NCBI RefSeq assembly: GCF_904846175.1
Contig: NZ_CAJGZM010000007.1
Location: 1-64,000, forward strand
Source: Psychrobacter immobilis
Lineage (GTDB): Bacteria > Pseudomonadota > Gammaproteobacteria > Pseudomonadales > Moraxellaceae
Reading direction: 5' to 3'
Length of the DNA: 64,000 nt
Made by a program: the position numbers and the translations under genes. Below the pieces are notes generated by a model, which was not told the origin of the DNA, made no database searches, and saw only the letters and a program-made list of their open reading frames with translations. Of the stretch, positions 1-64,000 are shown one piece after another; within the stretch, counting starts at the first letter, position 1; the number at the start of each line of letters is the position of its first letter.

Positions 1-86
1 TTGCTAACGTACTTAGCTAAGTAACCCAGTAACTATTGATGCATTAATACTATCAGAGCAATCTGACAGTGTTAAGCTCTAAGAAA

Positions 87-118
87 AAAGCCATCCTGAT
101 AAAGGGTGGCTTTTTTTT
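87..118 (+). terminator. Intrinsic terminator, upstream gene outside window
   Basis: A 9-bp stem (AAGCCATCC with GGGTGGCTT, one G-T wobble) with a 7-nt loop is followed by eight T residues. It ends a transcript entering from the left and insulates the acetyltransferase gene. The A-run on the left could let it work in reverse too. Confidence 0.85.
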
Positions 119-229
119 GCGCTTTATCTTAAAAGCAGGTAGTTAAATAATAATGATAATAAATATTTAAGATAAAATAGATGCGATTGAATCTAGTAGA
201 CGTGAATAAGAACAATAAAAGGAAACGCT

Positions 230-718
230 GTGTTTATTATCGAGAAGCTAGCAACAAATGTATCAGGTCTGCAAAAAATAATTCAAGCAGTTGCAAATAT
301 TGAATTACTAGTACAGCCGCACGACGCATGGACTGAGCAGACGCTAGTTGAGATGCTTGTGCAAGAAAGTATGCATATGCTGATAGTTTATAAACAAGAA
401 GATAAAGCCGATAATAATAAATTCGTCGGTTATTGTTTATATCAAGTTATTTTCGAGCAAGCAGAGATATTACGTATTGGCACCCATCCTGATTATCAGC
501 GTCAAGGTATCGCCTCGCAAATTTTTGCACAATTAAATGAAGAGTTAATCAGCAATCAGGTAGAAAGCTTATTGTTAGAGGTGCGGGCAGATAATGCGCC
601 TGCGATTGCCTTATACGAGCAGCAAGCGTTTGCTGTAATTCATAAGCGAAAGGGCTATTATCAAGTGCCACACCAGCCAGTGATTGATGCGTTGATTATG
701 CAGAAAATTTATCATTAG
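230..718 (+). CDS. rimI: RimI-type ribosomal protein S18 N-alpha-acetyltransferase (GNAT)
   Basis: A 162-residue GNAT-fold protein. The acetyl-CoA binding motif A is visible near residues 82-100, with RIGTHPDYQRQGIASQIF containing the Q/R-x-x-G-x-G/A signature, followed by LLLEVRADNAPAIALYEQ, typical of RimI. RimI acetylates the N-terminal alanine of ribosomal protein S18 in the cytosol. The start is a GTG preceded by AAAGGA at good spacing. The N-terminus looks somewhat degenerate for RimI, so another protein N-acetyltransferase is possible. It stands alone, convergent with the MerR gene. Confidence 0.75.
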   Translation: MFIIEKLATNVSGLQKIIQAVANIELLVQPHDAWTEQTLVEMLVQESMHMLIVYKQEDKADNNKFVGYCLYQVIFEQAEILRIGTHPDYQRQGIASQIFAQLNEELISNQVESLLLEVRADNAPAIALYEQQAFAVIHKRKGYYQVPHQPVIDALIMQKIYH

Positions 719-745
719 GGATTGGTTGTTTAGAAGATAGTTGAA

Positions 746-1183
746 TTATACTGGTGGCGGTATTTTCTTTTTGCAGATAGTGGTATTGGATAGATACTTT
801 TCATCCATTTTCATGCGCTCAAGAATCTCAATGCGTTCAGCCAACATCTCTATCATTAAGCTAATGGTCGCTTGCTGCTTTTTTACTTGGGCAAGTTTCT
901 GCTGGGTAAGATTTAGCTGCAAATCAATATCGAGCTGGCCATCATAATAATCATTAAGGCTATCTTTGATTTCAGTCAGAGTAAAGCCAATCGCTTGGGC
1001 ACTTTTAATCAGCTCGATACGCTCAACGCATTGTGGATGAAACTCGGTATAAAGTCGTGAGCCCGCTTGGCGTTTGCGAGATTTTAGTAGCCCCAATTGG
1101 TCGTAATGACGAATAGTGTCTTTGGTAGTATTGGCTTTTGTTGCCAGTGTACCAATCAATAAAAATGCGGTATCAGGTGCCAT
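746..1183 (-). CDS. MerR family transcriptional regulator
   Basis: A 145-residue MerR-type protein. The N-terminal winged helix-turn-helix (about residues 8-75) includes the hallmark DTIRHYDQLGLL, followed by a coiled-coil dimerisation helix (about 85-125, LNLTQQKLAQVKKQQATISL). MerR regulators bind between the -35 and -10 elements of their target promoter and twist the DNA on ligand binding. No conserved cysteine set for metal sensing is seen in the C-terminal part, so the effector is unknown. GAGG lies 6 nt before the ATG. No divergent partner gene is present; an inverted repeat just upstream suggests autoregulation. Confidence 0.85.
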   Translation of the reverse strand: MAPDTAFLLIGTLATKANTTKDTIRHYDQLGLLKSRKRQAGSRLYTEFHPQCVERIELIKSAQAIGFTLTEIKDSLNDYYDGQLDIDLQLNLTQQKLAQVKKQQATISLMIEMLAERIEILERMKMDEKYLSNTTICKKKIPPPV

Positions 1184-1192
1184 GCTAACCTC

Positions 1193-1214
1193 GTAAGTAA
1201 AATATCTAACTTAC
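1193..1214 (-). promoter_or_regulatory. Possible MerR operator (inverted repeat)
   Basis: GTAAGT and ACTTAC flank 10 nt immediately upstream of the MerR start codon. MerR-family operators are short inverted repeats inside an overlong promoter spacer, so this is a plausible autoregulatory site. Assignment is by position and symmetry only. Confidence 0.35.
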
Positions 1215-1359
1215 TGACTTTATGATGATTGAAAATGCTGTTTAGAGCGCTGTTATTTTAAAGCTATGTTTGCTTAAAGAGAGTTTGTTTAAAGTTATAT
1301 TGGAAAGCACTAAGTACGCTCACTGTCTAAACCGATAAGTTTTGCGTTATCAATTTGCT

Positions 1360-2196
1360 TTATATTTTTAATTGCCACGGCTGTGGTTTATCGAGTAATG
1401 AGACGGCTAAAGGTTGATGAGAGTCTTTTTGCCATTTGACTGAACGGCTGCCAATAAGGATATCTAACTGTGCTAAAAAATCAGCACGCGGCAAGGTTTC
1501 AGCCCCCAAACTCATCAGATGCTCATTTGGCAGCTGACAGTCTACCAATTCGACATTGGTTTGGGCACACAAACGCATTAAGCCCCAAAAGGCGAGCTTT
1601 GACGCATTCGATGCGACATGAAACATCGATTCCCCAAAATAAATACCGCCTATCTTTAAGCCATATAAACCGCCAATCAACTGCTGCTTGTCATCCCAAA
1701 CTTCAATGCTATGCGCAAAGCCTTGGGTATGCAGCTCGGTATAGGCTTCAATCATCTCACTATGAATCCAAGTATGTTCGCCCTCGGGCAGGTCATCATT
1801 GAGAGCATCGCTACGCGGTAAACTACAAGCATGGATAACATCATCAAACGCTTGATTTAGGGTCAATTGCCAGCGAGCGCGGTTTGCTTGTTTACGCAGT
1901 GATTTACTTGGTTTATAGTCAGTTGGTACGATGATACAGCGTGGCTCAGGGCACCACCATGCGATAGGTTCATCTTCATTAAACCACGGGAACAACCCTT
2001 GCGCGTAAGCAGAAATCAGCGTTGTAGGCGCTAAATCCCCTCCGACAGCAACGATACCGATACCATCAGGATCAACCATCATAGGGTCGGGAAATTTATA
2101 ACGCCCAAGACTTCTGATTTTTTTACTGAAAGTCTCAGGCGTTATATTAGCCGCATCGATATCAATGCGGCCGTCGTCTTTACCAAAATCGCTCAT
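1360..2196 (-). CDS. aat: Leucyl/phenylalanyl-tRNA--protein transferase
   Basis: A 278-residue protein with the characteristic Aat block (YKFPDPMMVDPDGIGIVAVGG, then LISAYAQGLFPWFNEDEPIAWWCPEPRC) and the later GGLYG..IGGIYFGESMFH block. Aat transfers Leu or Phe from tRNA to N-terminal Arg/Lys of proteins, creating N-degrons for ClpS/ClpAP. It is longer than the usual ~230 residues because of a ~30-residue N-terminal extension and a C-terminal tail. Its ATG directly abuts the trxB stop codon (TAAATG), so the two are almost certainly cotranscribed and translationally coupled. Confidence 0.95.
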   Translation of the reverse strand: MSDFGKDDGRIDIDAANITPETFSKKIRSLGRYKFPDPMMVDPDGIGIVAVGGDLAPTTLISAYAQGLFPWFNEDEPIAWWCPEPRCIIVPTDYKPSKSLRKQANRARWQLTLNQAFDDVIHACSLPRSDALNDDLPEGEHTWIHSEMIEAYTELHTQGFAHSIEVWDDKQQLIGGLYGLKIGGIYFGESMFHVASNASKLAFWGLMRLCAQTNVELVDCQLPNEHLMSLGAETLPRADFLAQLDILIGSRSVKWQKDSHQPLAVSLLDKPQPWQLKI

Positions 2197-3766
<1,570 letters not shown>

Positions 3767-6700
3767 GTGATATCAGCACCACTTATTGAGTATTTAAAAA
3801 AGGGCATATTTACCCTGCTTGGGTTAATACTGGCAGTTTATTTATTCGTCATTTTGATGACTTATACCGGTAATGATCCGAGCTGGTCGCACATCAGTAG
3901 TGATATGACTGCCGTGAATAATATGGGCGGCGAGATGGGCGCTTGGCTATCAGATTTACTCTATAGCTTCTTTGGTTTTGGTGCTTGGTGGTTGCTGGCG
4001 TTTTTGGTCTATGAGTCAGTGCTGATTTGGTGGGATAATAAACCAACGTTTTGGTTATTACGCTTAGTTGCCTATGTATTTTTAATATTGAGCAGCAGTG
4101 CTTTATTTGCGCAATTGGTAGCCTTAGTACAGCAAGTGGCCGATCCTATGGTGTCAGGCCTTAAAGGCGTGGCTGGTGGGATTATTGGTCTTGAATTGCA
4201 AGCACGTCTGGCACAGCTATTATCGCAGTGGGGCAGTGTGACGTTTTTGACGGTGTTTGTGGTGATTACCGCCACTTTTGCCTTTAATATTCATTGGCTG
4301 GCGATTTATCAAAAAATTAAGACATGGTCATGGCGCGATGCTGCGGTTCAAGATAATGATAGTAAACGCGATAATAGACAAGCCGCGCAGACAGCGTTCG
4401 AGCAACAGCAAAATGATAATGACAGTGTAACGGATGAAAAAGCGGCGCAAGGCTTTGAGCAGTTACCACTAGATTTGTCAGTTGCTAATCATGCTAATGT
4501 TTCTCAAACAGCAGATAAAAGTGGTCGTTTTAATACCGTATTGAAAGATTTTTTAACAACGTCAGGTCTTGGAGCTAGCGTTAAAGCCTCTATGTCAGCA
4601 GTGGCACAAACGGCTACCAACAGCACAGCGCAGGATGAGCAACTACAAACCGCTTCAGCTAATGCAAGCAGTTTTAGTCATGTTAACCAACCGCAAGCAT
4701 CAGCGCCTGCCACAACTCCGGTTATGGCACCTGCACGCAAAGTTGAACCAAGTTTTGCTTGGAATGATGCCGATACGGTCGATGATTTATTGGCAAGTGA
4801 GGCAATTGCTGGACAAGATACGCTTGTGTATGAGGCAACTTCTGCTTCAAACACTAACTTCCAAGACTTCGAGAAATCTACTGCTGTGCCTAATAATTTT
4901 GATCGCGTTGTTAACGATACTGCTGATAAAGATGAAATGACAGAAAGCGTTGATAGCTTAGCAGTTGATACTTTAGTTGATGCTTGGCTAGCAGAACATG
5001 CGGCGGTTCAAGTAGAGCCTGAGTTAGAAGAATATAAAACTTTGATTGAAGCGCCAGTATTAGAAACCTCGTTTGACACCGTGGCACAGGAACAGAAGAC
5101 TGATAATTTATTAAACGATAATTCATCAAATAATATGGTTGCTGACTCAATAGATGATTTGTCTGAAAGTTGGTCTATCGAACAACCAGACTTTTCCTAT
5201 AATGCTGAGCCTTTAGTTGAAACTGAAACAATCAGTATATCGGCAGTAGAGTTTGCTGCGCCAGTCGATACATTTAGTGACGTTGCTAAAGTTACTGATA
5301 TGACACCGACCAATACGCCTCCTGCAAATCCAAAAGAGCCACCAATAGCAGAAAATATGGCTATCATATCGAGTATTGAATCAGCTATAGCAACCAAACC
5401 AACCATGAGTTTTGCGGTGCCAGAAGGCGATAGTAGCAATCATATTACCGATATGATGCCGGAAGACGACAATGATTACCACATCGCTGACGATATTGCT
5501 GCGCCTGTTATGCCGCATATTAGTGATGATATTGCATTCAGTCAAAAATCACGCTCGATGCAAACGGCTGCCTATCGTAGCAGTCTGACACCAATTCCAG
5601 AACTTTCTATTTTAGATAAGCCTGACCCTGACCGTAAGCCAAGCTATACATTGGCTGAACTTGAACAGTTATCAGAGCTGCTAGAGATTAAGTTACAAGA
5701 ATTCAATGTTAAAGCAAATGTCGTCAATGCTATTCCAGGTCCTGTCGTAACGCGTTTTGAAGTAGATCTCGCTCCTGGGATAAAAGCCAGTAAAGTTACA
5801 GGAATTTCACGTGACTTGGCACGCTCATTATCAATGGCATCTTTACGTGTCGTGGAAGTTATTCCTGGTAAACCCTATATTGGCATCGAAGTACCCAACA
5901 AACAGCGCGAAATGGTGCGTTTGATTGAGCTATTAGATACCGAGAAATTTAAAGATCCTAAAGCGCAAATCAGCATGGCGATGGGTAAAGATATTGGTGG
6001 TAAGCCGATTATTACTGACCTTGCACGAGCGCCGCATATGTTGGTTGCTGGTACGACGGGCTCCGGTAAATCAGTCTTGGTTAACGCGATGTTACTGTCA
6101 ATGCTGCTTAAATATACCCCGAACGAACTACGGATGATTTTGATTGATCCTAAGCAACTTGAGCTTGCTAACTATAATGATATTCCGCATTTGCTAACGC
6201 CAGTCGTTACCGATATGACTGAAGCGGCCAGTGCTTTGTCTTGGTGTGTGGCAGAAATGGAACGTCGTTATCAGCTGATGAGCCTATTAAAGGTTCGTAA
6301 GCTAAATGAGTTTAACAAAAAAGTGATCGCTGCTGAAAAATCAGGTAATCCAATGCTGGATCCATTATGGCGACCTAATGATAGCGTAAGTATTAGCCAA
6401 GCGCCAAAGTTAAAAACCTTGCCCATGATTGTCATCGTCGCCGATGAGTTTGCCGATATGATTATGCAGGTCGGTAAGCAGGCAGAAGAGTTAATTACAC
6501 GTTTAGCTCAGAAGTCGCGGGCAGCAGGCATTCACTTAATCCTTGCCACTCAGCGTCCTTCAGTCGATGTCATTACTGGTTTGATTAAAGCCAATATTCC
6601 CGTACGAGCGGCGCTACGCGTGAACTCGAAAGTCGATTCGCGCACTATTTTGGATAGTGGTGGCGCAGAAGATATGCTTGGTAATGGTGATATGTTGTTC

Positions 6701-7063
6701 TTAGGGCCTGGGCAGATTGAACCGGATCGTGTGCATGGTGCTTATGTCAGCGACGAAGAGGTTAATAGCGTCTGTGATGCATGGCGTGAGCGCGGTGCAC
6801 CTGATTATATCGATAATATGGCTGGCAATTTTGAGTTGTCTAGTCCCAGTGGCGGTAGTACAGCTAGCGCCTCTGGCGAAGATGATGACCTTTATAATGA
6901 AGCCGTTGGTTTTATTATGGAAACGCGCAAAGTTTCTGCTTCTAGTATTCAGCGTAAATTCAGTATTGGCTATAATCGTGCCGCACGTATTGTCGACTCG
7001 ATGGAAGAAGCTGGCTTGGTCAGCTCAATGGGGAAAAGTGGCAAGCGTGAACTGTTGATGTAA
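3767..7063 (+). CDS. ftsK: DNA translocase FtsK
   Basis: A 1098-residue septal DNA pump that clears chromosomes from the division site and activates XerCD at dif. Four N-terminal membrane segments (about 12-34, 63-87, 94-116, 155-178) are followed by a ~450-residue acidic linker rich in Ala, Asp, Ser and Thr. The RecA-like motor has Walker A GTTGSGKS (762-769) and Walker B IVIVADE (D893, E894). The C-terminal gamma winged helix (about 1035-1098, QRKFSIGYNRAARIVDSME) reads KOPS sequences. The start is a GTG with AAGGCAG upstream. All functional domains are intact; only the linker is unusually long. Confidence 0.96.
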   Translation: MISAPLIEYLKKGIFTLLGLILAVYLFVILMTYTGNDPSWSHISSDMTAVNNMGGEMGAWLSDLLYSFFGFGAWWLLAFLVYESVLIWWDNKPTFWLLRLVAYVFLILSSSALFAQLVALVQQVADPMVSGLKGVAGGIIGLELQARLAQLLSQWGSVTFLTVFVVITATFAFNIHWLAIYQKIKTWSWRDAAVQDNDSKRDNRQAAQTAFEQQQNDNDSVTDEKAAQGFEQLPLDLSVANHANVSQTADKSGRFNTVLKDFLTTSGLGASVKASMSAVAQTATNSTAQDEQLQTASANASSFSHVNQPQASAPATTPVMAPARKVEPSFAWNDADTVDDLLASEAIAGQDTLVYEATSASNTNFQDFEKSTAVPNNFDRVVNDTADKDEMTESVDSLAVDTLVDAWLAEHAAVQVEPELEEYKTLIEAPVLETSFDTVAQEQKTDNLLNDNSSNNMVADSIDDLSESWSIEQPDFSYNAEPLVETETISISAVEFAAPVDTFSDVAKVTDMTPTNTPPANPKEPPIAENMAIISSIESAIATKPTMSFAVPEGDSSNHITDMMPEDDNDYHIADDIAAPVMPHISDDIAFSQKSRSMQTAAYRSSLTPIPELSILDKPDPDRKPSYTLAELEQLSELLEIKLQEFNVKANVVNAIPGPVVTRFEVDLAPGIKASKVTGISRDLARSLSMASLRVVEVIPGKPYIGIEVPNKQREMVRLIELLDTEKFKDPKAQISMAMGKDIGGKPIITDLARAPHMLVAGTTGSGKSVLVNAMLLSMLLKYTPNELRMILIDPKQLELANYNDIPHLLTPVVTDMTEAASALSWCVAEMERRYQLMSLLKVRKLNEFNKKVIAAEKSGNPMLDPLWRPNDSVSISQAPKLKTLPMIVIVADEFADMIMQVGKQAEELITRLAQKSRAAGIHLILATQRPSVDVITGLIKANIPVRAALRVNSKVDSRTILDSGGAEDMLGNGDMLFLGPGQIEPDRVHGAYVSDEEVNSVCDAWRERGAPDYIDNMAGNFELSSPSGGSTASASGEDDDLYNEAVGFIMETRKVSASSIQRKFSIGYNRAARIVDSMEEAGLVSSMGKSGKRELLM

Positions 7064-7086
7064 ACATATAACGCATACTTGAATAC

Positions 7087-7126
7087 TAAAAAAGCGAGTT
7101 ACTCAATAAAGTAGCTCGCTTTTTTG
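7087..7126 (+). terminator. ftsK terminator
   Basis: A stem of AAAAAAGCGAGTTACT with AGTAGCTCGCTTTTTT (one G-T wobble), 6-nt loop, ending in a T-run 24 nt after the ftsK stop codon. Confidence 0.9.
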
Positions 7127-7323
7127 TTATTAGAATATAGATAGTTATTCACGATTATCTTTATTATTGATAATAGACGCTTATGTTTTCAAATGACCAA
7201 TGAGTTTGTTAATCAATTATAAACAGTAGTTTTTTAGACTAAACTGGTGATTGTTTATCAGATAAATATCCATAAATTCTAAAAATACTTGTCAATTAAA
7301 TTACTCTCCAAGGACGGTCGGTT

Positions 7324-8817
7324 ATGTTTAAAGAATACACCCAATACGATGCGATAGCGCTGGCGGCATTGGTTAACGCAGGGGAAGTCAGCGCCAAAGA
7401 ATTGCTCGATGCGGCAGTTGAGCAAGCCAATCAGCTTAATCCCAAATTAAACGCTATTATCCATCGTTTTGATGAGCGCGCTTATGCAGCAGCACAAAAA
7501 GGCTTATCAACGGGTATCTTTAACGGTGTGCCTTATTTGCTTAAAGACTTGTCATTTTATTTTGCGGATGAGCCCATTACCATGGGTAGCCGTAGCGTCA
7601 ATATTGTGCCTGATGACGATAGCGAAATCGTTAAGCGTATGAAAGCTACCGGCGTGAATACTTTTGGTAAAACCAATACGCCAGAATTTGGTTTAATTAT
7701 CACTACCGAACCGAAAGCTCATGGCGCCACCCATAATCCATTTAAAAAAGGCTATAGCTCTGGTGGTTCATCGGGCGGTAGTGCAGCGGCGGTATCAAGT
7801 GGTATCGTGCCGATGGCAGGTGCTGGTGATGGCGGTGGTTCGATACGCTTTCCTGCGGCATGGAGCGGTGTGTTTGGATTTAAACCTAGCCGTGGTCGTA
7901 ACCCTATGGGCCCTAAATTTGGCGAAGGTTGGGAAGGAGCGGTCGCTGACCATGTGATTACGCGTAGTGTGCGCGATAGTGCGGCGATGCTTGATGCTAC
8001 CAGCGGTGCAGAAGTCGGTGCGCCTTATGTCATTGCGCCGTCCGATGGGACATTTTTGCAAGCAGCGATGCGAGCACCGAGGCAATTAACCATCGCGCTG
8101 CATCAACAGCCATTGGTTGCCAATACGCTCGTTGATAAAGAGGTACTTGCTGTATTAGAGCAGACCGCTAAGCAACTAGAAGCAATGGGTCATCGTGTGG
8201 TGCCGGCTGAGCCTAATATTAATATTGAGCAGTTTTGGCATAATTTTTTGGTGGTAGTCTGCACCCATACGGCATTTACTATTGATAATATCGAGCGCTG
8301 TCACGGCGCGCAGCATATCCAAAACCTTGAGCCGCAAACCTATAATATGGCGATGCTTGGACGCTCGTTATCCGCCGTTGATTTGGCGCATGCTAAGCAT
8401 GGCTGGCATGATAGCCAATATCAAACAGGTTTATTGCTTGAGACCTACGATATGATTTTGTGCCCAACGGTACCGACACCTGCGGTTAAGCATGGTGTAT
8501 TGCCGCCAAGCTGTATGGATGAGATGTTGATGCGTAGCGCAGGGGTGCTTAATAAAGGCATTGATATGGGCAGATTTGCCTTTAGCTCGGGCGTGATTGA
8601 AAAGCTCAGCGCACCCGTACTTGGTAAAATGGGCTTTACTTTATTGGGTAATATCACTGGACTGCCGGCAATGTCGTTGCCAGTCGGGATGAGCAAAAAA
8701 GGTCTGCCGATTGGGATGCAGCTGATTGGGCGTATGAATGATGAAGCGACGTTATTTAGCATTGCTGGCGAGATGGAACGCGCTGGAATGTTTACTAAGC
8801 CTGCCTTTGAGAAGTAA
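7324..8817 (+). CDS. Amidase signature family amidase
   Basis: A 497-residue amidase-signature enzyme. The Ser-cisSer-Lys catalytic triad is readable: K74 in YLLKDL, cis-Ser S150 in [11 protein letters not shown] and nucleophile S173 in [11 protein letters not shown]. The C-terminal half has the family's [14 protein letters not shown] block. Overall length and sequence resemble enzymes annotated as 6-aminohexanoate-cyclic-dimer hydrolase-like amidases, but the substrate cannot be read from sequence. It is not GatA in context, since no gatC or gatB is nearby. AAGGACG lies upstream of the ATG. Monocistronic, convergent with the dioxygenase gene. Confidence 0.88.
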
Positions 8818-8904
8818 TTTTATATGCTCGAAATGATTTTTGATAAATGCTGCATTAGAAGGTAGAGCTAAGAAAAAGTGCTTTTATTAACGTTTTAAAA
8901 AAGG

Positions 8905-9828
8905 TTAATCAAAGCGATAAATATCCATACCCAAACTATGGTGCGCCATGCTTTGATGCACCACAGAGACGCGTTGACCGGCACCTAAGGCAAAGAATAA
9001 CGGCAATAGGTGCTCATCGCTTGGATGTACATTTTGATAATTAGGATATTGCTGCCAGTCTAAGGCGCTTGGAATGTCCGTTTTGAGCTGTTGTAATAGC
9101 CAAACCTTAAAGTCTTTAGCGGTTTTATCAATACTCTCTGCTTGCCAACGTAATGCTTGTAAATTATGGGTAATATTCCCTGAGCCAATCAAAAGGATTT
9201 GCTCATCACGCAATTGCGCCAGTTGCGCACCCAATTGATAACAAGCGACACTGTCATAATGCCGTGGTAGCGATATTTGAACGATAGGAATATCGGCTTC
9301 TGGATACAGATGCAAAAGCGGCGCCCAAACGCCGTGGTCGCTGACACGCAAAGGATTTACGCGGCAGGTGATACCACGCGCCGTTAGCTGGTGCGCCAGG
9401 GTTTCGGCAAGTGCTGGCTGACCCGCTGCAGGATATTGCAACTCATACAGCTCTGGCGCAAAGCCAGAAAAATCATGCCAAGTTTTTGGTTGTGGATTAC
9501 TGCTGATTTCAAGTTTAGCCGACTGCCAATGCGCCGACATAATGACGATAGCGCGCGGCATAGGTAAGTTTTGACCCATACGTGCCAACGCGCTAGTTGT
9601 CGCTGACTGTTCGATTGCAAGCGTCGGCGCTCCATGCGAAATAAATAGCGCGGGCAATTTGGGTCGCTTCGATACTTTCGCTGCTCTAGGTGATATCGCA
9701 GGCGCATCTGCCCAAGCAGCCGCTGCCGTGATAGGCGTCGGCCTTGAGGTCGTGAGAGGTTGGCGTTTGTCATCAGGTTGCGGATGCGTGCCTGAGGCTT
9801 TAGGTACTGCAGGTTTAGAATGTTTCAT
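8905..9828 (-). CDS. DODA-type extradiol ring-opening dioxygenase (YgiD-like)
   Basis: A 307-residue protein of the class III extradiol dioxygenase superfamily, the group that includes E. coli YgiD (4,5-DOPA dioxygenase) and plant DODA. Metal-ligand histidines are seen in FISHGAPT, IVIMSAHW and RVSDHGVWAPL, and SGNITHNL and HPSDEHLLPLFFALGA are family blocks. The first ~55 residues are Pro/Ala/Thr-rich and outside the domain; the true start may lie further in. No ribosome binding site is obvious. The physiological aromatic substrate is unknown. Confidence 0.85.
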   Translation of the reverse strand: MKHSKPAVPKASGTHPQPDDKRQPLTTSRPTPITAAAAWADAPAISPRAAKVSKRPKLPALFISHGAPTLAIEQSATTSALARMGQNLPMPRAIVIMSAHWQSAKLEISSNPQPKTWHDFSGFAPELYELQYPAAGQPALAETLAHQLTARGITCRVNPLRVSDHGVWAPLLHLYPEADIPIVQISLPRHYDSVACYQLGAQLAQLRDEQILLIGSGNITHNLQALRWQAESIDKTAKDFKVWLLQQLKTDIPSALDWQQYPNYQNVHPSDEHLLPLFFALGAGQRVSVVHQSMAHHSLGMDIYRFD

Positions 9829-9926
9829 GTAGCATTTATTAGGGCGCGCGGCTGTTTTTCAATCTGTTTTGTCATTACTAATAACAAGCTGGTTTTTTAT
9901 CAGGTAAGGGCTGCTTTATAAAAGTT

Positions 9927-10415
9927 TTAATTACCACGATGGTAAGGGTGATTGTGATTGATACTCATAGCACGGTATAGCTGCTCCATCAGCACCACTC
10001 GCACCAGCGGATGCGGTAGGGTCAGGGCGGATAATGACCATTTCACATCGGCTTTTGCCAATACCTCTGGTGATACGCCGTCAGCGCCGCCGATGACCAA
10101 GGCAATATCGTCGCCTTGCTGCATGCCACCCGCCAATTTATCGGCCAACTGTTCGGTAGAAAGCATCTTACCTTTTACATCTAGCACCCACAATTGCTCA
10201 CGCCCACCTGCCGCATGAGCAGCTAATATTGCCTGACCCTCTTGTTCACGGTACTGCGCCAAATTGGCGTCTGACGGATTTTTGGCGCGTTTAGCCGCCG
10301 CAATTTCTACGATTTCGGTGCTAAGCATTGGTTGAATACGTTTGAAATATTCATCAAAACCGGTTTGCACCCACTTGGGCATTTTATTACCGACGGTCAA
10401 TATTCTTACTTTCAT
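9927..10415 (-). CDS. rlmH: 23S rRNA (pseudouridine1915-N3)-methyltransferase RlmH
   Basis: A SPOUT-class methyltransferase that methylates pseudouridine 1915 in helix 69 of 23S rRNA in assembled ribosomes. The chosen ATG gives 162 residues beginning MKVRILTVGNKMPKWV, matching the family's N-terminus; an in-frame ATG 21 nt upstream lacks a Shine-Dalgarno, whereas GGTAGG precedes this one. The knot region with ALVIGGADGVSPEV and the terminal LPHPLVRVVLMEQLYRAMSI...HPYHR are diagnostic. rsfS, its usual neighbour in other bacteria, is not adjacent. Confidence 0.95.
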   Translation of the reverse strand: MKVRILTVGNKMPKWVQTGFDEYFKRIQPMLSTEIVEIAAAKRAKNPSDANLAQYREQEGQAILAAHAAGGREQLWVLDVKGKMLSTEQLADKLAGGMQQGDDIALVIGGADGVSPEVLAKADVKWSLSALTLPHPLVRVVLMEQLYRAMSINHNHPYHRGN

Positions 10416-10664
10416 AATACCTACCACTTTGATCATTGATTAAATGTAACAAAAGAATTCTACGCTTAAGTTGCTGTAACAAACAGACCTTTTACAAAGC
10501 ATTTTTTTATACTTTACTAGCATTCGACAAACAGTTGTTCTTTATTATGCTGATTTTTCTTAATGATAAATCTATCGATAATATAATAACGCCTAACACT
10601 GTGAGGTCTTTATGATAAACCAAAAGACAATTTGAAGCATTTTTTTAAACGAAAGGAGTCGTTC

Positions 10665-11111
10665 ATGAAACGTACTATATTAAGTCTAGCTGCTCTTAGC
10701 GCAGGTGCGCTGCTCTCTACTTCTGTGTTTGCTGTTTCGTTAAATGGCACGCAATGGCAAACCATCGATGATAAAACCGGTGAGAAAAAGGCCGTCATGC
10801 AGTTAACTGAAAGCGGTGGTAAAGTCACAGGAAAAATCCTCAAGGTGCTCGATAAAGAAAAGTCAGATGCGCTTTGTACCAAGTGTCCTGGCAGCTTAAA
10901 AAACAAACCGGTTGAAGGTTTGCAGATACTATCAGGCTTCAAAGCGGATGGTAATAACCAATGGAGTGACGGCAAGCTGGTCGATCCTGAGTCAGGAAAA
11001 ACCTATTCTGGCAAGTTGACCCTAAGTGATAATGGTCAAAGCCTAAAACTACGCGGCTTTGTCGGTACACCAGTCTTTGGGCGTTCGCAAACGTGGCAGC
11101 GTATTAAATAA
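10665..11111 (+). CDS. DUF2147 family secreted protein
   Basis: A 148-residue exported protein. GAAAGGAG six nt before this ATG fixes the start; the frame is open further upstream but only from a TTG without a binding site. Signal peptide 1-22 (MKRTILSLAALSAGALL...VFA) precedes a DUF2147 domain: NGTQWQTIDDKTGEKKA, the Cys pair CTKCPGS, GLQILSGF, DPESGKTYSGKL and RGFVGTPVFGRSQTWQR. DUF2147 proteins are periplasmic beta-barrel-like proteins of unsettled role. Monocistronic, with its own terminator. Confidence 0.88.
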   Translation: MKRTILSLAALSAGALLSTSVFAVSLNGTQWQTIDDKTGEKKAVMQLTESGGKVTGKILKVLDKEKSDALCTKCPGSLKNKPVEGLQILSGFKADGNNQWSDGKLVDPESGKTYSGKLTLSDNGQSLKLRGFVGTPVFGRSQTWQRIK

Positions 11112-11178
11112 GTTTTGCACTAGGATTGTTATTGATAAATAACGATTATAGCGGTTAGTATTAATTGAAGATAAAAGT

Positions 11179-11214
11179 AAAAGGATAGTCGGTTTATATC
11201 GGCTATCCTTTTTT
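11179..11214. terminator. Bidirectional terminator between DUF2147 and DUF421 genes
   Basis: Stem AAAAGGATAGTCG with CGGCTATCCTTTT (one wobble), 8-nt loop, T-run on the right and A-run on the left, between two convergent genes. Confidence 0.85.
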
Positions 11215-11226
11215 ATGATTTAACCT

Positions 11227-11787
11227 TTATGAGTCATCTTGCATAAGCGGTGCAATGGTTTCCGATATCGTGTTCTCTACGCTTTGATTATTATCTTTAC
11301 TATCAGAAGAAGCAGGTCTTGGGATAATGGTCAGCTTAGCATCTGATTCGAAAACGATCGCCTCGATATCATCGAAACTATTCACGCCTTCAGAACGCAT
11401 CGCACATTCAATCTCCTGACGGGTTAAGCGCTCAGCACGCATCGCATCGGGCAAAAACTGTCCTTGATAAAAGACAATGCGCGGCTCGGATAAAATAAAA
11501 CTGCTAAATTCTGGTGAAATAGACGCATATTTGGTGACCAAAAACTGCATGACATACAGCGCCACAATAGAAGAAGCGCCTTCTATAAAAGGGATGTCTT
11601 TAAGCAAAATAGTGCTGGCACCGAGTGAGCCAATCATTACGGTGACAATCCAATCAAAGTTATTAAGCTGCGAGGTCGAACGTTTTCCAGAGACTTTGGT
11701 GGTAATCACAATCAAAACGTAAACCATGACCGCGGTCACAATGATACGTCCGAGTTTGTCTATATTGTCGAAAAAAAGCATCTCCAT
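11227..11787 (-). CDS. DUF421 (YetF-like) membrane protein
   Basis: A 186-residue inner-membrane protein. Three membrane helices at about 13-35, 43-65 and 68-88 are followed by the cytosolic DUF421 domain with ILSEPRIVFYQGQFLPDAMRAERLTRQEIECAMRSEGV and the VFESDAKLTIIPR strand. The TTKVSGKRSTSQLNNFDWIV motif is typical. YetF relatives are widespread; some are linked to spore or stress physiology in Bacillus, but the function here is unknown. TAGGAG precedes the ATG. The C-terminal ~30 residues are polar and disordered. Confidence 0.88.
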   Translation of the reverse strand: MEMLFFDNIDKLGRIIVTAVMVYVLIVITTKVSGKRSTSQLNNFDWIVTVMIGSLGASTILLKDIPFIEGASSIVALYVMQFLVTKYASISPEFSSFILSEPRIVFYQGQFLPDAMRAERLTRQEIECAMRSEGVNSFDDIEAIVFESDAKLTIIPRPASSDSKDNNQSVENTISETIAPLMQDDS

Positions 11788-11937
11788 TGCTTGCGCTCCT
11801 ATCTAGCAAAATTCATTAGCGTTAAGATAGCGTAACGTAATTTACTCAGGTATAGAACAAAATTTTGTATGCACTGTTAACCCGTTAAATAGTTCAGGTT
11901 ACTGTCTGTTTAAAAGCGTTAAACATTTAAATAATAA

Positions 11938-12468
11938 TTAAACAGTTTTACGCTTGGGGTCAAGTAAGCGATTAATCATCCAAATGCTAACGCGCGCACT
12001 GACTAAGCTCAGCACCAATATCATCACCAATGCCGAAAGTAGCGGTAGCGGCTGCTGTATGGTCATCTCTATCAATACTTCACGGCTCACCGCATCAAAT
12101 AAGAAAAACCAGATACCTAAGAAATAGATAATGGTAAGCAGCCAAACCACCGCGACACCGCCAAACATTAAACGGTTAATCTCGCTTCTATCTAGCGCGC
12201 GCTGTTGATGCTTAATAAATTTATGTACCGCGATATAAGCGCCGATGACGATAGAGATGACAGTGACCAGTTGCGAGTTTAAGGTAAATTTGGTTTGAAT
12301 CATCATAAATATGGCGCTAGCTAGAATATAACCAACCGCAAAAAAGCCGACATATTGCGCCATTTTAGGTGGCATTGTTTTTGGACTGTTAGGCTGAGTA
12401 TTACCTGCTGCCTTGCCCTCTTTTGACGGACTAGGAGACTTGCTAAGCTGCATTGGTTTGCGTGACAT
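11938..12468 (-). CDS. Four-helix membrane protein, ABZJ_00895-like (tentative)
   Basis: A 176-residue protein with a polar ~37-residue N-terminus and four predicted membrane helices (about 38-60, 66-86, 105-128, 142-163), ending in the basic RLLDPKRKTV. Length and layout resemble the uncharacterised ABZJ_00895 family of Moraxellaceae; that match is from memory and tentative. AAAGGTC lies upstream of the ATG. It lies 3' of dacB's end on the same strand but about 80 nt away, so linkage is unclear. No function can be given. Confidence 0.6.
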   Translation of the reverse strand: MSRKPMQLSKSPSPSKEGKAAGNTQPNSPKTMPPKMAQYVGFFAVGYILASAIFMMIQTKFTLNSQLVTVISIVIGAYIAVHKFIKHQQRALDRSEINRLMFGGVAVVWLLTIIYFLGIWFFLFDAVSREVLIEMTIQQPLPLLSALVMILVLSLVSARVSIWMINRLLDPKRKTV

Positions 12469-12548
12469 AAAAATGACCTTTATAAAGGGGTGAGCATAAG
12501 ATTTTTAAAGCAAATAGCGATAGAAAAAGAGCAGTTAATGAATCACCC

Positions 12549-14657
12549 TTAATGCTGCGCTGTCCAATCTAGCATGGTATCTAATACGGTTCGGGCGTTA
12601 TAAGCGTTGAGCGCTTGATCCGTATTAATCATTCCGACCACCACATAGTCTTGCCCAGATAACCCTTTAACATAGCCTGCCATCGAGGTGACGTTATTTA
12701 ATGTGCCTGTTTTTATCCAAGCGCGACCGATGGCTTGCGATTTGGGTAAGCGGTCACTATGGGCGCTAATGGTGCCACTAACCCCAGCAATGCCTAGCGA
12801 GCTCACATAAGCATCAAAGCTCGGTTGCTCATAAGCGTAGGTCAATAGCTCGTTTAAATTGGCGGCACTGATGCTACAGTCGCGGCACAGTCCTGAGCCG
12901 TTGCTTAGATGCGGCGGCGGGGTAGTCAACTTGGTTTGCCACCATTGATTAATCGTTTGCAGCGCTTGCGGATAGTCGGTTGCTTTTGGCTGACCAAATT
13001 GATATAAGCTCGTTACTTGATTGTTAATGATTTTATTCGTATCACTGCCTTTATTATTAACGCTTTCTTTATCAGTGTTTATTTTATTGACGCCAGCATT
13101 ATTAATAGGATTATTAGTACTGTTATAAGAGCCTATAGATAGCGCCACTTGCTCTGTCATTACATTATTAGAGAAGTGATTGATATCATAAATCTGCTGA
13201 GTAAGGTTTAAAGAAGGATAGCTGACAATGGGCAAGGGTGACATCGCAATAGCTGCCAAACCACGGGGCAATTTTGTCTGTTTATCGCTAGTGTTATTGG
13301 CACTATAAGGCGTTTCTTGGCTGATGACTTTACCGCTTAAGGTGTTGCCAAGTGTTTGCCATTTAGAAGCAATGACACGGGCAGCAAAGTCTTTGGCGTC
13401 AGGGTAGGCGACATAAAAGGCATGCTCGCCGCAGCTGTCTGGTAAATTGGTATTAAGCGTTAATTGTGTCGGTTGCCACTGCGGGGCAATACTATAACGT
13501 GCTTGACCGCAAGCAGCCGAGCGTATATTTATTATGCTAGGCAATTGATAATTTGCTAACTGCGGCGTGTAAGTCAGCTGCGCGCGCGTATTGTCTAGCG
13601 GATAGCTTTGAATACCGATACTGCTAAAATTGACCAAAAAACCATCGGGGCTGGCGTTATAAGGACGTAGCGGTGAGTTGTCAAAGGCGGCAGGGTCTTT
13701 TGTGACGTTTTTAAAGACGGCGCTATCGATAATAATATCGCCGTTGATATGGCGAATACCAGCGGTTTGTACTTTATAAAGCAATTGCTGTAAGCGCTCA
13801 TGGGTCATTTTTGGGTCGCCACTGCCTTGAATAATCAAGTCGCCATAGAGCTTATCGCCAATGATAATACCCGTATGATAGACACGAGTATGCCAGACAA
13901 AGTCAGCGCCCAAAGTATCTAAGGCAATAAAGCTTGGTACCAGCTTCATGGTACTGGCAGGCGTGCGCGCAATATCGGCTTGATGGCTTAATAATGGTGA
14001 AAAAGAGATTTTAATAACGGGGCTGTGAGCAGTCAATTTGTCGTTATTGTTTTTGCTGCTTTCATTGTCTTTAGCGCTGTCTTTAATGCTGCCATTATGA
14101 TTTTTAGCACTTACTAAAGCCTTGTCTGGCAGTAGCGATGGAATGCTTTCTATACTTTGATAGGTATAAGGATCATCGGTATAAGCATGCAGCTGTCTTG
14201 CATGTTGTTTAATCGTCTGTTTTTCGATAGTCATCAATGGGCTTTGATGAATGCTTACTTCTTTAGCATTATTGTTTTTAAGCGCTTGTTTTTGGATGCT
14301 ACTAGGTTCAGCAGTGCCATCGTCAGTAGTTAACGTTTCTGGCTGATTAGCGGATTTAGTGCTATCAATTACCTGAATAGGCGCAGGCAAGCGGCTAGCG
14401 TTTTTATCACCTACGGGGGTGATGACAATACTAATATCGGCGGTGCTTAAGTGTGCATGCGTAAGCGCCGTCTGTATGGCTTCTGGCAATGCAGCTTGAG
14501 CACAGAGCGGCGTCAGCATAGCACCAACAAATAAGGCAAGCGAGGATAATGTGGGTAAGCATTTGGCTGGCTTATTTAGCGTATATAGTTGCTTAGTAAA
14601 AGGCGTTAATTTGGTAATAGTGGTAGGGCGATTATCAGTCTTAGAAGTGGGTAGCAT
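12549..14657 (-). CDS. dacB: D-alanyl-D-alanine carboxypeptidase/endopeptidase (PBP4, DacB)
   Basis: A 702-residue periplasmic class C low-molecular-mass penicillin-binding protein that trims peptidoglycan stem peptides and cleaves crosslinks. The nucleophile motif STMK (S235-K238), the SNN motif in HFSNNVMTEQ and KTG (K649) are all present. A signal sequence lies near residues 28-55 (LSSLALFVGAMLTPLCAQA). It is far longer than the ~480-residue E. coli enzyme because of Asn/Ser/Lys-rich insertions before the STMK motif (about residues 85-215) and after the SNN motif. I chose the first ATG; a TTG lies 24 nt upstream, and no strong binding site distinguishes them. Confidence 0.9.
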   Translation of the reverse strand: MLPTSKTDNRPTTITKLTPFTKQLYTLNKPAKCLPTLSSLALFVGAMLTPLCAQAALPEAIQTALTHAHLSTADISIVITPVGDKNASRLPAPIQVIDSTKSANQPETLTTDDGTAEPSSIQKQALKNNNAKEVSIHQSPLMTIEKQTIKQHARQLHAYTDDPYTYQSIESIPSLLPDKALVSAKNHNGSIKDSAKDNESSKNNNDKLTAHSPVIKISFSPLLSHQADIARTPASTMKLVPSFIALDTLGADFVWHTRVYHTGIIIGDKLYGDLIIQGSGDPKMTHERLQQLLYKVQTAGIRHINGDIIIDSAVFKNVTKDPAAFDNSPLRPYNASPDGFLVNFSSIGIQSYPLDNTRAQLTYTPQLANYQLPSIINIRSAACGQARYSIAPQWQPTQLTLNTNLPDSCGEHAFYVAYPDAKDFAARVIASKWQTLGNTLSGKVISQETPYSANNTSDKQTKLPRGLAAIAMSPLPIVSYPSLNLTQQIYDINHFSNNVMTEQVALSIGSYNSTNNPINNAGVNKINTDKESVNNKGSDTNKIINNQVTSLYQFGQPKATDYPQALQTINQWWQTKLTTPPPHLSNGSGLCRDCSISAANLNELLTYAYEQPSFDAYVSSLGIAGVSGTISAHSDRLPKSQAIGRAWIKTGTLNNVTSMAGYVKGLSGQDYVVVGMINTDQALNAYNARTVLDTMLDWTAQH

Positions 14658-14722
14658 GAGCAGTCTATCATCAGGTGGCAAAAACAGCCTATGGTAACAT
14701 GAGTTGCTATTTTCGCGTAGCG

Positions 14723-15334
14723 TCAGCGTTCGCGTAGATGCAAAAACGCCATTGCTGTCATGATAGCATCGTTATAAGCGTCATGCGTGCCGAGCTCAGG
14801 AATATCATAATGCGCTAAAATATTGGTCAAATGCTGCGATTGATTGGGAATGCCCTGCGTACGATCGCCCATACGCCGACTGTATAATTGACGTATATCA
14901 ATGACCTTGTTCGGTAGTAGCGTTCCCATATAGCGCTTGACTAAAGGATTCAAAAATCCTGTATCTATCTGCGGGCAAAACCCAACTATGGGTCGATTGT
15001 CGATAAATGGTAGCAGTAACGCTAGCATTTCATCGTAGCTCATGCCATGCTCAACATCGGCAGTACGCAGCCCATGAATGACAATGGTGTCACGGTCAGG
15101 CATCACAGGCGGCCGACAAACCAGATGTAGACCGTTGCCCGTATCAATGTTATCGCCGTTGATATGAATGGCAGCGATAGATAGCAGGTGATGCTTTTTT
15201 GGATTGAGTCCCGTCATCTCGCAATCAATCGCGACCCATTTATCAGCCAAAGGATCATTAAACATCGATGCCAGCTCAGGGCGCTGCAAATGGTTTTTTT
15301 GCCAATTAGAAGATAACTTCTTTAGCCAACGCAT
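14723..15334 (-). CDS. DnaQ-like DEDDh 3'-5' exonuclease
   Basis: A 203-residue exonuclease-fold protein. ExoI is AIDCEMTGLNP (Asp and Glu metal ligands), ExoII is VGFCPQIDTGFLNP and ExoIII is THDAYNDAIMTA with His and Asp, so the DEDDh set is complete. The start chosen has GAAAGGAG upstream and gives MRWLKKLSSNWQ; the frame extends further but without a signal. The gene follows the DUF294/CBS gene by about 100 nt, a pairing seen in many proteobacteria where the exonuclease-like protein and the putative nucleotidyltransferase are presumed to act together. The substrate is unknown; it is not the replicative epsilon subunit. Confidence 0.85.
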   Translation of the reverse strand: MRWLKKLSSNWQKNHLQRPELASMFNDPLADKWVAIDCEMTGLNPKKHHLLSIAAIHINGDNIDTGNGLHLVCRPPVMPDRDTIVIHGLRTADVEHGMSYDEMLALLLPFIDNRPIVGFCPQIDTGFLNPLVKRYMGTLLPNKVIDIRQLYSRRMGDRTQGIPNQSQHLTNILAHYDIPELGTHDAYNDAIMTAMAFLHLRER

Positions 15335-15431
15335 CTTATTTCGACTCCTTTCTTTTACGGCCTTTTTGCTGAACGTTGACCAAGTTGCTTTAATCAAGGT
15401 GCTTTAATAAACGTGCTTTGATAAACGTGCT

Positions 15432-17525
15432 CTAATTAAATTCTAGCTGATAATGGCGACTCAGTTGACCCTTAAAGCTTTTGACCACTGCTAAACATTC
15501 ATTTAATAAATCTCGTTCGAGTGCCGATAAAGTGGTCGGATCAACTTGCCGCGCATGCTTATCATCTGTCGATAGCGCCACTGACAAACGCTGCGCCATA
15601 AAAAACTCTAATGCTTCAAGCAAGGTATCAGCGCGCTGTTGGTTCAAGGCGCGCGCTTGCACCAAGGCTTTGAGGCGTCCTTTACTACTGGGCGCATCAA
15701 AGATATCGTTTTCTAATGCCAAAGTACGAATACCATGCACCAGCGGAAAAATACCGGCTTTTTTAAGGTCGATATCGTAAGAGCTTGGTTTACCACCGAG
15801 TAGTGGCACAAACTTTTGCCACCATTGTCCGACATCACCAAATTGTAGAGCGGCACGGGCGAACTGGCGTACAAACATCAGATCTGACTGACGATGGGCA
15901 GTTTTTAAATGCTCACGCACACTAGTCAGTAGCGATTCATCGCCGCAGACGTACTCGCCATCAAATATGGCAGACAAATAAATACTGTGTATCGGGTCGG
16001 TATTTCTAAACCATAAGCTAATTTGCGCTTCAAACTGTTTGAGCGGCTGTCGCCACATCGGATTGGTCATCATGATATTGCCATCGCAGAGCGGATAACC
16101 CAAGGCTGCTAGGTGATTGTTAAAGGTTTCAGCGAACTGGGCTAAATTAGGATGGCTATAACCATCACGAATAATCAGTGCATTATCTTGGTCGGTACGC
16201 ATAATTTGCTCACCGCGACCCTCTGAGCCCATAACGATGACGCATGTATTTGCCATTACTTCATCAGGCACGATAAGTTGCCACAGTTTGGTAAATACTT
16301 GGGCGTTAAGCGTCTGTACCATGCGGCTGACGTTACCGATTTTGATACCGTTTTGATGCTGCGCGCGAATATAGCGCCCAATGAGCTCAACCGCAGTATC
16401 TAAGCTAGGCAAGTCTTTTGCCTGTTCAATCTGCAGACTAATCAGCTGCGAATGATGCCCAATATGAGCAAGCATATCGCTTTGCCCAAGTACGCCTGCA
16501 ACCTCGCCATTGGCATCAATCACTGGCAGCCTATGGATACGGTAGCGTGTCATCGTCAATAGCGCATCGCCAATCTCATCGTCAGCATCAATAGTACGCA
16601 GGTTGAAGCTTGCATAACGCTGGCAAAGCGTCGTCGCAGGATTTTGCTGCTCGCTCACCGCGCGGCAGATATCGGTATCGGTTAAAATACCTAATGTGCG
16701 ACCAGAGTAGCGGTTAGGAGTTTGCGCATTGGCGCTATGAGCAGCTAATTTACTATTTAAATTGTTATCTAAGTTGGTATGTAAGTCACTGTCTAAATCA
16801 CTATCTAATGTTTGCTTTTCAGCAGGATTTAATTGGTCGAGCGGTCGCACCAACACGTGCTTGAGCCCTGCTTTGGTCATGATATGCGCCGCTTCATATA
16901 GGCTGCTAGTGGCGTCAATGATATGCACTGGTAATAAGCTGACGTCAATTACCGGCTGCATCATGATTTGCTGGACTTCTTGCTGCTCATTATAGCCATG
17001 ATAGCTAGCATCTAAGCTTTGCCCGCTACGTCGCTGCTGCAACGCTTTTAGTCGTTCAGGTAAATCTTCTGAGAGTAATTGGCGCACCAGATGGTTTTGC
17101 GCACTGATTTTATCAACCGTTGCGCCATTTATTTGCAGCAGCAGCGTGTCTTCAATCGCGCGAAACTCGTAGGGCGATAGAGTGTTTTCGTTTGAAGGGG
17201 TGGTATTAGTGTGGAGTGGGTTGGTTAAATGGCTGCTTTCTTGCCAATCATTTTCTATAAGCGATTTTGGTAGTCGCCGACTGTCAAACCAGTCATTGCT
17301 ATTTAGATGGTCGGTATGATTGCTGCCTAAATAAGTCGCGACAAACTCGTCAGCAAGCAGTTGCTCGATTTGTCCTTTAATGACGACATAAAAGTATTTT
17401 AAATCGTCGGCAGGCAAACGCTCATCTTTAGCAAGATAACGGATTTGGGTATTTTTTCTGATACTTTGACGTTCAGCTGCGCTCAATACATCAAAGGGCG
17501 GTTGGGTAAAATCGAGATGGGGCAT
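15432..17525 (-). CDS. DUF294 putative nucleotidyltransferase with cNMP-like and CBS domains
   Basis: A 697-residue cytosolic protein. Domains in order: an N-terminal cyclic-nucleotide-binding-like region (about 1-150), a CBS pair (about 195-355), and the DUF294 nucleotidyltransferase core with GSEGRGEQIMRTDQDNALI, matching the GS...D.D metal motif of GlnD-type enzymes, followed by a helical substrate-binding domain. AAGGATGATGCC before the ATG sets the start; an upstream in-frame extension of 45 residues is hydrophobic and unlike the family. A tetrapeptide-repeat insertion sits inside the first CBS domain. Such proteins probably sense nucleotides and modify a partner, but the target is unknown. 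Confidence 0.85.
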   Translation of the reverse strand: MPHLDFTQPPFDVLSAAERQSIRKNTQIRYLAKDERLPADDLKYFYVVIKGQIEQLLADEFVATYLGSNHTDHLNSNDWFDSRRLPKSLIENDWQESSHLTNPLHTNTTPSNENTLSPYEFRAIEDTLLLQINGATVDKISAQNHLVRQLLSEDLPERLKALQQRRSGQSLDASYHGYNEQQEVQQIMMQPVIDVSLLPVHIIDATSSLYEAAHIMTKAGLKHVLVRPLDQLNPAEKQTLDSDLDSDLHTNLDNNLNSKLAAHSANAQTPNRYSGRTLGILTDTDICRAVSEQQNPATTLCQRYASFNLRTIDADDEIGDALLTMTRYRIHRLPVIDANGEVAGVLGQSDMLAHIGHHSQLISLQIEQAKDLPSLDTAVELIGRYIRAQHQNGIKIGNVSRMVQTLNAQVFTKLWQLIVPDEVMANTCVIVMGSEGRGEQIMRTDQDNALIIRDGYSHPNLAQFAETFNNHLAALGYPLCDGNIMMTNPMWRQPLKQFEAQISLWFRNTDPIHSIYLSAIFDGEYVCGDESLLTSVREHLKTAHRQSDLMFVRQFARAALQFGDVGQWWQKFVPLLGGKPSSYDIDLKKAGIFPLVHGIRTLALENDIFDAPSSKGRLKALVQARALNQQRADTLLEALEFFMAQRLSVALSTDDKHARQVDPTTLSALERDLLNECLAVVKSFKGQLSRHYQLEFN
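16741..16800 (-). repeat. 12-nt in-frame repeat in the DUF294/CBS gene
   Basis: Degenerate 12-nt units encode LDSD, LDSD, LHTN, LDNN, LNSK in succession, inside the first CBS domain. This looks like slippage-driven expansion in a surface loop. Confidence 0.7.
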
Positions 17526-17648
17526 GGCATCATCCTTGATGGCACATTTAGCAAAAATTCTGGGAGAAAGGGATTTATTAATGATAAAGAAATATAAGAA
17601 TAGCGTAGCGTTATTTCTACTATAGCACTCTTTGACAATCAGCATAGC

Positions 17649-17696
17649 GAGAAACCGCATATAACCATGATGTTATTAAGGTTATATGCGGTTCTC
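17649..17696. repeat. 17-bp inverted repeat downstream of dapC
   Basis: GAGAAACCGCATATAACC (17649-17666) pairs with GGTTATATGCGGTTCTC (17680-17696) with one bulged A and a 13-nt loop. It lies beyond the dapC stop codon and before the DUF294 gene. No T-tract follows on either strand, so it is not a standard intrinsic terminator; it may stabilise the dapC mRNA 3' end or be an element remnant. Confidence 0.75.
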
Positions 17697-17796
17697 TGAC
17701 ATTATATTGAGTGTGAGGTACTGTTTATCGTTTAATAATTAGATTTTTTGGCCAATTTTTGAGACAGGTTTTTAAGCTATGTTTTAAAACTAGCTT

Positions 17797-19071
17797 TTAA
17801 GCGCCAAGCAGTTTACGAATGCGACTGATGGCCTCGCGGCTTTCCTCAACGCTAGCAACCAAGGCAATACGCACATAACCTTGTCCTGGATTTTTGCCAT
17901 TGACCTCACGTGACAAGTAACGCCCAGCCAGCGCGTGAATATTTGCTTGCTCGTACAAGGCTTTGACAAAAATTTCGTCGTCGCCATCGAACTGCTCAGG
18001 GACTTTTATCCAAAAGTAAAAACCCGCTTCTGGCATGCGTAAATCAAGTAATTCACCGAGCTCTGACATCCATAAGGCAAATTTTTCTTGATAGAGCGCC
18101 CGATTGTGCGCCACGTGCTTTTCATCTTCCCAAGCGGCGATGGAGGCCAGCTGATGCGGTATCGGCATCGCGCAGCCTTGATAGGTGCGATATTGCAAAT
18201 AAGGCTGCAAAATATTGGCATCACCGGCTACAAAGCCTGAACGTAAACCGGGCAAGTTTGAACGCTTGGATAAAGAGTGAAATACCACACAATTTTTGAA
18301 ATCATGGCGACCAAGCGCCGCACAAGCTTGTAATAAACCAATCGGTGCGCTATCAAAATACAGCTCGCTATAACACTCGTCGCTGGCAATGATAAAGCCA
18401 TATTGGTCTGATAAGCGCAATAGGTGCTCCCAGTCGTCTAGGGTCATGACGGAACCGGTTGGATTGTTCGGGCTGCAGACAAACAATAACTGTGTGCTTG
18501 TCCAGATATCTTTTGGTACCGAGCGATAGTCACCTTTGAAATTATTATCAATGGTACAAGGCATAAAATACGGCGTTGCTTGTGCCAGTATGGCGGCGCC
18601 CTCGTATATCTGATAAAACGGATTGGGCATCACAATCGTGGGTGCTTGAGCTGCTTTCTGCAATTGTTGAGCGGCTGGCTGATTATTAAGCGCCAGTTGA
18701 TTGGATTCAGCTTCGGACAATTCGGTTTGTGAATGGTCAATAACCGCCTGCACCAAGCTAAAAATCGCCTCGCGCGTACCCATAACCGGTAATACTTGGC
18801 TATGAGGGCTGAGATGATTTAAAAAGAAACGCTTCTCCAGCCAATGAGCAATGGTTTGGCGCAGCTCAAAAATACCGTTAGTGGTTGGATATAGGCTTAT
18901 TTTGTCCAAGTTTTCGCGTAATACGTCCAACACAAATGCCGGCGGCTCATGTTTTGGCTCGCCAATACCCAGCTTAATTTCACTGTAGTTATGGGCTGGC
19001 GTACTGTCCGCAAGCAAGGTTGCCATCTTAGCGAACGGATAAGGGTGCAAAGTCGTTAAGTTGTGATTCAT
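17797..19071 (-). CDS. dapC: Succinyldiaminopimelate transaminase DapC
   Basis: A 424-residue PLP-dependent class I/II aminotransferase of the lysine/meso-diaminopimelate pathway, converting N-succinyl-2-amino-6-ketopimelate to N-succinyl-diaminopimelate. Visible features: LGIGEPKHEPP, YPTTNGIFELRQTIAHWL, MGTREAIFSLVQAV, CSPNNPTGSVM, the Asp in SDECYSELYFD and the PLP lysine in SLSKRSNLPGLRSGF. The start is the ATG giving MNHNLTTLHPYPF; a TTG 24 nt upstream is less likely. Identification as DapC rather than another aminotransferase is supported by the map-glnD-dapC order known in Pseudomonas. A helical insertion near 125-150 (Asn/Gln/Ala-rich) is unusual. Confidence 0.9.
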   Translation of the reverse strand: MNHNLTTLHPYPFAKMATLLADSTPAHNYSEIKLGIGEPKHEPPAFVLDVLRENLDKISLYPTTNGIFELRQTIAHWLEKRFFLNHLSPHSQVLPVMGTREAIFSLVQAVIDHSQTELSEAESNQLALNNQPAAQQLQKAAQAPTIVMPNPFYQIYEGAAILAQATPYFMPCTIDNNFKGDYRSVPKDIWTSTQLLFVCSPNNPTGSVMTLDDWEHLLRLSDQYGFIIASDECYSELYFDSAPIGLLQACAALGRHDFKNCVVFHSLSKRSNLPGLRSGFVAGDANILQPYLQYRTYQGCAMPIPHQLASIAAWEDEKHVAHNRALYQEKFALWMSELGELLDLRMPEAGFYFWIKVPEQFDGDDEIFVKALYEQANIHALAGRYLSREVNGKNPGQGYVRIALVASVEESREAISRIRKLLGA

Positions 19072-19383
19072 AAGTAGGCTAACTATAATAGACAATTAAT
19101 AATAAAGTGATAAAGAAAAATTACATTTAAGCAGTGTAGCACTTCTCTTATTTTTTGTCTTTTTTCTTCTCAAGCTGTTTATTGTCAATTTAAAATAAGC
19201 GCTTAAAGCAATTTATATCGCTTTAAGCTAGGTATATAGCTAATTTTTAAATGGTAACGAGTTTTGAGTCTAGCCAATTTTTATCATGATATTAAGCATG
19301 GATAAAATTAAAATAGTGTCATTTATTTACCAAGTAAAAATAACTGTCAGCAGCAACGACAGATTATTTAAGGAAATCTTGAT

Positions 19384-20052
19384 ATGTCTAGTGTTTTAAA
19401 AACCAATGAGCGTGGCGCTAAAGATATCAATGTGCAACATTTTGATGGTAGTCAGCGTGTTGAGCTATACGAGCAACTAAAACAGCGCGAGCAAAATTGG
19501 TGGCAAGCGCGGCAACAGCTGACGTTGTTAAAAGAGCGGCAGATGTTTTGGTTCGGGGACAACAGCTTTATGATGTGGCTACTTTGGCAGTTGGTCAGCT
19601 ATGTCGTGGTAGCGATGATACTGATGCTACTGAGTAAACTGTTAAATATGTCACTGCCTCTATGGCAGTATATGAGTTTATTTGCCATCCAAACGCTGAT
19701 TTTTATTGGGATGCTGAGTTTTAAAAGTCGTATTGCCAATCATCTACAAAATAAGATTAACCAAGCCGATGTATTGCGTGAAGAAGCACTTAATGAAATG
19801 ACCATCTTAGCCGCCGATAGTCTTTATCCTGATGTTCATGCCAAAACACCGATTTCCTTACAGCAAATATATGAGTACCACGATGCCGAATTTCATTTAG
19901 CCAGTTTGCATCGCCTGCTACAAAGAGAAGTGGAAGCTGGGCGCTTGATGCTCGGGCAGCAGCAGATAGGAGCAGAGGTTTTGCCGTTGGAGCTCGCCGA
20001 TGAGGAGCTGAAAGACCATGCAAGTGAGATGGTTTATAAAAGCGTCTTATAA
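19384..20052 (+). CDS. Uncharacterised two-helix membrane protein
   Basis: A 222-residue protein I do not recognise. A Gln/Glu/Arg-rich amphipathic N-terminal region (about 20-55) precedes two membrane helices (about 63-86 and 92-112), then a cytosolic helical tail (115-222). No catalytic motif is visible. AAGGAAA sits well before the ATG. It is inserted on the opposite strand between dapC and glnD, which are adjacent in Pseudomonas, and ends at a bidirectional terminator shared with glnD. Confidence 0.75.
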   Translation: MSSVLKTNERGAKDINVQHFDGSQRVELYEQLKQREQNWWQARQQLTLLKERQMFWFGDNSFMMWLLWQLVSYVVVAMILMLLSKLLNMSLPLWQYMSLFAIQTLIFIGMLSFKSRIANHLQNKINQADVLREEALNEMTILAADSLYPDVHAKTPISLQQIYEYHDAEFHLASLHRLLQREVEAGRLMLGQQQIGAEVLPLELADEELKDHASEMVYKSVL

Positions 20053-20118
20053 AATATAGGTTTTATATAAGTAGCTTGTAACATACTCTGCCAAAAATCA
20101 TAATCTATGTTTTGTCTT

Positions 20119-20163
20119 AAAAAACGCTTGATAGTTAGAGATTTAACTAGCAAGCGTTTTTTT
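20119..20163. terminator. Bidirectional terminator between the membrane-protein gene and glnD
   Basis: A long stem (CGCTTGATAGTTA with TAACTAGCAAGCG, one mismatch) with A-run left and T-run right, between convergent genes. Confidence 0.9.
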
Positions 20164-20244
20164 AATGTTTAATGTTTAATTCGTAAAGCTTAAACGGTAG
20201 GGTTTTGACAGTAAGCTATGAAAGCATAAATGTCTAAATACAGG

Positions 20245-22965
20245 CTAAGTGTTTTCTTTACGAATGCTAAGACTTGCTATCAATGCTGCCTTTAATGTCT
20301 CAAGTTTATCCGCAGACAACGCCTGATCGTTTTGATCGCTAATATAGAACATATCTTCTGCTCGCTCGCCTAACGTAGTAATGCGGGCGGCATGTACCTC
20401 AATCTTTTGTTGTAAAAATACCTGACCAACGCGGGCAAGTAAGCCTGGTTGATCAAGGGTTTCTAAACTCATGATATGCTGATTTGAGGCTTCATTAAAC
20501 TCAAAGTTAATCGTCGTTGCCACATCAAAATGACGCAGCTGACGCGGGATTTTTCGATGCGTAAGCTTGGGAACGGTTGGATTTTTAAAGGCATCGATTA
20601 AGCGCTGCTTAAGCTCTTGTTGGCTGTCTATATCGACCAATAGCGTGCCGCTGCGGTCGAGCAATACGTAGGAATCCAAAGCAAAATCACGGGTTGCAGT
20701 AATAATACGCGCATCTAAAACATCGAGATTCATCTGGTCAAACACTGCCATGGTAACGGCAAATAAATTGACCTGATCTTGGGTATAAACAAACACTTGC
20801 ACCGCATCAAGCGCCAGCTCACGGTGCTCACGTAACACCACAAGTGGTGCGCTATCAGCATCAGAGGCGCGACCTATAGGAGGATGGTTTAAGATAGCTT
20901 CGGTATGCCACAAGATATCTTCTGCAATTTCCCGCAAGAAATATTCATCGCCCAAGTCATCCCACAATCTTAAAACCTCTTCGCGATTCATATGATGATT
21001 ATTGACATTATCAAGCATCGCTAGCGCCTGTTTACGCGTGGCTTTAATCATATCTTGGCGGTTGGTTGGGGCATCGATATCAGCGCGAAGGATACGCCGC
21101 GTTTGTGAATAGAGCTGTTTCATCAAGGTCGCGCGCCAACTGTTCCAAAGCTGTGGATTGGTGGCATTCATATCGGCAACCGTCAGTACATACAGATGAT
21201 TGAGGTGGGTCACGTTACCGACTAAATCGGCAAATAGCGTCACCACTTCTGGGTCTGAGATGTCCTTTTTCTGCGCTGTCATCGACATCAGTAGATGATA
21301 GCGAGTTAGCCAACCAACCAAATGGGCGTCCGCCTGACTCATGCCATGAGCAAGACAAAATTCAATCGATTCCGTTTCGCCAAGTTGGCTATGATTGCCG
21401 CCACGACCTTTGGCGATATCATGAAACATCGCAGCCAACACCAAAATCTCTTTGCGCTCGATACGCTGGAAGATAGCGCTGACCAGTGGAAAGTCTTCAG
21501 AAAAGCGCGGATCGGTAAAGCGATGTAAAATGCGAATTAAAAATAATGTATGCGCATCGACGGTATATCGATGAAATAAATCGTACTGCATCAGCCCAGT
21601 GACTTGAGCAAAAGCTGGAATATAGCTGCCCAAAATGCCATAACGATTCATGGTACGCAGACGATGAAATAAATAGTTTTGTTCTTTTAAATTGGCTAAA
21701 AACAGCGCTTGATGGGTCGGATTGTCTCTATAAACCTGATCGATACCGCGAGCCGCTATTTTTAGCGCGCGCAGGGTATGGGTACGGACATTTTTGATGC
21801 CATATTGACCCATGAGTAAAAACATCTCCAAAATCGCCTCAGGGTGCTGAGCAAATACGCGATGATGTGACATTGCGATTTGTTCGCCGACCTGATTGAA
21901 GCGGGCGTTAATTGGATGTTTTTTCGGCCGTTCTTCATCCGGCAATTGCGGCTCTATAATCGTCTCGTAATAATGATTGGTCAGCATCTCAGACAATGTC
22001 GATATCTGCATGGCACAGCGATAGTAGTCGCGCATAAAGCGCTCAACGGCAGCATTCGGCTGGTCATCTGGCTGTGTCTCATAGCCCATCAGCTGAGCAA
22101 TTTCACGCTGATAATCAAACAACAGCTTGTTTTCATTGCGACCGGTCAGCTCATGCAAGTAATGACGTATTTGCCATAAATAACCTTCGGCAAAGTTCAG
22201 TTCATCAAACTCTTTTTCGGTCAAAAAGTTTTGTTGTACCAAGTCATACAGTTTACTGACCCGAAAATAACGTTTGGTCACCCAGCCAATAATATGAATA
22301 TCACGCAGACCACCGGGGGCAGTTTTGATATTAGGCTCAAGGTTGTACTCGGTGGCATTGTGCTGCAAATAGCGCGCTTTTGCTTCCGCGATTTTTACTT
22401 CATAAAAATCACGTGGCGACCATTGCGTATTGACGATTTTATGCGGTACTTCTTCTAGTTCTTCATTACCAATTAACAGCCGCGCTTCTAACAAAGTGCT
22501 AGCAACGGTGTGGTCGAGCGCCGCTTCCAAGCATTCACTGACGCTGCGTACTGATAGGGCAGGCTCAAGTCCAATGTCCCACAGTAGCGCCACTAAGTTA
22601 TCAATTTTTTCCCTGCTATGCGCGTCAATATCGTTGGGTGTCAGCAGTAAAATATCCACATCTGAGTGTAACGATAGCTCGCCACGACCATAGCCGCCAG
22701 TGGCAAACAATGCTAAATCTGTTTTATCAAGCTCAAACCAGTTAAACAAAGCAATCAGTAAGTCATCGATGACGCAGGCTCGCGCTGCGACCAGTTGGCG
22801 AATATTGACACCGCGTTCGAGCGCGCGGCTGATATCGTCATTGATTTGGAGCAGCCAATCAGGGATATCAGATAGTGCTATATCCATCGTATTGGTGGTC
22901 GAGCGATGGTCTGACACTAGCGGCATGGGGGTCAAATCAATAGCAGCGACATCACAATTAAACAT
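20245..22965 (-). CDS. glnD: Bifunctional PII uridylyltransferase/uridylyl-removing enzyme GlnD
   Basis: A 906-residue nitrogen sensor that uridylylates PII when glutamine is low and removes UMP when it is high. The nucleotidyltransferase motif GGYGRGELSLHSDVDILLL lies near residue 90-108, the HD hydrolase domain has AAMFHDIAKGRGGNHS near 515, and two ACT domains (about 725-800 and 835-900, LETLDQPGLLARVGQVF) sense glutamine. All key residues are present. It lies downstream of map on the same strand, separated by a terminator-like hairpin. Start ATG chosen with GGATAA upstream. Confidence 0.96.
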   Translation of the reverse strand: MFNCDVAAIDLTPMPLVSDHRSTTNTMDIALSDIPDWLLQINDDISRALERGVNIRQLVAARACVIDDLLIALFNWFELDKTDLALFATGGYGRGELSLHSDVDILLLTPNDIDAHSREKIDNLVALLWDIGLEPALSVRSVSECLEAALDHTVASTLLEARLLIGNEELEEVPHKIVNTQWSPRDFYEVKIAEAKARYLQHNATEYNLEPNIKTAPGGLRDIHIIGWVTKRYFRVSKLYDLVQQNFLTEKEFDELNFAEGYLWQIRHYLHELTGRNENKLLFDYQREIAQLMGYETQPDDQPNAAVERFMRDYYRCAMQISTLSEMLTNHYYETIIEPQLPDEERPKKHPINARFNQVGEQIAMSHHRVFAQHPEAILEMFLLMGQYGIKNVRTHTLRALKIAARGIDQVYRDNPTHQALFLANLKEQNYLFHRLRTMNRYGILGSYIPAFAQVTGLMQYDLFHRYTVDAHTLFLIRILHRFTDPRFSEDFPLVSAIFQRIERKEILVLAAMFHDIAKGRGGNHSQLGETESIEFCLAHGMSQADAHLVGWLTRYHLLMSMTAQKKDISDPEVVTLFADLVGNVTHLNHLYVLTVADMNATNPQLWNSWRATLMKQLYSQTRRILRADIDAPTNRQDMIKATRKQALAMLDNVNNHHMNREEVLRLWDDLGDEYFLREIAEDILWHTEAILNHPPIGRASDADSAPLVVLREHRELALDAVQVFVYTQDQVNLFAVTMAVFDQMNLDVLDARIITATRDFALDSYVLLDRSGTLLVDIDSQQELKQRLIDAFKNPTVPKLTHRKIPRQLRHFDVATTINFEFNEASNQHIMSLETLDQPGLLARVGQVFLQQKIEVHAARITTLGERAEDMFYISDQNDQALSADKLETLKAALIASLSIRKENT

Positions 22966-23103
22966 GAGGATTATCCAGTTAGAAGTTTGTAGATAGTGGT
23001 ATTAAAACGAATATTTCATGGAAAATATAAAGAATATTATTATTGGAATTCTCAAAGTAGCAACTCAATAAAGGGCATCGTTAATATGCCTGAATTATCA
23101 GGC

Positions 23104-23131
23104 AAAAAAAAGACCGCCTAGGCGATCTTTT
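23104..23131 (-). terminator. map terminator
   Basis: On the minus strand AAAAGATCGCCTAGGCGGTCTTTT folds into a short stem with a CTAG loop and is followed by further T residues, just past the map stop codon. It partly separates map from glnD. Confidence 0.7.
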
Positions 23132-23137
23132 ATGATA

Positions 23138-23932
23138 TTACTGGGTCAAAAAGCTTAAGTCTTCTTCTGGGCGCGTGGTAAACACCTCACAGCCATTGTC
23201 CGTCACTACCATAGTATGTTCCCACTGCGCTGACAGCTTGCGGTCTTTAGTGATTGCCGTCCATTCATCCGGTAAAATCTTGGTCTGCCATTTACCTTCG
23301 TTAATCATAGGTTCAATGGTAAAGGTCATGCCTGTTTTTAGCTCAAAACCCGTACCTTTCTTACCATAGTGCATTACTTGTGGTTCGTGGTGGAACTCAT
23401 TACTGATACCGTGACCACAGAACTCGCGCACGATACTAAAGCGTTCGGGTTCGACTACTGCTTGGATAGCTGCGCCGACATCGCCCAAGCGCGCGCCGTT
23501 TTTGACCACGCTCATACCAGCATAAAGGGCTTCTTGTGCCACTTTGCAAATACGCTGCGCCATGATAGAACCGTTGCCGACAATCCACATTTTTGAAGTA
23601 TCGCCGTAATAGCCGTCTTTAATAACCGTGACATCGATATTGATGATATCACCATCTTTAAGCAGCTTGTTTTCGGTTGGAATACCGTGACAAACCACGT
23701 GGTTGATAGAGGTACAGATAGATTTTGGGAAGCCGTTATAGTTAAGGGGCGCAGGAATGGCTTCTTGCACGTTAACGATATAGTCATGAGCGATTTGGTT
23801 TAATGCTTCAGTGCTAATGCCAACTCTGACGTGTTCGTCGAGCATCACAAGCACGTCACTGGCAAGCTTACCGGCCACGCGCATTTTTTCTATGGCTTCA
23901 GGAGATTGGATAAGGGATTTTTTTGTCATCAT
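23138..23932 (-). CDS. map: Methionine aminopeptidase, type I
   Basis: A 264-residue metalloprotease removing N-terminal Met from nascent proteins. The metal ligands are seen in NIDVTVIKDGYYGDTSKM (two Asp), FCGHGISNEFHHEPQV (His), MTFTIEPMI (Glu) and WEHTMVVTDNGCEV (Glu); NHVVCHGIP contains the substrate-side His. Length is typical for type Ia. Followed by glnD. The usual divergent rpsB is absent; instead the lipase gene lies on the other side. Confidence 0.96.
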   Translation of the reverse strand: MMTKKSLIQSPEAIEKMRVAGKLASDVLVMLDEHVRVGISTEALNQIAHDYIVNVQEAIPAPLNYNGFPKSICTSINHVVCHGIPTENKLLKDGDIINIDVTVIKDGYYGDTSKMWIVGNGSIMAQRICKVAQEALYAGMSVVKNGARLGDVGAAIQAVVEPERFSIVREFCGHGISNEFHHEPQVMHYGKKGTGFELKTGMTFTIEPMINEGKWQTKILPDEWTAITKDRKLSAQWEHTMVVTDNGCEVFTTRPEEDLSFLTQ

Positions 23933-24363
23933 GGTCGTACTTATAGTTATAGAATTTAGGTTGTCAATTATACCATAAATGTAGTAGGCACTGTTTTGCT
24001 AACACTTAGCAACTTTGTAGGCATTTTTTAAAATCCTTGTAATATACTGATACCAATCGTCTCAGCTTATTTATATGCATATACGTGACTATAGAGTCAT
24101 TATAATAGCGTTTATAAGCAAAAAAGCAGTTGAATGTTGCAGGATATATAAGTATTGTAATTTTGTTTGCTAAATAAATTGGTAGGGATTTGGCGCTTAA
24201 TGCAGAATGCAATAGTTAAGCGCTATAAAATCCATGCCATGAAAATAATGATATGGAACTGGTGATATGAAAATAGTGACATGACACTGGTGCCATCAGC
24301 ATCAAGCAAGCCATTTACACTCCCTTTCTTCACAATAACTCTCGAAATAACAAGGACGTTGTT
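23933..24363. other. Divergent intergenic region between map and lipase
   Basis: About 430 bp of AT-rich DNA with promoters for both sides. Near 24241-24300 there is a loose repetition of ATGAAAATA(A/G)TGA-like words (ATGAAAATAATGATATGG, then ATGAAAATAGTGACATG). No coding frame is convincing. Confidence 0.45.
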
Positions 24364-25434
24364 ATGACTCTCAAAAACCGTTTTCGCGCCGCCTTAACGC
24401 CCAGCGTATTTGTCCCCTCACTGGGTGCTATCACTGCCGGTGTCCTGATGATGACATTGCAAACCACTTCTGCTCAAGCAGCTGGACAGTATTATAACTG
24501 TGCCAATGCCACGGGCTGTAAGATGGTCGATAGCAAATATTTCACCTCAAACCATACCGATACCAAATATCCTATTGTCATGACTCATGGTCTGGTCGGC
24601 TTTACCAAGCTACTCGGTGTCGACTACTTTTATGGTATCCCGCAAACACTCATGAGCGGCGGCTCAAAAGTCTATGCTACCAAAACCTCTTCTTTTAATG
24701 ACAGTCGGGTGCGCGGTGAGCAGCTACTACAACAAGTAAAAACCATTAGTGCGATTTCTGGTAGCCCCAAGGTGAATTTAATTGGTCATAGTCATGGCGG
24801 CCATGATATTCGTTATGTCGCTGCCGTTGAGCCAAAATACGTGGCGTCAGTGACGGCGGTTTCCAGTCCAGAGCAAGGGGCGGCATTAGCAGATTGGGTG
24901 GTTGAGCAGATTGATAATGACAGAGTCAATGGCGAGTATAATACCGCCACCAAAGCCGCGCTTAGCTTGTTTGGCTTCTTAGGTAACTTCATGGATTTGA
25001 ACGCTGGTATCCCTATCGATAAGCTGCAAGAACAAGACGGATTTGGTGCAGTTACGGCGCTAACGACTGACTATATGGTCGATTTTAACCGTGAGTTCCC
25101 TGCTGCCATGCCATCAAGCTATTGTGGACAACCAAAAGACACTAAAGTAAACGGCATCAACTACTATTCATTCAGTGGTGTTGGTCAAGTGACCAACGTC
25201 TTAGACCCCATAGATTATGTGCTATTAGCGACATCACAAGTGTTTAAAAACGACCCAAATGATGGGTTGGTTTCTGCTTGTTCGAGCCGCCTAGGTTATG
25301 TGATTAGAGACGATTACAAAATGAACCATATGGATTCGGTCAATCAACTATTAGGCTTAGTTGCATGGGGACAACCTAATCCTAAAACTGTCTATCGTGA
25401 TCAGGTGAACCGTTTAAAAAATGCTAATTTATAA
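24364..25434 (+). CDS. Secreted triacylglycerol lipase, family I
   Basis: A 356-residue exported alpha/beta-hydrolase that hydrolyses long-chain triglycerides outside the cell. Signal peptide about 1-40 (ends TTSAQAA). The oxyanion block is PIVMTHGLVGF, the nucleophile elbow GHSHGG gives S143, and D300 (PNDGLV) and H322 (MNHMDSV) complete the triad. Cysteines fit the disulfide of foldase-dependent lipases. AAGGACG precedes the ATG. The next gene is its Lif foldase, consistent with type II secretion after periplasmic folding. Family I.1/I.2 placement is by resemblance. Confidence 0.95.
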   Translation: MTLKNRFRAALTPSVFVPSLGAITAGVLMMTLQTTSAQAAGQYYNCANATGCKMVDSKYFTSNHTDTKYPIVMTHGLVGFTKLLGVDYFYGIPQTLMSGGSKVYATKTSSFNDSRVRGEQLLQQVKTISAISGSPKVNLIGHSHGGHDIRYVAAVEPKYVASVTAVSSPEQGAALADWVVEQIDNDRVNGEYNTATKAALSLFGFLGNFMDLNAGIPIDKLQEQDGFGAVTALTTDYMVDFNREFPAAMPSSYCGQPKDTKVNGINYYSFSGVGQVTNVLDPIDYVLLATSQVFKNDPNDGLVSACSSRLGYVIRDDYKMNHMDSVNQLLGLVAWGQPNPKTVYRDQVNRLKNANL

Positions 25435-25511
25435 AGCCAATTTAAAAAGCTAGCTTCTAAATCTAGTGGTTGGGATTTGAATATAAATTAGCAAATTAAC
25501 CGCATTTACCT

Positions 25512-25546
25512 AAAAGGGTCACTACTTAACTGGCCCTTTTATTTTG
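25512..25546 (+). terminator. Hairpin with T-tract between lipase and foldase
   Basis: AAAAGGGTCA pairs with TGGCCCTTTT (one wobble) around a 9-nt loop, followed by ATTTT. It lies between two genes normally cotranscribed, so it may act as a partial terminator giving more lipase than foldase mRNA. Confidence 0.75.
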
Positions 25547-25606
25547 TCCCATTTTATAGATAGTCACTTCCTATTACATCGATTCATTAAATAAGATATT
25601 GTTGTT

Positions 25607-26713
25607 ATGTCAAATAATCGCCGTTCGCCATTTTTGCTCATTATTATCGCCGTGATAATCGTTTTAGTCGTGGCGATTATTTGGTGGTTTAAACCTGATA
25701 ATGCTCGTAAACCTTCTTCTCAAACAGATTCTACGGCGCTGAATAGCCAAGCTAATGCCAGCTCGATAAATGATGAAAATGTTAATAATGACATTGGCGC
25801 ATTATCTAAGCAAGACGCTTCTCAATTTACGACAGGCCTTGAAAATCTACCGCGCTCCTTGCAAGGGACGGATGTCGATGGCGAGATTATCATCGATGAA
25901 AATAAACAGTTGGTCGTCACCGAAGGGCTACGACGCTTATTTGATTATTTCTTATCGGCGCTAGGTGAAGAGGATGAAGCGGTTATTTATGCGCGGGTGG
26001 AGAGTTATATCCGCGGTCATACGCCAGAGCCTGCCGCCAGCCAAGCGGTGACGATATTTGACCAATATGTGGCCTATCTTAAAGCGATTCCTGCTATAGA
26101 AAGCCGTTATGGCAACCTGCAATTACAAGCAACAAAGAATGGCGAGCTAGATTTAAATGTAGTGACACAGCAGCAGCAAGATGTCGCCAAATTACGCCAA
26201 CAGCACTTTTCTAAAGAAACCATTAAAGCCTTTTTTGGTGCAGAGGATGAGTATGATGACTATAGTCTTGCGATGGTGAAAATCAATCAAGATAAGCAGA
26301 TGTCTGATGCGCAAAGAGAAGCGGCTAGACAGGATTATATTAGCCGTATGCCTGATAATGCGACCAAAGCCAATATCGCTCAGCAGGCAAATTTAGATGA
26401 GTTAATCAGTCGTACCGAACAGATGCAAGCTAAGGGCGCGACGGCTGAAGAATTATACAGTATGCGACGTGAATTGGTTGGCGCGCCAGCAGCAGCAAGG
26501 CTTGCCCAAGTCGATCAGCAAGATGCTAATTTTGATCAGCGTTTTAAGCAGTATCAAGCCCAAAAACAGCAGCTGTTAAGTCAAAATGCCGATAAGGCCC
26601 AAGCGAAAACCCAAATCACTCAAATGGAGCAGCAATTATTTAATGAGACGGAACGCAAACGCTTAGCAGGCTATGCGGCTTTGCAACAAAAAAAGACGGC
26701 AAGCCCCAATTAA
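25607..26713 (+). CDS. Lipase-specific foldase (Lif, lipase chaperone)
   Basis: A 368-residue membrane-anchored periplasmic steric chaperone needed to fold the preceding lipase. One N-terminal membrane helix (about 9-28) and an Asn/Ser/Gln-rich spacer (30-75) lead to the mini-domain with LPRSLQGTDVDG and the Lif signature RRLFDYFLSALGE (about 109-121), followed by the long helical arm of extended helices rich in Gln and Ala. All parts of a Lif protein are present. The start has no strong binding site. It follows the lipase by 172 nt with a hairpin between. Confidence 0.93.
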   Translation: MSNNRRSPFLLIIIAVIIVLVVAIIWWFKPDNARKPSSQTDSTALNSQANASSINDENVNNDIGALSKQDASQFTTGLENLPRSLQGTDVDGEIIIDENKQLVVTEGLRRLFDYFLSALGEEDEAVIYARVESYIRGHTPEPAASQAVTIFDQYVAYLKAIPAIESRYGNLQLQATKNGELDLNVVTQQQQDVAKLRQQHFSKETIKAFFGAEDEYDDYSLAMVKINQDKQMSDAQREAARQDYISRMPDNATKANIAQQANLDELISRTEQMQAKGATAEELYSMRRELVGAPAAARLAQVDQQDANFDQRFKQYQAQKQQLLSQNADKAQAKTQITQMEQQLFNETERKRLAGYAALQQKKTASPN

Positions 26714-27090
26714 ATTCTATAGAAATTTACGACCTTTTAGGTAGATAAAAGAGAGCAATTAAGGGTGAAATCGAAGTATCAAAGGTCTAAAGTATCAATG
26801 ATCTAAATAGTGTTTTTAGCTAAAGTGCTAGCAGGGAATAATGATTGTAACAAGGTGTGTTAGCAAAAAAGCTATAAAGTAGAACAAATATAGCGGTAAT
26901 TGGTACTCAATCTATCATGACAGGCTTATGAAAAATGGGCATAATAACCGCATTGTTTAGACTAATGATAAAAACATATTAATCAGAGCGTATTAATCAG
27001 GACATTAACCTGAACAAATGCTACTTAATATGATAAAAAACAATATTTTTTACCTTTGCACTTTTATACTTGAAACCTCTAGGAGTTTAT
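26714..27090. other. Intergenic region before META lipoprotein
   Basis: About 375 bp with no coding frame and no terminator that I can recognise for the foldase gene. It holds words such as ATTAATCAG repeated at 26980-27001 but nothing assignable. Confidence 0.4.
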
Positions 27091-27585
27091 ATGAAAAACA
27101 TGACTAAAATGATGATGGCTGCGACCCTTGCTGTTGGTACACTTGCTGCAGCAGGTTGCCAAACCACTACCCCTAGTGTCACTGCACCTGTGACGCAACC
27201 AATTACAGTTGATGCGCTACAAGCGTATAACTGGCAGCTTGTCGATGCTAAGCGTACCAATGGCGACAAAGTCAGCCAATTATTCTTTGATCCAAGTAAA
27301 CCATTAACGCTAAAATTCTTTAAAGACGGTACGAACAACCGTGTAACCTTTGCTAATACTTGTAATAACATGGGCGCTAGTTATAGCGTGGTGAATGGTA
27401 ATGTTGTATTAGGTAATGTGATGTCAACGATGATGGCATGCCCTGAACCACAAGCCAGCTTTGATACGGCTACAATGGCAACGGTACAAGGTAAATACAG
27501 CATCAATAATAATGCCAATAACACGCCTATTCTGACCATTACTAATAGCAATCAAGTTGCTCATTTTAAAGCTGTTTCTAAATAA
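27091..27585 (+). CDS. META domain lipoprotein (HslJ-like)
   Basis: A 164-residue predicted lipoprotein. AGGAG seven nt upstream marks this ATG. The signal peptide ends in the lipobox LAAAGC (Cys about residue 23). The META domain covers about 45-160: YNWQLVDAKR, PLTLKFF.DG..NRVTFANTCNNMGASY and the C-terminal MACPEPQASFDTATMATVQGKYSI. META/HslJ domain proteins are outer-membrane or periplasmic and some relate to heat shock or novobiocin sensitivity in E. coli. Followed by a clear terminator; monocistronic. Confidence 0.88.
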   Translation: MKNMTKMMMAATLAVGTLAAAGCQTTTPSVTAPVTQPITVDALQAYNWQLVDAKRTNGDKVSQLFFDPSKPLTLKFFKDGTNNRVTFANTCNNMGASYSVVNGNVVLGNVMSTMMACPEPQASFDTATMATVQGKYSINNNANNTPILTITNSNQVAHFKAVSK

Positions 27586-27656
27586 AGTAGTCTTTAAATA
27601 ACGGATTTATTTAATAGATAACTATTAAATAGAAGTGTTTAAATTCTAATATAAAT

Positions 27657-27689
27657 AATGCCTCACTAATCAGTGGGGCATTTTTTTAT
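27657..27689 (+). terminator. Terminator of META lipoprotein gene
   Basis: ATGCCTCACT pairs with AGTGGGGCAT (one wobble) with a 4-nt loop, followed by seven T residues. Confidence 0.9.
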
Positions 27690-27838
27690 CTAAAATTTGC
27701 CATGGTTTACGCTACACTGTCATTGTCTACTGAGGCAAAATATTCAGATTGCTATGATGTTTTTTATACTATTAATTTTAACCTTTTTTATCGAAATTCT
27801 CAGCCCGCAATAATCAACGCTTTATTGGACGTTATCTT

Positions 27839-28831
27839 ATGTTAAAAACCTTTGTATCAAAGCCATCTGTCAATATACGCATGATAAGTAGTGTCACGGC
27901 GATAACGGCTTTTAGTCTGTTAACGGGCTGTCAGACGTTGCCGAGCACGCTCACTAAAACGCCTGCTGATATGAGTGCGAGTAATCCGCTGACGGCACGC
28001 ATGCCAGTGATAGATCGGCAAGGGCACATTGCTTATGTCGAGGAACAAGGGTTTGGCGCTGCAAAGATATCGACGCTTTATAGCATTCGTCCTGATGGTA
28101 GCGACCGCCAATTGATTGATCAGCTCAATGGTTATATCTACGCGCCGGCGTGGTCTGCCGATGGTCAAATGCTCGCCTATAGTAAACAAGAAGCGCGCCA
28201 GCATCCCAAAATTTATATTTATGATCGCAAAAGCAATACCCAAAATCTAATCGTCAATGCCGAGGGCAGTAATTTATCAGCGTCATTTTCGCCTGATGGG
28301 CAAAAACTGCTTTATAGCTCAACCGTCGGCGGTAATGCTGATATCTATGAGATGCGCCTAAGTGACGGTCATACCAAGCAGCTTACCACGCTACCGAGCA
28401 CGGAAGTGCAGCCAAGCTACGCCAGCGACGGGCAAAGCTTTGTTTATACCAGCGATAAAGTCCGCGCTGGTCGGCCAAGTATTTATCGCTATAACTTTGC
28501 CACTGGCAATGCTGCGCTGATACCGACCGCAGGCTATGCGGCCAGTCCACAACTGAGCTTGGATGGTCAGTATTTGGCGTATCTTAATGGTCGCAAGGCA
28601 GCGGTGATGACACTTGCTACAAAACAGGTAATTAATCTGGCAGAGACAGGACTCGATGAGCCCGCGCGTCTGTCGCCTTCTGCACAGTATGCCGTTTATC
28701 CCACAAAGCTTTCTCAAGTGAACGGTCAAAATGGTGGCAGCTTAGTGATTCATTCTTTAACAGGCAATTCAAGCTACGCGATTAGCAGTAAAACAGGCGG
28801 AGTCGTGCGCTCACCCATTTGGGGTCGGTAA
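27839..28831 (+). CDS. TolB-like PD40 beta-propeller lipoprotein
   Basis: A 330-residue predicted lipoprotein. The signal sequence ends in LLTGC (Cys about 32). From about 60 on there are repeated PD40/TolB-type blades: YSIRPDGSDRQLI, PAWSADGQMLAYS, ASFSPDGQKLLYSS, PSYASDGQSFVYTSD, PQLSLDGQYLAYL and RLSPSAQYAVYPT, i.e. about six blades. It is not TolB itself: the N-terminal TolB domain is missing and no tol genes are adjacent. A periplasmic or outer-membrane scaffold or ligand-binding role is likely but unproven. Confidence 0.82.
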   Translation: MLKTFVSKPSVNIRMISSVTAITAFSLLTGCQTLPSTLTKTPADMSASNPLTARMPVIDRQGHIAYVEEQGFGAAKISTLYSIRPDGSDRQLIDQLNGYIYAPAWSADGQMLAYSKQEARQHPKIYIYDRKSNTQNLIVNAEGSNLSASFSPDGQKLLYSSTVGGNADIYEMRLSDGHTKQLTTLPSTEVQPSYASDGQSFVYTSDKVRAGRPSIYRYNFATGNAALIPTAGYAASPQLSLDGQYLAYLNGRKAAVMTLATKQVINLAETGLDEPARLSPSAQYAVYPTKLSQVNGQNGGSLVIHSLTGNSSYAISSKTGGVVRSPIWGR

Positions 28832-29174
28832 GAGCAAGACCTATGTATTATGTAATGGAATGTATATATAATCACTATCAAAGAAACATAAGTTGATTAA
28901 ATAGCCTGCAATTTAGAGGTGGCATAGTCGTAGGTTAAATTCCTTAGAGCCAATGATTGTATGGCAATACCTTCTTAGTATTTAAAGTACAACAAGCAAA
29001 GTTTTTGGAACAAAGTTTTTGGAGCAAAGGCGATAGACCAAAGCTGAAAGAATAAATCTAAATAAAGTAAATCTCAGTAAAGAAACGTCGAGTAAATTTC
29101 AGTCATATAATAACAAATTGTATAACCGAGTCATCAAAATGTTGGATTAGGCAAGCAAAAGGAGAGAGCGGTTC
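28832..29174. other. Intergenic region before yqiJ
   Basis: About 340 bp, AT-rich. It contains a tandem 16-bp duplication-like stretch, AAGTTTTTGGAACAAAG followed by TTTTTGGAGCAAAG (about 28998-29028). No coding frame. Presumably holds the promoter of the yqiJ-yqiK module. Confidence 0.45.
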
Positions 29175-29831
29175 ATGCAAGAGTCTTTTTTAGTTTTTAT
29201 CACTAAAATCAGTTTGTACCCCACGATTATTTTTACGGGGCTTGTCATGTTCGTGACTCTATATTGGCTGGTGTCTTTACTCGGCATGGTAGATATGGAT
29301 AGCGTAGACCTTGGTGAGCCAGATGGTGATGTTTCTACCTTATCATCGACGGGTTTTTTTACCGGTCTCATGCTCAAATTTGGTCTTTATGGTGTGCCCC
29401 TCATCATCATACTAAGCTTAATCAGCTTAATCGGCTGGCTATTAAGCTACTTATATACGAGCTTTTTACATCAATATTTTGACTCTGGTCTTTTGTATTA
29501 CCTATTCGGTACAGGGGCGCTCATTTTTGTATTGGTCGTATCCATGTGGCTGACAGGTATGATTATTGCACCCATGCGCAAAAATATCGCCAAAACCCCC
29601 AAACATAACGCGTCTAGTAATATCGGTAAAATCGCCGTAGTACGTACCCTGAGTGTGACTGACAAACATGGTGAAGCAGAATTAAATGATGGCGGCGCAG
29701 GCTTGATACTCAAAATTCGTTCAGACATCAAGGATGATTTGCTAAGACAGGGCAATAGAGTGATGTTGGTAGAGTATTTAGAAGAAGCCAATACCTACCG
29801 AGTCGCTCCTGTAAAAGAAAAATCGCCATAA
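29175..29831 (+). CDS. yqiJ: YqiJ-like NfeD-type membrane protein (flotillin partner)
   Basis: A 218-residue membrane protein. Three membrane segments (about 15-38, 73-96, 103-127) and an acidic loop (VDMDSVDLGEPDGDVS) precede a C-terminal OB-fold (about 150-212; KIAVVRTLSVTDKHGEAELND...RVMLVEYLEEANTYRV). This is the architecture of YqiJ/YuaF, short NfeD-type proteins encoded beside flotillins and thought to help organise membrane microdomains. GGAGAG precedes the ATG. The flotillin gene follows 160 nt downstream, presumably in one operon. Confidence 0.85.
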   Translation: MQESFLVFITKISLYPTIIFTGLVMFVTLYWLVSLLGMVDMDSVDLGEPDGDVSTLSSTGFFTGLMLKFGLYGVPLIIILSLISLIGWLLSYLYTSFLHQYFDSGLLYYLFGTGALIFVLVVSMWLTGMIIAPMRKNIAKTPKHNASSNIGKIAVVRTLSVTDKHGEAELNDGGAGLILKIRSDIKDDLLRQGNRVMLVEYLEEANTYRVAPVKEKSP

Positions 29832-29990
29832 ACCGCTGCTATAAATAATTTTAAAATTGAAATAAATAATCTTTATACATTAGATTTATAAGTTGGCTGA
29901 TTGGCGATGTAGAGATAGCTAATAGTTTGTTTTTAAGTGTCGTATTACCTGTTTAAATTTGGTTGCAATGTTTTAATTAAAGGAATGAAT

Positions 29991-32048
29991 ATGGATATAC
30001 TCATTATCGTCGGCGTGGTCGTGGTGCTGGCGTTTGTTTTTATTATGGCAGCGCTTTTGATGCTCAAAGCCTTTTATTTTAAGGTTGAGCAGGGCAAAGC
30101 ACTGATTATCAACGGCGTGAGTAAAATCGCCGTACGTTTTGATGGCGGTTTTGTTTGGCCAATCATCAATAAAAAAGAATTGATGAGAATCTCCCTTATC
30201 ACTTTAGAAGTCGATAGACGCGGTAAAGAAGGGTTGATTTGCGCCGACAATATGCGTGCTGATATCACGGTGGCGTTTTACTTGCGTGTTAATGAAACCG
30301 AAGAAGACGTCCTTAAAGTTGCCAAATCGGTTGGGGTTGAAAGAGCTTCAGACAAAGTTGCCGTCAATGAGCTGTTTAATGCTAAGTTCTCAGAAGCATT
30401 AAAAACAGTGGGCAAGCAGATTGATTTTGTCAAACTCTTTGAAAATCGCAGCGAGTTCCGTGACAGTATCGTGCAAGAAATAGGTAATGATCTTAATGGT
30501 TATGTCTTAGAAGATGTGGCGATTGATTACTTAGAACAAACGCCAAAAGCGTCACTTGATTCAAACAATATTTTAGATGCTGAAGGTATCAAAAAGATTA
30601 CGCAGCTAACGGCCTTCCAAAACATCATTACCAATGAGCTTGAGCGTGACGAAGAGCTGGCTGTTAAGAAGAAAAACGTCGAGACTAAAGAGGCGATGCT
30701 TGAGCTTGAGCGTCAACAAGCCGATGCTGAAGCCAAACAGCGCCGTGAAATCGCGTCAGTGATTGCCCGTGAAACGGCTGAAACGCGCAAAATTGAAGAA
30801 GAAGAGCGTAAAAAGTCAGAGACAGCCGTTATCATGGTTGAGCAAGATTTAGCGATTCAGCGTGAAAATCAACAGCGTGAAATTGAAGTGGCCGGACAGA
30901 ATCGTCTACGTGCTGTCGTCATTGAAGAAGAAAAAGTCACGCGCGCTCGTGATTTAGAAATCGTCTCGCGTGAGCGGGAAGTTGATTTGCAACGTATCGA
31001 AGCTGAACGCGCGATTGAGCTTGAGAAAAAAGAAATTGCGAACGTCATACGTGAGCGTATTGCGGTAGATAAAACGGTTGCACAAGAAGAAGAACGTATC
31101 AAAGAAGTCCGTGAAATCAGTGCAGCCGAACGTTCTAAGCAAACGCGCGTCCTAGCCGCCGAAGCCGATGCCGAAGAAATCAAAGTGCGTCAAGTCAAAA
31201 AAGCCGAAGCAGAAGAGTTGTCTGCTAAGCATAAAGCGGTTGAGATTACCACGCTTGCGACGGCCAATCTTGACGCCTCGGCGAAAGATTCAGAAGCCAA
31301 AATTAAAATGGCGGAAGGTATCAAAGCAGAAGAGTCGGCACATGGCTTTGCTGAAGCGGCCATTCAAGAAGCTAAGTCAGTATCTTTAGAAAAAGAAGGC
31401 ATTGCCAAAGCTAATGTCATTAAAGCCACTGGACAAGCGGAAGCACAGTCAGAACGTGAAAAAGGTATGGCTGCTGCTGAGATTATCGCCGCTCGCGGTG
31501 AGTCCAATGCCAAAGCCGAACGTGATATCGGGATGGCAAATGCGCAAGTGATTGCCGCTCGTGGTGAATCAGATGCCAAGGCAGAACGTGAAGTTGGACT
31601 GGCAAAAGCAGAAGTTACCCGTGCGCATTTCCAAGCCGAAGCCGATGGTCTGGTCGAGAAATTCAATGCCATGGGCAGCATGACCAAAGAAGCGCGCGAG
31701 CACGAAGAGTTCCGTATGGGGCTTGAAACTGCGCTACAAGAAGCCATGGCATCTATTGAAGCTGGTAAAGAGATTGCCAAAGAAAATGCTGAAGTCTTGG
31801 CAGTTGCGCTACAAAAAGCCAAAATCGATATCGTTGGCGGTGAAGCGCACTTCTTCGATAACTTTGCCAAGTCGCTATCTATCGGTAAAGCCATTGATGG
31901 TCTCGCTGGTAAGTCAGATACGTTGAGCGGCATTATCAATACGATGATGGCCAATCAAATAATGACCAAAGCCAACAATACCAACAATACCAATAACGCC
32001 AACAAAGCTAATGATGAGTCTAATAAAACAGCTCAATATAACGACTAG
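29991..32048 (+). CDS. yqiK: Flotillin family protein YqiK
   Basis: A 685-residue membrane scaffold. One N-terminal membrane helix (about 3-25) is followed by an SPFH/band-7 domain (about 30-210, VEQGKALIINGVSKIAV...ADNMRADITVAFYLRV) and a long charged coiled coil (about 215-600). Near 490-555 it has repeats of the type E-x-G-M-A-x-A-x-(V/I)-I-A-A-R-G-E-S-x-A-K-A. The C-terminus is Asn/Thr-rich. AGGA six nt upstream selects this ATG over an earlier GTG. Flotillins oligomerise into membrane microdomains; YqiK in E. coli is linked to motility and stress. Followed by a terminator-like hairpin and then the giant ATPase gene. Confidence 0.93.
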   Translation: MDILIIVGVVVVLAFVFIMAALLMLKAFYFKVEQGKALIINGVSKIAVRFDGGFVWPIINKKELMRISLITLEVDRRGKEGLICADNMRADITVAFYLRVNETEEDVLKVAKSVGVERASDKVAVNELFNAKFSEALKTVGKQIDFVKLFENRSEFRDSIVQEIGNDLNGYVLEDVAIDYLEQTPKASLDSNNILDAEGIKKITQLTAFQNIITNELERDEELAVKKKNVETKEAMLELERQQADAEAKQRREIASVIARETAETRKIEEEERKKSETAVIMVEQDLAIQRENQQREIEVAGQNRLRAVVIEEEKVTRARDLEIVSREREVDLQRIEAERAIELEKKEIANVIRERIAVDKTVAQEEERIKEVREISAAERSKQTRVLAAEADAEEIKVRQVKKAEAEELSAKHKAVEITTLATANLDASAKDSEAKIKMAEGIKAEESAHGFAEAAIQEAKSVSLEKEGIAKANVIKATGQAEAQSEREKGMAAAEIIAARGESNAKAERDIGMANAQVIAARGESDAKAEREVGLAKAEVTRAHFQAEADGLVEKFNAMGSMTKEAREHEEFRMGLETALQEAMASIEAGKEIAKENAEVLAVALQKAKIDIVGGEAHFFDNFAKSLSIGKAIDGLAGKSDTLSGIINTMMANQIMTKANNTNNTNNANKANDESNKTAQYND

Positions 32049-32067
32049 TCATTTTAAGGTTAATAAC

Positions 32068-32102
32068 AAATCTGTTGCTTATGCTTAGGCGGCAGATTTT
32101 TT
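32068..32102 (+). terminator. Probable yqiK terminator
   Basis: AAATCTGTTGC pairs with GCGGCAGATTT (two G-T wobbles), with a 10-nt loop and a T-run, 20 nt past the yqiK stop codon. Confidence 0.75.
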
Positions 32103-32264
32103 AGCCTGAGAAGCTAAGATTACCTTACTGGAAAATGATAAATTTTCTTTTGTATTAGGATAAAGCTCTTCCAGATCTTTATTATTTCCTAGCTCATAGC
32201 TTTGCAAGGGAAACTCTTTAAATAGCATTTCTATGAAGTAGTTTTGCCAACTTAAGACAATGAG

Positions 32265-32317
32265 TTGGCTAATCTAAGAAAACCAGCGATGACCACTCGT
32301 TTTCTTAGATTAGCCAA
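32265..32317. repeat. Perfect 19-bp inverted repeat
   Basis: TTGGCTAATCTAAGAAAAC (32265-32283) and its exact reverse complement (32299-32317) flank a 15-nt spacer. No T-tract follows. It may be an operator, a structured leader of the ATPase mRNA, or a miniature mobile element end pair. Confidence 0.9.
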
Positions 32318-32382
32318 GCGCTTCTTTGATTAAAAAAACTTAGATTTATCTTATTGCCTGAAAATAAAATGGACGAGCAACG

Positions 32383-35300
32383 ATGGCGGACACGCAAAAC
32401 GCAACCAATTCAAATAATACCAATAGCCAGCACCAATCCGAGCAAACGGATCAAGCGGTCGCTTCAGGTAATGCTTATGAGCTTATTAAAAAACGTCTTA
32501 GTGAGCAAGGTAGTCGGCTAGAGCAACAGACCGCTAAGCTGAATCAGGCGCGACTAGCGGAATTTGGCAGTACTCAAATGCAAGTCATCGCCCGCACCCG
32601 TATTCGCACCGAATACAACTGTGTGGCGCAAGATATGGTACAAGTTGGCGATTATCTGTTGTTTGGCTACAATGTCTTTATGGGGCTAAAGCGGGCGAGT
32701 AATATTAAAGATGTGTTGTCGCTATATCGATTGATAGATCCTGCTAATAAAAATGGTGATAATAATAGCGAAAACGTTGTTGATACTGAGAACAGTGCAA
32801 CTACAGCAAACACTGAAAGTACTGCCGATAACAGTAATAGCAGCGAACATACTGAGCAAGAATATCAGCTGGAAGAAGTAGATTTAAAAAATACCTTTTT
32901 AGATCAAGAAGCATTTGTCCAAGATTTTAACGAGTTATATCGATATTACAGGCAAACGCGCCTGATTCAGCTGACCGTCAAAGACAGCAAATTGCTATTG
33001 GCGTTTCAAATTGGCGAGCGTATCACCGATATTCGCGTCTTTCGTTTTGCCCTAGATTTTAGCCAAGGCATACCAGAGTCAGCTCAAATTGCCTATGTAG
33101 ATAATCGAGGCGAGCGTGATATCGAGTTGCCTCCTGCCTACGATTTTGATTGGGTAGATACCACGCGTGATCAGATGATCAATGGTAAATATCCGCATAT
33201 GAATATCTTAGATACCATATTTGTGGAAACCATTGGTGGCGATTTGACCATTAAGATTGAGGATAACACCCAATCAGGGCAGGGTATTTATAGTGAGCCT
33301 GTAAATGATCGCACCCAATCGCTGACCGATGCCGAGATTGCTTATGCCAAAGTTGGCAGTTTAATACTGCTGAAAATACGGCCGTATCGCGAAGACAGCT
33401 ATCGTTATTTTGTTTATAACACTTTGACCGAAGCCGTATTGCGTTTGGATGCGATTGGGCAGTCGTGTGTGCAGCTGCCAGAAGATCACGGTATTATATT
33501 TCCCGGTGGTTATTATCTGCAAACCGGTGAGTATAAGCTGTTCGATGCCAATAGCGCCGGTGCTAAAGACTTAAAGTTTAAACGTAAAATCGTATCGCCT
33601 AATGGTGAAGACGTGTTGTTTTTATTTTACGATGTCGCTTTAGGCATCACAGGATTATTTCCTTATAACCTCATTAAAAAACAACTGGCAAATCCCATTT
33701 ACTGCAATGGTATGGCATTGGCTGACAATGGGTGTTTGGTACTGTTTAATGACCAAAGTGAGCCGTCACGTATTCACCCGATGCAGATATGGCATACGCC
33801 TTATGCTTCACCTGAATATGTCAGTGAGTTGCCTGAAAGCACCAGTTTTTATGGCAAAATCGGCAATAAAGAATTGGTACGTGGTATTTCCGACCTTTAT
33901 AGTATCACCCGCCTGATTGATAATCAAAGCGTGTCACAAAAGCTCTATGAAGAGCTAGCGGATAATACCAGCCGCCTATTTGATAGTTATTACTGGTTGT
34001 CCGATCCTGAGCTTAACGACGTCGCCAGTAGTATCAAGGAAGTAACGGCGACAGCTGAATTAGTCATTGATGAGTTTGCAAAAGTACAAAGCATCCAAAA
34101 GCAAACCCAAACCGCTTTAAGTGATGCCGACACTCAGCAAAATGAGATATTACGGCAAATACGTGTGACTACTTTTGAGTCTGCCGGTGATTATGTGGAG
34201 CAGCTGTCGGCGTTAAGACGACAAAAAGGCCGCTTGGTCAGCTTGGAGGACTTGCGTTATTTAGATAGCGATAAGCTAAAGGCATTGCGGAGACAGTTAG
34301 AAGAGGCAGAAAGCGAGCTTGCCGAAAAAACCGTCCTATTTTTAAGCGGGGAAAAAGCGCTATCAAGCTACGAAGCTATATTAGTAGATGTCAGTGAGCG
34401 CTTAAACACGGCCGAGACCAATGCTGAGCTAAAGCCAGTACTCAAAAAAATTGATGATACGGCGCAAGGCTTAGATCTGTTGACTGAGCTATTAGGCACG
34501 TTAGATGTTGCTGATGCCACGGTACGCACCCAAATTATCGATGACATATCGACCATTTATTCGAGTCTCAATCAAAGCAAAGCCAAGCTCAATCATAAGC
34601 GCAAAAACTTAGGCTCTGCCGAAGCAGTTGCGCAGTTTGGTGCGCAGTTTAAGCTGTTTGGTCAGTCGATTGCTAACGCTTTATCGATTGCTAATACGCC
34701 TGAGAAATCAGACGAGCAAATGGCAAAGCTATTGGTACAGTTAGAAGAATTGGAAAGTCAGTTCGCTGATCCAGAGAGCGGTAGTGGTGATCAATTTTTA
34801 GTGGATATCGTAGCCAAGCGTGAAGAGATTTACGAAACCTTTGAAAATCATAAGCAGCAACTGCTTGATACTCGTAATCGTAAAGCCCAGAACTTAGGTG
34901 ATGGCGCATTACGAATGCTTGAGAGCATTAAAAAACGTACCCAAAGTACAGGCGTGACAGGTTTTGTCGATGAGGAGGCATTAAACACCTATTTTGCGGC
35001 AGACGGTCTGGTACAAAAAGTACGTGCTATCGCCAAAGACTTGCAAGCGATGGGCTTTAGTGTCAAAGCAGATGATATTGATGCCCGCCTAAAAGCCATA
35101 CAAATAGAGAGTTATAAGAGTCTAAAAGATAAGTCTGACTTATTCGAAGATGGCGGTCAGATTATTAAATTGGGCAAGCACCGCTTTTCAGTCAATACCC
35201 AGCCTTTAGATTTAACGTTGCTCAGTCGTCAGCAGTCAGATGGCAAGCGCATTCTCAATTTACATCTAACGGGCACCGATTATTATGAAGTACTCAATAA

Positions 35301-38300
35301 TACTGAGCTAAACGCCTTGCGCCCGTATTGGGATGTGAATATCGCCTCCGAGTCTGACACCGTGTATCGTGCCGAGTATTTAGCGTATAGCATCATTGAG
35401 AGTGCTAAAAACAGCCAAGATGGATTGACGGAAGCGCGGTTATATCAAGCTTATGATGAGACTTTGCTGACCTTAGACAGCAATGGCGAGATTGACGATG
35501 ACAGCCCGCTACCCAAATTGGTCAAAGCTTATGCCACACCGCGCTATCAGCTCGGTTATGAGAAGGGCATTCATGACCATGATGCCACGCGGTTGTTAAT
35601 GCAAATACTACCCACGCTTCGTGAAGCTGGGCTCCTGATTTATACCCCGCAAGTCCGCGCATTGGCGCAGTTATTCTATTGGCAATTGAGCCTAGTACAA
35701 GCGCTCGGTTTAGACGGCCTACAGCAATTTGGTTATGACACTTGGCTTAATGATTCGGTGCTGACGCGAGTCAATAACTGGACGGATAGAGCCATCACTG
35801 CCGAGCAACTACGCCGCACGTTAGGTAGTGACAGTGCAAAAGCGCTATTGGTCGAAGATATGACCCATGTGATGCGTCACTTTGTGAGTGCTTATCATGA
35901 TGACAGGATTAGTAGTAATAACAGTAATAGCAATGCTGATAAGCCATCAGACTCAGAACTAGATTTAAATACTAGTGATGTTCATAACACTAACATTTTT
36001 CAGCAAAGCCATGTCCAGCTTGCCAGTGAATACTTGGTCAGCGTCATGGGGCAAGTCACTGTGCCCAATAGCAACATCGAGTGGCAAACCAGCCAACAAG
36101 CCCAGCAATTATGCGCGCAGTTGAGTAAAACACTCAATAGCTCATCAGGAAACGTGTCAAATAATGCAAGCTTTGAGCAATTACAGTCCTCAGTTGGCAA
36201 GCTTGGTTTGCAGCCAAAATCGGCTTATGAATTGCTCGCTACATGGTTCCACGCGCTGCTCGATCAAATGTATGGCAATACCAAAACGGCTGACAGTCAG
36301 AGTGAGTCAAGTGGCGATAATGCACTTAGTGAAGAACAGCTGACGAGTATTGAAGAAAAAGAAACCTTACGCCAACAGCAGTTGGAGAGTGGTCGCCATT
36401 ACTTGCCCGAAGCGATTGCGATCTTACTCACTCAATTTAATGACACCCAGCGTGAGGAGTTAGTGCAACGCCTCATAGAGTCAGGCGCAACAAGCACTTC
36501 GTTTTCAGCGCCCTCGTTAACTAGCCTCAATAACCCACTCAATCAAGTGCAAAGTTTCGAGCGTCGCACAGGTAAGGTGTCGCTTGAGAGTCAGGTCAAG
36601 CATTTACTGGGCGATCATACCCGTATCCAGCAGCAAACCTTGACCTTTGCCGTCGATGATTTCTTAAGCCGTTTGCATCATCATGATACCCAAGTCATTC
36701 GTGCTTATAAGCGTTACTTAGCCGTGCGCTCAGAGATTTTGCATGACTCAAAAGAAACATTGCGACTTGATGAGTTTATGCCTCGTCCCTTATCCTCATT
36801 TGTGCGTAACCGTTTGATTAATGAAAGTTATTTACCTTTGATTGGCGATAACCTTGCCAAACAGATGGGCACGGTTGGCGATGATAAACGTACCGACTTG
36901 ATGGGTATCCTCATGATGATATCGCCACCAGGTTACGGTAAAACCACCTTAATGGAATACGTCGCCAATCGTCTTGGCCTCATCTTTATGAAAATTAATT
37001 GTCCCTCCCTCGGTCATGACGTGACTTCATTAGATCCCGAAAAAGCACCCAATGCCACCGCACGAGAAGAGTTGAATAAAATTAACTTAGCTTTTGAGAT
37101 GGGCAATAACGTCATGCTCTATCTCGACGATATCCAGCATACCCATGCAGAATTCTTGCAGAAATTTATATCGCTCGGTGATGGTACGCGCCGTATCGAT
37201 GGCGTTTGGCAAGGCAAAACTAAAACCTATGATATGCGCGGCAAAAAGTTCTGCGTCGTCATGGCGGGTAACCCCTATACCGAAAGTGGTGAGGCGTTCA
37301 AAGTCCCTGATATGCTCGCCAACCGTGCCGATATCTATAATTTAGGCGATATCATGAGCGGCATGGAAGAGATATTTGCCCTCAGTTATATCGAAAACTC
37401 GCTCACCTCAAACGCAGTATTAGCACCACTTGCCAACCGCGATTTGAGCGATGTGCACCGCCTCATTAAAATGGCGAAAACTGACAATGCCAACCTTGCC
37501 CAAGCGCAAAGCAGCGAGCTGACTTATCCGTATAGCACCTCGGAGATTAACGAGATTATCGCTATTTTGCGCCATATGTTTACCGTGCAAAAAGTTATTC
37601 TCGACGTCAATCAAGCCTATATTGCGTCCGCCTCGCAAGATGATAAATACCGCGTTGAGCCGATATTTAAGCTGCAAGGTAGTTATCGTAATATGAATAA
37701 GATGACTGAGAAATTGTCGGCGGTCATGAATCAAGAAGAGCTGAATCAACTAATCGACGATCATTATCTAGGTGAATCGCAGTTATTAACCCAAGGCGCT
37801 GAGAGTAACTTACTCAAGCTTGCCGAGATGCGTGGTGTCTTAACGGCAGCAGAAAAAGAACGTTGGGTGCAAATCAAGGCTGACTTCTTACGTAACAAAG
37901 CCATGGGCGGCGAAGACGGTGATACAGGCGCGCGCATTGTCGCTCAGTTGGTTGATCTAGCCAGTGGTTTCAATGCCATCAGCAGCCAGTTTGAGAAATA
38001 TTTAACCCAAAACAATCCAGAGCAAATCGCTCGCTTACGACAAGCAGGACAGCAAGCGCAGTTAAAGACTCAGCTAGACGCGCAACTAGAATTACAAAAA
38101 ATCCTCGCCGATAGCTTTGTCAGTAATGCTAAAGCCGTCAGCGACAGCATTGATAATGGCTTTGAGAAGAGCATGAATCAGCTGATGCAAATCTATAAGC
38201 ATGATCACAATGCTGAAAAGGCGGAAGGCGAGCAGCTCAAGCAAAACCAAGAGATGCAAAAACAGCTGATGGTGCAGTTGGTGGATGCCGTCGAGCAACT

Positions 38301-38571
38301 GGCACATAAAATGGCTGATAGCTTGTCTAATAGCTTAACGGAAAGCCTGCTTAAGCATGAGGAGAACATAGCGAAGCAAACGCCAGCTATCGATGTGCCT
38401 GACATTACAACACAGATGGCACTCATGGTAAATGCGCTCAAAGAGGCGCTTGCACCACTCAATATGCGCATGGATGAAAAGCTAGCAATCGATAGCAGCA
38501 CCGATCAATCAGGTAAGCTGATCGTAAATAGCCTCAATCGGCTGAATAAAATATTTGATGATTATGACTAG
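32383..38571 (+). CDS. Giant AAA+ ATPase, DNA repair ATPase (DUF3686-type) family
   Basis: A 2062-residue protein. The AAA+ module is near the C-terminus: Walker A PPGYGKTT (1515-1522), Walker B VMLYLDD (1577-1583) and a sensor-1-like VVMAGNPY (N1630). The N-terminal ~500 residues look beta-rich and propeller-like; about 540-900 is coiled coil. Asn/Ser/Thr-rich insertions lie near 125-165 and 1185-1215. The C-terminal ~250 residues are again helical and Gln-rich. It fits proteins annotated as DNA repair ATPase, whose function is not established; the name is historical. The start has a weak binding site. It sits between the flotillin pair and two zinc-ribbon genes, so a membrane-associated remodelling role is a reasonable guess. 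Confidence 0.85.
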   Translation: MADTQNATNSNNTNSQHQSEQTDQAVASGNAYELIKKRLSEQGSRLEQQTAKLNQARLAEFGSTQMQVIARTRIRTEYNCVAQDMVQVGDYLLFGYNVFMGLKRASNIKDVLSLYRLIDPANKNGDNNSENVVDTENSATTANTESTADNSNSSEHTEQEYQLEEVDLKNTFLDQEAFVQDFNELYRYYRQTRLIQLTVKDSKLLLAFQIGERITDIRVFRFALDFSQGIPESAQIAYVDNRGERDIELPPAYDFDWVDTTRDQMINGKYPHMNILDTIFVETIGGDLTIKIEDNTQSGQGIYSEPVNDRTQSLTDAEIAYAKVGSLILLKIRPYREDSYRYFVYNTLTEAVLRLDAIGQSCVQLPEDHGIIFPGGYYLQTGEYKLFDANSAGAKDLKFKRKIVSPNGEDVLFLFYDVALGITGLFPYNLIKKQLANPIYCNGMALADNGCLVLFNDQSEPSRIHPMQIWHTPYASPEYVSELPESTSFYGKIGNKELVRGISDLYSITRLIDNQSVSQKLYEELADNTSRLFDSYYWLSDPELNDVASSIKEVTATAELVIDEFAKVQSIQKQTQTALSDADTQQNEILRQIRVTTFESAGDYVEQLSALRRQKGRLVSLEDLRYLDSDKLKALRRQLEEAESELAEKTVLFLSGEKALSSYEAILVDVSERLNTAETNAELKPVLKKIDDTAQGLDLLTELLGTLDVADATVRTQIIDDISTIYSSLNQSKAKLNHKRKNLGSAEAVAQFGAQFKLFGQSIANALSIANTPEKSDEQMAKLLVQLEELESQFADPESGSGDQFLVDIVAKREEIYETFENHKQQLLDTRNRKAQNLGDGALRMLESIKKRTQSTGVTGFVDEEALNTYFAADGLVQKVRAIAKDLQAMGFSVKADDIDARLKAIQIESYKSLKDKSDLFEDGGQIIKLGKHRFSVNTQPLDLTLLSRQQSDGKRILNLHLTGTDYYEVLNNTELNALRPYWDVNIASESDTVYRAEYLAYSIIESAKNSQDGLTEARLYQAYDETLLTLDSNGEIDDDSPLPKLVKAYATPRYQLGYEKGIHDHDATRLLMQILPTLREAGLLIYTPQVRALAQLFYWQLSLVQALGLDGLQQFGYDTWLNDSVLTRVNNWTDRAITAEQLRRTLGSDSAKALLVEDMTHVMRHFVSAYHDDRISSNNSNSNADKPSDSELDLNTSDVHNTNIFQQSHVQLASEYLVSVMGQVTVPNSNIEWQTSQQAQQLCAQLSKTLNSSSGNVSNNASFEQLQSSVGKLGLQPKSAYELLATWFHALLDQMYGNTKTADSQSESSGDNALSEEQLTSIEEKETLRQQQLESGRHYLPEAIAILLTQFNDTQREELVQRLIESGATSTSFSAPSLTSLNNPLNQVQSFERRTGKVSLESQVKHLLGDHTRIQQQTLTFAVDDFLSRLHHHDTQVIRAYKRYLAVRSEILHDSKETLRLDEFMPRPLSSFVRNRLINESYLPLIGDNLAKQMGTVGDDKRTDLMGILMMISPPGYGKTTLMEYVANRLGLIFMKINCPSLGHDVTSLDPEKAPNATAREELNKINLAFEMGNNVMLYLDDIQHTHAEFLQKFISLGDGTRRIDGVWQGKTKTYDMRGKKFCVVMAGNPYTESGEAFKVPDMLANRADIYNLGDIMSGMEEIFALSYIENSLTSNAVLAPLANRDLSDVHRLIKMAKTDNANLAQAQSSELTYPYSTSEINEIIAILRHMFTVQKVILDVNQAYIASASQDDKYRVEPIFKLQGSYRNMNKMTEKLSAVMNQEELNQLIDDHYLGESQLLTQGAESNLLKLAEMRGVLTAAEKERWVQIKADFLRNKAMGGEDGDTGARIVAQLVDLASGFNAISSQFEKYLTQNNPEQIARLRQAGQQAQLKTQLDAQLELQKILADSFVSNAKAVSDSIDNGFEKSMNQLMQIYKHDHNAEKAEGEQLKQNQEMQKQLMVQLVDAVEQLAHKMADSLSNSLTESLLKHEENIAKQTPAIDVPDITTQMALMVNALKEALAPLNMRMDEKLAIDSSTDQSGKLIVNSLNRLNKIFDDYD

Positions 38572-38626
38572 GGCGTTGGTAATAGAGGTAAACTATCGAT
38601 GTATAAAATAAACCACTGAGAAAAAT

Positions 38627-38797
38627 ATGGCGCACAAGAAAAAGAATGTTCGAAAAAAACTCTGTCCAGTCTGTGAGCGTGAGTTTAGTTGGACTAAAAA
38701 GCTAGATAAAAACTGGGAGAGTATGGTTTATTGCTCAGACCAATGTCGCCGCGTGAAAAAGTATGAAGGGTTGGATCATAAAAAAGAAGATAGATAA
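38627..38797 (+). CDS. DUF2256 zinc-ribbon micro-protein, copy 1
   Basis: A 56-residue protein starting MAHKKKNVRKKLCPVCEREF. It has the DUF2256 pattern: CPVC, a W-x-K-K-x(4)-W stretch (WTKKLDKNW), YCSDQC and RRVKK. The four cysteines (13, 16, 36, 40) should bind one zinc. In other genomes such proteins are found next to photolyase or cryptochrome-like genes; here a photolyase lies 25 kb away. The start is 55 nt after the ATPase stop codon. Binding site weak (GAG). Function unknown; nucleic-acid or protein binding is plausible. Confidence 0.85.
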   Translation: MAHKKKNVRKKLCPVCEREFSWTKKLDKNWESMVYCSDQCRRVKKYEGLDHKKEDR

Positions 38798-38836
38798 ACG
38801 TTAATAGTGAAGTAGAGATATAGAAGGGAGCAGACG

Positions 38837-38977
38837 ATGGCACATAAAAAAGTAAACCTACCGCAAAAAATCTGCCCCGTCTGTCAGCGTCTGTTTAGCT
38901 GGCGTAAAAAGTGGGAAAAGGATTGGGAGCAGGTAATTTATTGTTCTGAGAAGTGTCGGCGGACTAAAAAGGATTAA
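38837..38977 (+). CDS. DUF2256 zinc-ribbon micro-protein, copy 2
   Basis: A 46-residue paralogue of the preceding gene: [20 protein letters not shown], then [19 protein letters not shown] and RRTKKD. It is closer to the family consensus (CPVC, WRKKW) than copy 1 and lacks its C-terminal tail. AAGGGAG precedes the ATG. Cysteines again at 13, 16, 36 and 40. The 39-nt gap and shared spacing of cysteines indicate tandem duplication followed by divergence. Confidence 0.87.
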
Positions 38978-39072
38978 GATGAAATTAGAACAATAGAAAA
39001 CCGTCACGCTTTCTAATCTAATATTGCTAGAGGAGGAAGACGGTGGCGGCGGTGCTGTTACTCTTAAGTCAG

Positions 39073-40722
39073 TTATAGTTTTGATGTATCAAAATAGGCT
39101 TTAGCAAAGTTAGAGATATTTTCATGACGATTTAGAATTTCACTTTCTTCCCATTGAGAGTTATTTCTGATCTCGGTATAGCTAGTCAAGGCAGTATTTT
39201 GGAATAAATCTCTTTTATCTTCGAAAGACTTATTAGTAAACTGGCTGTTTTGACTTTTTGTCAATAAAGCCAAATTTCCCGATAGATGTAGATAGTTTTC
39301 TTTGAATAACTCTGAATGTTCTTTTTGTCTAGGGTTTTGAGGGTTAATATGTTCAATTGTATAATCATCAAATAGCGCTTTATCTATTAATGACCCTGAA
39401 CGATTCAGTAAGCGTAGATGATTTTCATATTGCCATAATACAAACTTAATTCTATTTCCACTATAATGCATTTTATTATTATCAAAATAGTTATCAATTA
39501 TATTCTTGAATCTATCATTATCGTTCCAATACCACTTAAAGCCTACTTCAGCAGCCTGCTTTATTTCGTCGTAAAGAGAGTTAAGTTTATAGTCATTTAT
39601 GTCTTTAAAGTAATGTCTGGCAAAAGTAGGAAGTCTATCAGTACGATAGTCACCTAGCTTTAACTTAAAACATAGAACTTCGAGTAGTTTTAATATATCT
39701 CGATATTTATCACCCGAGTTGTCACCTTTATAATATAAGGCTAGAGTAATAATCTTCCAGTTGGCAGCATTACCAAGTAAGAAAAGATTAGCTAACGTAT
39801 TGTCATCTTTATTTGTAACTATACTCTTAGCACTATGAGTGAATTCTACAAAATTTTCGAAGAATAACTGAATCCAAGCTACTCTTTCAGCTTGTTTAGA
39901 TAGTTGTTTCTTGATGTCTTCGGTTGTACCTTGGATTCCATAAAACAAAAGGCAATAATTATTAAGAAGTTCACTTTCGCTAAAATAACCTTCTACAGAT
40001 TCAATATATCTATAGATTTTAGAAATATTATTTTGGATGTCTTTTACTGCGTTATTTGCTTCATTATCATCCGGGCTATAGATATAAAGCTGATGCATTA
40101 AATAAGCTTTGATTATTTCAAATGTAGATAAAGATTTACCTCGATTATTTTGGTATTCAAAAAGTTGCGTTGCTTCAACTTTACTTGAGATATAAAACGT
40201 ATTTATAACGGCAGTTTCAAGAGAGTACTGTAATTGGGATAACCTATCAGTATTTAAAATATTTAATTTAGTTTCAAATAATACAAATGCGTCAATAATT
40301 CGCTTTTGAGAAAGGGTTTCAGTGTTATCAATTTTTGATACTAGATGTTTTTGGGTTACTTTCTTGAATATAACCTGATCATCTTCAATCGTTCTAAAAA
40401 CATCAGTTAAGTAGGTGTCTTTAATAGTGGTAACATCTTCATCTCTTAAAGATTTCACTTTGCTTAGGGCAGAAAGAAATAGTAGGGTAGTAGTAAGACG
40501 CTGTTGTCCATCAATAATAAAAAATTTACTCTCATCTTTTTCAAATAACAGTTGACCTAAATAATAGCTTTTGCCATTCTGCTCCATAAGGTCTTCAAAA
40601 AATTGTTCACAATGTTTCTGCTCCCAACTATATGCGCGTTGATATGCTGGTATTCTGATTTCTTCTAAGTTTTGGAAAAGTTGTCTAATGGTTCTTGGGT
40701 TTTCCAATGCATTGTTATACAT
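39073..40722 (-). CDS. DUF262/DUF1524 protein, single-chain GmrSD-like
   Basis: A 549-residue protein. The N-terminal DUF262 (ParB-like) domain has IPAYQRAYSWE (24-34) and DGQQRLTT (71-78), the NTP-binding/hydrolysis motif. The C-terminal DUF1524 HNH-type nuclease has IEHINPQNP (H458) and then GNLALLTKSQNSQFTNKSFEDK. Fused DUF262-DUF1524 proteins include type IV restriction enzymes (GmrSD, BrxU) and SspE, which attack modified or unmodified phage DNA; many members are uncharacterised. The gene is visibly more AT-rich than its neighbours, suggesting transfer. No methylase or BREX/Ssp partner is adjacent. AAAGGT lies upstream of the ATG. Confidence 0.85.
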   Translation of the reverse strand: MYNNALENPRTIRQLFQNLEEIRIPAYQRAYSWEQKHCEQFFEDLMEQNGKSYYLGQLLFEKDESKFFIIDGQQRLTTTLLFLSALSKVKSLRDEDVTTIKDTYLTDVFRTIEDDQVIFKKVTQKHLVSKIDNTETLSQKRIIDAFVLFETKLNILNTDRLSQLQYSLETAVINTFYISSKVEATQLFEYQNNRGKSLSTFEIIKAYLMHQLYIYSPDDNEANNAVKDIQNNISKIYRYIESVEGYFSESELLNNYCLLFYGIQGTTEDIKKQLSKQAERVAWIQLFFENFVEFTHSAKSIVTNKDDNTLANLFLLGNAANWKIITLALYYKGDNSGDKYRDILKLLEVLCFKLKLGDYRTDRLPTFARHYFKDINDYKLNSLYDEIKQAAEVGFKWYWNDNDRFKNIIDNYFDNNKMHYSGNRIKFVLWQYENHLRLLNRSGSLIDKALFDDYTIEHINPQNPRQKEHSELFKENYLHLSGNLALLTKSQNSQFTNKSFEDKRDLFQNTALTSYTEIRNNSQWEESEILNRHENISNFAKAYFDTSKL

Positions 40723-40790
40723 TATGATAGATACCTTTATGTCATGGAGTAGACTGCAATAGTGTCATTAAGTAATATATTTCACAAGAG

Positions 40791-40822
40791 AAAAGGTGCA
40801 AAGCAAAATGCTCGCACCTTTT
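40791..40822 (-). terminator. Probable metH terminator
   Basis: AAAAGGTGC and GCACCTTTT form a 9-bp stem with a 14-nt loop downstream of metH; on the minus strand TTTTCTCTT follows. The U-tract is weak. Confidence 0.6.
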
Positions 40823-40888
40823 AAAAAAATAATTGACTTATCTGCGTACTTCTTTTACTTATAAAAAGCGTAAGAAGTTAGTATTGAC

Positions 40889-43800
40889 CTACAAATTCGG
40901 ATTCAACCACTTCTCAGCCGTTTTCATATCCCAGCCTTTACGCTCCGCATAGCTTTCTAACTGATCGGTGCTTATTTTACCGACGTTGAAGTACTCACTT
41001 TTAGGATGCGAGTAGTAGAAGCCGCTGACCGAAGACGCAGGCCACATCGCATAGCTTTCGGTCAATATCGTACCGATAGCATCGCCTGTACCAATCCATT
41101 CGAACAGTTTGCCTTTTTCCGTATGCTCAGGGCAAGCAGGGTAGCCAGGCGCTGGACGGATACCGACATATTTTTCTTTAATCATTTCATCATTGGTTAA
41201 GCTCTCTTCAGCCTGATAGCCCCAATATTCTTTACGAATCAGCTCATGCAAATGCTCAGCAAATGCTTCAGCTAGACGGTCAGATAATGCCTGTACCATA
41301 ATGGCATTGTAGTCATCACCAGCGGCTTTATATTGTTCAGCGAGCGCTTCTGTCCCAACGATCGAAACCGTAAAACCGCCCAAATAATCGGTATGTGTCT
41401 CTGATGGCGAGATAAAGTCCGCTAAGCTAAAGTTTGGCTTGCCGCTGGCTTTATCGCTTTGTTGGCGCAGATGCTCAAATTGATATTCTGCTGTGCCGTC
41501 CTCAGTCGGAGCTTTGTTATAGACAGTGACGGTATCGGCACCAGTACGACGAGCTGGCATGAGTTTGAAGACACCTTTAGCAACGATTAATTTCTCATAA
41601 ATCATCTTTTGCATCAATTCATTCGCATTATCAAATAAATCACGTGCCGCTTCACCAACCACGTCATCTTGCAAGATTTTTGGATATTTACCTGCCAGAC
41701 CCCAAGAGATAAAGAACGGTGTCCAGTCTATATAAGGTAGTAGGTTAGTGATGGGATAATCATCTAGTATTACCTGCCCAAGTTTATTTGGTACTGGCGG
41801 TACATAGTTGTCCCAATCATCTTTAAAACCAAGCTCTATCGACTCAGCATAAGATATTTTTGCCGCTTTCGGTTGACGCTTAGCAAGGCGTTCACGTACC
41901 TTGATGTATTCTTCGCGCGTCTCATCGATAAGACCTTGACGGTGCTCTTTAGACAGCAGCTTAGTGACTACACCGACTGAGCGTGAAGCGTCCGCTACAT
42001 AAATGACAGCATTGTTTTGATACTGCGGCTCGACTTTGACCGCGGTATGCGCTTTAGAGGTCGTTGCCCCGCCAATCATCAGTGGCAAAGTCATGCCGCG
42101 CTCTTGCATTTGCTTGGCGACATAGACCATCTCATCGAGGCTTGGGGTAATCAGACCTGATAGCCCGATGATATCGACTTCCTCTTTGATTGCGGTATCA
42201 AGGATTTTTTCACACGGTACCATGACACCCAGATCGACGATGTCGTAGCCGTTACAGCCAAGTACCACGCCGACGATATTTTTACCGATATCATGAACGT
42301 CACCTTTGACCGTCGCCATGAGGATTTTACCTTTCTTTTCGCCCTCGACTTTTTCCGCTTCGATATACGGGTTTAACCAAGCAACCGATTGCTTCATGAC
42401 GCGCGCAGATTTCACCACTTGCGGTAAGAACATTTTACCGGCACCAAATAAGTCGCCGACAATATTCATACCATCCATCAACGGTCCTTCGATAACCTCT
42501 AACGGACGCGGATATTTCTCCCACGCTTCTTTGGTATCGGCTTCGATAAAGGTGGTAATACCTTTCACTAAAGCATGGGCAATCCGCTCTTCTACCGTGC
42601 CTTCGCGCCATGACATATCGACAGTACTGTCTTTTTTCTTCCCACCATCTTGATAGCTTTCAGCGATGGTCATCAGGCGTTCGGTGGCATCTTGACCACT
42701 CTCGCCTTGGTTGCGGTTGAGCATCACATCCTCGATGGCGTCGCGTGCTTCTTTTGGAATATCGTCATACAGTTCAAGCATGGCAGGGTTAACAATACCC
42801 ATGGTTAAGCCATTTTGAATCGCATGATAAAGGAATACAGAGTTGATGGCTTCACGAATTGGGTTACCACGGAAACTAAAGGACACGTTAGAAACGCCGC
42901 CCGATACCATGGCATTGGGCAAGTTATCGGTAATCCATTTGGTGGCATTGATAAAGTCCGCACCGTAGTTATTATGCTCAGTGATACCGGTCGCAACCGC
43001 AAAGATGTTTGGATCAAAAATGATATCTTCAGAAGGGAAGCCGACTTCATTAACCAAGACATCATAGCTACGTTTGCAAATCTGAGTTTTACGCTCAAAG
43101 GTATCCGCCTGTCCATCTTCATCAAATGCCATGACAATAACAGCCGCACCATAGCGCATACAGAGTTTGGCACGCTCAACGAACTCGGCATGACCTTCTT
43201 TTAATGAGATTGAGTTGACGACACATTTACCTTGCGTACGTTTAAGTCCTTCTTCGATAATGTCCCATTTTGACGAGTCTAGCATCAATGGCACACGGCT
43301 GATATCTGGCTCGCCCGAGACCAAATTAACGAAGTGAATCATCGCTTGCTTGGAGTCAAGCATGCCCTCATCCATGTTGATATCGACGATTTGCGCGCCC
43401 CCTTCGACTTGGTCACGGGCGACATCGAGTGCTTCGGTATAGGCTTCTGTTTTGATTAAACGTAAGAATTTCTTTGAACCCGTCACGTTGGTACGTTCAC
43501 CGACGTTCACGAATAAACTGTCTTTATTAATGGTAAAAGGTTCAAGTCCTGATAAGCGGCAGGCAGGTGGGATCTCAGGAATCACGCGTGGTGGATAATT
43601 GGCCACCATATTAGCGATTTGGCGAATGTGCTCAGGCGTTGTACCACAGCAACCACCAACGATATTTAAGATACCTGCTTTGGCAAAGCCTTCTAACAGT
43701 GCGGTAGTTTCTCTGGCAGATTCATCGTACTCGCCAAACTCATTGGGTAGACCAGCATTTGGATGCGCGGAAACATAAGTATTGGCAATATTAGATAATG

Positions 43801-44722
43801 TTTGGATATGCGGACGTAGCGCATCAGCACCTAATGCACAGTTAAAGCCAACGGATAGGGGTTTGGCATGGCGAATCGAGTTATAAAAGGCTTCAGCTGT
43901 TTGACCTGATAAGGTTCGACCTGACGCATCGGTAATCGTACCCGAAATCATAATCGGTAATTCAAAACCAATATCGTCAAAAACGCCCGTTACCGCAAAG
44001 ATTGCTGCCTTGGCATTTAGCGTATCAAAGATGGTCTCGATTAACAGGATATCAACGCCGCCTTCTATTAATGCCAGCGTCGCTTCACGATAATTAAGCA
44101 CCAGCTCATCAAAGGTAATATTACGAAAAGCGGGGTTATTGACGTCAGGAGATAATGAGCAAGTACGCGATGTCGGTCCTATGACGCCTGCGACAAAGCG
44201 GGGCTTTTCTGGGGTCTTGGCGGTAAATTCATCAGCAGCTTCACGTGCGATTTTAGCAGCCGTTTTATTTAGCTCAGGCACGAGGTACTGCATATCATAG
44301 TCTGCCATCGACAGCCGCGTACCGTTAAAACTATTGGTCTCAATGATATCCGCACCCGCTTCAAGATGGGCAATATGAATCTCTTTGATCATATGCGGCT
44401 GCGTGAGTACCAGCAAATCATTATTACCGCGTACATCTTGTTCAATGTCAGCAAAACGCTCGCCGCGATAATCCGCCTCTTCCAACTTATAATTCTGAAT
44501 GTGCGTGCCCATCGCGCCATCTAACATCATAATCCGTGACGCCATTTGCTCGGTAATACGAGCGCGCGCGGTGAGTTGCTGCGCTTTATAAGGAAACACC
44601 TCAGGCGGCGTCAAAATAAAGTCACTAGCCGTGTTTGCTGCATTGGTTATATTGGCACTAGCTACATTGGTATGACTATGAGCATGAGAACAGGTCTGTG
44701 ATGTGGTGGTGTTTTGAGTCAT
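40889..44722 (-). CDS. metH: Cobalamin-dependent methionine synthase
   Basis: A 1277-residue four-module enzyme transferring the methyl of 5-methyltetrahydrofolate to homocysteine. The homocysteine domain has [12 protein letters not shown] and the zinc cysteines GFNC and [10 protein letters not shown]; the folate domain begins [14 protein letters not shown]; the B12 domain has [11 protein letters not shown], whose His ligates cobalt; the SAM activation domain has [15 protein letters not shown]. All are intact, so the organism depends on made or imported B12. A ~50-residue Asn/Thr/His-rich N-terminal extension (CSHAHSHT) precedes the domain. I recognise no cobalamin riboswitch upstream. Confidence 0.97.
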
Positions 44723-45069
44723 AGGAGCGCTGCTTATAGAGTGAAGATAATAAAAGGAAAGAGGTAAAGTCGTTCAAGATTTTTAGGGTTAGCTTGGTAA
44801 GTTAGCTTACTCATAGAATAGGGCATGTAAAACAAGACGATTCATAAAAAGTTGGCTTAAAAATTCATCATCAAATCTGGATTATTCTAGCACGAAACAG
44901 CTATTACCCGCGGGATTGTGCTTATTCTGCTTTGGCAATATAACTGACGGCATAGCATTGAAAAATTTTAGCAATTTATTGCCATGACCGATCATCGTTG
45001 CACTAAGTTAGTGTTGCATTAAAAGCCTCGTTATCACCTCAAATTCTATTGCATAACGCGACTTGGTAC

Positions 45070-45084
45070 AAATGAATATCATTT
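45070..45084. promoter_or_regulatory. Palindrome AAATGAATATCATTT, Fur-box-like
   Basis: A perfect 6-3-6 inverted repeat about 330 bp upstream of the first fasciclin gene. The AT-rich ATGA/TCAT symmetry recalls Fur-type operators, but it could bind another dimeric regulator. Confidence 0.3.
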
Positions 45085-45142
45085 CAACTGATTATTACCT
45101 AAAGCTTTGATTTGCATTGTTAAAAGCCACTACTGGCGCTAA

Positions 45143-45200
45143 TGGTTTATTAAACCACTTTAGTTTACACGTACGCTACAAAAAGTAGCGTAAACGTAAA
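45143..45200. repeat. Two adjacent inverted repeats upstream of the fasciclin gene
   Basis: TGGTTTATTAAACCA (45143-45157) is followed by TTTACACGTACGCTAC (45164-45179) and GTAGCGTAAACGTAAA (45185-45200), which pair with three mismatches around a 5-nt loop. A transcriptional stop for an unseen RNA or regulator sites are possible. Confidence 0.55.
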
Positions 45201-45416
45201 TTTATAATGTCTTGCTATATGTTAATTTAAATTCAGAAGGATTGACGTTTCATAAGCAATGCTTATTAGTAACTGTTAATGATTTTTATTTGTGAGTGAT
45301 TAACAATTAGAAATGGAGAACGGTATAAGCAAGGGTTCTAAGGAAAGACAATCTGACCGTAAGGCCGTGATAAAAAATCAATAAATTGTAGTCATTTAAT
45401 CATTAAGGACAATGTT

Positions 45417-45971
45417 ATGAAACTGATCAAAATCGCCACTCTTGGTACCTTAGCACTTTCAATTGTAGGTCTTAGCGCTTGTAATAATATGATGCCAACC
45501 AAAATTCCGGTCACAAAAGCGCCAATGCAAAGCCAACCTATGGCCAGTATGAACGTAGTACAAATTGCCCAGAGCAACCCTGATTTTTCTCTATTGGTTG
45601 AAGCAGTGGTCGCCGCTGATTTGGCAGGCGCGTTATCTGATACCAGTGCCAGCTATACCGTACTTGCGCCAACCAACGCAGCCTTTGTACAGGTATTGCA
45701 AGAAACGGGCATGAGCAAAGCTGAGCTGTTTGCTAATAAGCCATTATTGACCAAAATCCTGACTTATCATGTGCTAAAAGGTAATACGCCTGTTTATCAA
45801 AAACACGTCAGACCTGGTAATTACACCATGCTTAGTAATGACACGCTAGTGATCACGCCACAAGGCAGATTACTGGATGAAAATGGTCGTACAACCAAGA
45901 TTCTAAAAACAGATATTGCAGCGAGTAATGGCGTGGTACATGTGATTGATAGAGTGCTGTTGCCTAAATAA
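45417..45971 (+). CDS. Fasciclin (FAS1) domain lipoprotein, copy 1
   Basis: A 184-residue predicted lipoprotein with lipobox LSAC (Cys 22). One FAS1 domain (about 45-183) with ASYTVLAPTNAAFVQVL (H1 motif), ILTYHVLKGNTP and the C-terminal ASNGVVHVIDRVLLPK (H2 motif). FAS1 proteins mediate adhesion or protein-protein contact at the cell surface. AAGGAC precedes the ATG. A second intact copy lies 385 nt downstream, with remnants of additional copies between. Confidence 0.9.
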   Translation: MKLIKIATLGTLALSIVGLSACNNMMPTKIPVTKAPMQSQPMASMNVVQIAQSNPDFSLLVEAVVAADLAGALSDTSASYTVLAPTNAAFVQVLQETGMSKAELFANKPLLTKILTYHVLKGNTPVYQKHVRPGNYTMLSNDTLVITPQGRLLDENGRTTKILKTDIAASNGVVHVIDRVLLPK

Positions 45972-46160
45972 AGGACTATTGCCTAAATAAGGTGCTTTTA
46001 CTTAAAGCTGTTGAATAAATAAACAGCACAAGAATAAATAGCATAACTGTTATAAAGCATTTTATACCTTACTCACTTAGGTAGTATTCAAGGTCATATA
46101 GTATATAAGCCATTAATAGCCTATAAGCCAAGACTGGTCTGTAAACTAATGATTTTTTAA

Positions 46161-46211
46161 GCTAGCGCCGGTGTGCTATACGTGATCGATACAGTGTTGC
46201 TACCTAAGTAA
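46161..46211 (+). pseudogene. 3' remnant of a third fasciclin gene
   Basis: In frame, this stretch reads ASAGVLYVIDTVLLPK and a stop, closely matching the end of both intact fasciclin proteins (ATNGVVHVIDTVLLPK). No start or upstream FAS1 domain is present. A second echo, TATTGCCTAAATAAGG, directly after the first gene's stop (45977-45992) copies the stop region of the other gene. These indicate unequal recombination within a fasciclin array. Confidence 0.75.
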
Positions 46212-46356
46212 GCACTAAGTAAAAAATAATCAGCTAAGATGATAGGCGTTGAACCATAGTAATTAATGTGTTACTCGTTTACCAAGACTGTCCTTTCATA
46301 AAGCTTTAAACCTAAACAGCTCCATCCATAAACCAGTTACCTCAAAGGAATGCCCT

Positions 46357-46965
46357 ATGTTAAAAAAGAATTTGTTATCTATCGCCGTTGTTACCGCTGC
46401 TATGTCGTTAGCAGCCTGTAACGATAAAGAAGCTGTTACTGAGCCAGTTGAGCCAGCAGCAACCACTGATGTGGTCGTAGAGCCAGAAGTTGCTCCTGAA
46501 GCAGTCGCAGAAGCTGATGCAGCACCTATGCCTGAAGCTGCAGCGACCCAAAGTATTGCTGAAATGGCTGCTGCAAACCCGGATTTATCAATACTAACTG
46601 CTGCGTTGAAAGCGGCTGGTCTTGACGGTATGATGATGGACGCAGGCACATATACTGTCTTTGCACCTACCGACGAAGCGTTTGCTGCTGTATTGACTAA
46701 ATTGAACGTTACCAAAGAAGAATTATTGGCTAATACTGATTTGCTAAAAAGCGTCCTCCCATACCATGTTGTTCCTATGGTAGTGAAAGCCGCTGACATT
46801 CCTTATAACACCGCTATTGAAACGGTCAATGGTCAAACCATCATGATTAGCGATGCCAATGTTATTACTGACGCAAGCGGTAATACAGCAAACATCACTG
46901 GAACTGATATGATGGCAACCAATGGTGTGGTCCATGTAATCGATACGGTCTTATTGCCTAAATAA
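46357..46965 (+). CDS. Fasciclin (FAS1) domain lipoprotein, copy 2
   Basis: A 202-residue predicted lipoprotein with lipobox LAAC (Cys 21) and an acidic Ala/Glu/Pro-rich spacer (about 25-65) longer than in copy 1. The FAS1 domain (about 68-202) has GTYTVFAPTDEAFAAVL, VLPYHVVP, ETVNGQTIMISDAN and TNGVVHVIDTVLLPK. AAGGAA precedes the ATG. The same cell-surface adhesive role is inferred. Its transcript ends at a strong terminator. Confidence 0.92.
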   Translation: MLKKNLLSIAVVTAAMSLAACNDKEAVTEPVEPAATTDVVVEPEVAPEAVAEADAAPMPEAAATQSIAEMAAANPDLSILTAALKAAGLDGMMMDAGTYTVFAPTDEAFAAVLTKLNVTKEELLANTDLLKSVLPYHVVPMVVKAADIPYNTAIETVNGQTIMISDANVITDASGNTANITGTDMMATNGVVHVIDTVLLPK

Positions 46966-47001
46966 GGCTTAATCATCAAAAATATTGACAGTTAACAATA
47001 T

Positions 47002-47033
47002 AAAAAGCCTAGCCACTGAGCTAGGCTTTTTTG
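47002..47033 (+). terminator. Terminator of the second fasciclin gene
   Basis: AAAAAGCCTAGC pairs with GCTAGGCTTTTT around a short loop, with a T-run, 37 nt past the stop codon. Confidence 0.92.
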
Positions 47034-47089
47034 TGACTACTAACTTATCGCAAAATATATCGCTATCTTTATGAGTCATTTACGCCCAT

Positions 47090-47125
47090 AAAAAAGCCCG
47101 AGACTCTAGCCTCGGGCTTTTTGTT
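47090..47125. terminator. Terminator of the symporter gene, bidirectional
   Basis: AAAAAGCCCGAG pairs perfectly with CTCGGGCTTTTT around an 8-nt loop. A-run and T-run on both sides allow function in either direction; it backs up the fasciclin terminator and ends the symporter transcript. Confidence 0.9.
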
Positions 47126-47196
47126 TTTATCGATGTTATCAATGCAATAATATCAATGTTATTAATGCTGCTTAGATAACACTACAGTCGAGTAGG

Positions 47197-48747
47197 TTAT
47201 AGACGCTCTTTATGTAGTGGATCTTGTGCTGCCATTCTTTGTTGTTGTTTTAGATGACGCTCTTCCCAATACGTGGCGTTTTTGATACCAAATTTTGCTG
47301 GATCAAAAGTATAGTGTTTCACGCCAGCTTTACGTTGTGCTTCGTAATCTCTAAGCATGGTAAGCGTTGGACGCGCCACGAAGAAGATGACCAAAATACC
47401 AACGATATTGAGCCAAGCCATAAGACCAACACCGATATCACCAATAGCCCAAACATAGCCTGCTGAGTTAAGACCACCGTAGGCAACCATCACCATGATT
47501 AAGACTTTAGCTAAGAAAAGACCTGTTTTATGAGCACCGCGACCGATAAAGCGTGTTAGATAAGTAACGTTAACTTCAGCTATATAGTAGTAAGCCAAGA
47601 TGGTGGTAAAAGCAAAGAAGAACACAGCGATTGCGATAAAGATATTACCAAAAGTACCGTATACCGATTGCATTGCCATTTGGGTAAAGGCTGGTGAGTT
47701 AATTTCAGTAGCAGCAGCTACATTTTGTAGAATGAACTGACCATCTGGTAAAGTACCTTGAATGTTATACATGCCAGTAGACAAAATCATAAATGCGGTA
47801 GCAGAACAAACCAGTAACGTATCAACGTAAACTGAGAATGCTTGTACCAAACCTTGCTGTGATGGATGCTCAACTTCAGCAGCAGCAGCAGCGTGAGGAC
47901 CTGTACCTTGACCAGCTTCGTTAGAGTAAATACCACGTTTTACACCCCAACCAATGGCGGCACCAAAACCAGCTTGCGCAGTAAAGGCATCACCGATGAT
48001 CAAACCAAATACATCTGGGATCAAACTGAAGTTACTGAACATGATAATTAAAGCTAACAAAATATAACCGATTGCCATAAATGGAACGGCGTACTCAGTA
48101 AAGGTTGCAATACGTTTGATACCACCGAAGATGATGATACCTAAGATGACCAAAATGATAGCGAGACCGACCAAACGCATAGAGCCGACTTCTAATCCTG
48201 CCACATTCATGATAGTTCCTTCACCCATGACTTGGGCAAAAGCACTAATAACGCCATTCGCCTGTACACCAGGTAAGAACATACCACATGATAAAATAGA
48301 AGCGATTGCGAAAAGTATACCGTACCATTTTTGACCAAGCGCACGTTCAAAGTAATAGGCAGGACCACCGCGATATTCGCCAGTGATGACGTCTTTCTCT
48401 TTATAAATCTGCGCCAGGGTTGATTCGACATAAGCAGTAGATGCGCCTAAAAACGCCACAATCCACATCCAAAATACGGCACCAGGACCACCGAAGCCGA
48501 TAGCTGCGGCTACCCCTGCGATATTCCCCATGCCCACACGACCTGCTAAGGATACGGCAAGTGCCTGAAATGATGAAATACCCTGTGCACTCGACTTACC
48601 TTTAAACAATAAGCTGATCATCTCACCAAATAAACGTACTTGTACAAAGCGCGTCATGATGGAATAAAATAAACCTGCACCCAAGCATAAATAAATCAGT
48701 GCTGGGCTCCAGATAATTCCGTTTACTAAATTGACTAAACCTTCCAT
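47197..48747 (-). CDS. AGCS family Na+:alanine/glycine symporter
   Basis: A 516-residue inner-membrane transporter with about eleven hydrophobic helices. Signature stretches are LAGRVGMGNIAGVAAAIGFGGPGAVFWMW (with the family N-x-G motif), GGPAYYFERALG, WGVKRGIYSNEAGQGTGPHAAAAA and FFAFTTILAYYYIAE. AGCS carriers import Ala or Gly with Na+ (or H+). AGGAAT precedes the ATG. Monocistronic; no amino acid catabolic gene is adjacent, so the exact substrate is not set by context. Confidence 0.95.
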   Translation of the reverse strand: MEGLVNLVNGIIWSPALIYLCLGAGLFYSIMTRFVQVRLFGEMISLLFKGKSSAQGISSFQALAVSLAGRVGMGNIAGVAAAIGFGGPGAVFWMWIVAFLGASTAYVESTLAQIYKEKDVITGEYRGGPAYYFERALGQKWYGILFAIASILSCGMFLPGVQANGVISAFAQVMGEGTIMNVAGLEVGSMRLVGLAIILVILGIIIFGGIKRIATFTEYAVPFMAIGYILLALIIMFSNFSLIPDVFGLIIGDAFTAQAGFGAAIGWGVKRGIYSNEAGQGTGPHAAAAAEVEHPSQQGLVQAFSVYVDTLLVCSATAFMILSTGMYNIQGTLPDGQFILQNVAAATEINSPAFTQMAMQSVYGTFGNIFIAIAVFFFAFTTILAYYYIAEVNVTYLTRFIGRGAHKTGLFLAKVLIMVMVAYGGLNSAGYVWAIGDIGVGLMAWLNIVGILVIFFVARPTLTMLRDYEAQRKAGVKHYTFDPAKFGIKNATYWEERHLKQQQRMAAQDPLHKERL

Positions 48748-49686
48748 ATGTATATTCCTAGTACTGTCTCAAAGTGGCTATATATGATGATGCTAAAAGT
48801 AAGTTTGCTATTTAATATCCTTATTAAAGCAAACCCCTCAAATAATCTGCATGCACTTAAACATAGTCGTTAATCTTTCGTCTTGTTTAAGTTTCATACG
48901 TGCTTAGCCACCAAGAATGGACTGTGGTTGTCTGTTTTTATCCGCTTGTATTATTAGCCTTATTAATCGTAGGCAACCGCTTATCTATACATCATAATAA
49001 ATGTCATAAGCGACATATTGATTATAAGGCAGAGCAGTTATAAATAGACCAGCGGATAAAACAGGCGGTTATAGTTCATATAAATAGCCATCACCTCAGT
49101 CATTGAGAGGATGGTACTTAACTTTTTATGAGTCATATCAGCTGACTACACTTGCATAGTAGTAGGGTAATAAAGCAACCTGCATGCGTCTATCAGGCCT
49201 TTTTAATAAGGCATTGAAGACTTGCTAGTATCAAAAAGGTTATAAGTCCACTACCAAATGTATTCAAACCGTACAGCTACGTAACTGCAATTTGCCATAT
49301 TTTTTAGCTAATTACTAGAATTTTCTTTATCAGGACGTTCATAACTCAGTGCTCGGTCGCTTTTAAATTATGATAAAGACCGATAGACTCTCGTATCTAA
49401 CCCAATGTTTTACCGGTTTTTTGATGGATTGTTCAGACTTCGTCAAGATTTATCCATCAATAAATCTTTAAAAATGCGCTAATGACTTTCCTAAAATCCG
49501 CGCTTTGCGGTTGTGTTTTGGTAACGATGAATTGTAAAAGTAACCTGATAGCGCCATTATTAGCACAATGTATAGTAAGCGACACATTTGTAGCGTACAA
49601 AATATAAGTTTATATAAATGTGTCGGATTAAAAAAGCCATTAAAAAAACGTCTTATTTGTTATTTATCATTTTAGGAGAGTCAACG
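48748..49686. other. Long divergent intergenic region between symporter and lemA
   Basis: About 940 bp, the longest gene-free stretch. No convincing coding frame on either strand. GATGGAT (49424-49430) and ATCCATC (49451-49457) form a weak inverted repeat. It may carry an unrecognised small RNA or decayed gene. Confidence 0.4.
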
Positions 49687-50319
49687 ATGACGCGTAAATC
49701 TTTTGTAAAACCTATGTTGCTATCAGCCGTATTAGCTACTTCTACCGTTGGTTTGAGCGGCTGTGGTTATAATAATCTACAGGCGCAAGATGAGCAGGTC
49801 ACCGCTTCGTGGTCAGAAGTTGTCAACCAATATCAGCGCCGCTCGGACTTAGTACCAAACTTAGTCAAAGTCGTACAGCAATATGCTAAGCAAGAACAAG
49901 AGGTCTTTACCCAAGTTGCTGCCGCGCGCTCACAAGCTGGCGGCATCACCATCACCCCAGAGCTGCTCAATGACCCAGAAGCGATGGAGCGTTACGCTGC
50001 CGCCCAAGACCAGATGACTGGCGCGTTATCACGCCTTATGGCAGTGTCTGAGCGTTATCCTGACCTAAAGTCAGATGCGTTGTTCCAAGACTTACAAGCT
50101 CAGCTTGAAGGTACGGAAAACCGTATCGCCGTCGCGCGTAACCGTTATATCCAAGAAGTTCAAGGCTATAACACCACAGTGCGCCAGTTCCCAACCAATA
50201 TTACCGCCAAAGTATTTGGTATGTCGCCAAAGCCAAACTTTAGCGTTGCCAATGAGAAAGAAATCTCGACTGCACCAAGCGTAAACTTTGGTGATGACAA
50301 TACGAAGACAGCTCAGTAA
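49687..50319 (+). CDS. lemA: LemA family lipoprotein
   Basis: A 210-residue protein. AGGAGAG before this ATG fixes the start. The signal sequence ends in a lipobox (LSGCGYN). The LemA core begins NNLQAQDEQVTASWSEVVNQYQRRSDLVPNLVKVVQQYA and includes GALSRLMAVSERYPDLKSDALFQDLQAQLEGTENRIAVARNRY, the diagnostic block, ending VRQFPTNITAKVFGM. LemA proteins are coiled-coil membrane proteins of poorly known role, regularly encoded with TPM-domain proteins as here. Confidence 0.94.
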   Translation: MTRKSFVKPMLLSAVLATSTVGLSGCGYNNLQAQDEQVTASWSEVVNQYQRRSDLVPNLVKVVQQYAKQEQEVFTQVAAARSQAGGITITPELLNDPEAMERYAAAQDQMTGALSRLMAVSERYPDLKSDALFQDLQAQLEGTENRIAVARNRYIQEVQGYNTTVRQFPTNITAKVFGMSPKPNFSVANEKEISTAPSVNFGDDNTKTAQ

Positions 50320-50457
50320 AGTAAAATCGTGGCGGATAAAAATGAGTGTTTATAGTGAGTTTTTCTATTGAACGCTTTCATATCCGTCGCTTTGCCGTTA
50401 GCTTGGTTTTGCAGCCATTAATTTAGTCCAGATGTTATTTGAGGTGGTATAGATTAG

Positions 50458-51642
50458 ATGAATCATTCAAAAGCACTCTTATCCGCATTATTATTCACAT
50501 TAGGCATTAGTAGTAGCTCTGTGTTGCATGCTGCTCCCAATGCCGATGTTAATAATAATATTGCGGTTGCTAGCGATAGCGCCTCAGATATGCAAAGTCG
50601 TAGTGTCGAGGATTTGGTGGCTATTGCAAAAGCTGCCGAGTCTAACGAAGCCATTAACGATGCCGTCTTAGGTAACGAAGCGATTAATGAAGCTATCCTT
50701 GGCAATGATGCTATTAATCCCAATGCTACTAATTCTAATAATAATACGACTACCTCGCCAAACTCTAATCGACCACCGGTACAATCAAGCGCCCAAAGTG
50801 TCGATGCCGATAAACTCATATTAAATTCACCCGTTATTGACCAAGCCAATATCTTAAACCCGCAAGAAAAACAACGTTTAGAAGCGCAGCTAAGAAGTAT
50901 CTATCAGCAAGGCTTGGCGCAAGCCGCAGTTGTTATTGTACCGACGACCAATGGCGTACCAATCTTTGATTATGCGCTAAAGGTTGCAGAAAAATGGCAG
51001 CTAGGTAATAAAGATATCGACGATGGTTTGCTAATGGTGGTCGCCGTTAATGATCGCGATATGTATATTTTAACGGGTTATGGGTTAGAAGGGGTGTTGC
51101 CCGATTCTGCGGTTAACCGCATTATTCGTGAAGATATTACGCCGCTATTTAAGCAAAATAATTACGGCGCTGGGATATTGGCGGGCGTTGGCGCTCTGCA
51201 AACACGTTTGACCGCTGATCCTGAAGTTTTAGCGCGTGCCGATGCGCAAGCAGCCGAACGTAGTCAAAGCCAAAATGACATTGGTGACAGTCCATCACCA
51301 GTGTTTTTATTCGTGATGGCGATGATATTTGGCAGCTTTATTACCAGTATCTTTGGGCGTATATTTGGCTCTATTTTGACCGCTGGCGGCTTCTTTGTAG
51401 GCTCGCTGGCCTTGGGCGGCGGTTTCTTTATGACTTTAATTATGGCGATATTTTTATGGCTGTTTTTAATTTCGCGCGGCTCAGGTGGCGGGCGTGGAGG
51501 ACGCGGCGGCGGTGGTGGTATGGTGTTCTTACCAGGTATGGGCGGTGGTAGTGGCGGCTTCGGCGGCGGTGGTTTTGGTGGCGGCGGCTTCGGTGGAGGT
51601 GGCGGCGGCTTTGGCGGCGGCGGCGCGGGCGGTTCTTGGTAA
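50458..51642 (+). CDS. TPM domain membrane protein (YgcG-like)
   Basis: A 394-residue exported protein with signal peptide 1-25. An Asn/Ala-rich region with a 10-residue repeat (63-87) precedes the TPM domain (about 120-265: VIDQANILNPQEKQRLEAQL, AAVVIVPTTNGVPIFDYALKVAEKWQLGNKDIDDGLLMVVAVNDRDMYILTGYGLEG). Two membrane helices (about 280-335) and a Gly-rich tail (340-394) follow. TPM domains are periplasmic or luminal; some have phosphatase activity. GAGGTGG lies upstream. Part of the lemA-TPM-TPM cluster. Confidence 0.92.
   Translation: MNHSKALLSALLFTLGISSSSVLHAAPNADVNNNIAVASDSASDMQSRSVEDLVAIAKAAESNEAINDAVLGNEAINEAILGNDAINPNATNSNNNTTTSPNSNRPPVQSSAQSVDADKLILNSPVIDQANILNPQEKQRLEAQLRSIYQQGLAQAAVVIVPTTNGVPIFDYALKVAEKWQLGNKDIDDGLLMVVAVNDRDMYILTGYGLEGVLPDSAVNRIIREDITPLFKQNNYGAGILAGVGALQTRLTADPEVLARADAQAAERSQSQNDIGDSPSPVFLFVMAMIFGSFITSIFGRIFGSILTAGGFFVGSLALGGGFFMTLIMAIFLWLFLISRGSGGGRGGRGGGGGMVFLPGMGGGSGGFGGGGFGGGGFGGGGGGFGGGGAGGSW
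50644..50718 (+). repeat. 30-bp in-frame tandem repeat
   Basis: Two full and one half unit encode NEAINDAVLG, NEAINEAILG, NDAIN. The units differ at several third positions, so the repeat is not very recent. Confidence 0.8.
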
Positions 51643-51719
51643 AGGCGGTTTTGATAAGGGAAAGTCAGGTTCAGACATTAGATGACTGCCAGCAATGGCG
51701 TACTTGAGGAAATAATATA

Positions 51720-52244
51720 ATGGTAAAAAGCAATTCGTCGCAGGCAAGTTTTGCTCGTTGGTGGCGTCAAGTACTGTTTGTCCCTATGCTACATAGCAAA
51801 TGGCTAACGCCCGCGGCTAAAGCTCGGTTGACAGAGCAGGTGACGCTCGCTGAGCGCGGGCATCGCGGCGAGGTGTTTTTAATTATAGAAAATCACTTAC
51901 CTATCCAAGATGCCTATCATTATGACTGTCGCGATCGGGCAATTGATTTGTTTAGTGAATATCGCGTTTGGGATACTGAAGAAAATACTGGCGTTTTGAT
52001 TTACGTCAATATCTGCGAGCATAAGCTAGAAATAGTCGCTGATCGTGGTATCAGCACGCACGTGAGTCCAACCGTGTGGAGCGCTATGTGTGAAAAAGCA
52101 GTCTCAGGTATCGCCAATCAAAAAACGGAAGAGAGTTTATTAGAGCTACTGGACGAGGTAGGTCAGTTATTGCGTCAGTACTATCATCTTGAACATGATC
52201 CCGCCGGTAATGAGCTGTCTGATACCGTGGTATTTTTAAAATAG
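51720..52244 (+). CDS. TPM domain protein, second copy
   Basis: A 174-residue TPM-domain protein without signal peptide or obvious membrane helix: KARLTEQVTLAERGHRGEVFLIIENHLP, VWDTEENTGVLIYVNICEHKLEIVADRGI and a C-terminal helix. This is the usual short, second TPM member of lemA clusters. GAGGAAAT precedes the ATG, 77 nt after the first TPM gene. It is likely peripheral on the cytosolic face; function unknown. Confidence 0.88.
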   Translation: MVKSNSSQASFARWWRQVLFVPMLHSKWLTPAAKARLTEQVTLAERGHRGEVFLIIENHLPIQDAYHYDCRDRAIDLFSEYRVWDTEENTGVLIYVNICEHKLEIVADRGISTHVSPTVWSAMCEKAVSGIANQKTEESLLELLDEVGQLLRQYYHLEHDPAGNELSDTVVFLK

Positions 52245-52307
52245 CGGCTTTAAAGTTGTGATTTTAAAATAGTGTTCTGATATTTATATTTTGAATGGTT
52301 TTTATCC

Positions 52308-52368
52308 AGGGCGTGTCCTCATTTTTAGCCCATTTAGATGTCCATCGATTGAATTGAGGACACGCCCT
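52308..52368. mobile_element. MITE-like 61-bp palindrome (possible IS remnant)
   Basis: AGGGCGTGTCCTCA (52308-52321) and TGAGGACACGCCCT (52355-52368) are perfect 14-bp terminal inverted repeats around 33 nt. Such GC-rich ends in an AT-rich spacer resemble the tips of an IS5-like element with its transposase deleted. No target duplication is clear. It may also act as a hairpin after the TPM gene. Confidence 0.6.
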
Positions 52369-52523
52369 AATAATCTTTATGAAAGTGTATTTGTAACTAG
52401 CATAAAGGAAAGAGTTTGGTGTTTGTCTATAGGGTTTCATGATTTATTGAAATATAATACTGCCTCTAAAAATAGAGCGTGCCGACAAATGAAGCGCTTA
52501 ATAAATGCCCTCACTGGAACACT

Positions 52524-53522
52524 ATGATTGAATTAATAAAGAAACTGCCAAAAGCAGAGCTACATTTGCATATTGAAGGCTCATTAGAGCCAGAACTGAT
52601 GTTTAGATTGGCAAAAAAGAATAATATCGCCATCCCTTATAATGATATCGAAGACGTACGCCGCGCCTATAATTTTACCAATCTGCAAACTTTTTTAGAT
52701 ATCTACTATGCGGGCGCCAATGTCCTGATGACCAAAGACGATTTCTACGATTTGACGTGGGAATACATTCTGAAGTGTGTGCAAGACAATGTCATTCATA
52801 CAGAAATATTTTTTGATCCGCAAACGCATACCGCAAGAGGCGTGCCTTTTGAAACGGTTATTACGGGTATCAAAGAAGCGCTCGCTGATGCTAAAGCACA
52901 ATATGGCATTACTTCTTGTATTATCATGTGTTTTTTGCGCCATTTATCGCAAGAAGAGGCGTTTGCGACTTTAGAGCAAGCGCTAGCGTTTAAAGACGAC
53001 ATTATCGGGGTTGGTCTGGATTCTTCGGAGTTGGGTAACCCTCCTGCCAAGTTTAAAGAGGTCTTTAAAAAGGCTAAAGAAGCAGGCTTTAAGCTGGTCG
53101 CTCATGCTGGCGAAGAAGCAGATTTTTCGTATATTTATGAAGCGTTAGATTTGTTGGATATCAATCGAATCGATCACGGCGTGCAATCGATAAAAAGTGC
53201 CGCATTGATGCAACGTCTAAGAAAGGAGCAAATGCCGCTGACGGTTTGCCCGAACTCTAATATCGAACTCAAAGTTTTTGACAGCTATCAAGCGCATAAT
53301 ATCAAAGCGCTGCTAGATTATGGTCTTAATGTCAGTGTCAACTCCGACGATCCTGCTTATTTCAAAGGCTATATCAATCAAAACTTTATCAATTTAGTTG
53401 AGAATCTGCCGCTAACGGAAAACGATATCATTACTTTGGTAAAAAACTCTTTTAGATCTTCATTTATAGATGATGAATTAAAAGAAGCGTACTTAGCAAG
53501 AGTTGATCTGGCGCTGCAATAA
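52524..53522 (+). CDS. Adenine deaminase (adenosine deaminase superfamily, Aah1-type)
   Basis: A 332-residue metal-dependent amidohydrolase. Metal and catalytic residues: LPKAELHLHIEGSLEPEL (HxH), VAHAGEEA (His and Glu), RIDHGVQ (His) and VNSDDPAYF (Asp pair). The HIEGSLEPEL and DSSELGNPPAKFKEVF stretches match the adenine-deaminase subfamily rather than canonical adenosine deaminase, so adenine to hypoxanthine is the more likely reaction in purine salvage. The chosen ATG begins right before the family N-terminus; the binding site is weak (TGGAAC). Confidence 0.88.
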   Translation: MIELIKKLPKAELHLHIEGSLEPELMFRLAKKNNIAIPYNDIEDVRRAYNFTNLQTFLDIYYAGANVLMTKDDFYDLTWEYILKCVQDNVIHTEIFFDPQTHTARGVPFETVITGIKEALADAKAQYGITSCIIMCFLRHLSQEEAFATLEQALAFKDDIIGVGLDSSELGNPPAKFKEVFKKAKEAGFKLVAHAGEEADFSYIYEALDLLDINRIDHGVQSIKSAALMQRLRKEQMPLTVCPNSNIELKVFDSYQAHNIKALLDYGLNVSVNSDDPAYFKGYINQNFINLVENLPLTENDIITLVKNSFRSSFIDDELKEAYLARVDLALQ

Positions 53523-53566
53523 GCACTGACTGAATAAAGCGCTGATTACATACATTTTTAATTATA

Positions 53567-53604
53567 AAGGCTTAACGGTTATAAATCGTTAAGCCTTTTT
53601 TTTG
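53567..53604 (+). terminator. Terminator of the adenine deaminase gene
   Basis: AAAGGCTTAACG pairs exactly with CGTTAAGCCTTT around a 9-nt loop, with a T-run of eight, 45 nt past the stop codon. Confidence 0.93.
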
Positions 53605-53634
53605 CTAGCTACTATTATTTTTAGGAGGAAACGA

Positions 53635-54435
53635 TTATAGCGCAGTGATTTTTTGGATTAGTAGCGGCATGATTATTCCTGCTTTTTCCGCTAAGGTAAT
53701 ATCAACGATAGTATTGGGTGTCGGATTTGGGTTTATCTCGATAATTTTGGCACCATTATCCTTTGCTAATTGCGCCAGCCCAGCAGCAGGATAGACGAGA
53801 CTTGATGTGCCAATACTGATAAAGACATCACAATGAGCCGCTGCTTGTTCTGCCGTCTGCCATGCTTGCACAGGTAACGCTTCGCCAAACCACACGATAT
53901 CCGGTCTGATATAACCATCACAATGCGAGCAGCTAATCAGTGCGTCACTATAATCCATAGTGTCAGCGCTGCTATATGAGCCTCTAGATTGATTTTGATA
54001 GGGCGCATCGCATTGGCTACAACGATTACGCCATAGATGTCCATGCAGATGGGTTGCCGTACTGCCAGCTTGTTCATGCAAATCATCGACATTTTGGGTA
54101 ATAAGCGTTACATGCTGGCCAGTTGATTGACTATGGTACTGCCACTGCGCTAAGGCTTCATGAGCAGGGTTTGGTTTTTTATCAGCAACCACTTGTCTGC
54201 GCCATTGATACCATCCCCAAACCAGCTTTGGGCCACGTGCAAAAGCTTCAGGCGTTGCCAAGTCTTCAGCACCATAATTTTCCCATAGGCCGGTTTGTTT
54301 ATCTCTAAAAGTGGGAATACCGCTTTCTGCCGAAATCCCTGCGCCTGTTAAAATACAAATACGCTGTTTTGTGCCAAGTAGTTTGGCAGCACGTTCGACT
54401 TCTGCTATTAACGCTGCTGATAATTCTGCTAACAT
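53635..54435 (-). CDS. NAD-dependent protein deacylase, sirtuin (CobB-like)
   Basis: A 266-residue Sir2 enzyme. NAD-binding GAGISAESGIPTFRD and TQNVDDLHEQAG are present, with the catalytic His in HLHGHLW. Two zinc cysteine pairs (CSQC and CSHC) flank a short insertion. WYQWRR contains the Y-x-x-R motif of class III sirtuins that remove succinyl or malonyl groups, so desuccinylase as well as deacetylase activity is expected. Divergent from the next small gene with only 35 bp between starts. Confidence 0.93.
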   Translation of the reverse strand: MLAELSAALIAEVERAAKLLGTKQRICILTGAGISAESGIPTFRDKQTGLWENYGAEDLATPEAFARGPKLVWGWYQWRRQVVADKKPNPAHEALAQWQYHSQSTGQHVTLITQNVDDLHEQAGSTATHLHGHLWRNRCSQCDAPYQNQSRGSYSSADTMDYSDALISCSHCDGYIRPDIVWFGEALPVQAWQTAEQAAAHCDVFISIGTSSLVYPAAGLAQLAKDNGAKIIEINPNPTPNTIVDITLAEKAGIIMPLLIQKITAL

Positions 54436-54470
54436 GACCTAACCCTTATTAACAATGGATATAGACTTCT

Positions 54471-54836
54471 ATGATAGATGGAATGTGGTGGCTTGTCATA
54501 TTGCTCGCGGTGGTTGTTGGACTATGGTTTTTAGCAAAAGCGCGCGCACCTAAAGCTACTGATAAGCACAGTCTAAAGTCACAACGCACGAAAACACCGA
54601 TAAATGATGCGCTGCAAAAAACCTCAGCTCTGGTGCAGCAGTATTTTCCTGACTATCGTGTCAACCGTAAAACCAATCATTTGCTTATCAGTAAGCAAGA
54701 TAAAAAAATTGCTATGATTACGATTGATAAAAAGATTGCCGCCGGTCAGCGCCGTTTGGGTGACGTACCCGTGATTAATTACCACCGTGTACCTAGCCGC
54801 GCCCAATTAACGGCAAATTTACAAGATGCAGAATAG
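54471..54836 (+). CDS. Small single-pass membrane protein, uncharacterised
   Basis: A 121-residue protein with one N-terminal membrane helix (about 4-22) and a basic cytosolic domain (about 45-115) with strands LLISKQDKKIAMITIDKKI and DVPVINYHRVPSR. I do not recognise the family. GGATA lies upstream of the ATG. Divergently arranged with the sirtuin gene. A conserved hypothetical of Moraxellaceae is the safest description. Confidence 0.65.
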   Translation: MIDGMWWLVILLAVVVGLWFLAKARAPKATDKHSLKSQRTKTPINDALQKTSALVQQYFPDYRVNRKTNHLLISKQDKKIAMITIDKKIAAGQRRLGDVPVINYHRVPSRAQLTANLQDAE

Positions 54837-54999
54837 GGTTAGATAAATTGAGTAAATTTAACAACTCTATGTACAACATTCCATAGATGTTAGCGCACGG
54901 TTATAGGCAGCAATTAAGAACGCCAAGCGTTGCTGTTAAAGTGTTATAGAGATGATGAGTAGGACTAGAAAAACGTAAAAGAGTACTGATTATGGTGAT
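54837..54999. other. Gap between small membrane protein and tRNA
   Basis: About 160 bp with no gene; the tRNA transcript, read from the right, ends here. A terminator is not obvious. Confidence 0.4.
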
Positions 55000-55076
55000 T
55001 GGTGCGCTCGGCGGGAATCGAACCCACGACCCTCGGCTTCGGAGACCGATACTCTATCCAACTGAGCTACGAGCGC
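55000..55076 (-). tRNA. tRNA-Arg (anticodon CCG)
   Basis: A 77-nt cloverleaf on the minus strand: acceptor GCGCTCG/CGAGCGC, D arm GCTC..GAGT, anticodon stem TCGGT/GCCGA with loop CTCCGAA (CCG at 34-36), T arm GTGGG TTCGATT CCCGC, and encoded CCA. It reads CGG codons. No integrated element is visible beside it, although tRNA genes are common integration sites. Confidence 0.96.
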
Positions 55077-55436
55077 ATAATTTATCGACTACCGCCAAAC
55101 CAATTAACACTGAATATAATCAGTCGCAGTTAGAACTACAAGGCGTGTAAAATTAAGACCGCTTAGTCTAACAAATAAAAGCCATAAAGCCAATGAATGA
55201 AGGCCGCTATTGAGGTTTTTTAAGAAAAAACACCATAGTCGGTAAACAGGCATGGCAATCTACCTGTCTTTTCCCTTATAATGTCAGGGAGAATGCATAT
55301 TTATAATCACCGATTACAAGCGCGCCTGCATGCAGGATGGCTGTTTGCTATTGATAACTGTTTGGTTATCAAAGGAGGACAGACAGAATGTCTAAGCCGT
55401 GTTGGCCCTTGTATACGCAATAAGAGAACGTGACGA
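55077..55436. other. Divergent gap between tRNA-Arg and cytochrome gene
   Basis: About 360 bp carrying the tRNA promoter on one strand and the cytochrome promoter on the other. GCCTGCATGCAGG (55324-55336) is a palindrome (CCTGCATGCAGG) near the cytochrome start. No coding frame. Confidence 0.45.
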
Positions 55437-56111
55437 ATGAGAAAAGTAGTTATGTTATCGGCAGCTGCCATTCTAGGAATCGCTAGTATCGCTGTGAGCC
55501 AAGCCGAAAGTGTTGTAGACACGCCTGTAACCGTATCTGACGTCGCAGAAGGGCAAGACGTTGTCGAAAATGCACCGCAAAAGCTGGGTGACGATACCCA
55601 AGCGGCTGCAGATACCACAGATAGCGCTACAGCTACTGATGAAACTGCGCAAGCAGACGCAACCGCTACAGATGCGCCAGCTGAAGCAATGGCCGCTGCA
55701 GCACCTGCTGCTGAAGAGCCAATTCCAGAGGATACGCCGCAAGTACAAAAGCTGATTGCTTTGTATCCTAACTTGATTGCCCGTATCCAGCCTGTCGCTA
55801 AAGTATGCTTTGAAGACGATGAAGTCTGTGACGTGACCGCACGTTCTGCTGGTCCAGCAGCGGGCGATGGTCCTCGTGATGGTAAAGCCGTTTATAGTGC
55901 TGTATGTCAAACTTGTCACGCGTCAGGCTTACTTGGATCGCCTATGTTAGGTGATGCTGGTGCTTGGGGACCTCGTATCGCAAAAGGTAAAGAGACTTTG
56001 TATACCCATGCTATTAACGGCTTCAATGCCATGCCTGCTAAGGGCGGCGCGGATATCCCTGACGAAGAAGTACAAAGCGCAGTTGATTATATGGTTGGTG
56101 AAGCGAGCTAA
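55437..56111 (+). CDS. Periplasmic c-type cytochrome, c5-like
   Basis: A 224-residue exported cytochrome with signal peptide 1-23 and an Ala/Thr/Asp-rich linker (about 30-98). The heme domain has CQTCH (proximal His) with downstream GDAGAWGPRIAKGKETLYTHAINGFNAMPAKGG, where the distal Met lies in NAMPAKGG, matching class I cytochrome c5. A preceding segment has a cysteine pair (KVCFEDDEVC), probably a disulfide. c5 cytochromes carry electrons to terminal oxidases. Binding site weak. Transcript ends in a strong terminator. Confidence 0.9.
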   Translation: MRKVVMLSAAAILGIASIAVSQAESVVDTPVTVSDVAEGQDVVENAPQKLGDDTQAAADTTDSATATDETAQADATATDAPAEAMAAAAPAAEEPIPEDTPQVQKLIALYPNLIARIQPVAKVCFEDDEVCDVTARSAGPAAGDGPRDGKAVYSAVCQTCHASGLLGSPMLGDAGAWGPRIAKGKETLYTHAINGFNAMPAKGGADIPDEEVQSAVDYMVGEAS

Positions 56112-56130
56112 TTAGCCAATTAATATATAG

Positions 56131-56176
56131 CAGAACAAGAGACGATAAAATAGTTATCGTCTCTTGTTCTGTTTTC
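56131..56176 (+). terminator. Terminator of the cytochrome gene
   Basis: AGAACAAGAGACGATAA pairs exactly with TTATCGTCTCTTGTTCT around a 5-nt loop, followed by GTTTT. A 17-bp perfect stem. Confidence 0.92.
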
Positions 56177-56278
56177 ATATCATTATTCTTTTCAGCAGTT
56201 TAAACTCAACGTAATATTCTTTAGCTTGTTTTCAAATATAAATGTTTTAAATAGCGTTTATATATAGTCAGCTTATAA

Positions 56279-56313
56279 AGCGCCTATTTCATTTAATGAG
56301 GTAGGCGTTTTTT
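56279..56313 (+). terminator. Second terminator-like hairpin before the ABC genes
   Basis: CGCCTATTTCATT pairs with AATGAGGTAGGCG (with wobbles) around TT and is followed by a T-run. It backs up the cytochrome terminator or ends an unannotated short RNA. Confidence 0.75.
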
Positions 56314-56500
56314 TATGGCTGATGATTGATATTATTAATATCGTTAATATTATGGTTATGTAGTCGTTATGCCATACTAGCGTTGAAATTTGCCGGCACT
56401 AGCCTCACATCAAGACACGAGAGCAATGATGAGAAAAATTAATTTGCTCAACTCAATTTTTATATTCTTTTATAGATAAATTACTAATAAAGAGGTATTC

Positions 56501-57463
56501 ATGTCTGAAGTACCAGCGCTATCTATCCAGAACTTATCCAAAACTTATGATAACGGGTTTTCGGCATTAAAAGATGTCAGTTTAACGGTGCCACAAGGTG
56601 GATTTTTTGCGTTACTAGGGCCAAACGGTGCTGGTAAATCGACGATGATTGGGATTATTAGTTCGTTATTTAGGCCAACCAGCGGTAGTGTAAACATTTT
56701 TGGTGTTGACCTATTAGCCAATCCTTCAGTTGCCAAGCAATACTTAGGTGTGGTGCCGCAAGAGTTCAATTTTAATCAGTTTGAAAAAGTAGAAGATATT
56801 CTGATAACGCAGGCGGGTTACTTTGGTATACCTGCCAAAGAGTCAAAGCCACGTGCTGAGCGCTTACTAAAAGCATTGGGTCTTTGGGATAAGCGTGATA
56901 GTAAATCGCGTGAGCTATCAGGTGGTATGAAGCGCCGCCTGATGATTGCGCGTGCGCTGATTCATAAGCCCAAATTATTAATTCTTGATGAGCCTACTGC
57001 TGGCGTAGATATTGAACTGCGGCGCTCGATGTGGGAATTCATGCAGCAAATTAATATCGAAGAAAAAACCACGATTATTCTGACTACGCATTATCTAGAA
57101 GAAGCGGAGCAGCTCTGTAAGCGCATTGCTATTTTAGATCATGGTGAGATTCGGATTAATACTGAGATGAAAGATTTACTGGCGCAGCTGTCGGTTGAGA
57201 CTTTTGTGTTGGATTTGACTAAACCGCTTACCCAGCCTTTACTCATTGATAAGGTAACAAAGATTACCCAGCCCGATGAGCTGACGGTCGAAGTGACGTT
57301 GAGTGAAGGAGAGACGCTCAATTGTGTTTTTGAGCAACTGACCAAACTTGATATTAAGGTTGCGAGCATGCGCAATAAGTCTAACCGCCTAGAAGAGTTA
57401 TTTATGCGCCTAGTGGATAAAAATATTCAGAATGAGGACAGTATGAAGGAGGCAGGATTATGA
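56501..57463 (+). CDS. ABC transporter ATP-binding protein, YadG-like
   Basis: A 320-residue ATPase subunit. Walker A GPNGAGKST (about 40-48), the Q-loop PQEFNF, signature LSGGMKRRLMIARAL, Walker B LLILDEP and H-loop TTHYLEEAE are in order. A ~90-residue C-terminal extension follows. It matches the YadG/NodI/DrrA class of two-component exporters and heads an operon with the permease. AGAGGT precedes the ATG. Substrate unknown; drug or polymer export is common in the class. Confidence 0.93.
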   Translation: MSEVPALSIQNLSKTYDNGFSALKDVSLTVPQGGFFALLGPNGAGKSTMIGIISSLFRPTSGSVNIFGVDLLANPSVAKQYLGVVPQEFNFNQFEKVEDILITQAGYFGIPAKESKPRAERLLKALGLWDKRDSKSRELSGGMKRRLMIARALIHKPKLLILDEPTAGVDIELRRSMWEFMQQINIEEKTTIILTTHYLEEAEQLCKRIAILDHGEIRINTEMKDLLAQLSVETFVLDLTKPLTQPLLIDKVTKITQPDELTVEVTLSEGETLNCVFEQLTKLDIKVASMRNKSNRLEELFMRLVDKNIQNEDSMKEAGL

Positions 57464-58281
57464 AACAGGACGTCACTCATGAAATTACTATCGATCCTAA
57501 TAAGACGATGTCTAGCGCCAAAAAGTGGATTGCTTTTCAAACTATCTTGGTAAAAGAGATTCGTCGCATTCTGCGTATCTGGCCACAAACCTTATTGCCA
57601 CCGGTCATTACCATGGCTTTATATTTTATCATCTTTGGTAAGATGATTGGCTCGCGAGTGGGGGACATGGGCGGTGTGCCGTACATGCAGTTTATCGTGC
57701 CGGGTCTCATCATGATGGCGGTGATTACCAATAGCTACTCTAACGTGGTATCGAGCTTTTTTAGTGCTAAATTTACCGCCAGTATTGAAGAGCTATTAGT
57801 GTCTCCAGTCTCTAAACACGCCATATTAATGGGTTACATCGGCGGTGGTATTTTCCGCGGTCTGATTATTGCCCTTATTGTTTCTATCGTTGCCCTATTC
57901 TTTACTAAGCTGGGTATCGAGCATTTATTTGTCACGATATTTACGGTATTGGGAACGTCTATTCTGTTCTCACTTGGCGGTTTTATTAACGCCGCTTATG
58001 CACGCTCATTCGATGACATCACTATTATTCCAAGTTTCGTACTGACACCGCTAACCTTTCTTGGTGGGGTATTTTATTCGATGGAGAACTTATCTTCATT
58101 TTGGTATAACGTCTCCTTGCTCAATCCTATCGTCTATATGGTCAACGCCTTCCGTTACGGTATTTTGGGCTATTCGGATGTCAATGTGTGGTATGCGATG
58201 GTAGCGATTTTTGTATTTTGCGTGGTGTTTTATGTTATCTCTTATCGCCTATTAAGTGATGGTTCACGTATTCGCTTGTAG
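57460..58281 (+). CDS. ABC-2 type permease, YadH-like
   Basis: A 273-residue inner-membrane protein with six hydrophobic helices (about 45-65, 75-97, 122-145, 155-178, 185-206, 247-265). PYMQFIVPGLIMM and PLTFLGGVFYS are ABC-2 permease motifs. Its ATG overlaps the ATPase stop codon by 4 nt (ATGA), indicating translational coupling. Together the two form a small exporter of the YadGH type. Confidence 0.93.
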   Translation: MKQDVTHEITIDPNKTMSSAKKWIAFQTILVKEIRRILRIWPQTLLPPVITMALYFIIFGKMIGSRVGDMGGVPYMQFIVPGLIMMAVITNSYSNVVSSFFSAKFTASIEELLVSPVSKHAILMGYIGGGIFRGLIIALIVSIVALFFTKLGIEHLFVTIFTVLGTSILFSLGGFINAAYARSFDDITIIPSFVLTPLTFLGGVFYSMENLSSFWYNVSLLNPIVYMVNAFRYGILGYSDVNVWYAMVAIFVFCVVFYVISYRLLSDGSRIRL

Positions 58282-58356
58282 TGCTGATAGCTTCAATTAT
58301 TATAGTAATTGAGCGGTTACTTAAAATGTTTTAATGTTTAATATTAGGAAGTGCCA

Positions 58357-59214
58357 ATGAGTATTCACGGTATTTTGGGCGAACAAACCACCGATTATCC
58401 AACTGAGTATAGTCCAGAAACGTTATATCCAATTGCCCGTAGTATGGGGCGCGATGCCATTGGCTGGCAAGACGACAAGCTAGAAGTTGGTGTTGATTGG
58501 TGGCAGGCATTCGAGATGTCTTGGTTAAATACGCAAGGTATTTCGCAAGTGGCTATTGCGCGCTTTGGTATTCCGGCAAGCTCGCCATTTATCGTCGAGT
58601 CAAAATCGCTTAAGCTTTATTTAAATAGCATCAACTTTACTGAATTTGCCGACTGGTCTGATGTGCAAACGCTGATTACTAAAGACTTATCGGCGTGCGT
58701 ACAAGCAGCAGTAGAGGTTCAGTTATTCAGCTTAGAGACTGACACGCCAATGCTGCTCATTGCACAGCCTAATGGTGTCTGTATTGATGAGGCACTTGCA
58801 AATAGTAGCGAGAGAGTAGCGCTAACGGAACACCCTGATGCGTCATTATTAGTAAGTGATTCTGTAGGTTCTGAAAAAGAAGTTGGCAAAATTTTTAGCT
58901 TTTATTCTAACCTGCTACGCAGTAATTGTCCGGTGACCAATCAGCCAGATTGGGGCACGTTGGCGGTTTCTATTACCAGTAACAAGGAAGTCGATGAAGC
59001 GAGCATGCTACGTTATATCTTAAGTTTCCGTCAGCATAATGGCTTTCATGAGCAATGCGTTGAGCAGATATTTGCTGATTTAAGTCAATATTATCAGCCA
59101 AGTGAGCTGATGGTTAGAGCTTGGTATACGCGCCGCGGTGGTATCGATATCAATCCTTGCCGTGTCAGTGATATAACCTTGCTACCTAAACCAAGTCGCT
59201 TGATTCGGCAGTAA
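58357..59214 (+). CDS. queF: NADPH-dependent preQ0 reductase QueF
   Basis: A 285-residue type II QueF that reduces 7-cyano-7-deazaguanine to preQ1 for queuosine in tRNA. The catalytic C191 lies in RSNCPVTNQPDWG with D198, corresponding to the E. coli enzyme; ESKSLKLYLNS is the NADPH motif and FRQHNGFHEQCVEQI the substrate Glu/His block. AGGAAG upstream selects the ATG; a GTG 6 nt earlier is too close to it. Other queuosine genes are not nearby. Confidence 0.96.
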   Translation: MSIHGILGEQTTDYPTEYSPETLYPIARSMGRDAIGWQDDKLEVGVDWWQAFEMSWLNTQGISQVAIARFGIPASSPFIVESKSLKLYLNSINFTEFADWSDVQTLITKDLSACVQAAVEVQLFSLETDTPMLLIAQPNGVCIDEALANSSERVALTEHPDASLLVSDSVGSEKEVGKIFSFYSNLLRSNCPVTNQPDWGTLAVSITSNKEVDEASMLRYILSFRQHNGFHEQCVEQIFADLSQYYQPSELMVRAWYTRRGGIDINPCRVSDITLLPKPSRLIRQ

Positions 59215-59320
59215 ATGAATGTTCACTATTATGTTGAATAATTAAGATTTTTAGCTTTAATAGATGAGCGTTCTTTTCTATACTCAATAAACCTTATTTC
59301 ATTAATATTGAGATGCAGCT

Positions 59321-59722
59321 ATGAAGTTAAAAACTGGCTTTTTAACCGCTCTAGGGACTGCTATTTTGTCTCTTCCTACCTTGCAGTTAGTACAGGCTGC
59401 ATTTGTTGAAAATCAATATAACTGTGAAAATGCGTATATGGAAAAGGCTTATGATTGTGGTAACAATGCAATTATAGTCGAAAAAAACCGTCTTAATAAA
59501 ATTTATCAGAGTGCTTATCGTACTTTGAATACGACACAGCAACAGCGCTTGGATAAAGAACAGCGCGTATGGTTAAAGACCCGCAATCAGAAGTGCGACT
59601 TTGAGTATGACGGTCCAATGAATAATTCTGTGGTATACGCTCAGATTAGCGCTAATGTTTGTACCGCTAATGAGACACAGAAACGCAGTAAAGCCGTTGC
59701 TAAGAAATATAATATTAAGTAG
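59321..59722 (+). CDS. LprI-like lysozyme inhibitor domain protein
   Basis: A 133-residue exported protein with a signal peptide of about 26 residues. The mature part fits the LprI domain: C-x-NAYMEKAYDC, then LNKIYQSAYRTL, QRLDKEQRVWLKTRNQKCDFEY and a final Cys/Thr helix (VCTANETQKRSK). Four cysteines could form two disulfides. LprI from Mycobacterium inhibits lysozyme; in gammaproteobacteria the role is inferred only. Convergent with proS through a shared terminator. Confidence 0.88.
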   Translation: MKLKTGFLTALGTAILSLPTLQLVQAAFVENQYNCENAYMEKAYDCGNNAIIVEKNRLNKIYQSAYRTLNTTQQQRLDKEQRVWLKTRNQKCDFEYDGPMNNSVVYAQISANVCTANETQKRSKAVAKKYNIK

Positions 59723-59736
59723 TTTATTTTAGCGAT

Positions 59737-59776
59737 AAAAAAGCGCCTATCTTATTCACTAAGATAGGCGCTTTTT
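59737..59776. terminator. Bidirectional terminator between LprI-like gene and proS
   Basis: AAAAAGCGCCTATCTTA pairs with AAGATAGGCGCTTTTT around 6-7 nt, with A-run and T-run on both sides. Confidence 0.93.
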
Positions 59777-59799
59777 ATGGCATAGTTTTTTTTGAAAAA

Positions 59800-61518
59800 C
59801 TATTTGCCGCTTACTTTTGCCATGACTTCTTTGCGGCTAAGCATTTGCTTTTCCGTTTCGCGGCGATTGACGTATTCGTATTTATCTTCAGCCAAGTTAC
59901 GGTCTGAAACCACGATACGATGAGGAATACCAATCAATTCAAGATCGGCAAACTTAACGCCTGGACGCTCGTTACGGTCATCAAGTAGTACATTGATGCC
60001 TTGGGCTTTTAGCTCTTCATACAGCGCGGTCGCCGTCTGCATGACGGTTTCTTCTTTTGACTTCATCGGAATGATAGCCACTTCAAACGGCGCAATTGAA
60101 TCATCAACGGTTGGCGTTTTTGGCCACATGATGCCGTTTTCATCATTATTTTGCTCTATAGCAGCAGCAATAATGCGGCTAACACCAATACCGTAGCAAC
60201 CCATCATTAGGGTGACAGGCTTGCCATCTTCACCAGATACAGTCGCATTCATCGCTTGTGAGTACTTATCACCCAACTGGAAGATATGACCCACTTCGAT
60301 ACCGCGTTTGATTTTTAGGCTGCCTTTACCATCAGGAGATGGGTCACCTTCCTGTACATTGCGCACATCAACGACGCGAGTAATGCTCGCATCACGCGCC
60401 CAGTTCATACCAACAGTATGTTTATTGACTTCATTGGCGCCCGTGACAAAATCTGACAAGGTTGCGGCTGAACGATCAACGAATACTGGCATATCCAAAT
60501 TAACGCCAATATAGCCTTTATGAAGACCAGCGGCTTTAAGCTCTTCATCAGAGGCCATCGTGAGCGGCACATTGGCTTCTTCGATTTTTTCAGCTTTGAT
60601 AGTATTAAGCTGATGATCACCACGTAAGACGATAGCGATTAACTGCGGCTCATCGTCTTCAGTATGACCATGAACGATTAAGGTTTTCACCGTGGTGTCT
60701 AGTGGTACGCCTAAATGCTCAGCAACGATTTTACAGGTAGTCATGTCTTCCGTTAAGACGTCTTCGCGCTCCATCTTCGGCGGCTGACGCTCAGCGATGC
60801 TTACTGATTCAGCAAGCTCAACGTTGGCCGCATAATCAGAAGAATCAGAAAATGCGATATCATCTTCGCCGCTGTCTGCCAACACATGGAACTCATGCGA
60901 AGCAAAACCACCGATAGAACCCGTATCCGCTTGCACGGCACGGAAATCTAAACCCAGACGGGTAAAGATGCGCGTATAAGCGTCATACATGTCATGATAA
61001 GTCTTAGCCAATGAGGCTTGATCAACATGGAATGAGTAGGCGTCTTTCATAGTGAATTCACGCGCACGCATCACACCAAAACGTGGACGAATCTCATCAC
61101 GGAACTTATTTTGGATTTGGAAAAAGGTAATCGGCAACTGCTTATAACTGCGCAGCTCACCTTGAGCAAGGTTAGTGATGACTTCTTCGTGCGTCGGACC
61201 CAAGACAAAATCGCGGTCATGACGGTCTTTGAAGCGTAATAACTCAGGACCATAATCATTAAAACGACCGGTCATCTGCCAAAGCTCGGCAGGCTGGGTC
61301 ATTGGCATCAGCACTTCTTGAGCACCGACGTTTTGCATCTCTTCGCGAACGATGCGTTCGACTTTTTGCAACACGCGCAAACCCATCGGCAACCAGATAT
61401 ATAGTCCAGAGGCGATTTTACGAATAAGACCTGCTCTTACCATTAGTTGGCTTGAGGCGATATCAGCGTCGCTGGGAGTTTCTTTTAGCGTGGCAAATAA
61501 AAATTGACTGGCTTTCAT
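59800..61518 (-). CDS. proS: Prolyl-tRNA synthetase, bacterial type
   Basis: A 572-residue class II synthetase. Motif 2 is [25 protein letters not shown], motif 3 [13 protein letters not shown], and the anticodon-binding domain is C-terminal (about 470-572). Between motifs 2 and 3 lies the INS editing domain (about 230-400), which clears Ala-tRNA(Pro). [12 protein letters not shown] is the Pro/ATP site. Length matches bacterial-type ProS. No convincing binding site precedes the ATG. Confidence 0.97.
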
Positions 61519-62180
61519 AAATAAAGCATAACCTTATCAACGATAAAATAAATAAGAAATAGGAGGATATTGAGCGTGTGCTTTGATGGCCGACGCAAGC
61601 TTACCTTTTATCACTTGGTAATAGTCTAGGACCTGCCTAGCTAAAAAGTACTGCAACAAGCAGTAGTTTAGTAGAAAGTGCGTTTATAAAACGCCTTGCA
61701 AAAAGGGTGGAACTTTTATTTTTGTATCAATACATCAATATCGACAGCATCATATTTTCAGCATAAAAGCCAGAAAAATGGGTGCATGCCAACATTTTGC
61801 TTATACAATCTGACTATGTTAGGTAAAGTTCGCCTAAGACGCAATGACTTTTTGTTGTTTCATCCCAAACATTATATAAACCGGCCTGATTTGTTAAAAA
61901 TAAGCCGCTTATTAGGTCGAAAATTAGTTATTTTTTGGCAACTCCCTAGTCAAAGTTAGGCTTATTTAATGTGAAAGAATGGCTAGTAACTTTTCTTGTG
62001 TAGATAGAGAGATATCAACTGTTATTTAAAAGCAGTTTGTAGAGAGTAGATGATAAATATGATTGTGTTGAGGATTGGTAGTAACTGCTTGAAATCGTTA
62101 TAAACAAATAGCATTAAAAGTTTAATGTTTAGCAATTAAATGCTGATTAAAATTAATAATAAAACCTTGAGGTAGTTTAC
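61519..62180. other. Divergent intergenic region between proS and DUF4230 gene
   Basis: About 660 bp. A weak hairpin (ACTGC/GCAGT) lies at 61649-61663. An 87-codon frame at 61696-61959 has no binding site or recognisable domain and is not accepted as a gene. Otherwise AT-rich spacer. Confidence 0.45.
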
Positions 62181-62921
62181 ATGGTCAACCCTGATAACCA
62201 CTCTCCTGTGGGTAGTAATAGCACCAATCGTCCGCAAGCGAAAAAAACCATCTCGATGCTGTCGTGGCTGGTATTGCTTATCGGTCTTGCCGCGCTCGTT
62301 TTTGCGATATATAGCTTGCAAAATAATAACAAAGAAGAACCGATAGAAACCATTACCCGCGAAGGGGTAGTGATGCAAATCCAGAAATTAAATCGCTTAG
62401 AGACGGTGGCGTTTAGTGTCGATACGGTTATCACTAGCCAAAAACCAGGCAGTTGGATGAAGCTGTGGCAAGATGAGCAAAAGGGCTTGTTCATTGCGCG
62501 CGGGCGCGTAGAAGCGGGGATTGATTTGAGTGAGTTGACGCCTGAGATGGTACAGGTGGTGCAACCTGAGATTGATGTTGATAAGGTGCAGGAAGCTGAT
62601 GCTAATACGCCCGTCTCAATGATGCCGAAAATCACTATTACCTTGCCGCCATCAGAGATATTTTCGGTTTATCTAGACGATATCGAAATTTATGATTGGC
62701 AAACCGGCGCTTTTGGTATGATGCAGGTTGATCCAAAGATTTTGCAACAAGCGCAAAGTATGGCAAAAAAAGAAGTGCTTGAGCGTGCTTGCCGCGGTGA
62801 TGTGATGAATATGGCGTTAGAAAATGCGCAAACTCAATTGCAGCAGTTATTTTCATTGACTGGCGCCGTAGTAACGGTAACCACGCAGGGCGCAGGGGCG
62901 TGCCAATTGCCAACGGCTTAA
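62181..62921 (+). CDS. DUF4230 domain membrane-anchored protein
   Basis: A 246-residue protein with a polar N-terminus, one membrane helix (about 28-47) and a periplasmic DUF4230 domain (about 65-240): VVMQIQKLNRLETVAFSVDTVI, ARGRVEAGIDLSELTPEMV, KITITLPPSEIFSVYLDDIEIYDWQTGAF and a C-terminal helix with two cysteines. GAGGTAG precedes the ATG. DUF4230 proteins are widespread and uncharacterised. A short look-alike gene follows. Confidence 0.85.
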   Translation: MVNPDNHSPVGSNSTNRPQAKKTISMLSWLVLLIGLAALVFAIYSLQNNNKEEPIETITREGVVMQIQKLNRLETVAFSVDTVITSQKPGSWMKLWQDEQKGLFIARGRVEAGIDLSELTPEMVQVVQPEIDVDKVQEADANTPVSMMPKITITLPPSEIFSVYLDDIEIYDWQTGAFGMMQVDPKILQQAQSMAKKEVLERACRGDVMNMALENAQTQLQQLFSLTGAVVTVTTQGAGACQLPTA

Positions 62922-63161
62922 TGCTTAGGTTTTATTAATCTTAGATTCAAATAAGAAGCGCAAGGTTTTAGGGCTAGAATATTTTATTATAAGTAGTTAA
63001 CTCAAAATACTTTAATGAACCGCTACGCTGATTAAGAGATGTTGCTTGAAATTATTGGTAATAGGGTTATTATATTATATAGCAGGACTTATTTATTATT
63101 ATCGATAGTCTTATGAATACTGTCGATAAAATAAGCTCATATAATATAAGAGGTGGCGTAT

Positions 63162-63419
63162 ATGACAACTCCTAATAATCAGCCCTCTGCTCATGAGAAG
63201 CACAAATTAACCAAACACCGCAAAGAAAAAGAGTCGCTATCTTTTGCGACTTGGGTATTGTTGATCATCAGCTTTAGCTTATTAATCTATGCCATCTATA
63301 CGATTAAAACGCGAATAGTAAATTCAGATACGGCTAGGGCGCCACAAAGTAGCTTAATACAGACTGGTAATTTGATCCAAAATGGGTTGGAAATCAGTTT
63401 GTTGAAAATAGACAGCTAG
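63162..63419 (+). CDS. Small single-pass membrane protein, possible truncated relative of DUF4230 gene
   Basis: An 85-residue protein. GAGGTGG upstream of this ATG sets the start. The N-terminus is polar and basic (KLTKHRKEKESL), followed by one membrane helix (about 27-47: WVLLIISFSLLIYAIYTI) and a 35-residue tail without the DUF4230 domain. The layout and helix (WLVLLIGLAALVFAIYSL in the gene before it) suggest a partial duplicate. Could be a real micro-protein or a truncated paralogue. Confidence 0.6.
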   Translation: MTTPNNQPSAHEKHKLTKHRKEKESLSFATWVLLIISFSLLIYAIYTIKTRIVNSDTARAPQSSLIQTGNLIQNGLEISLLKIDS

Positions 63420-63482
63420 TATTTTTATCGAAACTATCAGCGGCACTGTTTTTTAAATTTACTACAGTTTTTAAATTCAACG

Positions 63483-64000
63483 CTATCTTTTAAATTCAGC
63501 AATCACTAACTGGCGTGCTGCTTTATGTTCGACCATCGGTACTGGGTAATCAATGTCAGCAAACTTACCACCTTTTGTTAATGCCTGTCGCATCTTATCC
63601 TCGCTGTGCAAGATGCTGGCAGGTACGTCCTTCAGCTCAGGCAGCCATGCCTTGATAAATTCGCCATCGCTATCATGGGTCTTAGCTTGGCTAAAAGGGT
63701 TCATAATACGGAAGTAGGGCGCTGAATCTGTGCCTGTCGACGCGCTCCATTGCCAACCGCCGTTATTTGATGCAAAGTCGCCGTCTATTAGCTGCTGCAT
63801 AAAGTAACGCTCGCCCAAGCGCCAATCAATCAGTAAGTCCTTGGTCAAAAACATTGCCGTCACCATGCGCAAGCGATTGTGCATAAAACCTGTCGCATTG
63901 AGACAGCGCATCGCCGCATCGACCAATGGCACGCCTGTCTTACCTGTGTACCATGCCTTAAAATCATCCTGATTATATGACCAGTTAATCTTGTTATCTG
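63483..64000 (-). CDS. phrB: Deoxyribodipyrimidine photolyase, C-terminal part (runs off window)
   Basis: The last ~172 residues of a photolyase, continuing beyond the right edge. FAD-binding helical domain motifs are complete here: KTGVPLVDAAMRCLNATGFMHNRLRM, FLTKDLLIDWRLGERYFMQ, ASNNGGWQWSASTGTDSAPYFRIMNPFSQ. CPD photolyases repair UV-induced pyrimidine dimers with blue light. The N-terminal antenna domain is outside the window, so class is judged only from this part. Confidence 0.93.
   Translation of the reverse strand, partial: DNKINWSYNQDDFKAWYTGKTGVPLVDAAMRCLNATGFMHNRLRMVTAMFLTKDLLIDWRLGERYFMQQLIDGDFASNNGGWQWSASTGTDSAPYFRIMNPFSQAKTHDSDGEFIKAWLPELKDVPASILHSEDKMRQALTKGGKFADIDYPVPMVEHKAARQLVIAEFKR

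Follow-up and report, generated by a model that had tools for sequence, protein, structure and literature searches.

A flotillin-type protein, an NfeD-like protein and a predicted MoxR-like giant AAA+ ATPase as a three-gene unit in Psychrobacter and its relatives

Described flotillin systems and the Psychrobacter locus

Bacterial flotillins lack, to our knowledge, a clear mechanism. In E. coli an NfeD-like gene, yqiJ, is followed by the flotillin gene yqiK, with no ATPase beside the pair. The S. aureus FloA flotillin and its NfeD partner, found at membrane microdomains, are described by Ukleja et al. (2024, PMC11222466) as ATP-independent, keeping unfolded proteins stable at no direct cost in energy. 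The association closest to the one considered here has been reported as abbreviated operons of band-7/flotillin, YqiJ/YuaF and AAA+ genes (Ravi et al. 2024, PMC11237479), in which the ATPase occurs ‘in some cases’ and a PspA gene is suggested, not as a strict criterion, to lie either within the operon or at another site of the genome.

The window analysed, a 64,000-nucleotide stretch of Psychrobacter immobilis DNA (NZ_CAJGZM010000007.1, positions 1 to 64,000), carries five genes between 29175 and 38977, whose order on one strand, here the + strand, was verified as the preliminary description had given it; the main features are as follows.

29175..29831, + strand: J, NfeD/YqiJ-like membrane protein of 218 aa (hydropathy; family distantly related to YqiJ)
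29991..32048, + strand: K, flotillin-type SPFH protein of 685 aa (ORF 29937-32048, ATG at 29991; Band_7, YqiK similarity)
32265..32317, + strand: 19-bp perfect inverted repeat (RNA hairpin, z -5.45) between K and A, recurring at this spot across the genus
32383..38571, + strand: A, AAA+ ATPase of the DUF3686 family, 2062 aa (Pfam)
32518..33993, + strand: residues 46-537 of A, the DUF3686 region, with a predicted beta-propeller (Pfam, model)
34354..34608, + strand: DUF7902 at residues 658-742, inside the helical middle part of A (Pfam, model)
36757..37839, + strand: AAA+ domain of A, MoxR/CbbQ/NorQ-like, spanning roughly residues 1459-1819 (motifs, model)
38627-38797 and 38837-38977, + strand: two DUF2256 zinc-ribbon ORFs in the flank, outside the unit (Pfam, genus counts)

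The neighbouring GmrSD gene lies in convergent orientation. A PADLOC search at E 0.01 gave no match to anti-phage defence for J, K, A or the DUF2256 peptides, and no relative of A was found in viral contigs by a single exact-pattern scan.

J and K share the gene order of YqiJ-YqiK and resemble FloA-NfeD as a flotillin with an NfeD partner, whereas, in contrast to both systems, the locus includes a dedicated ATPase. Flotillin, YqiJ-like protein and propeller/coiled-coil AAA+ protein occur together as in the operons of Ravi et al., the YqiJ likeness of J being distant; the differences are that neither K nor A was found without the other in the order-wide survey below and that PspA was not detected in the window genome. 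New here are the strict K/A co-inheritance, the MoxR-like assignment, the exclusion of DUF2256, a link to rhomboid proteases (the word rhomboid being absent from the main text of PMC11237479, supplements aside) and the genus-specific K/A hairpin. Literature searches returned no paper on DUF3686 and, among the matches listed for DUF1449/flotillin/ATPase combinations, none on J-K-A by title.

Inheritance of J, K and A

K (called at E<=1e-60) and A occupy the identical 35 of 293 sampled genomes of the order and are both absent from the other 258. Within the genus (90 genomes), 50 of the 51 genomes that carry A also have K, and none of the 39 that lack A does. Outside Psychrobacter, 81 loci less six duplicates (97% identity) left 75, comprising 54 gammaproteobacterial loci and 21 from the Polyangia-MAG phylum (Myxococcota-phylum); another locus set held the best 72 of 393 relatives, mostly Psychrobacter. 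K lies beside A in 70 of the 75 non-redundant loci (median gap about 86 bp), and J-K-A follow one another on the same strand in 67, including 16 of the 21 Myxococcota-phylum loci, partner counts being based on HMMs that we built from neighbour clusters at the first 33 loci, by which distant members, chiefly of the Myxococcota-phylum, may be missed. Genes without a closed ORF escape the ORF caller, and one locus (L146) was probably left out in this way. The tree was a quick FastTree. Besides J and K, no strand-consistent partner recurred in at least three of the Myxococcota-phylum loci.

The corresponding site was inspected in 12 A-free genomes of the genus, picked for their DUF2256 matches: 11 have no match to J, K or A, and the twelfth keeps a 3' relic of A. 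Moraxella boevrei, in which K and A lie apart, counts against a unit. J-K-A is a three-gene unit, retained or lost jointly, and the perfect K/A co-occurrence partly reflects block gain and loss of neighbouring genes. The core of the preliminary description thereby withstood the check on whether the ATPase is missing beside the flotillin in most relatives, and the genome co-occurrence survey that it had proposed kept J-K-A together, though not the DUF2256 genes (see below). A flotillin subfamily never seen without its giant ATPase in the 293 sampled genomes offers a concrete, deletable partner through which flotillin function can be approached.

Sequence and predicted structure of J, K and A

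In J, hydropathy marks segments around residues 6-36, 73-91 and 114-132 as hydrophobic, and a C-terminal part follows them. It had been named a YqiJ protein, and this holds at the level of distant kinship: J itself matches neither YqiJ_N nor YqiJ_OB in Pfam and no YqiJ family in NCBIfam, and YqiJ_N is matched by 6 of 29 J-family members (E up to 0.1, best 2e-4), whereas profile comparison of the family with E. coli YqiJ (hhalign) gave a probability of 87.8 and E 3e-6. By these sequence comparisons, the J family and E. coli YqiJ are distantly related.

K shows a single N-terminal hydrophobic segment (residues 3-21), a Band_7 domain and a long, charged, coiled-coil-like stretch. Its reading as a flotillin is upheld by 28% identity with E. 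coli YqiK across 464 aa (E 1e-36) and by a Band_7 (SPFH) match at E 8.8e-11, reached only when the N-terminal 243 aa were scanned alone, and is qualified by the lack of any Pfam match for the full-length protein. C-terminal pieces likewise matched nothing in Pfam, and the NCBIfam FloT model gave K 17 bits against 700; composition bias may mask matches.

A matches DUF3686 (PF12458) at E 6.6e-190 (631.8 bits against a curated cut-off of 25), together with DUF7902 and AAA. In the predicted model, residues 25-900 give mostly beta-propeller matches and then helices, so that the propeller-like and coiled-coil parts proposed from the sequence are borne out by modelling; the propeller matches are middling (Z 8-9, low Foldseek TM-scores), which counts against the reading preferred below. 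A proposed Gln-rich part is weak, the last 182 residues containing 11.0% Gln against 6.9% overall.

The AAA+ domain carries a Walker A motif PPGYGKTT from residue 1515, a Walker B motif LYLDD from 1579, GNPYTE from 1629 and NRAD from 1647; Walker A, both Walker-B Asp residues, GNPYTE and NRAD are each conserved in 97% or more of 82 sequences. The Walker, sensor and Arg residues, all conserved, are presumed to have their MoxR-class roles. VIA-align of the domain model placed CbbQ2 first (Z 17.4, 251/267 residues) and NorQ at Z up to 16.5, against 15.3 for dynein AAA and 13.6 for ClpA; the model has a beta-hairpin before the sensor strand and no strands assigned in the helix-2 region. On these models A fits a MoxR/CbbQ/NorQ-like AAA+ protein, which suits a chaperone better than DNA repair. 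A shares its fold and nucleotide-binding motifs with the MoxR-class chaperones CbbQ and NorQ, a class that also includes RavA, and differs from the class as a 2062-aa fusion with a beta-propeller and coiled coil that is paired with a flotillin and has no recognised VWA partner. A VWA protein is the usual partner of MoxR ATPases, and none was recognised among the annotated neighbours at the locus, a further point against the preferred reading.

Candidate functions and partners

We consider it somewhat probable that J, K and A form one accessory machine, in which K and J would provide a membrane scaffold and A a MoxR-like motor remodelling membrane-protein complexes. K would be held in the inner membrane by its one N-terminal segment, with the SPFH domain and coiled coil probably cytoplasmic, and may build a ring or cage with J. 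A would then be a cytoplasmic, presumably hexameric motor carrying its own docking arm of beta-propeller and coiled coil; docked on the K/J scaffold, it could use ATP to remodel, mature or rescue the complexes collected there. The membrane topology, hexamer, docking on K and client are inferred, whereas gene order, co-inheritance and ATPase motifs are observed and the folds modelled. Of the membrane-microdomain machine with a client-remodelling ATPase in the preliminary description, the remodelling part agrees with the MoxR-like fold and the zinc-ribbon adaptors fall away. MoxR ATPases are reported to have chaperone-like roles in protein-complex maturation (PMC3893208; PMC13036017). Against a machine, deletion of E. 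coli YqiK (PMC2636767) and of a P. aeruginosa SPFH protein (PMC13086221) is reported to give no pronounced phenotype, and the hairpin between K and A means that their expression may be uncoupled.

In organelles, SPFH scaffolds join with AAA+ motors and with intramembrane proteases, as in the mitochondrial SLP2-PARL-YME1L hub and in erlin-derlin-p97. By analogy, a flotillin scaffold might gather A and an intramembrane rhomboid, with A extracting or presenting clients for cleavage, a reading that we regard as rather unlikely. A same-strand rhomboid gene occurs at 15 of the 54 gammaproteobacterial loci (14 downstream of A, usually directly, and one upstream of J), with the catalytic GxS, His and Asn residues conserved; the HMM came from 8 members, the discovery set counting 32 loci, 9 of them with a rhomboid, and among the 22 loci added once the cluster had been defined the gene recurred in 6. 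It overlaps A by 4 bp in 5 loci; rhomboid gaps, like J-K gaps, may be off, as the first ATG, GTG or TTG was taken as start. An SPFH-rhomboid-AAA (SPY-like) hub is countered by the absence of a rhomboid at the window locus and by its not being found at the 21 Myxococcota-phylum loci. The unlinked rhomboid of the window genome that comes closest to the module type, with E 4e-22 against the module HMM, was rejected as a displaced partner, being present in 87 of 90 genus members whatever their A status and so not co-inherited.

We put forward, tentatively and with a shade more belief, a wider analogy in which the complete form would be a quality-control hub of flotillin cage, MoxR-like motor, rhomboid and, in many species, ESCRT-III-like PspA, a bacterial counterpart with different AAA+ parts of the organellar hubs. 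The window would then hold a minimal form, lacking rhomboid and PspA, in which the motor could make an ATP-driven remodeller out of a passive flotillin holdase. Searches linking flotillin, rhomboid, AAA+ operon and PspA found no literature, the rhomboid-flotillin operon matches looking unrelated by title; the rhomboid genes of relatives offer a direct test of whether such hubs form in bacteria as in organelles.

PspA-dependent, ESCRT-like remodelling, in which PspA and a CesT/Tir chaperone assist ATPase and flotillin where the inner membrane is damaged (Ravi et al. 2024), is unlikely for this locus. PspA and/or DUF2170 genes accompany 34 of the 75 non-redundant loci, in most cases lying upstream of J and sharing its strand, but divergent in 7, which favours it. 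However, PspA_IM30 (PF04012), sought as a partner elsewhere in the window genome (99.94% complete), had no match, the same search being positive in 9 of 14 known genomes as a control; an HMM from gammaproteobacterial members detected none at the 21 Myxococcota-phylum loci; and the AAA+ domain of A is MoxR-like, with Vps4-type ATPases not the nearest among the structures compared.

That A is a DNA repair ATPase, as its Pfam description says, is highly improbable: RuvB, a DNA motor, has the best Foldseek E-value for the AAA part (8.8e-6), but CbbQ and NorQ lead over the whole AAA+ domain, A is strictly coupled to a membrane flotillin, and no DNA-repair gene was recognised among the annotated recurrent neighbour clusters, a minority of all clusters. 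The doubt already cast on this label was justified.

A five-gene machine with zinc-ribbon adaptors, as first proposed, has the least chance of being right and is refuted as a conserved module. Both small peptides match DUF2256 (Pfam), adjoin A on its strand (the first starts 55 bp behind it) and occur in 48 of 51 genus members with A, and other zinc-ribbon proteins (Zn_ribbon_TFIIB) lie near some ATPase loci elsewhere; yet DUF2256 is about as common without the ATPase (34 of 39 genomes; Fisher p 0.29, ignoring relatedness, no significant association) and gave no match at any of the 33 ATPase loci from outside Psychrobacter in the first batch. The peptides look like unrelated neighbours, and with them the apparent zinc-ribbon link is removed, as is the misleading ‘DNA repair’ label. 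The pair belongs to the flank, staying where J-K-A is missing: it directly follows a TolB-like gene in 11 of the 12 A-free genomes inspected.

Co-inheritance of J, K and A

The five open reading frames that the preliminary description had joined into a flotillin / NfeD-like / ATPase / zinc-ribbon module are all present in the window on the forward strand. Three of them, an NfeD/YqiJ-like gene (J), a flotillin-type SPFH gene (K) and a giant AAA+ ATPase gene (A), are a real, tightly inherited unit.

29175-29831 (+): J, NfeD/YqiJ-like gene
29991-32048 (+): K, flotillin-type SPFH gene
32265-32317: perfect 19-bp inverted repeat in the K-A gap
32383-38571 (+): A, giant AAA+ ATPase gene (DUF3686)
38627-38977 (+): two DUF2256 open reading frames

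The 2062-residue A product matched DUF3686 in Pfam (632 bits, cut-off 25), with further matches to DUF7902 and AAA domains. Judged by A, its closest named relatives belong to Psychrobacter, which is therefore taken as the host genus. DUF3686 is uncommon, occurring in 10/397 sampled genomes of the phylum (the host included), 35/293 in the order and 51/90 in the genus, and in 28/188 genomes from Myxococcota, the phylum of a genome with a Polyangia MAG contig. Searched at E<=1e-60 in those 293 order genomes, K was found in the identical 35, as checked by set equality (Fisher p 4e-46, which ignores relatedness). Within the genus, K was detected in 50 of 51 genomes with A and in 0/39 without it; the sole exception, G873, is 89% complete, and five genomes without A held only a distant SPFH protein (28-29% identity). 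Among 75 non-redundant loci outside Psychrobacter, K adjoined A in 70 and J-K-A lay on one strand in 67, the full triplet being missing from L062 (Moraxella boevrei, flotillin elsewhere in the genome), L073, L076, L091 (contig edge), L186, L189, L193 and L194. A genes that are split or carry stops in several genus members (G862, G874, G898, G913) indicate that J-K-A is dispensable and decaying in places. The three-gene unit has been sketched in print before (Ravi et al. 2024, PMC11237479), and the strict co-occurrence is the strengthening added here.

The K product, 685 residues from the ATG at 29991, has a single N-terminal hydrophobic segment by hydropathy and shares 28% identity with E. coli YqiK; its Band_7 domain was detected in Pfam only when the N-terminal part was scanned separately. 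The J product (218 residues) gave no YqiJ-family match of its own in Pfam; its family aligned with E. coli YqiJ (probability 87.8, E 3e-6), and YqiJ_N was matched by 6/29 members (E up to 0.1, best 2e-4).

The DUF2256 pair, proposed earlier as part of the unit, does not belong to it: DUF2256 was found in 82/90 genus members, 48/51 with A versus 34/39 without (p 0.29). A TolB-like propeller gene lies upstream of J at 27839-28831. In 11 of 12 genomes without A, selected for having DUF2256 matches, two DUF2256 genes directly follow the TolB-like gene, with a spacing of only 28 bp in the closest (L208), and no J, K or A was found; the TolB-like gene and the DUF2256 pair may therefore be the true neighbours. 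In the twelfth (L209) a 3' remnant of A survives together with a single DUF2256 gene, so the block was lost there by deletion.

Predicted structure of the ATPase and a proposed membrane role

A was modelled with AlphaFold2 in two pieces, residues 25-900 (model 1) and 880-2062 (model 2), from alignments of 81 and 82 sequences (pLDDT 85.2 and 82.5; pTM 0.64 and 0.70). Positions 40-449 of model 1 matched mostly beta-propellers (Z about 8-9), and Foldseek returned the same kind of matches with low TM-scores, these middling values being persuasive only because propellers dominate the list; a helical region follows. The AAA+ domain of model 2 matched CbbQ2 best (Z 17.4, rmsd 3.7, 251/267 residues), followed by NorQ with Z reaching 16.5, dynein AAA modules at 15.3 and ClpA at 13.6; by Foldseek E-value RuvB ranked first. 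Walker A, both Walker-B Asp, GNPYTE and NRAD were each conserved in at least 97% of the 82 sequences; sequence searches of the PDB gave weak matches clustered around Walker A. From the fold matches and conserved motifs we interpret A as a remodelling ATPase of MoxR-like type rather than a repair enzyme, and the family label 'DNA repair' is corrected accordingly.

The best-supported reading is that J and K would form a flotillin/NfeD-like scaffold at the membrane and that A, a dedicated MoxR-like motor, would dock on it as a putative hexamer and remodel membrane-protein clients; topology, hexamer, docking and client we infer. Analogies are provided by the stabilisation of unfolded proteins by FloA-NfeD (PMC11222466), the chaperone roles of MoxR proteins at respiratory complexes (PMC3893208, PMC13036017) and the cone-shaped cages that flotillins form on membranes (PMC11260169). 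A strong phenotype of J-K-A loss is less expected, since neither the deletion of other SPFH genes in P. aeruginosa (PMC13086221) nor that of yqiK in E. coli (PMC2636767) had a pronounced effect.

The inverted repeat between K and A

The TTGGCTNNNCTAA...TTAGNNNAGCCAA arrangement recurred outside the window 29 times in 63 Psychrobacter loci: in 26/48 named loci, in the K-A gap every time, and just before A in L151-L153 (duplicates of L055, L048 and L049). It was found in 0/12 loci without A, and several Psychrobacter loci, e.g. L037, L040 and L053, gave none even in a looser scan. In a comparison of the window with 16 of the 26 repeat-bearing loci, chosen to differ (17 sequences in all), both partners had changed in four pairs, compensated changes being seen in L034 and L058; shuffled sequences averaged 0.9 such pairs, and 1/500 shuffles reached four. 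Symmetrical change would, however, also be expected of a palindromic site for a protein. No U-tail was seen after the repeat in the window, which suggests an RNA processing or attenuation site lowering A relative to K.

Rhomboids and other neighbours

Same-strand rhomboid genes (PF01694, E 1.4e-17 for the L074 protein) were present at 15/54 gammaproteobacterial loci and, in the same neighbour search, at 0/21 loci outside that class. Fourteen lay downstream of A and one upstream of J, with A-rhomboid gaps of -77 to 363 bp (exactly -4 in five) and a TerB-like gene intervening in L144. The catalytic residues are conserved: the His of the final helix and the H[LI]xxN Asn were retained in 15/15 and GASG in 14/15 (GASV in L087). 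The rhomboid label needs 8 changes over 72 labelled rows of a quick tree, making it an old or repeatedly gained accessory. Mitochondrial SLP2-PARL-YME1L, and also erlin-derlin-p97, offer parallels to such an arrangement. No rhomboid was found at the Psychrobacter locus; three lie elsewhere in the host genome (3.12 Mb, 28 contigs), of which the closest to the module type was rejected as a partner, being in 87/90 genus members irrespective of A. Ravi et al. 2024 (PMC11237479) do not use the word rhomboid in their main text, and a literature search found no publication on a link to J-K-A; the link in relatives extends the known three-gene unit, with no prior report found.

J-K-A was often extended at gammaproteobacterial loci outside Psychrobacter, where PLD-like, TerB-like and Zn_ribbon_TFIIB genes recurred. 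PspA and/or DUF2170 occurred at 34/75 loci across all phyla sampled, mostly upstream; a genome-wide search detected no PspA in the host. PspA, CesT/Tir (DUF2170) and PLD are known in such a context from Ravi et al. 2024 (PMC11237479). TerB-like small proteins were encoded between K and A in L079 and L092 and near A in L074, L122 and L144. Some 3-5 kb upstream of A, a 111-residue uncharacterised family lay near PspA/DUF2170 genes at 13/54 gammaproteobacterial loci, among them L131, L132, L134, L136, L139 and L143.

In the window, two consecutive genes at 24364-26713, the first for an alpha/beta hydrolase and the second for a lipase chaperone (Lipase_chap), probably encode a secreted lipase and its foldase, and synteny of this pair is often retained around the J-K-A site. 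Convergent to the DUF2256 pair is a GmrSD-type (type IV restriction) gene (39073-40722, -), with PADLOC matches to HEC-06, Orf5, SspE and mREase_IV.
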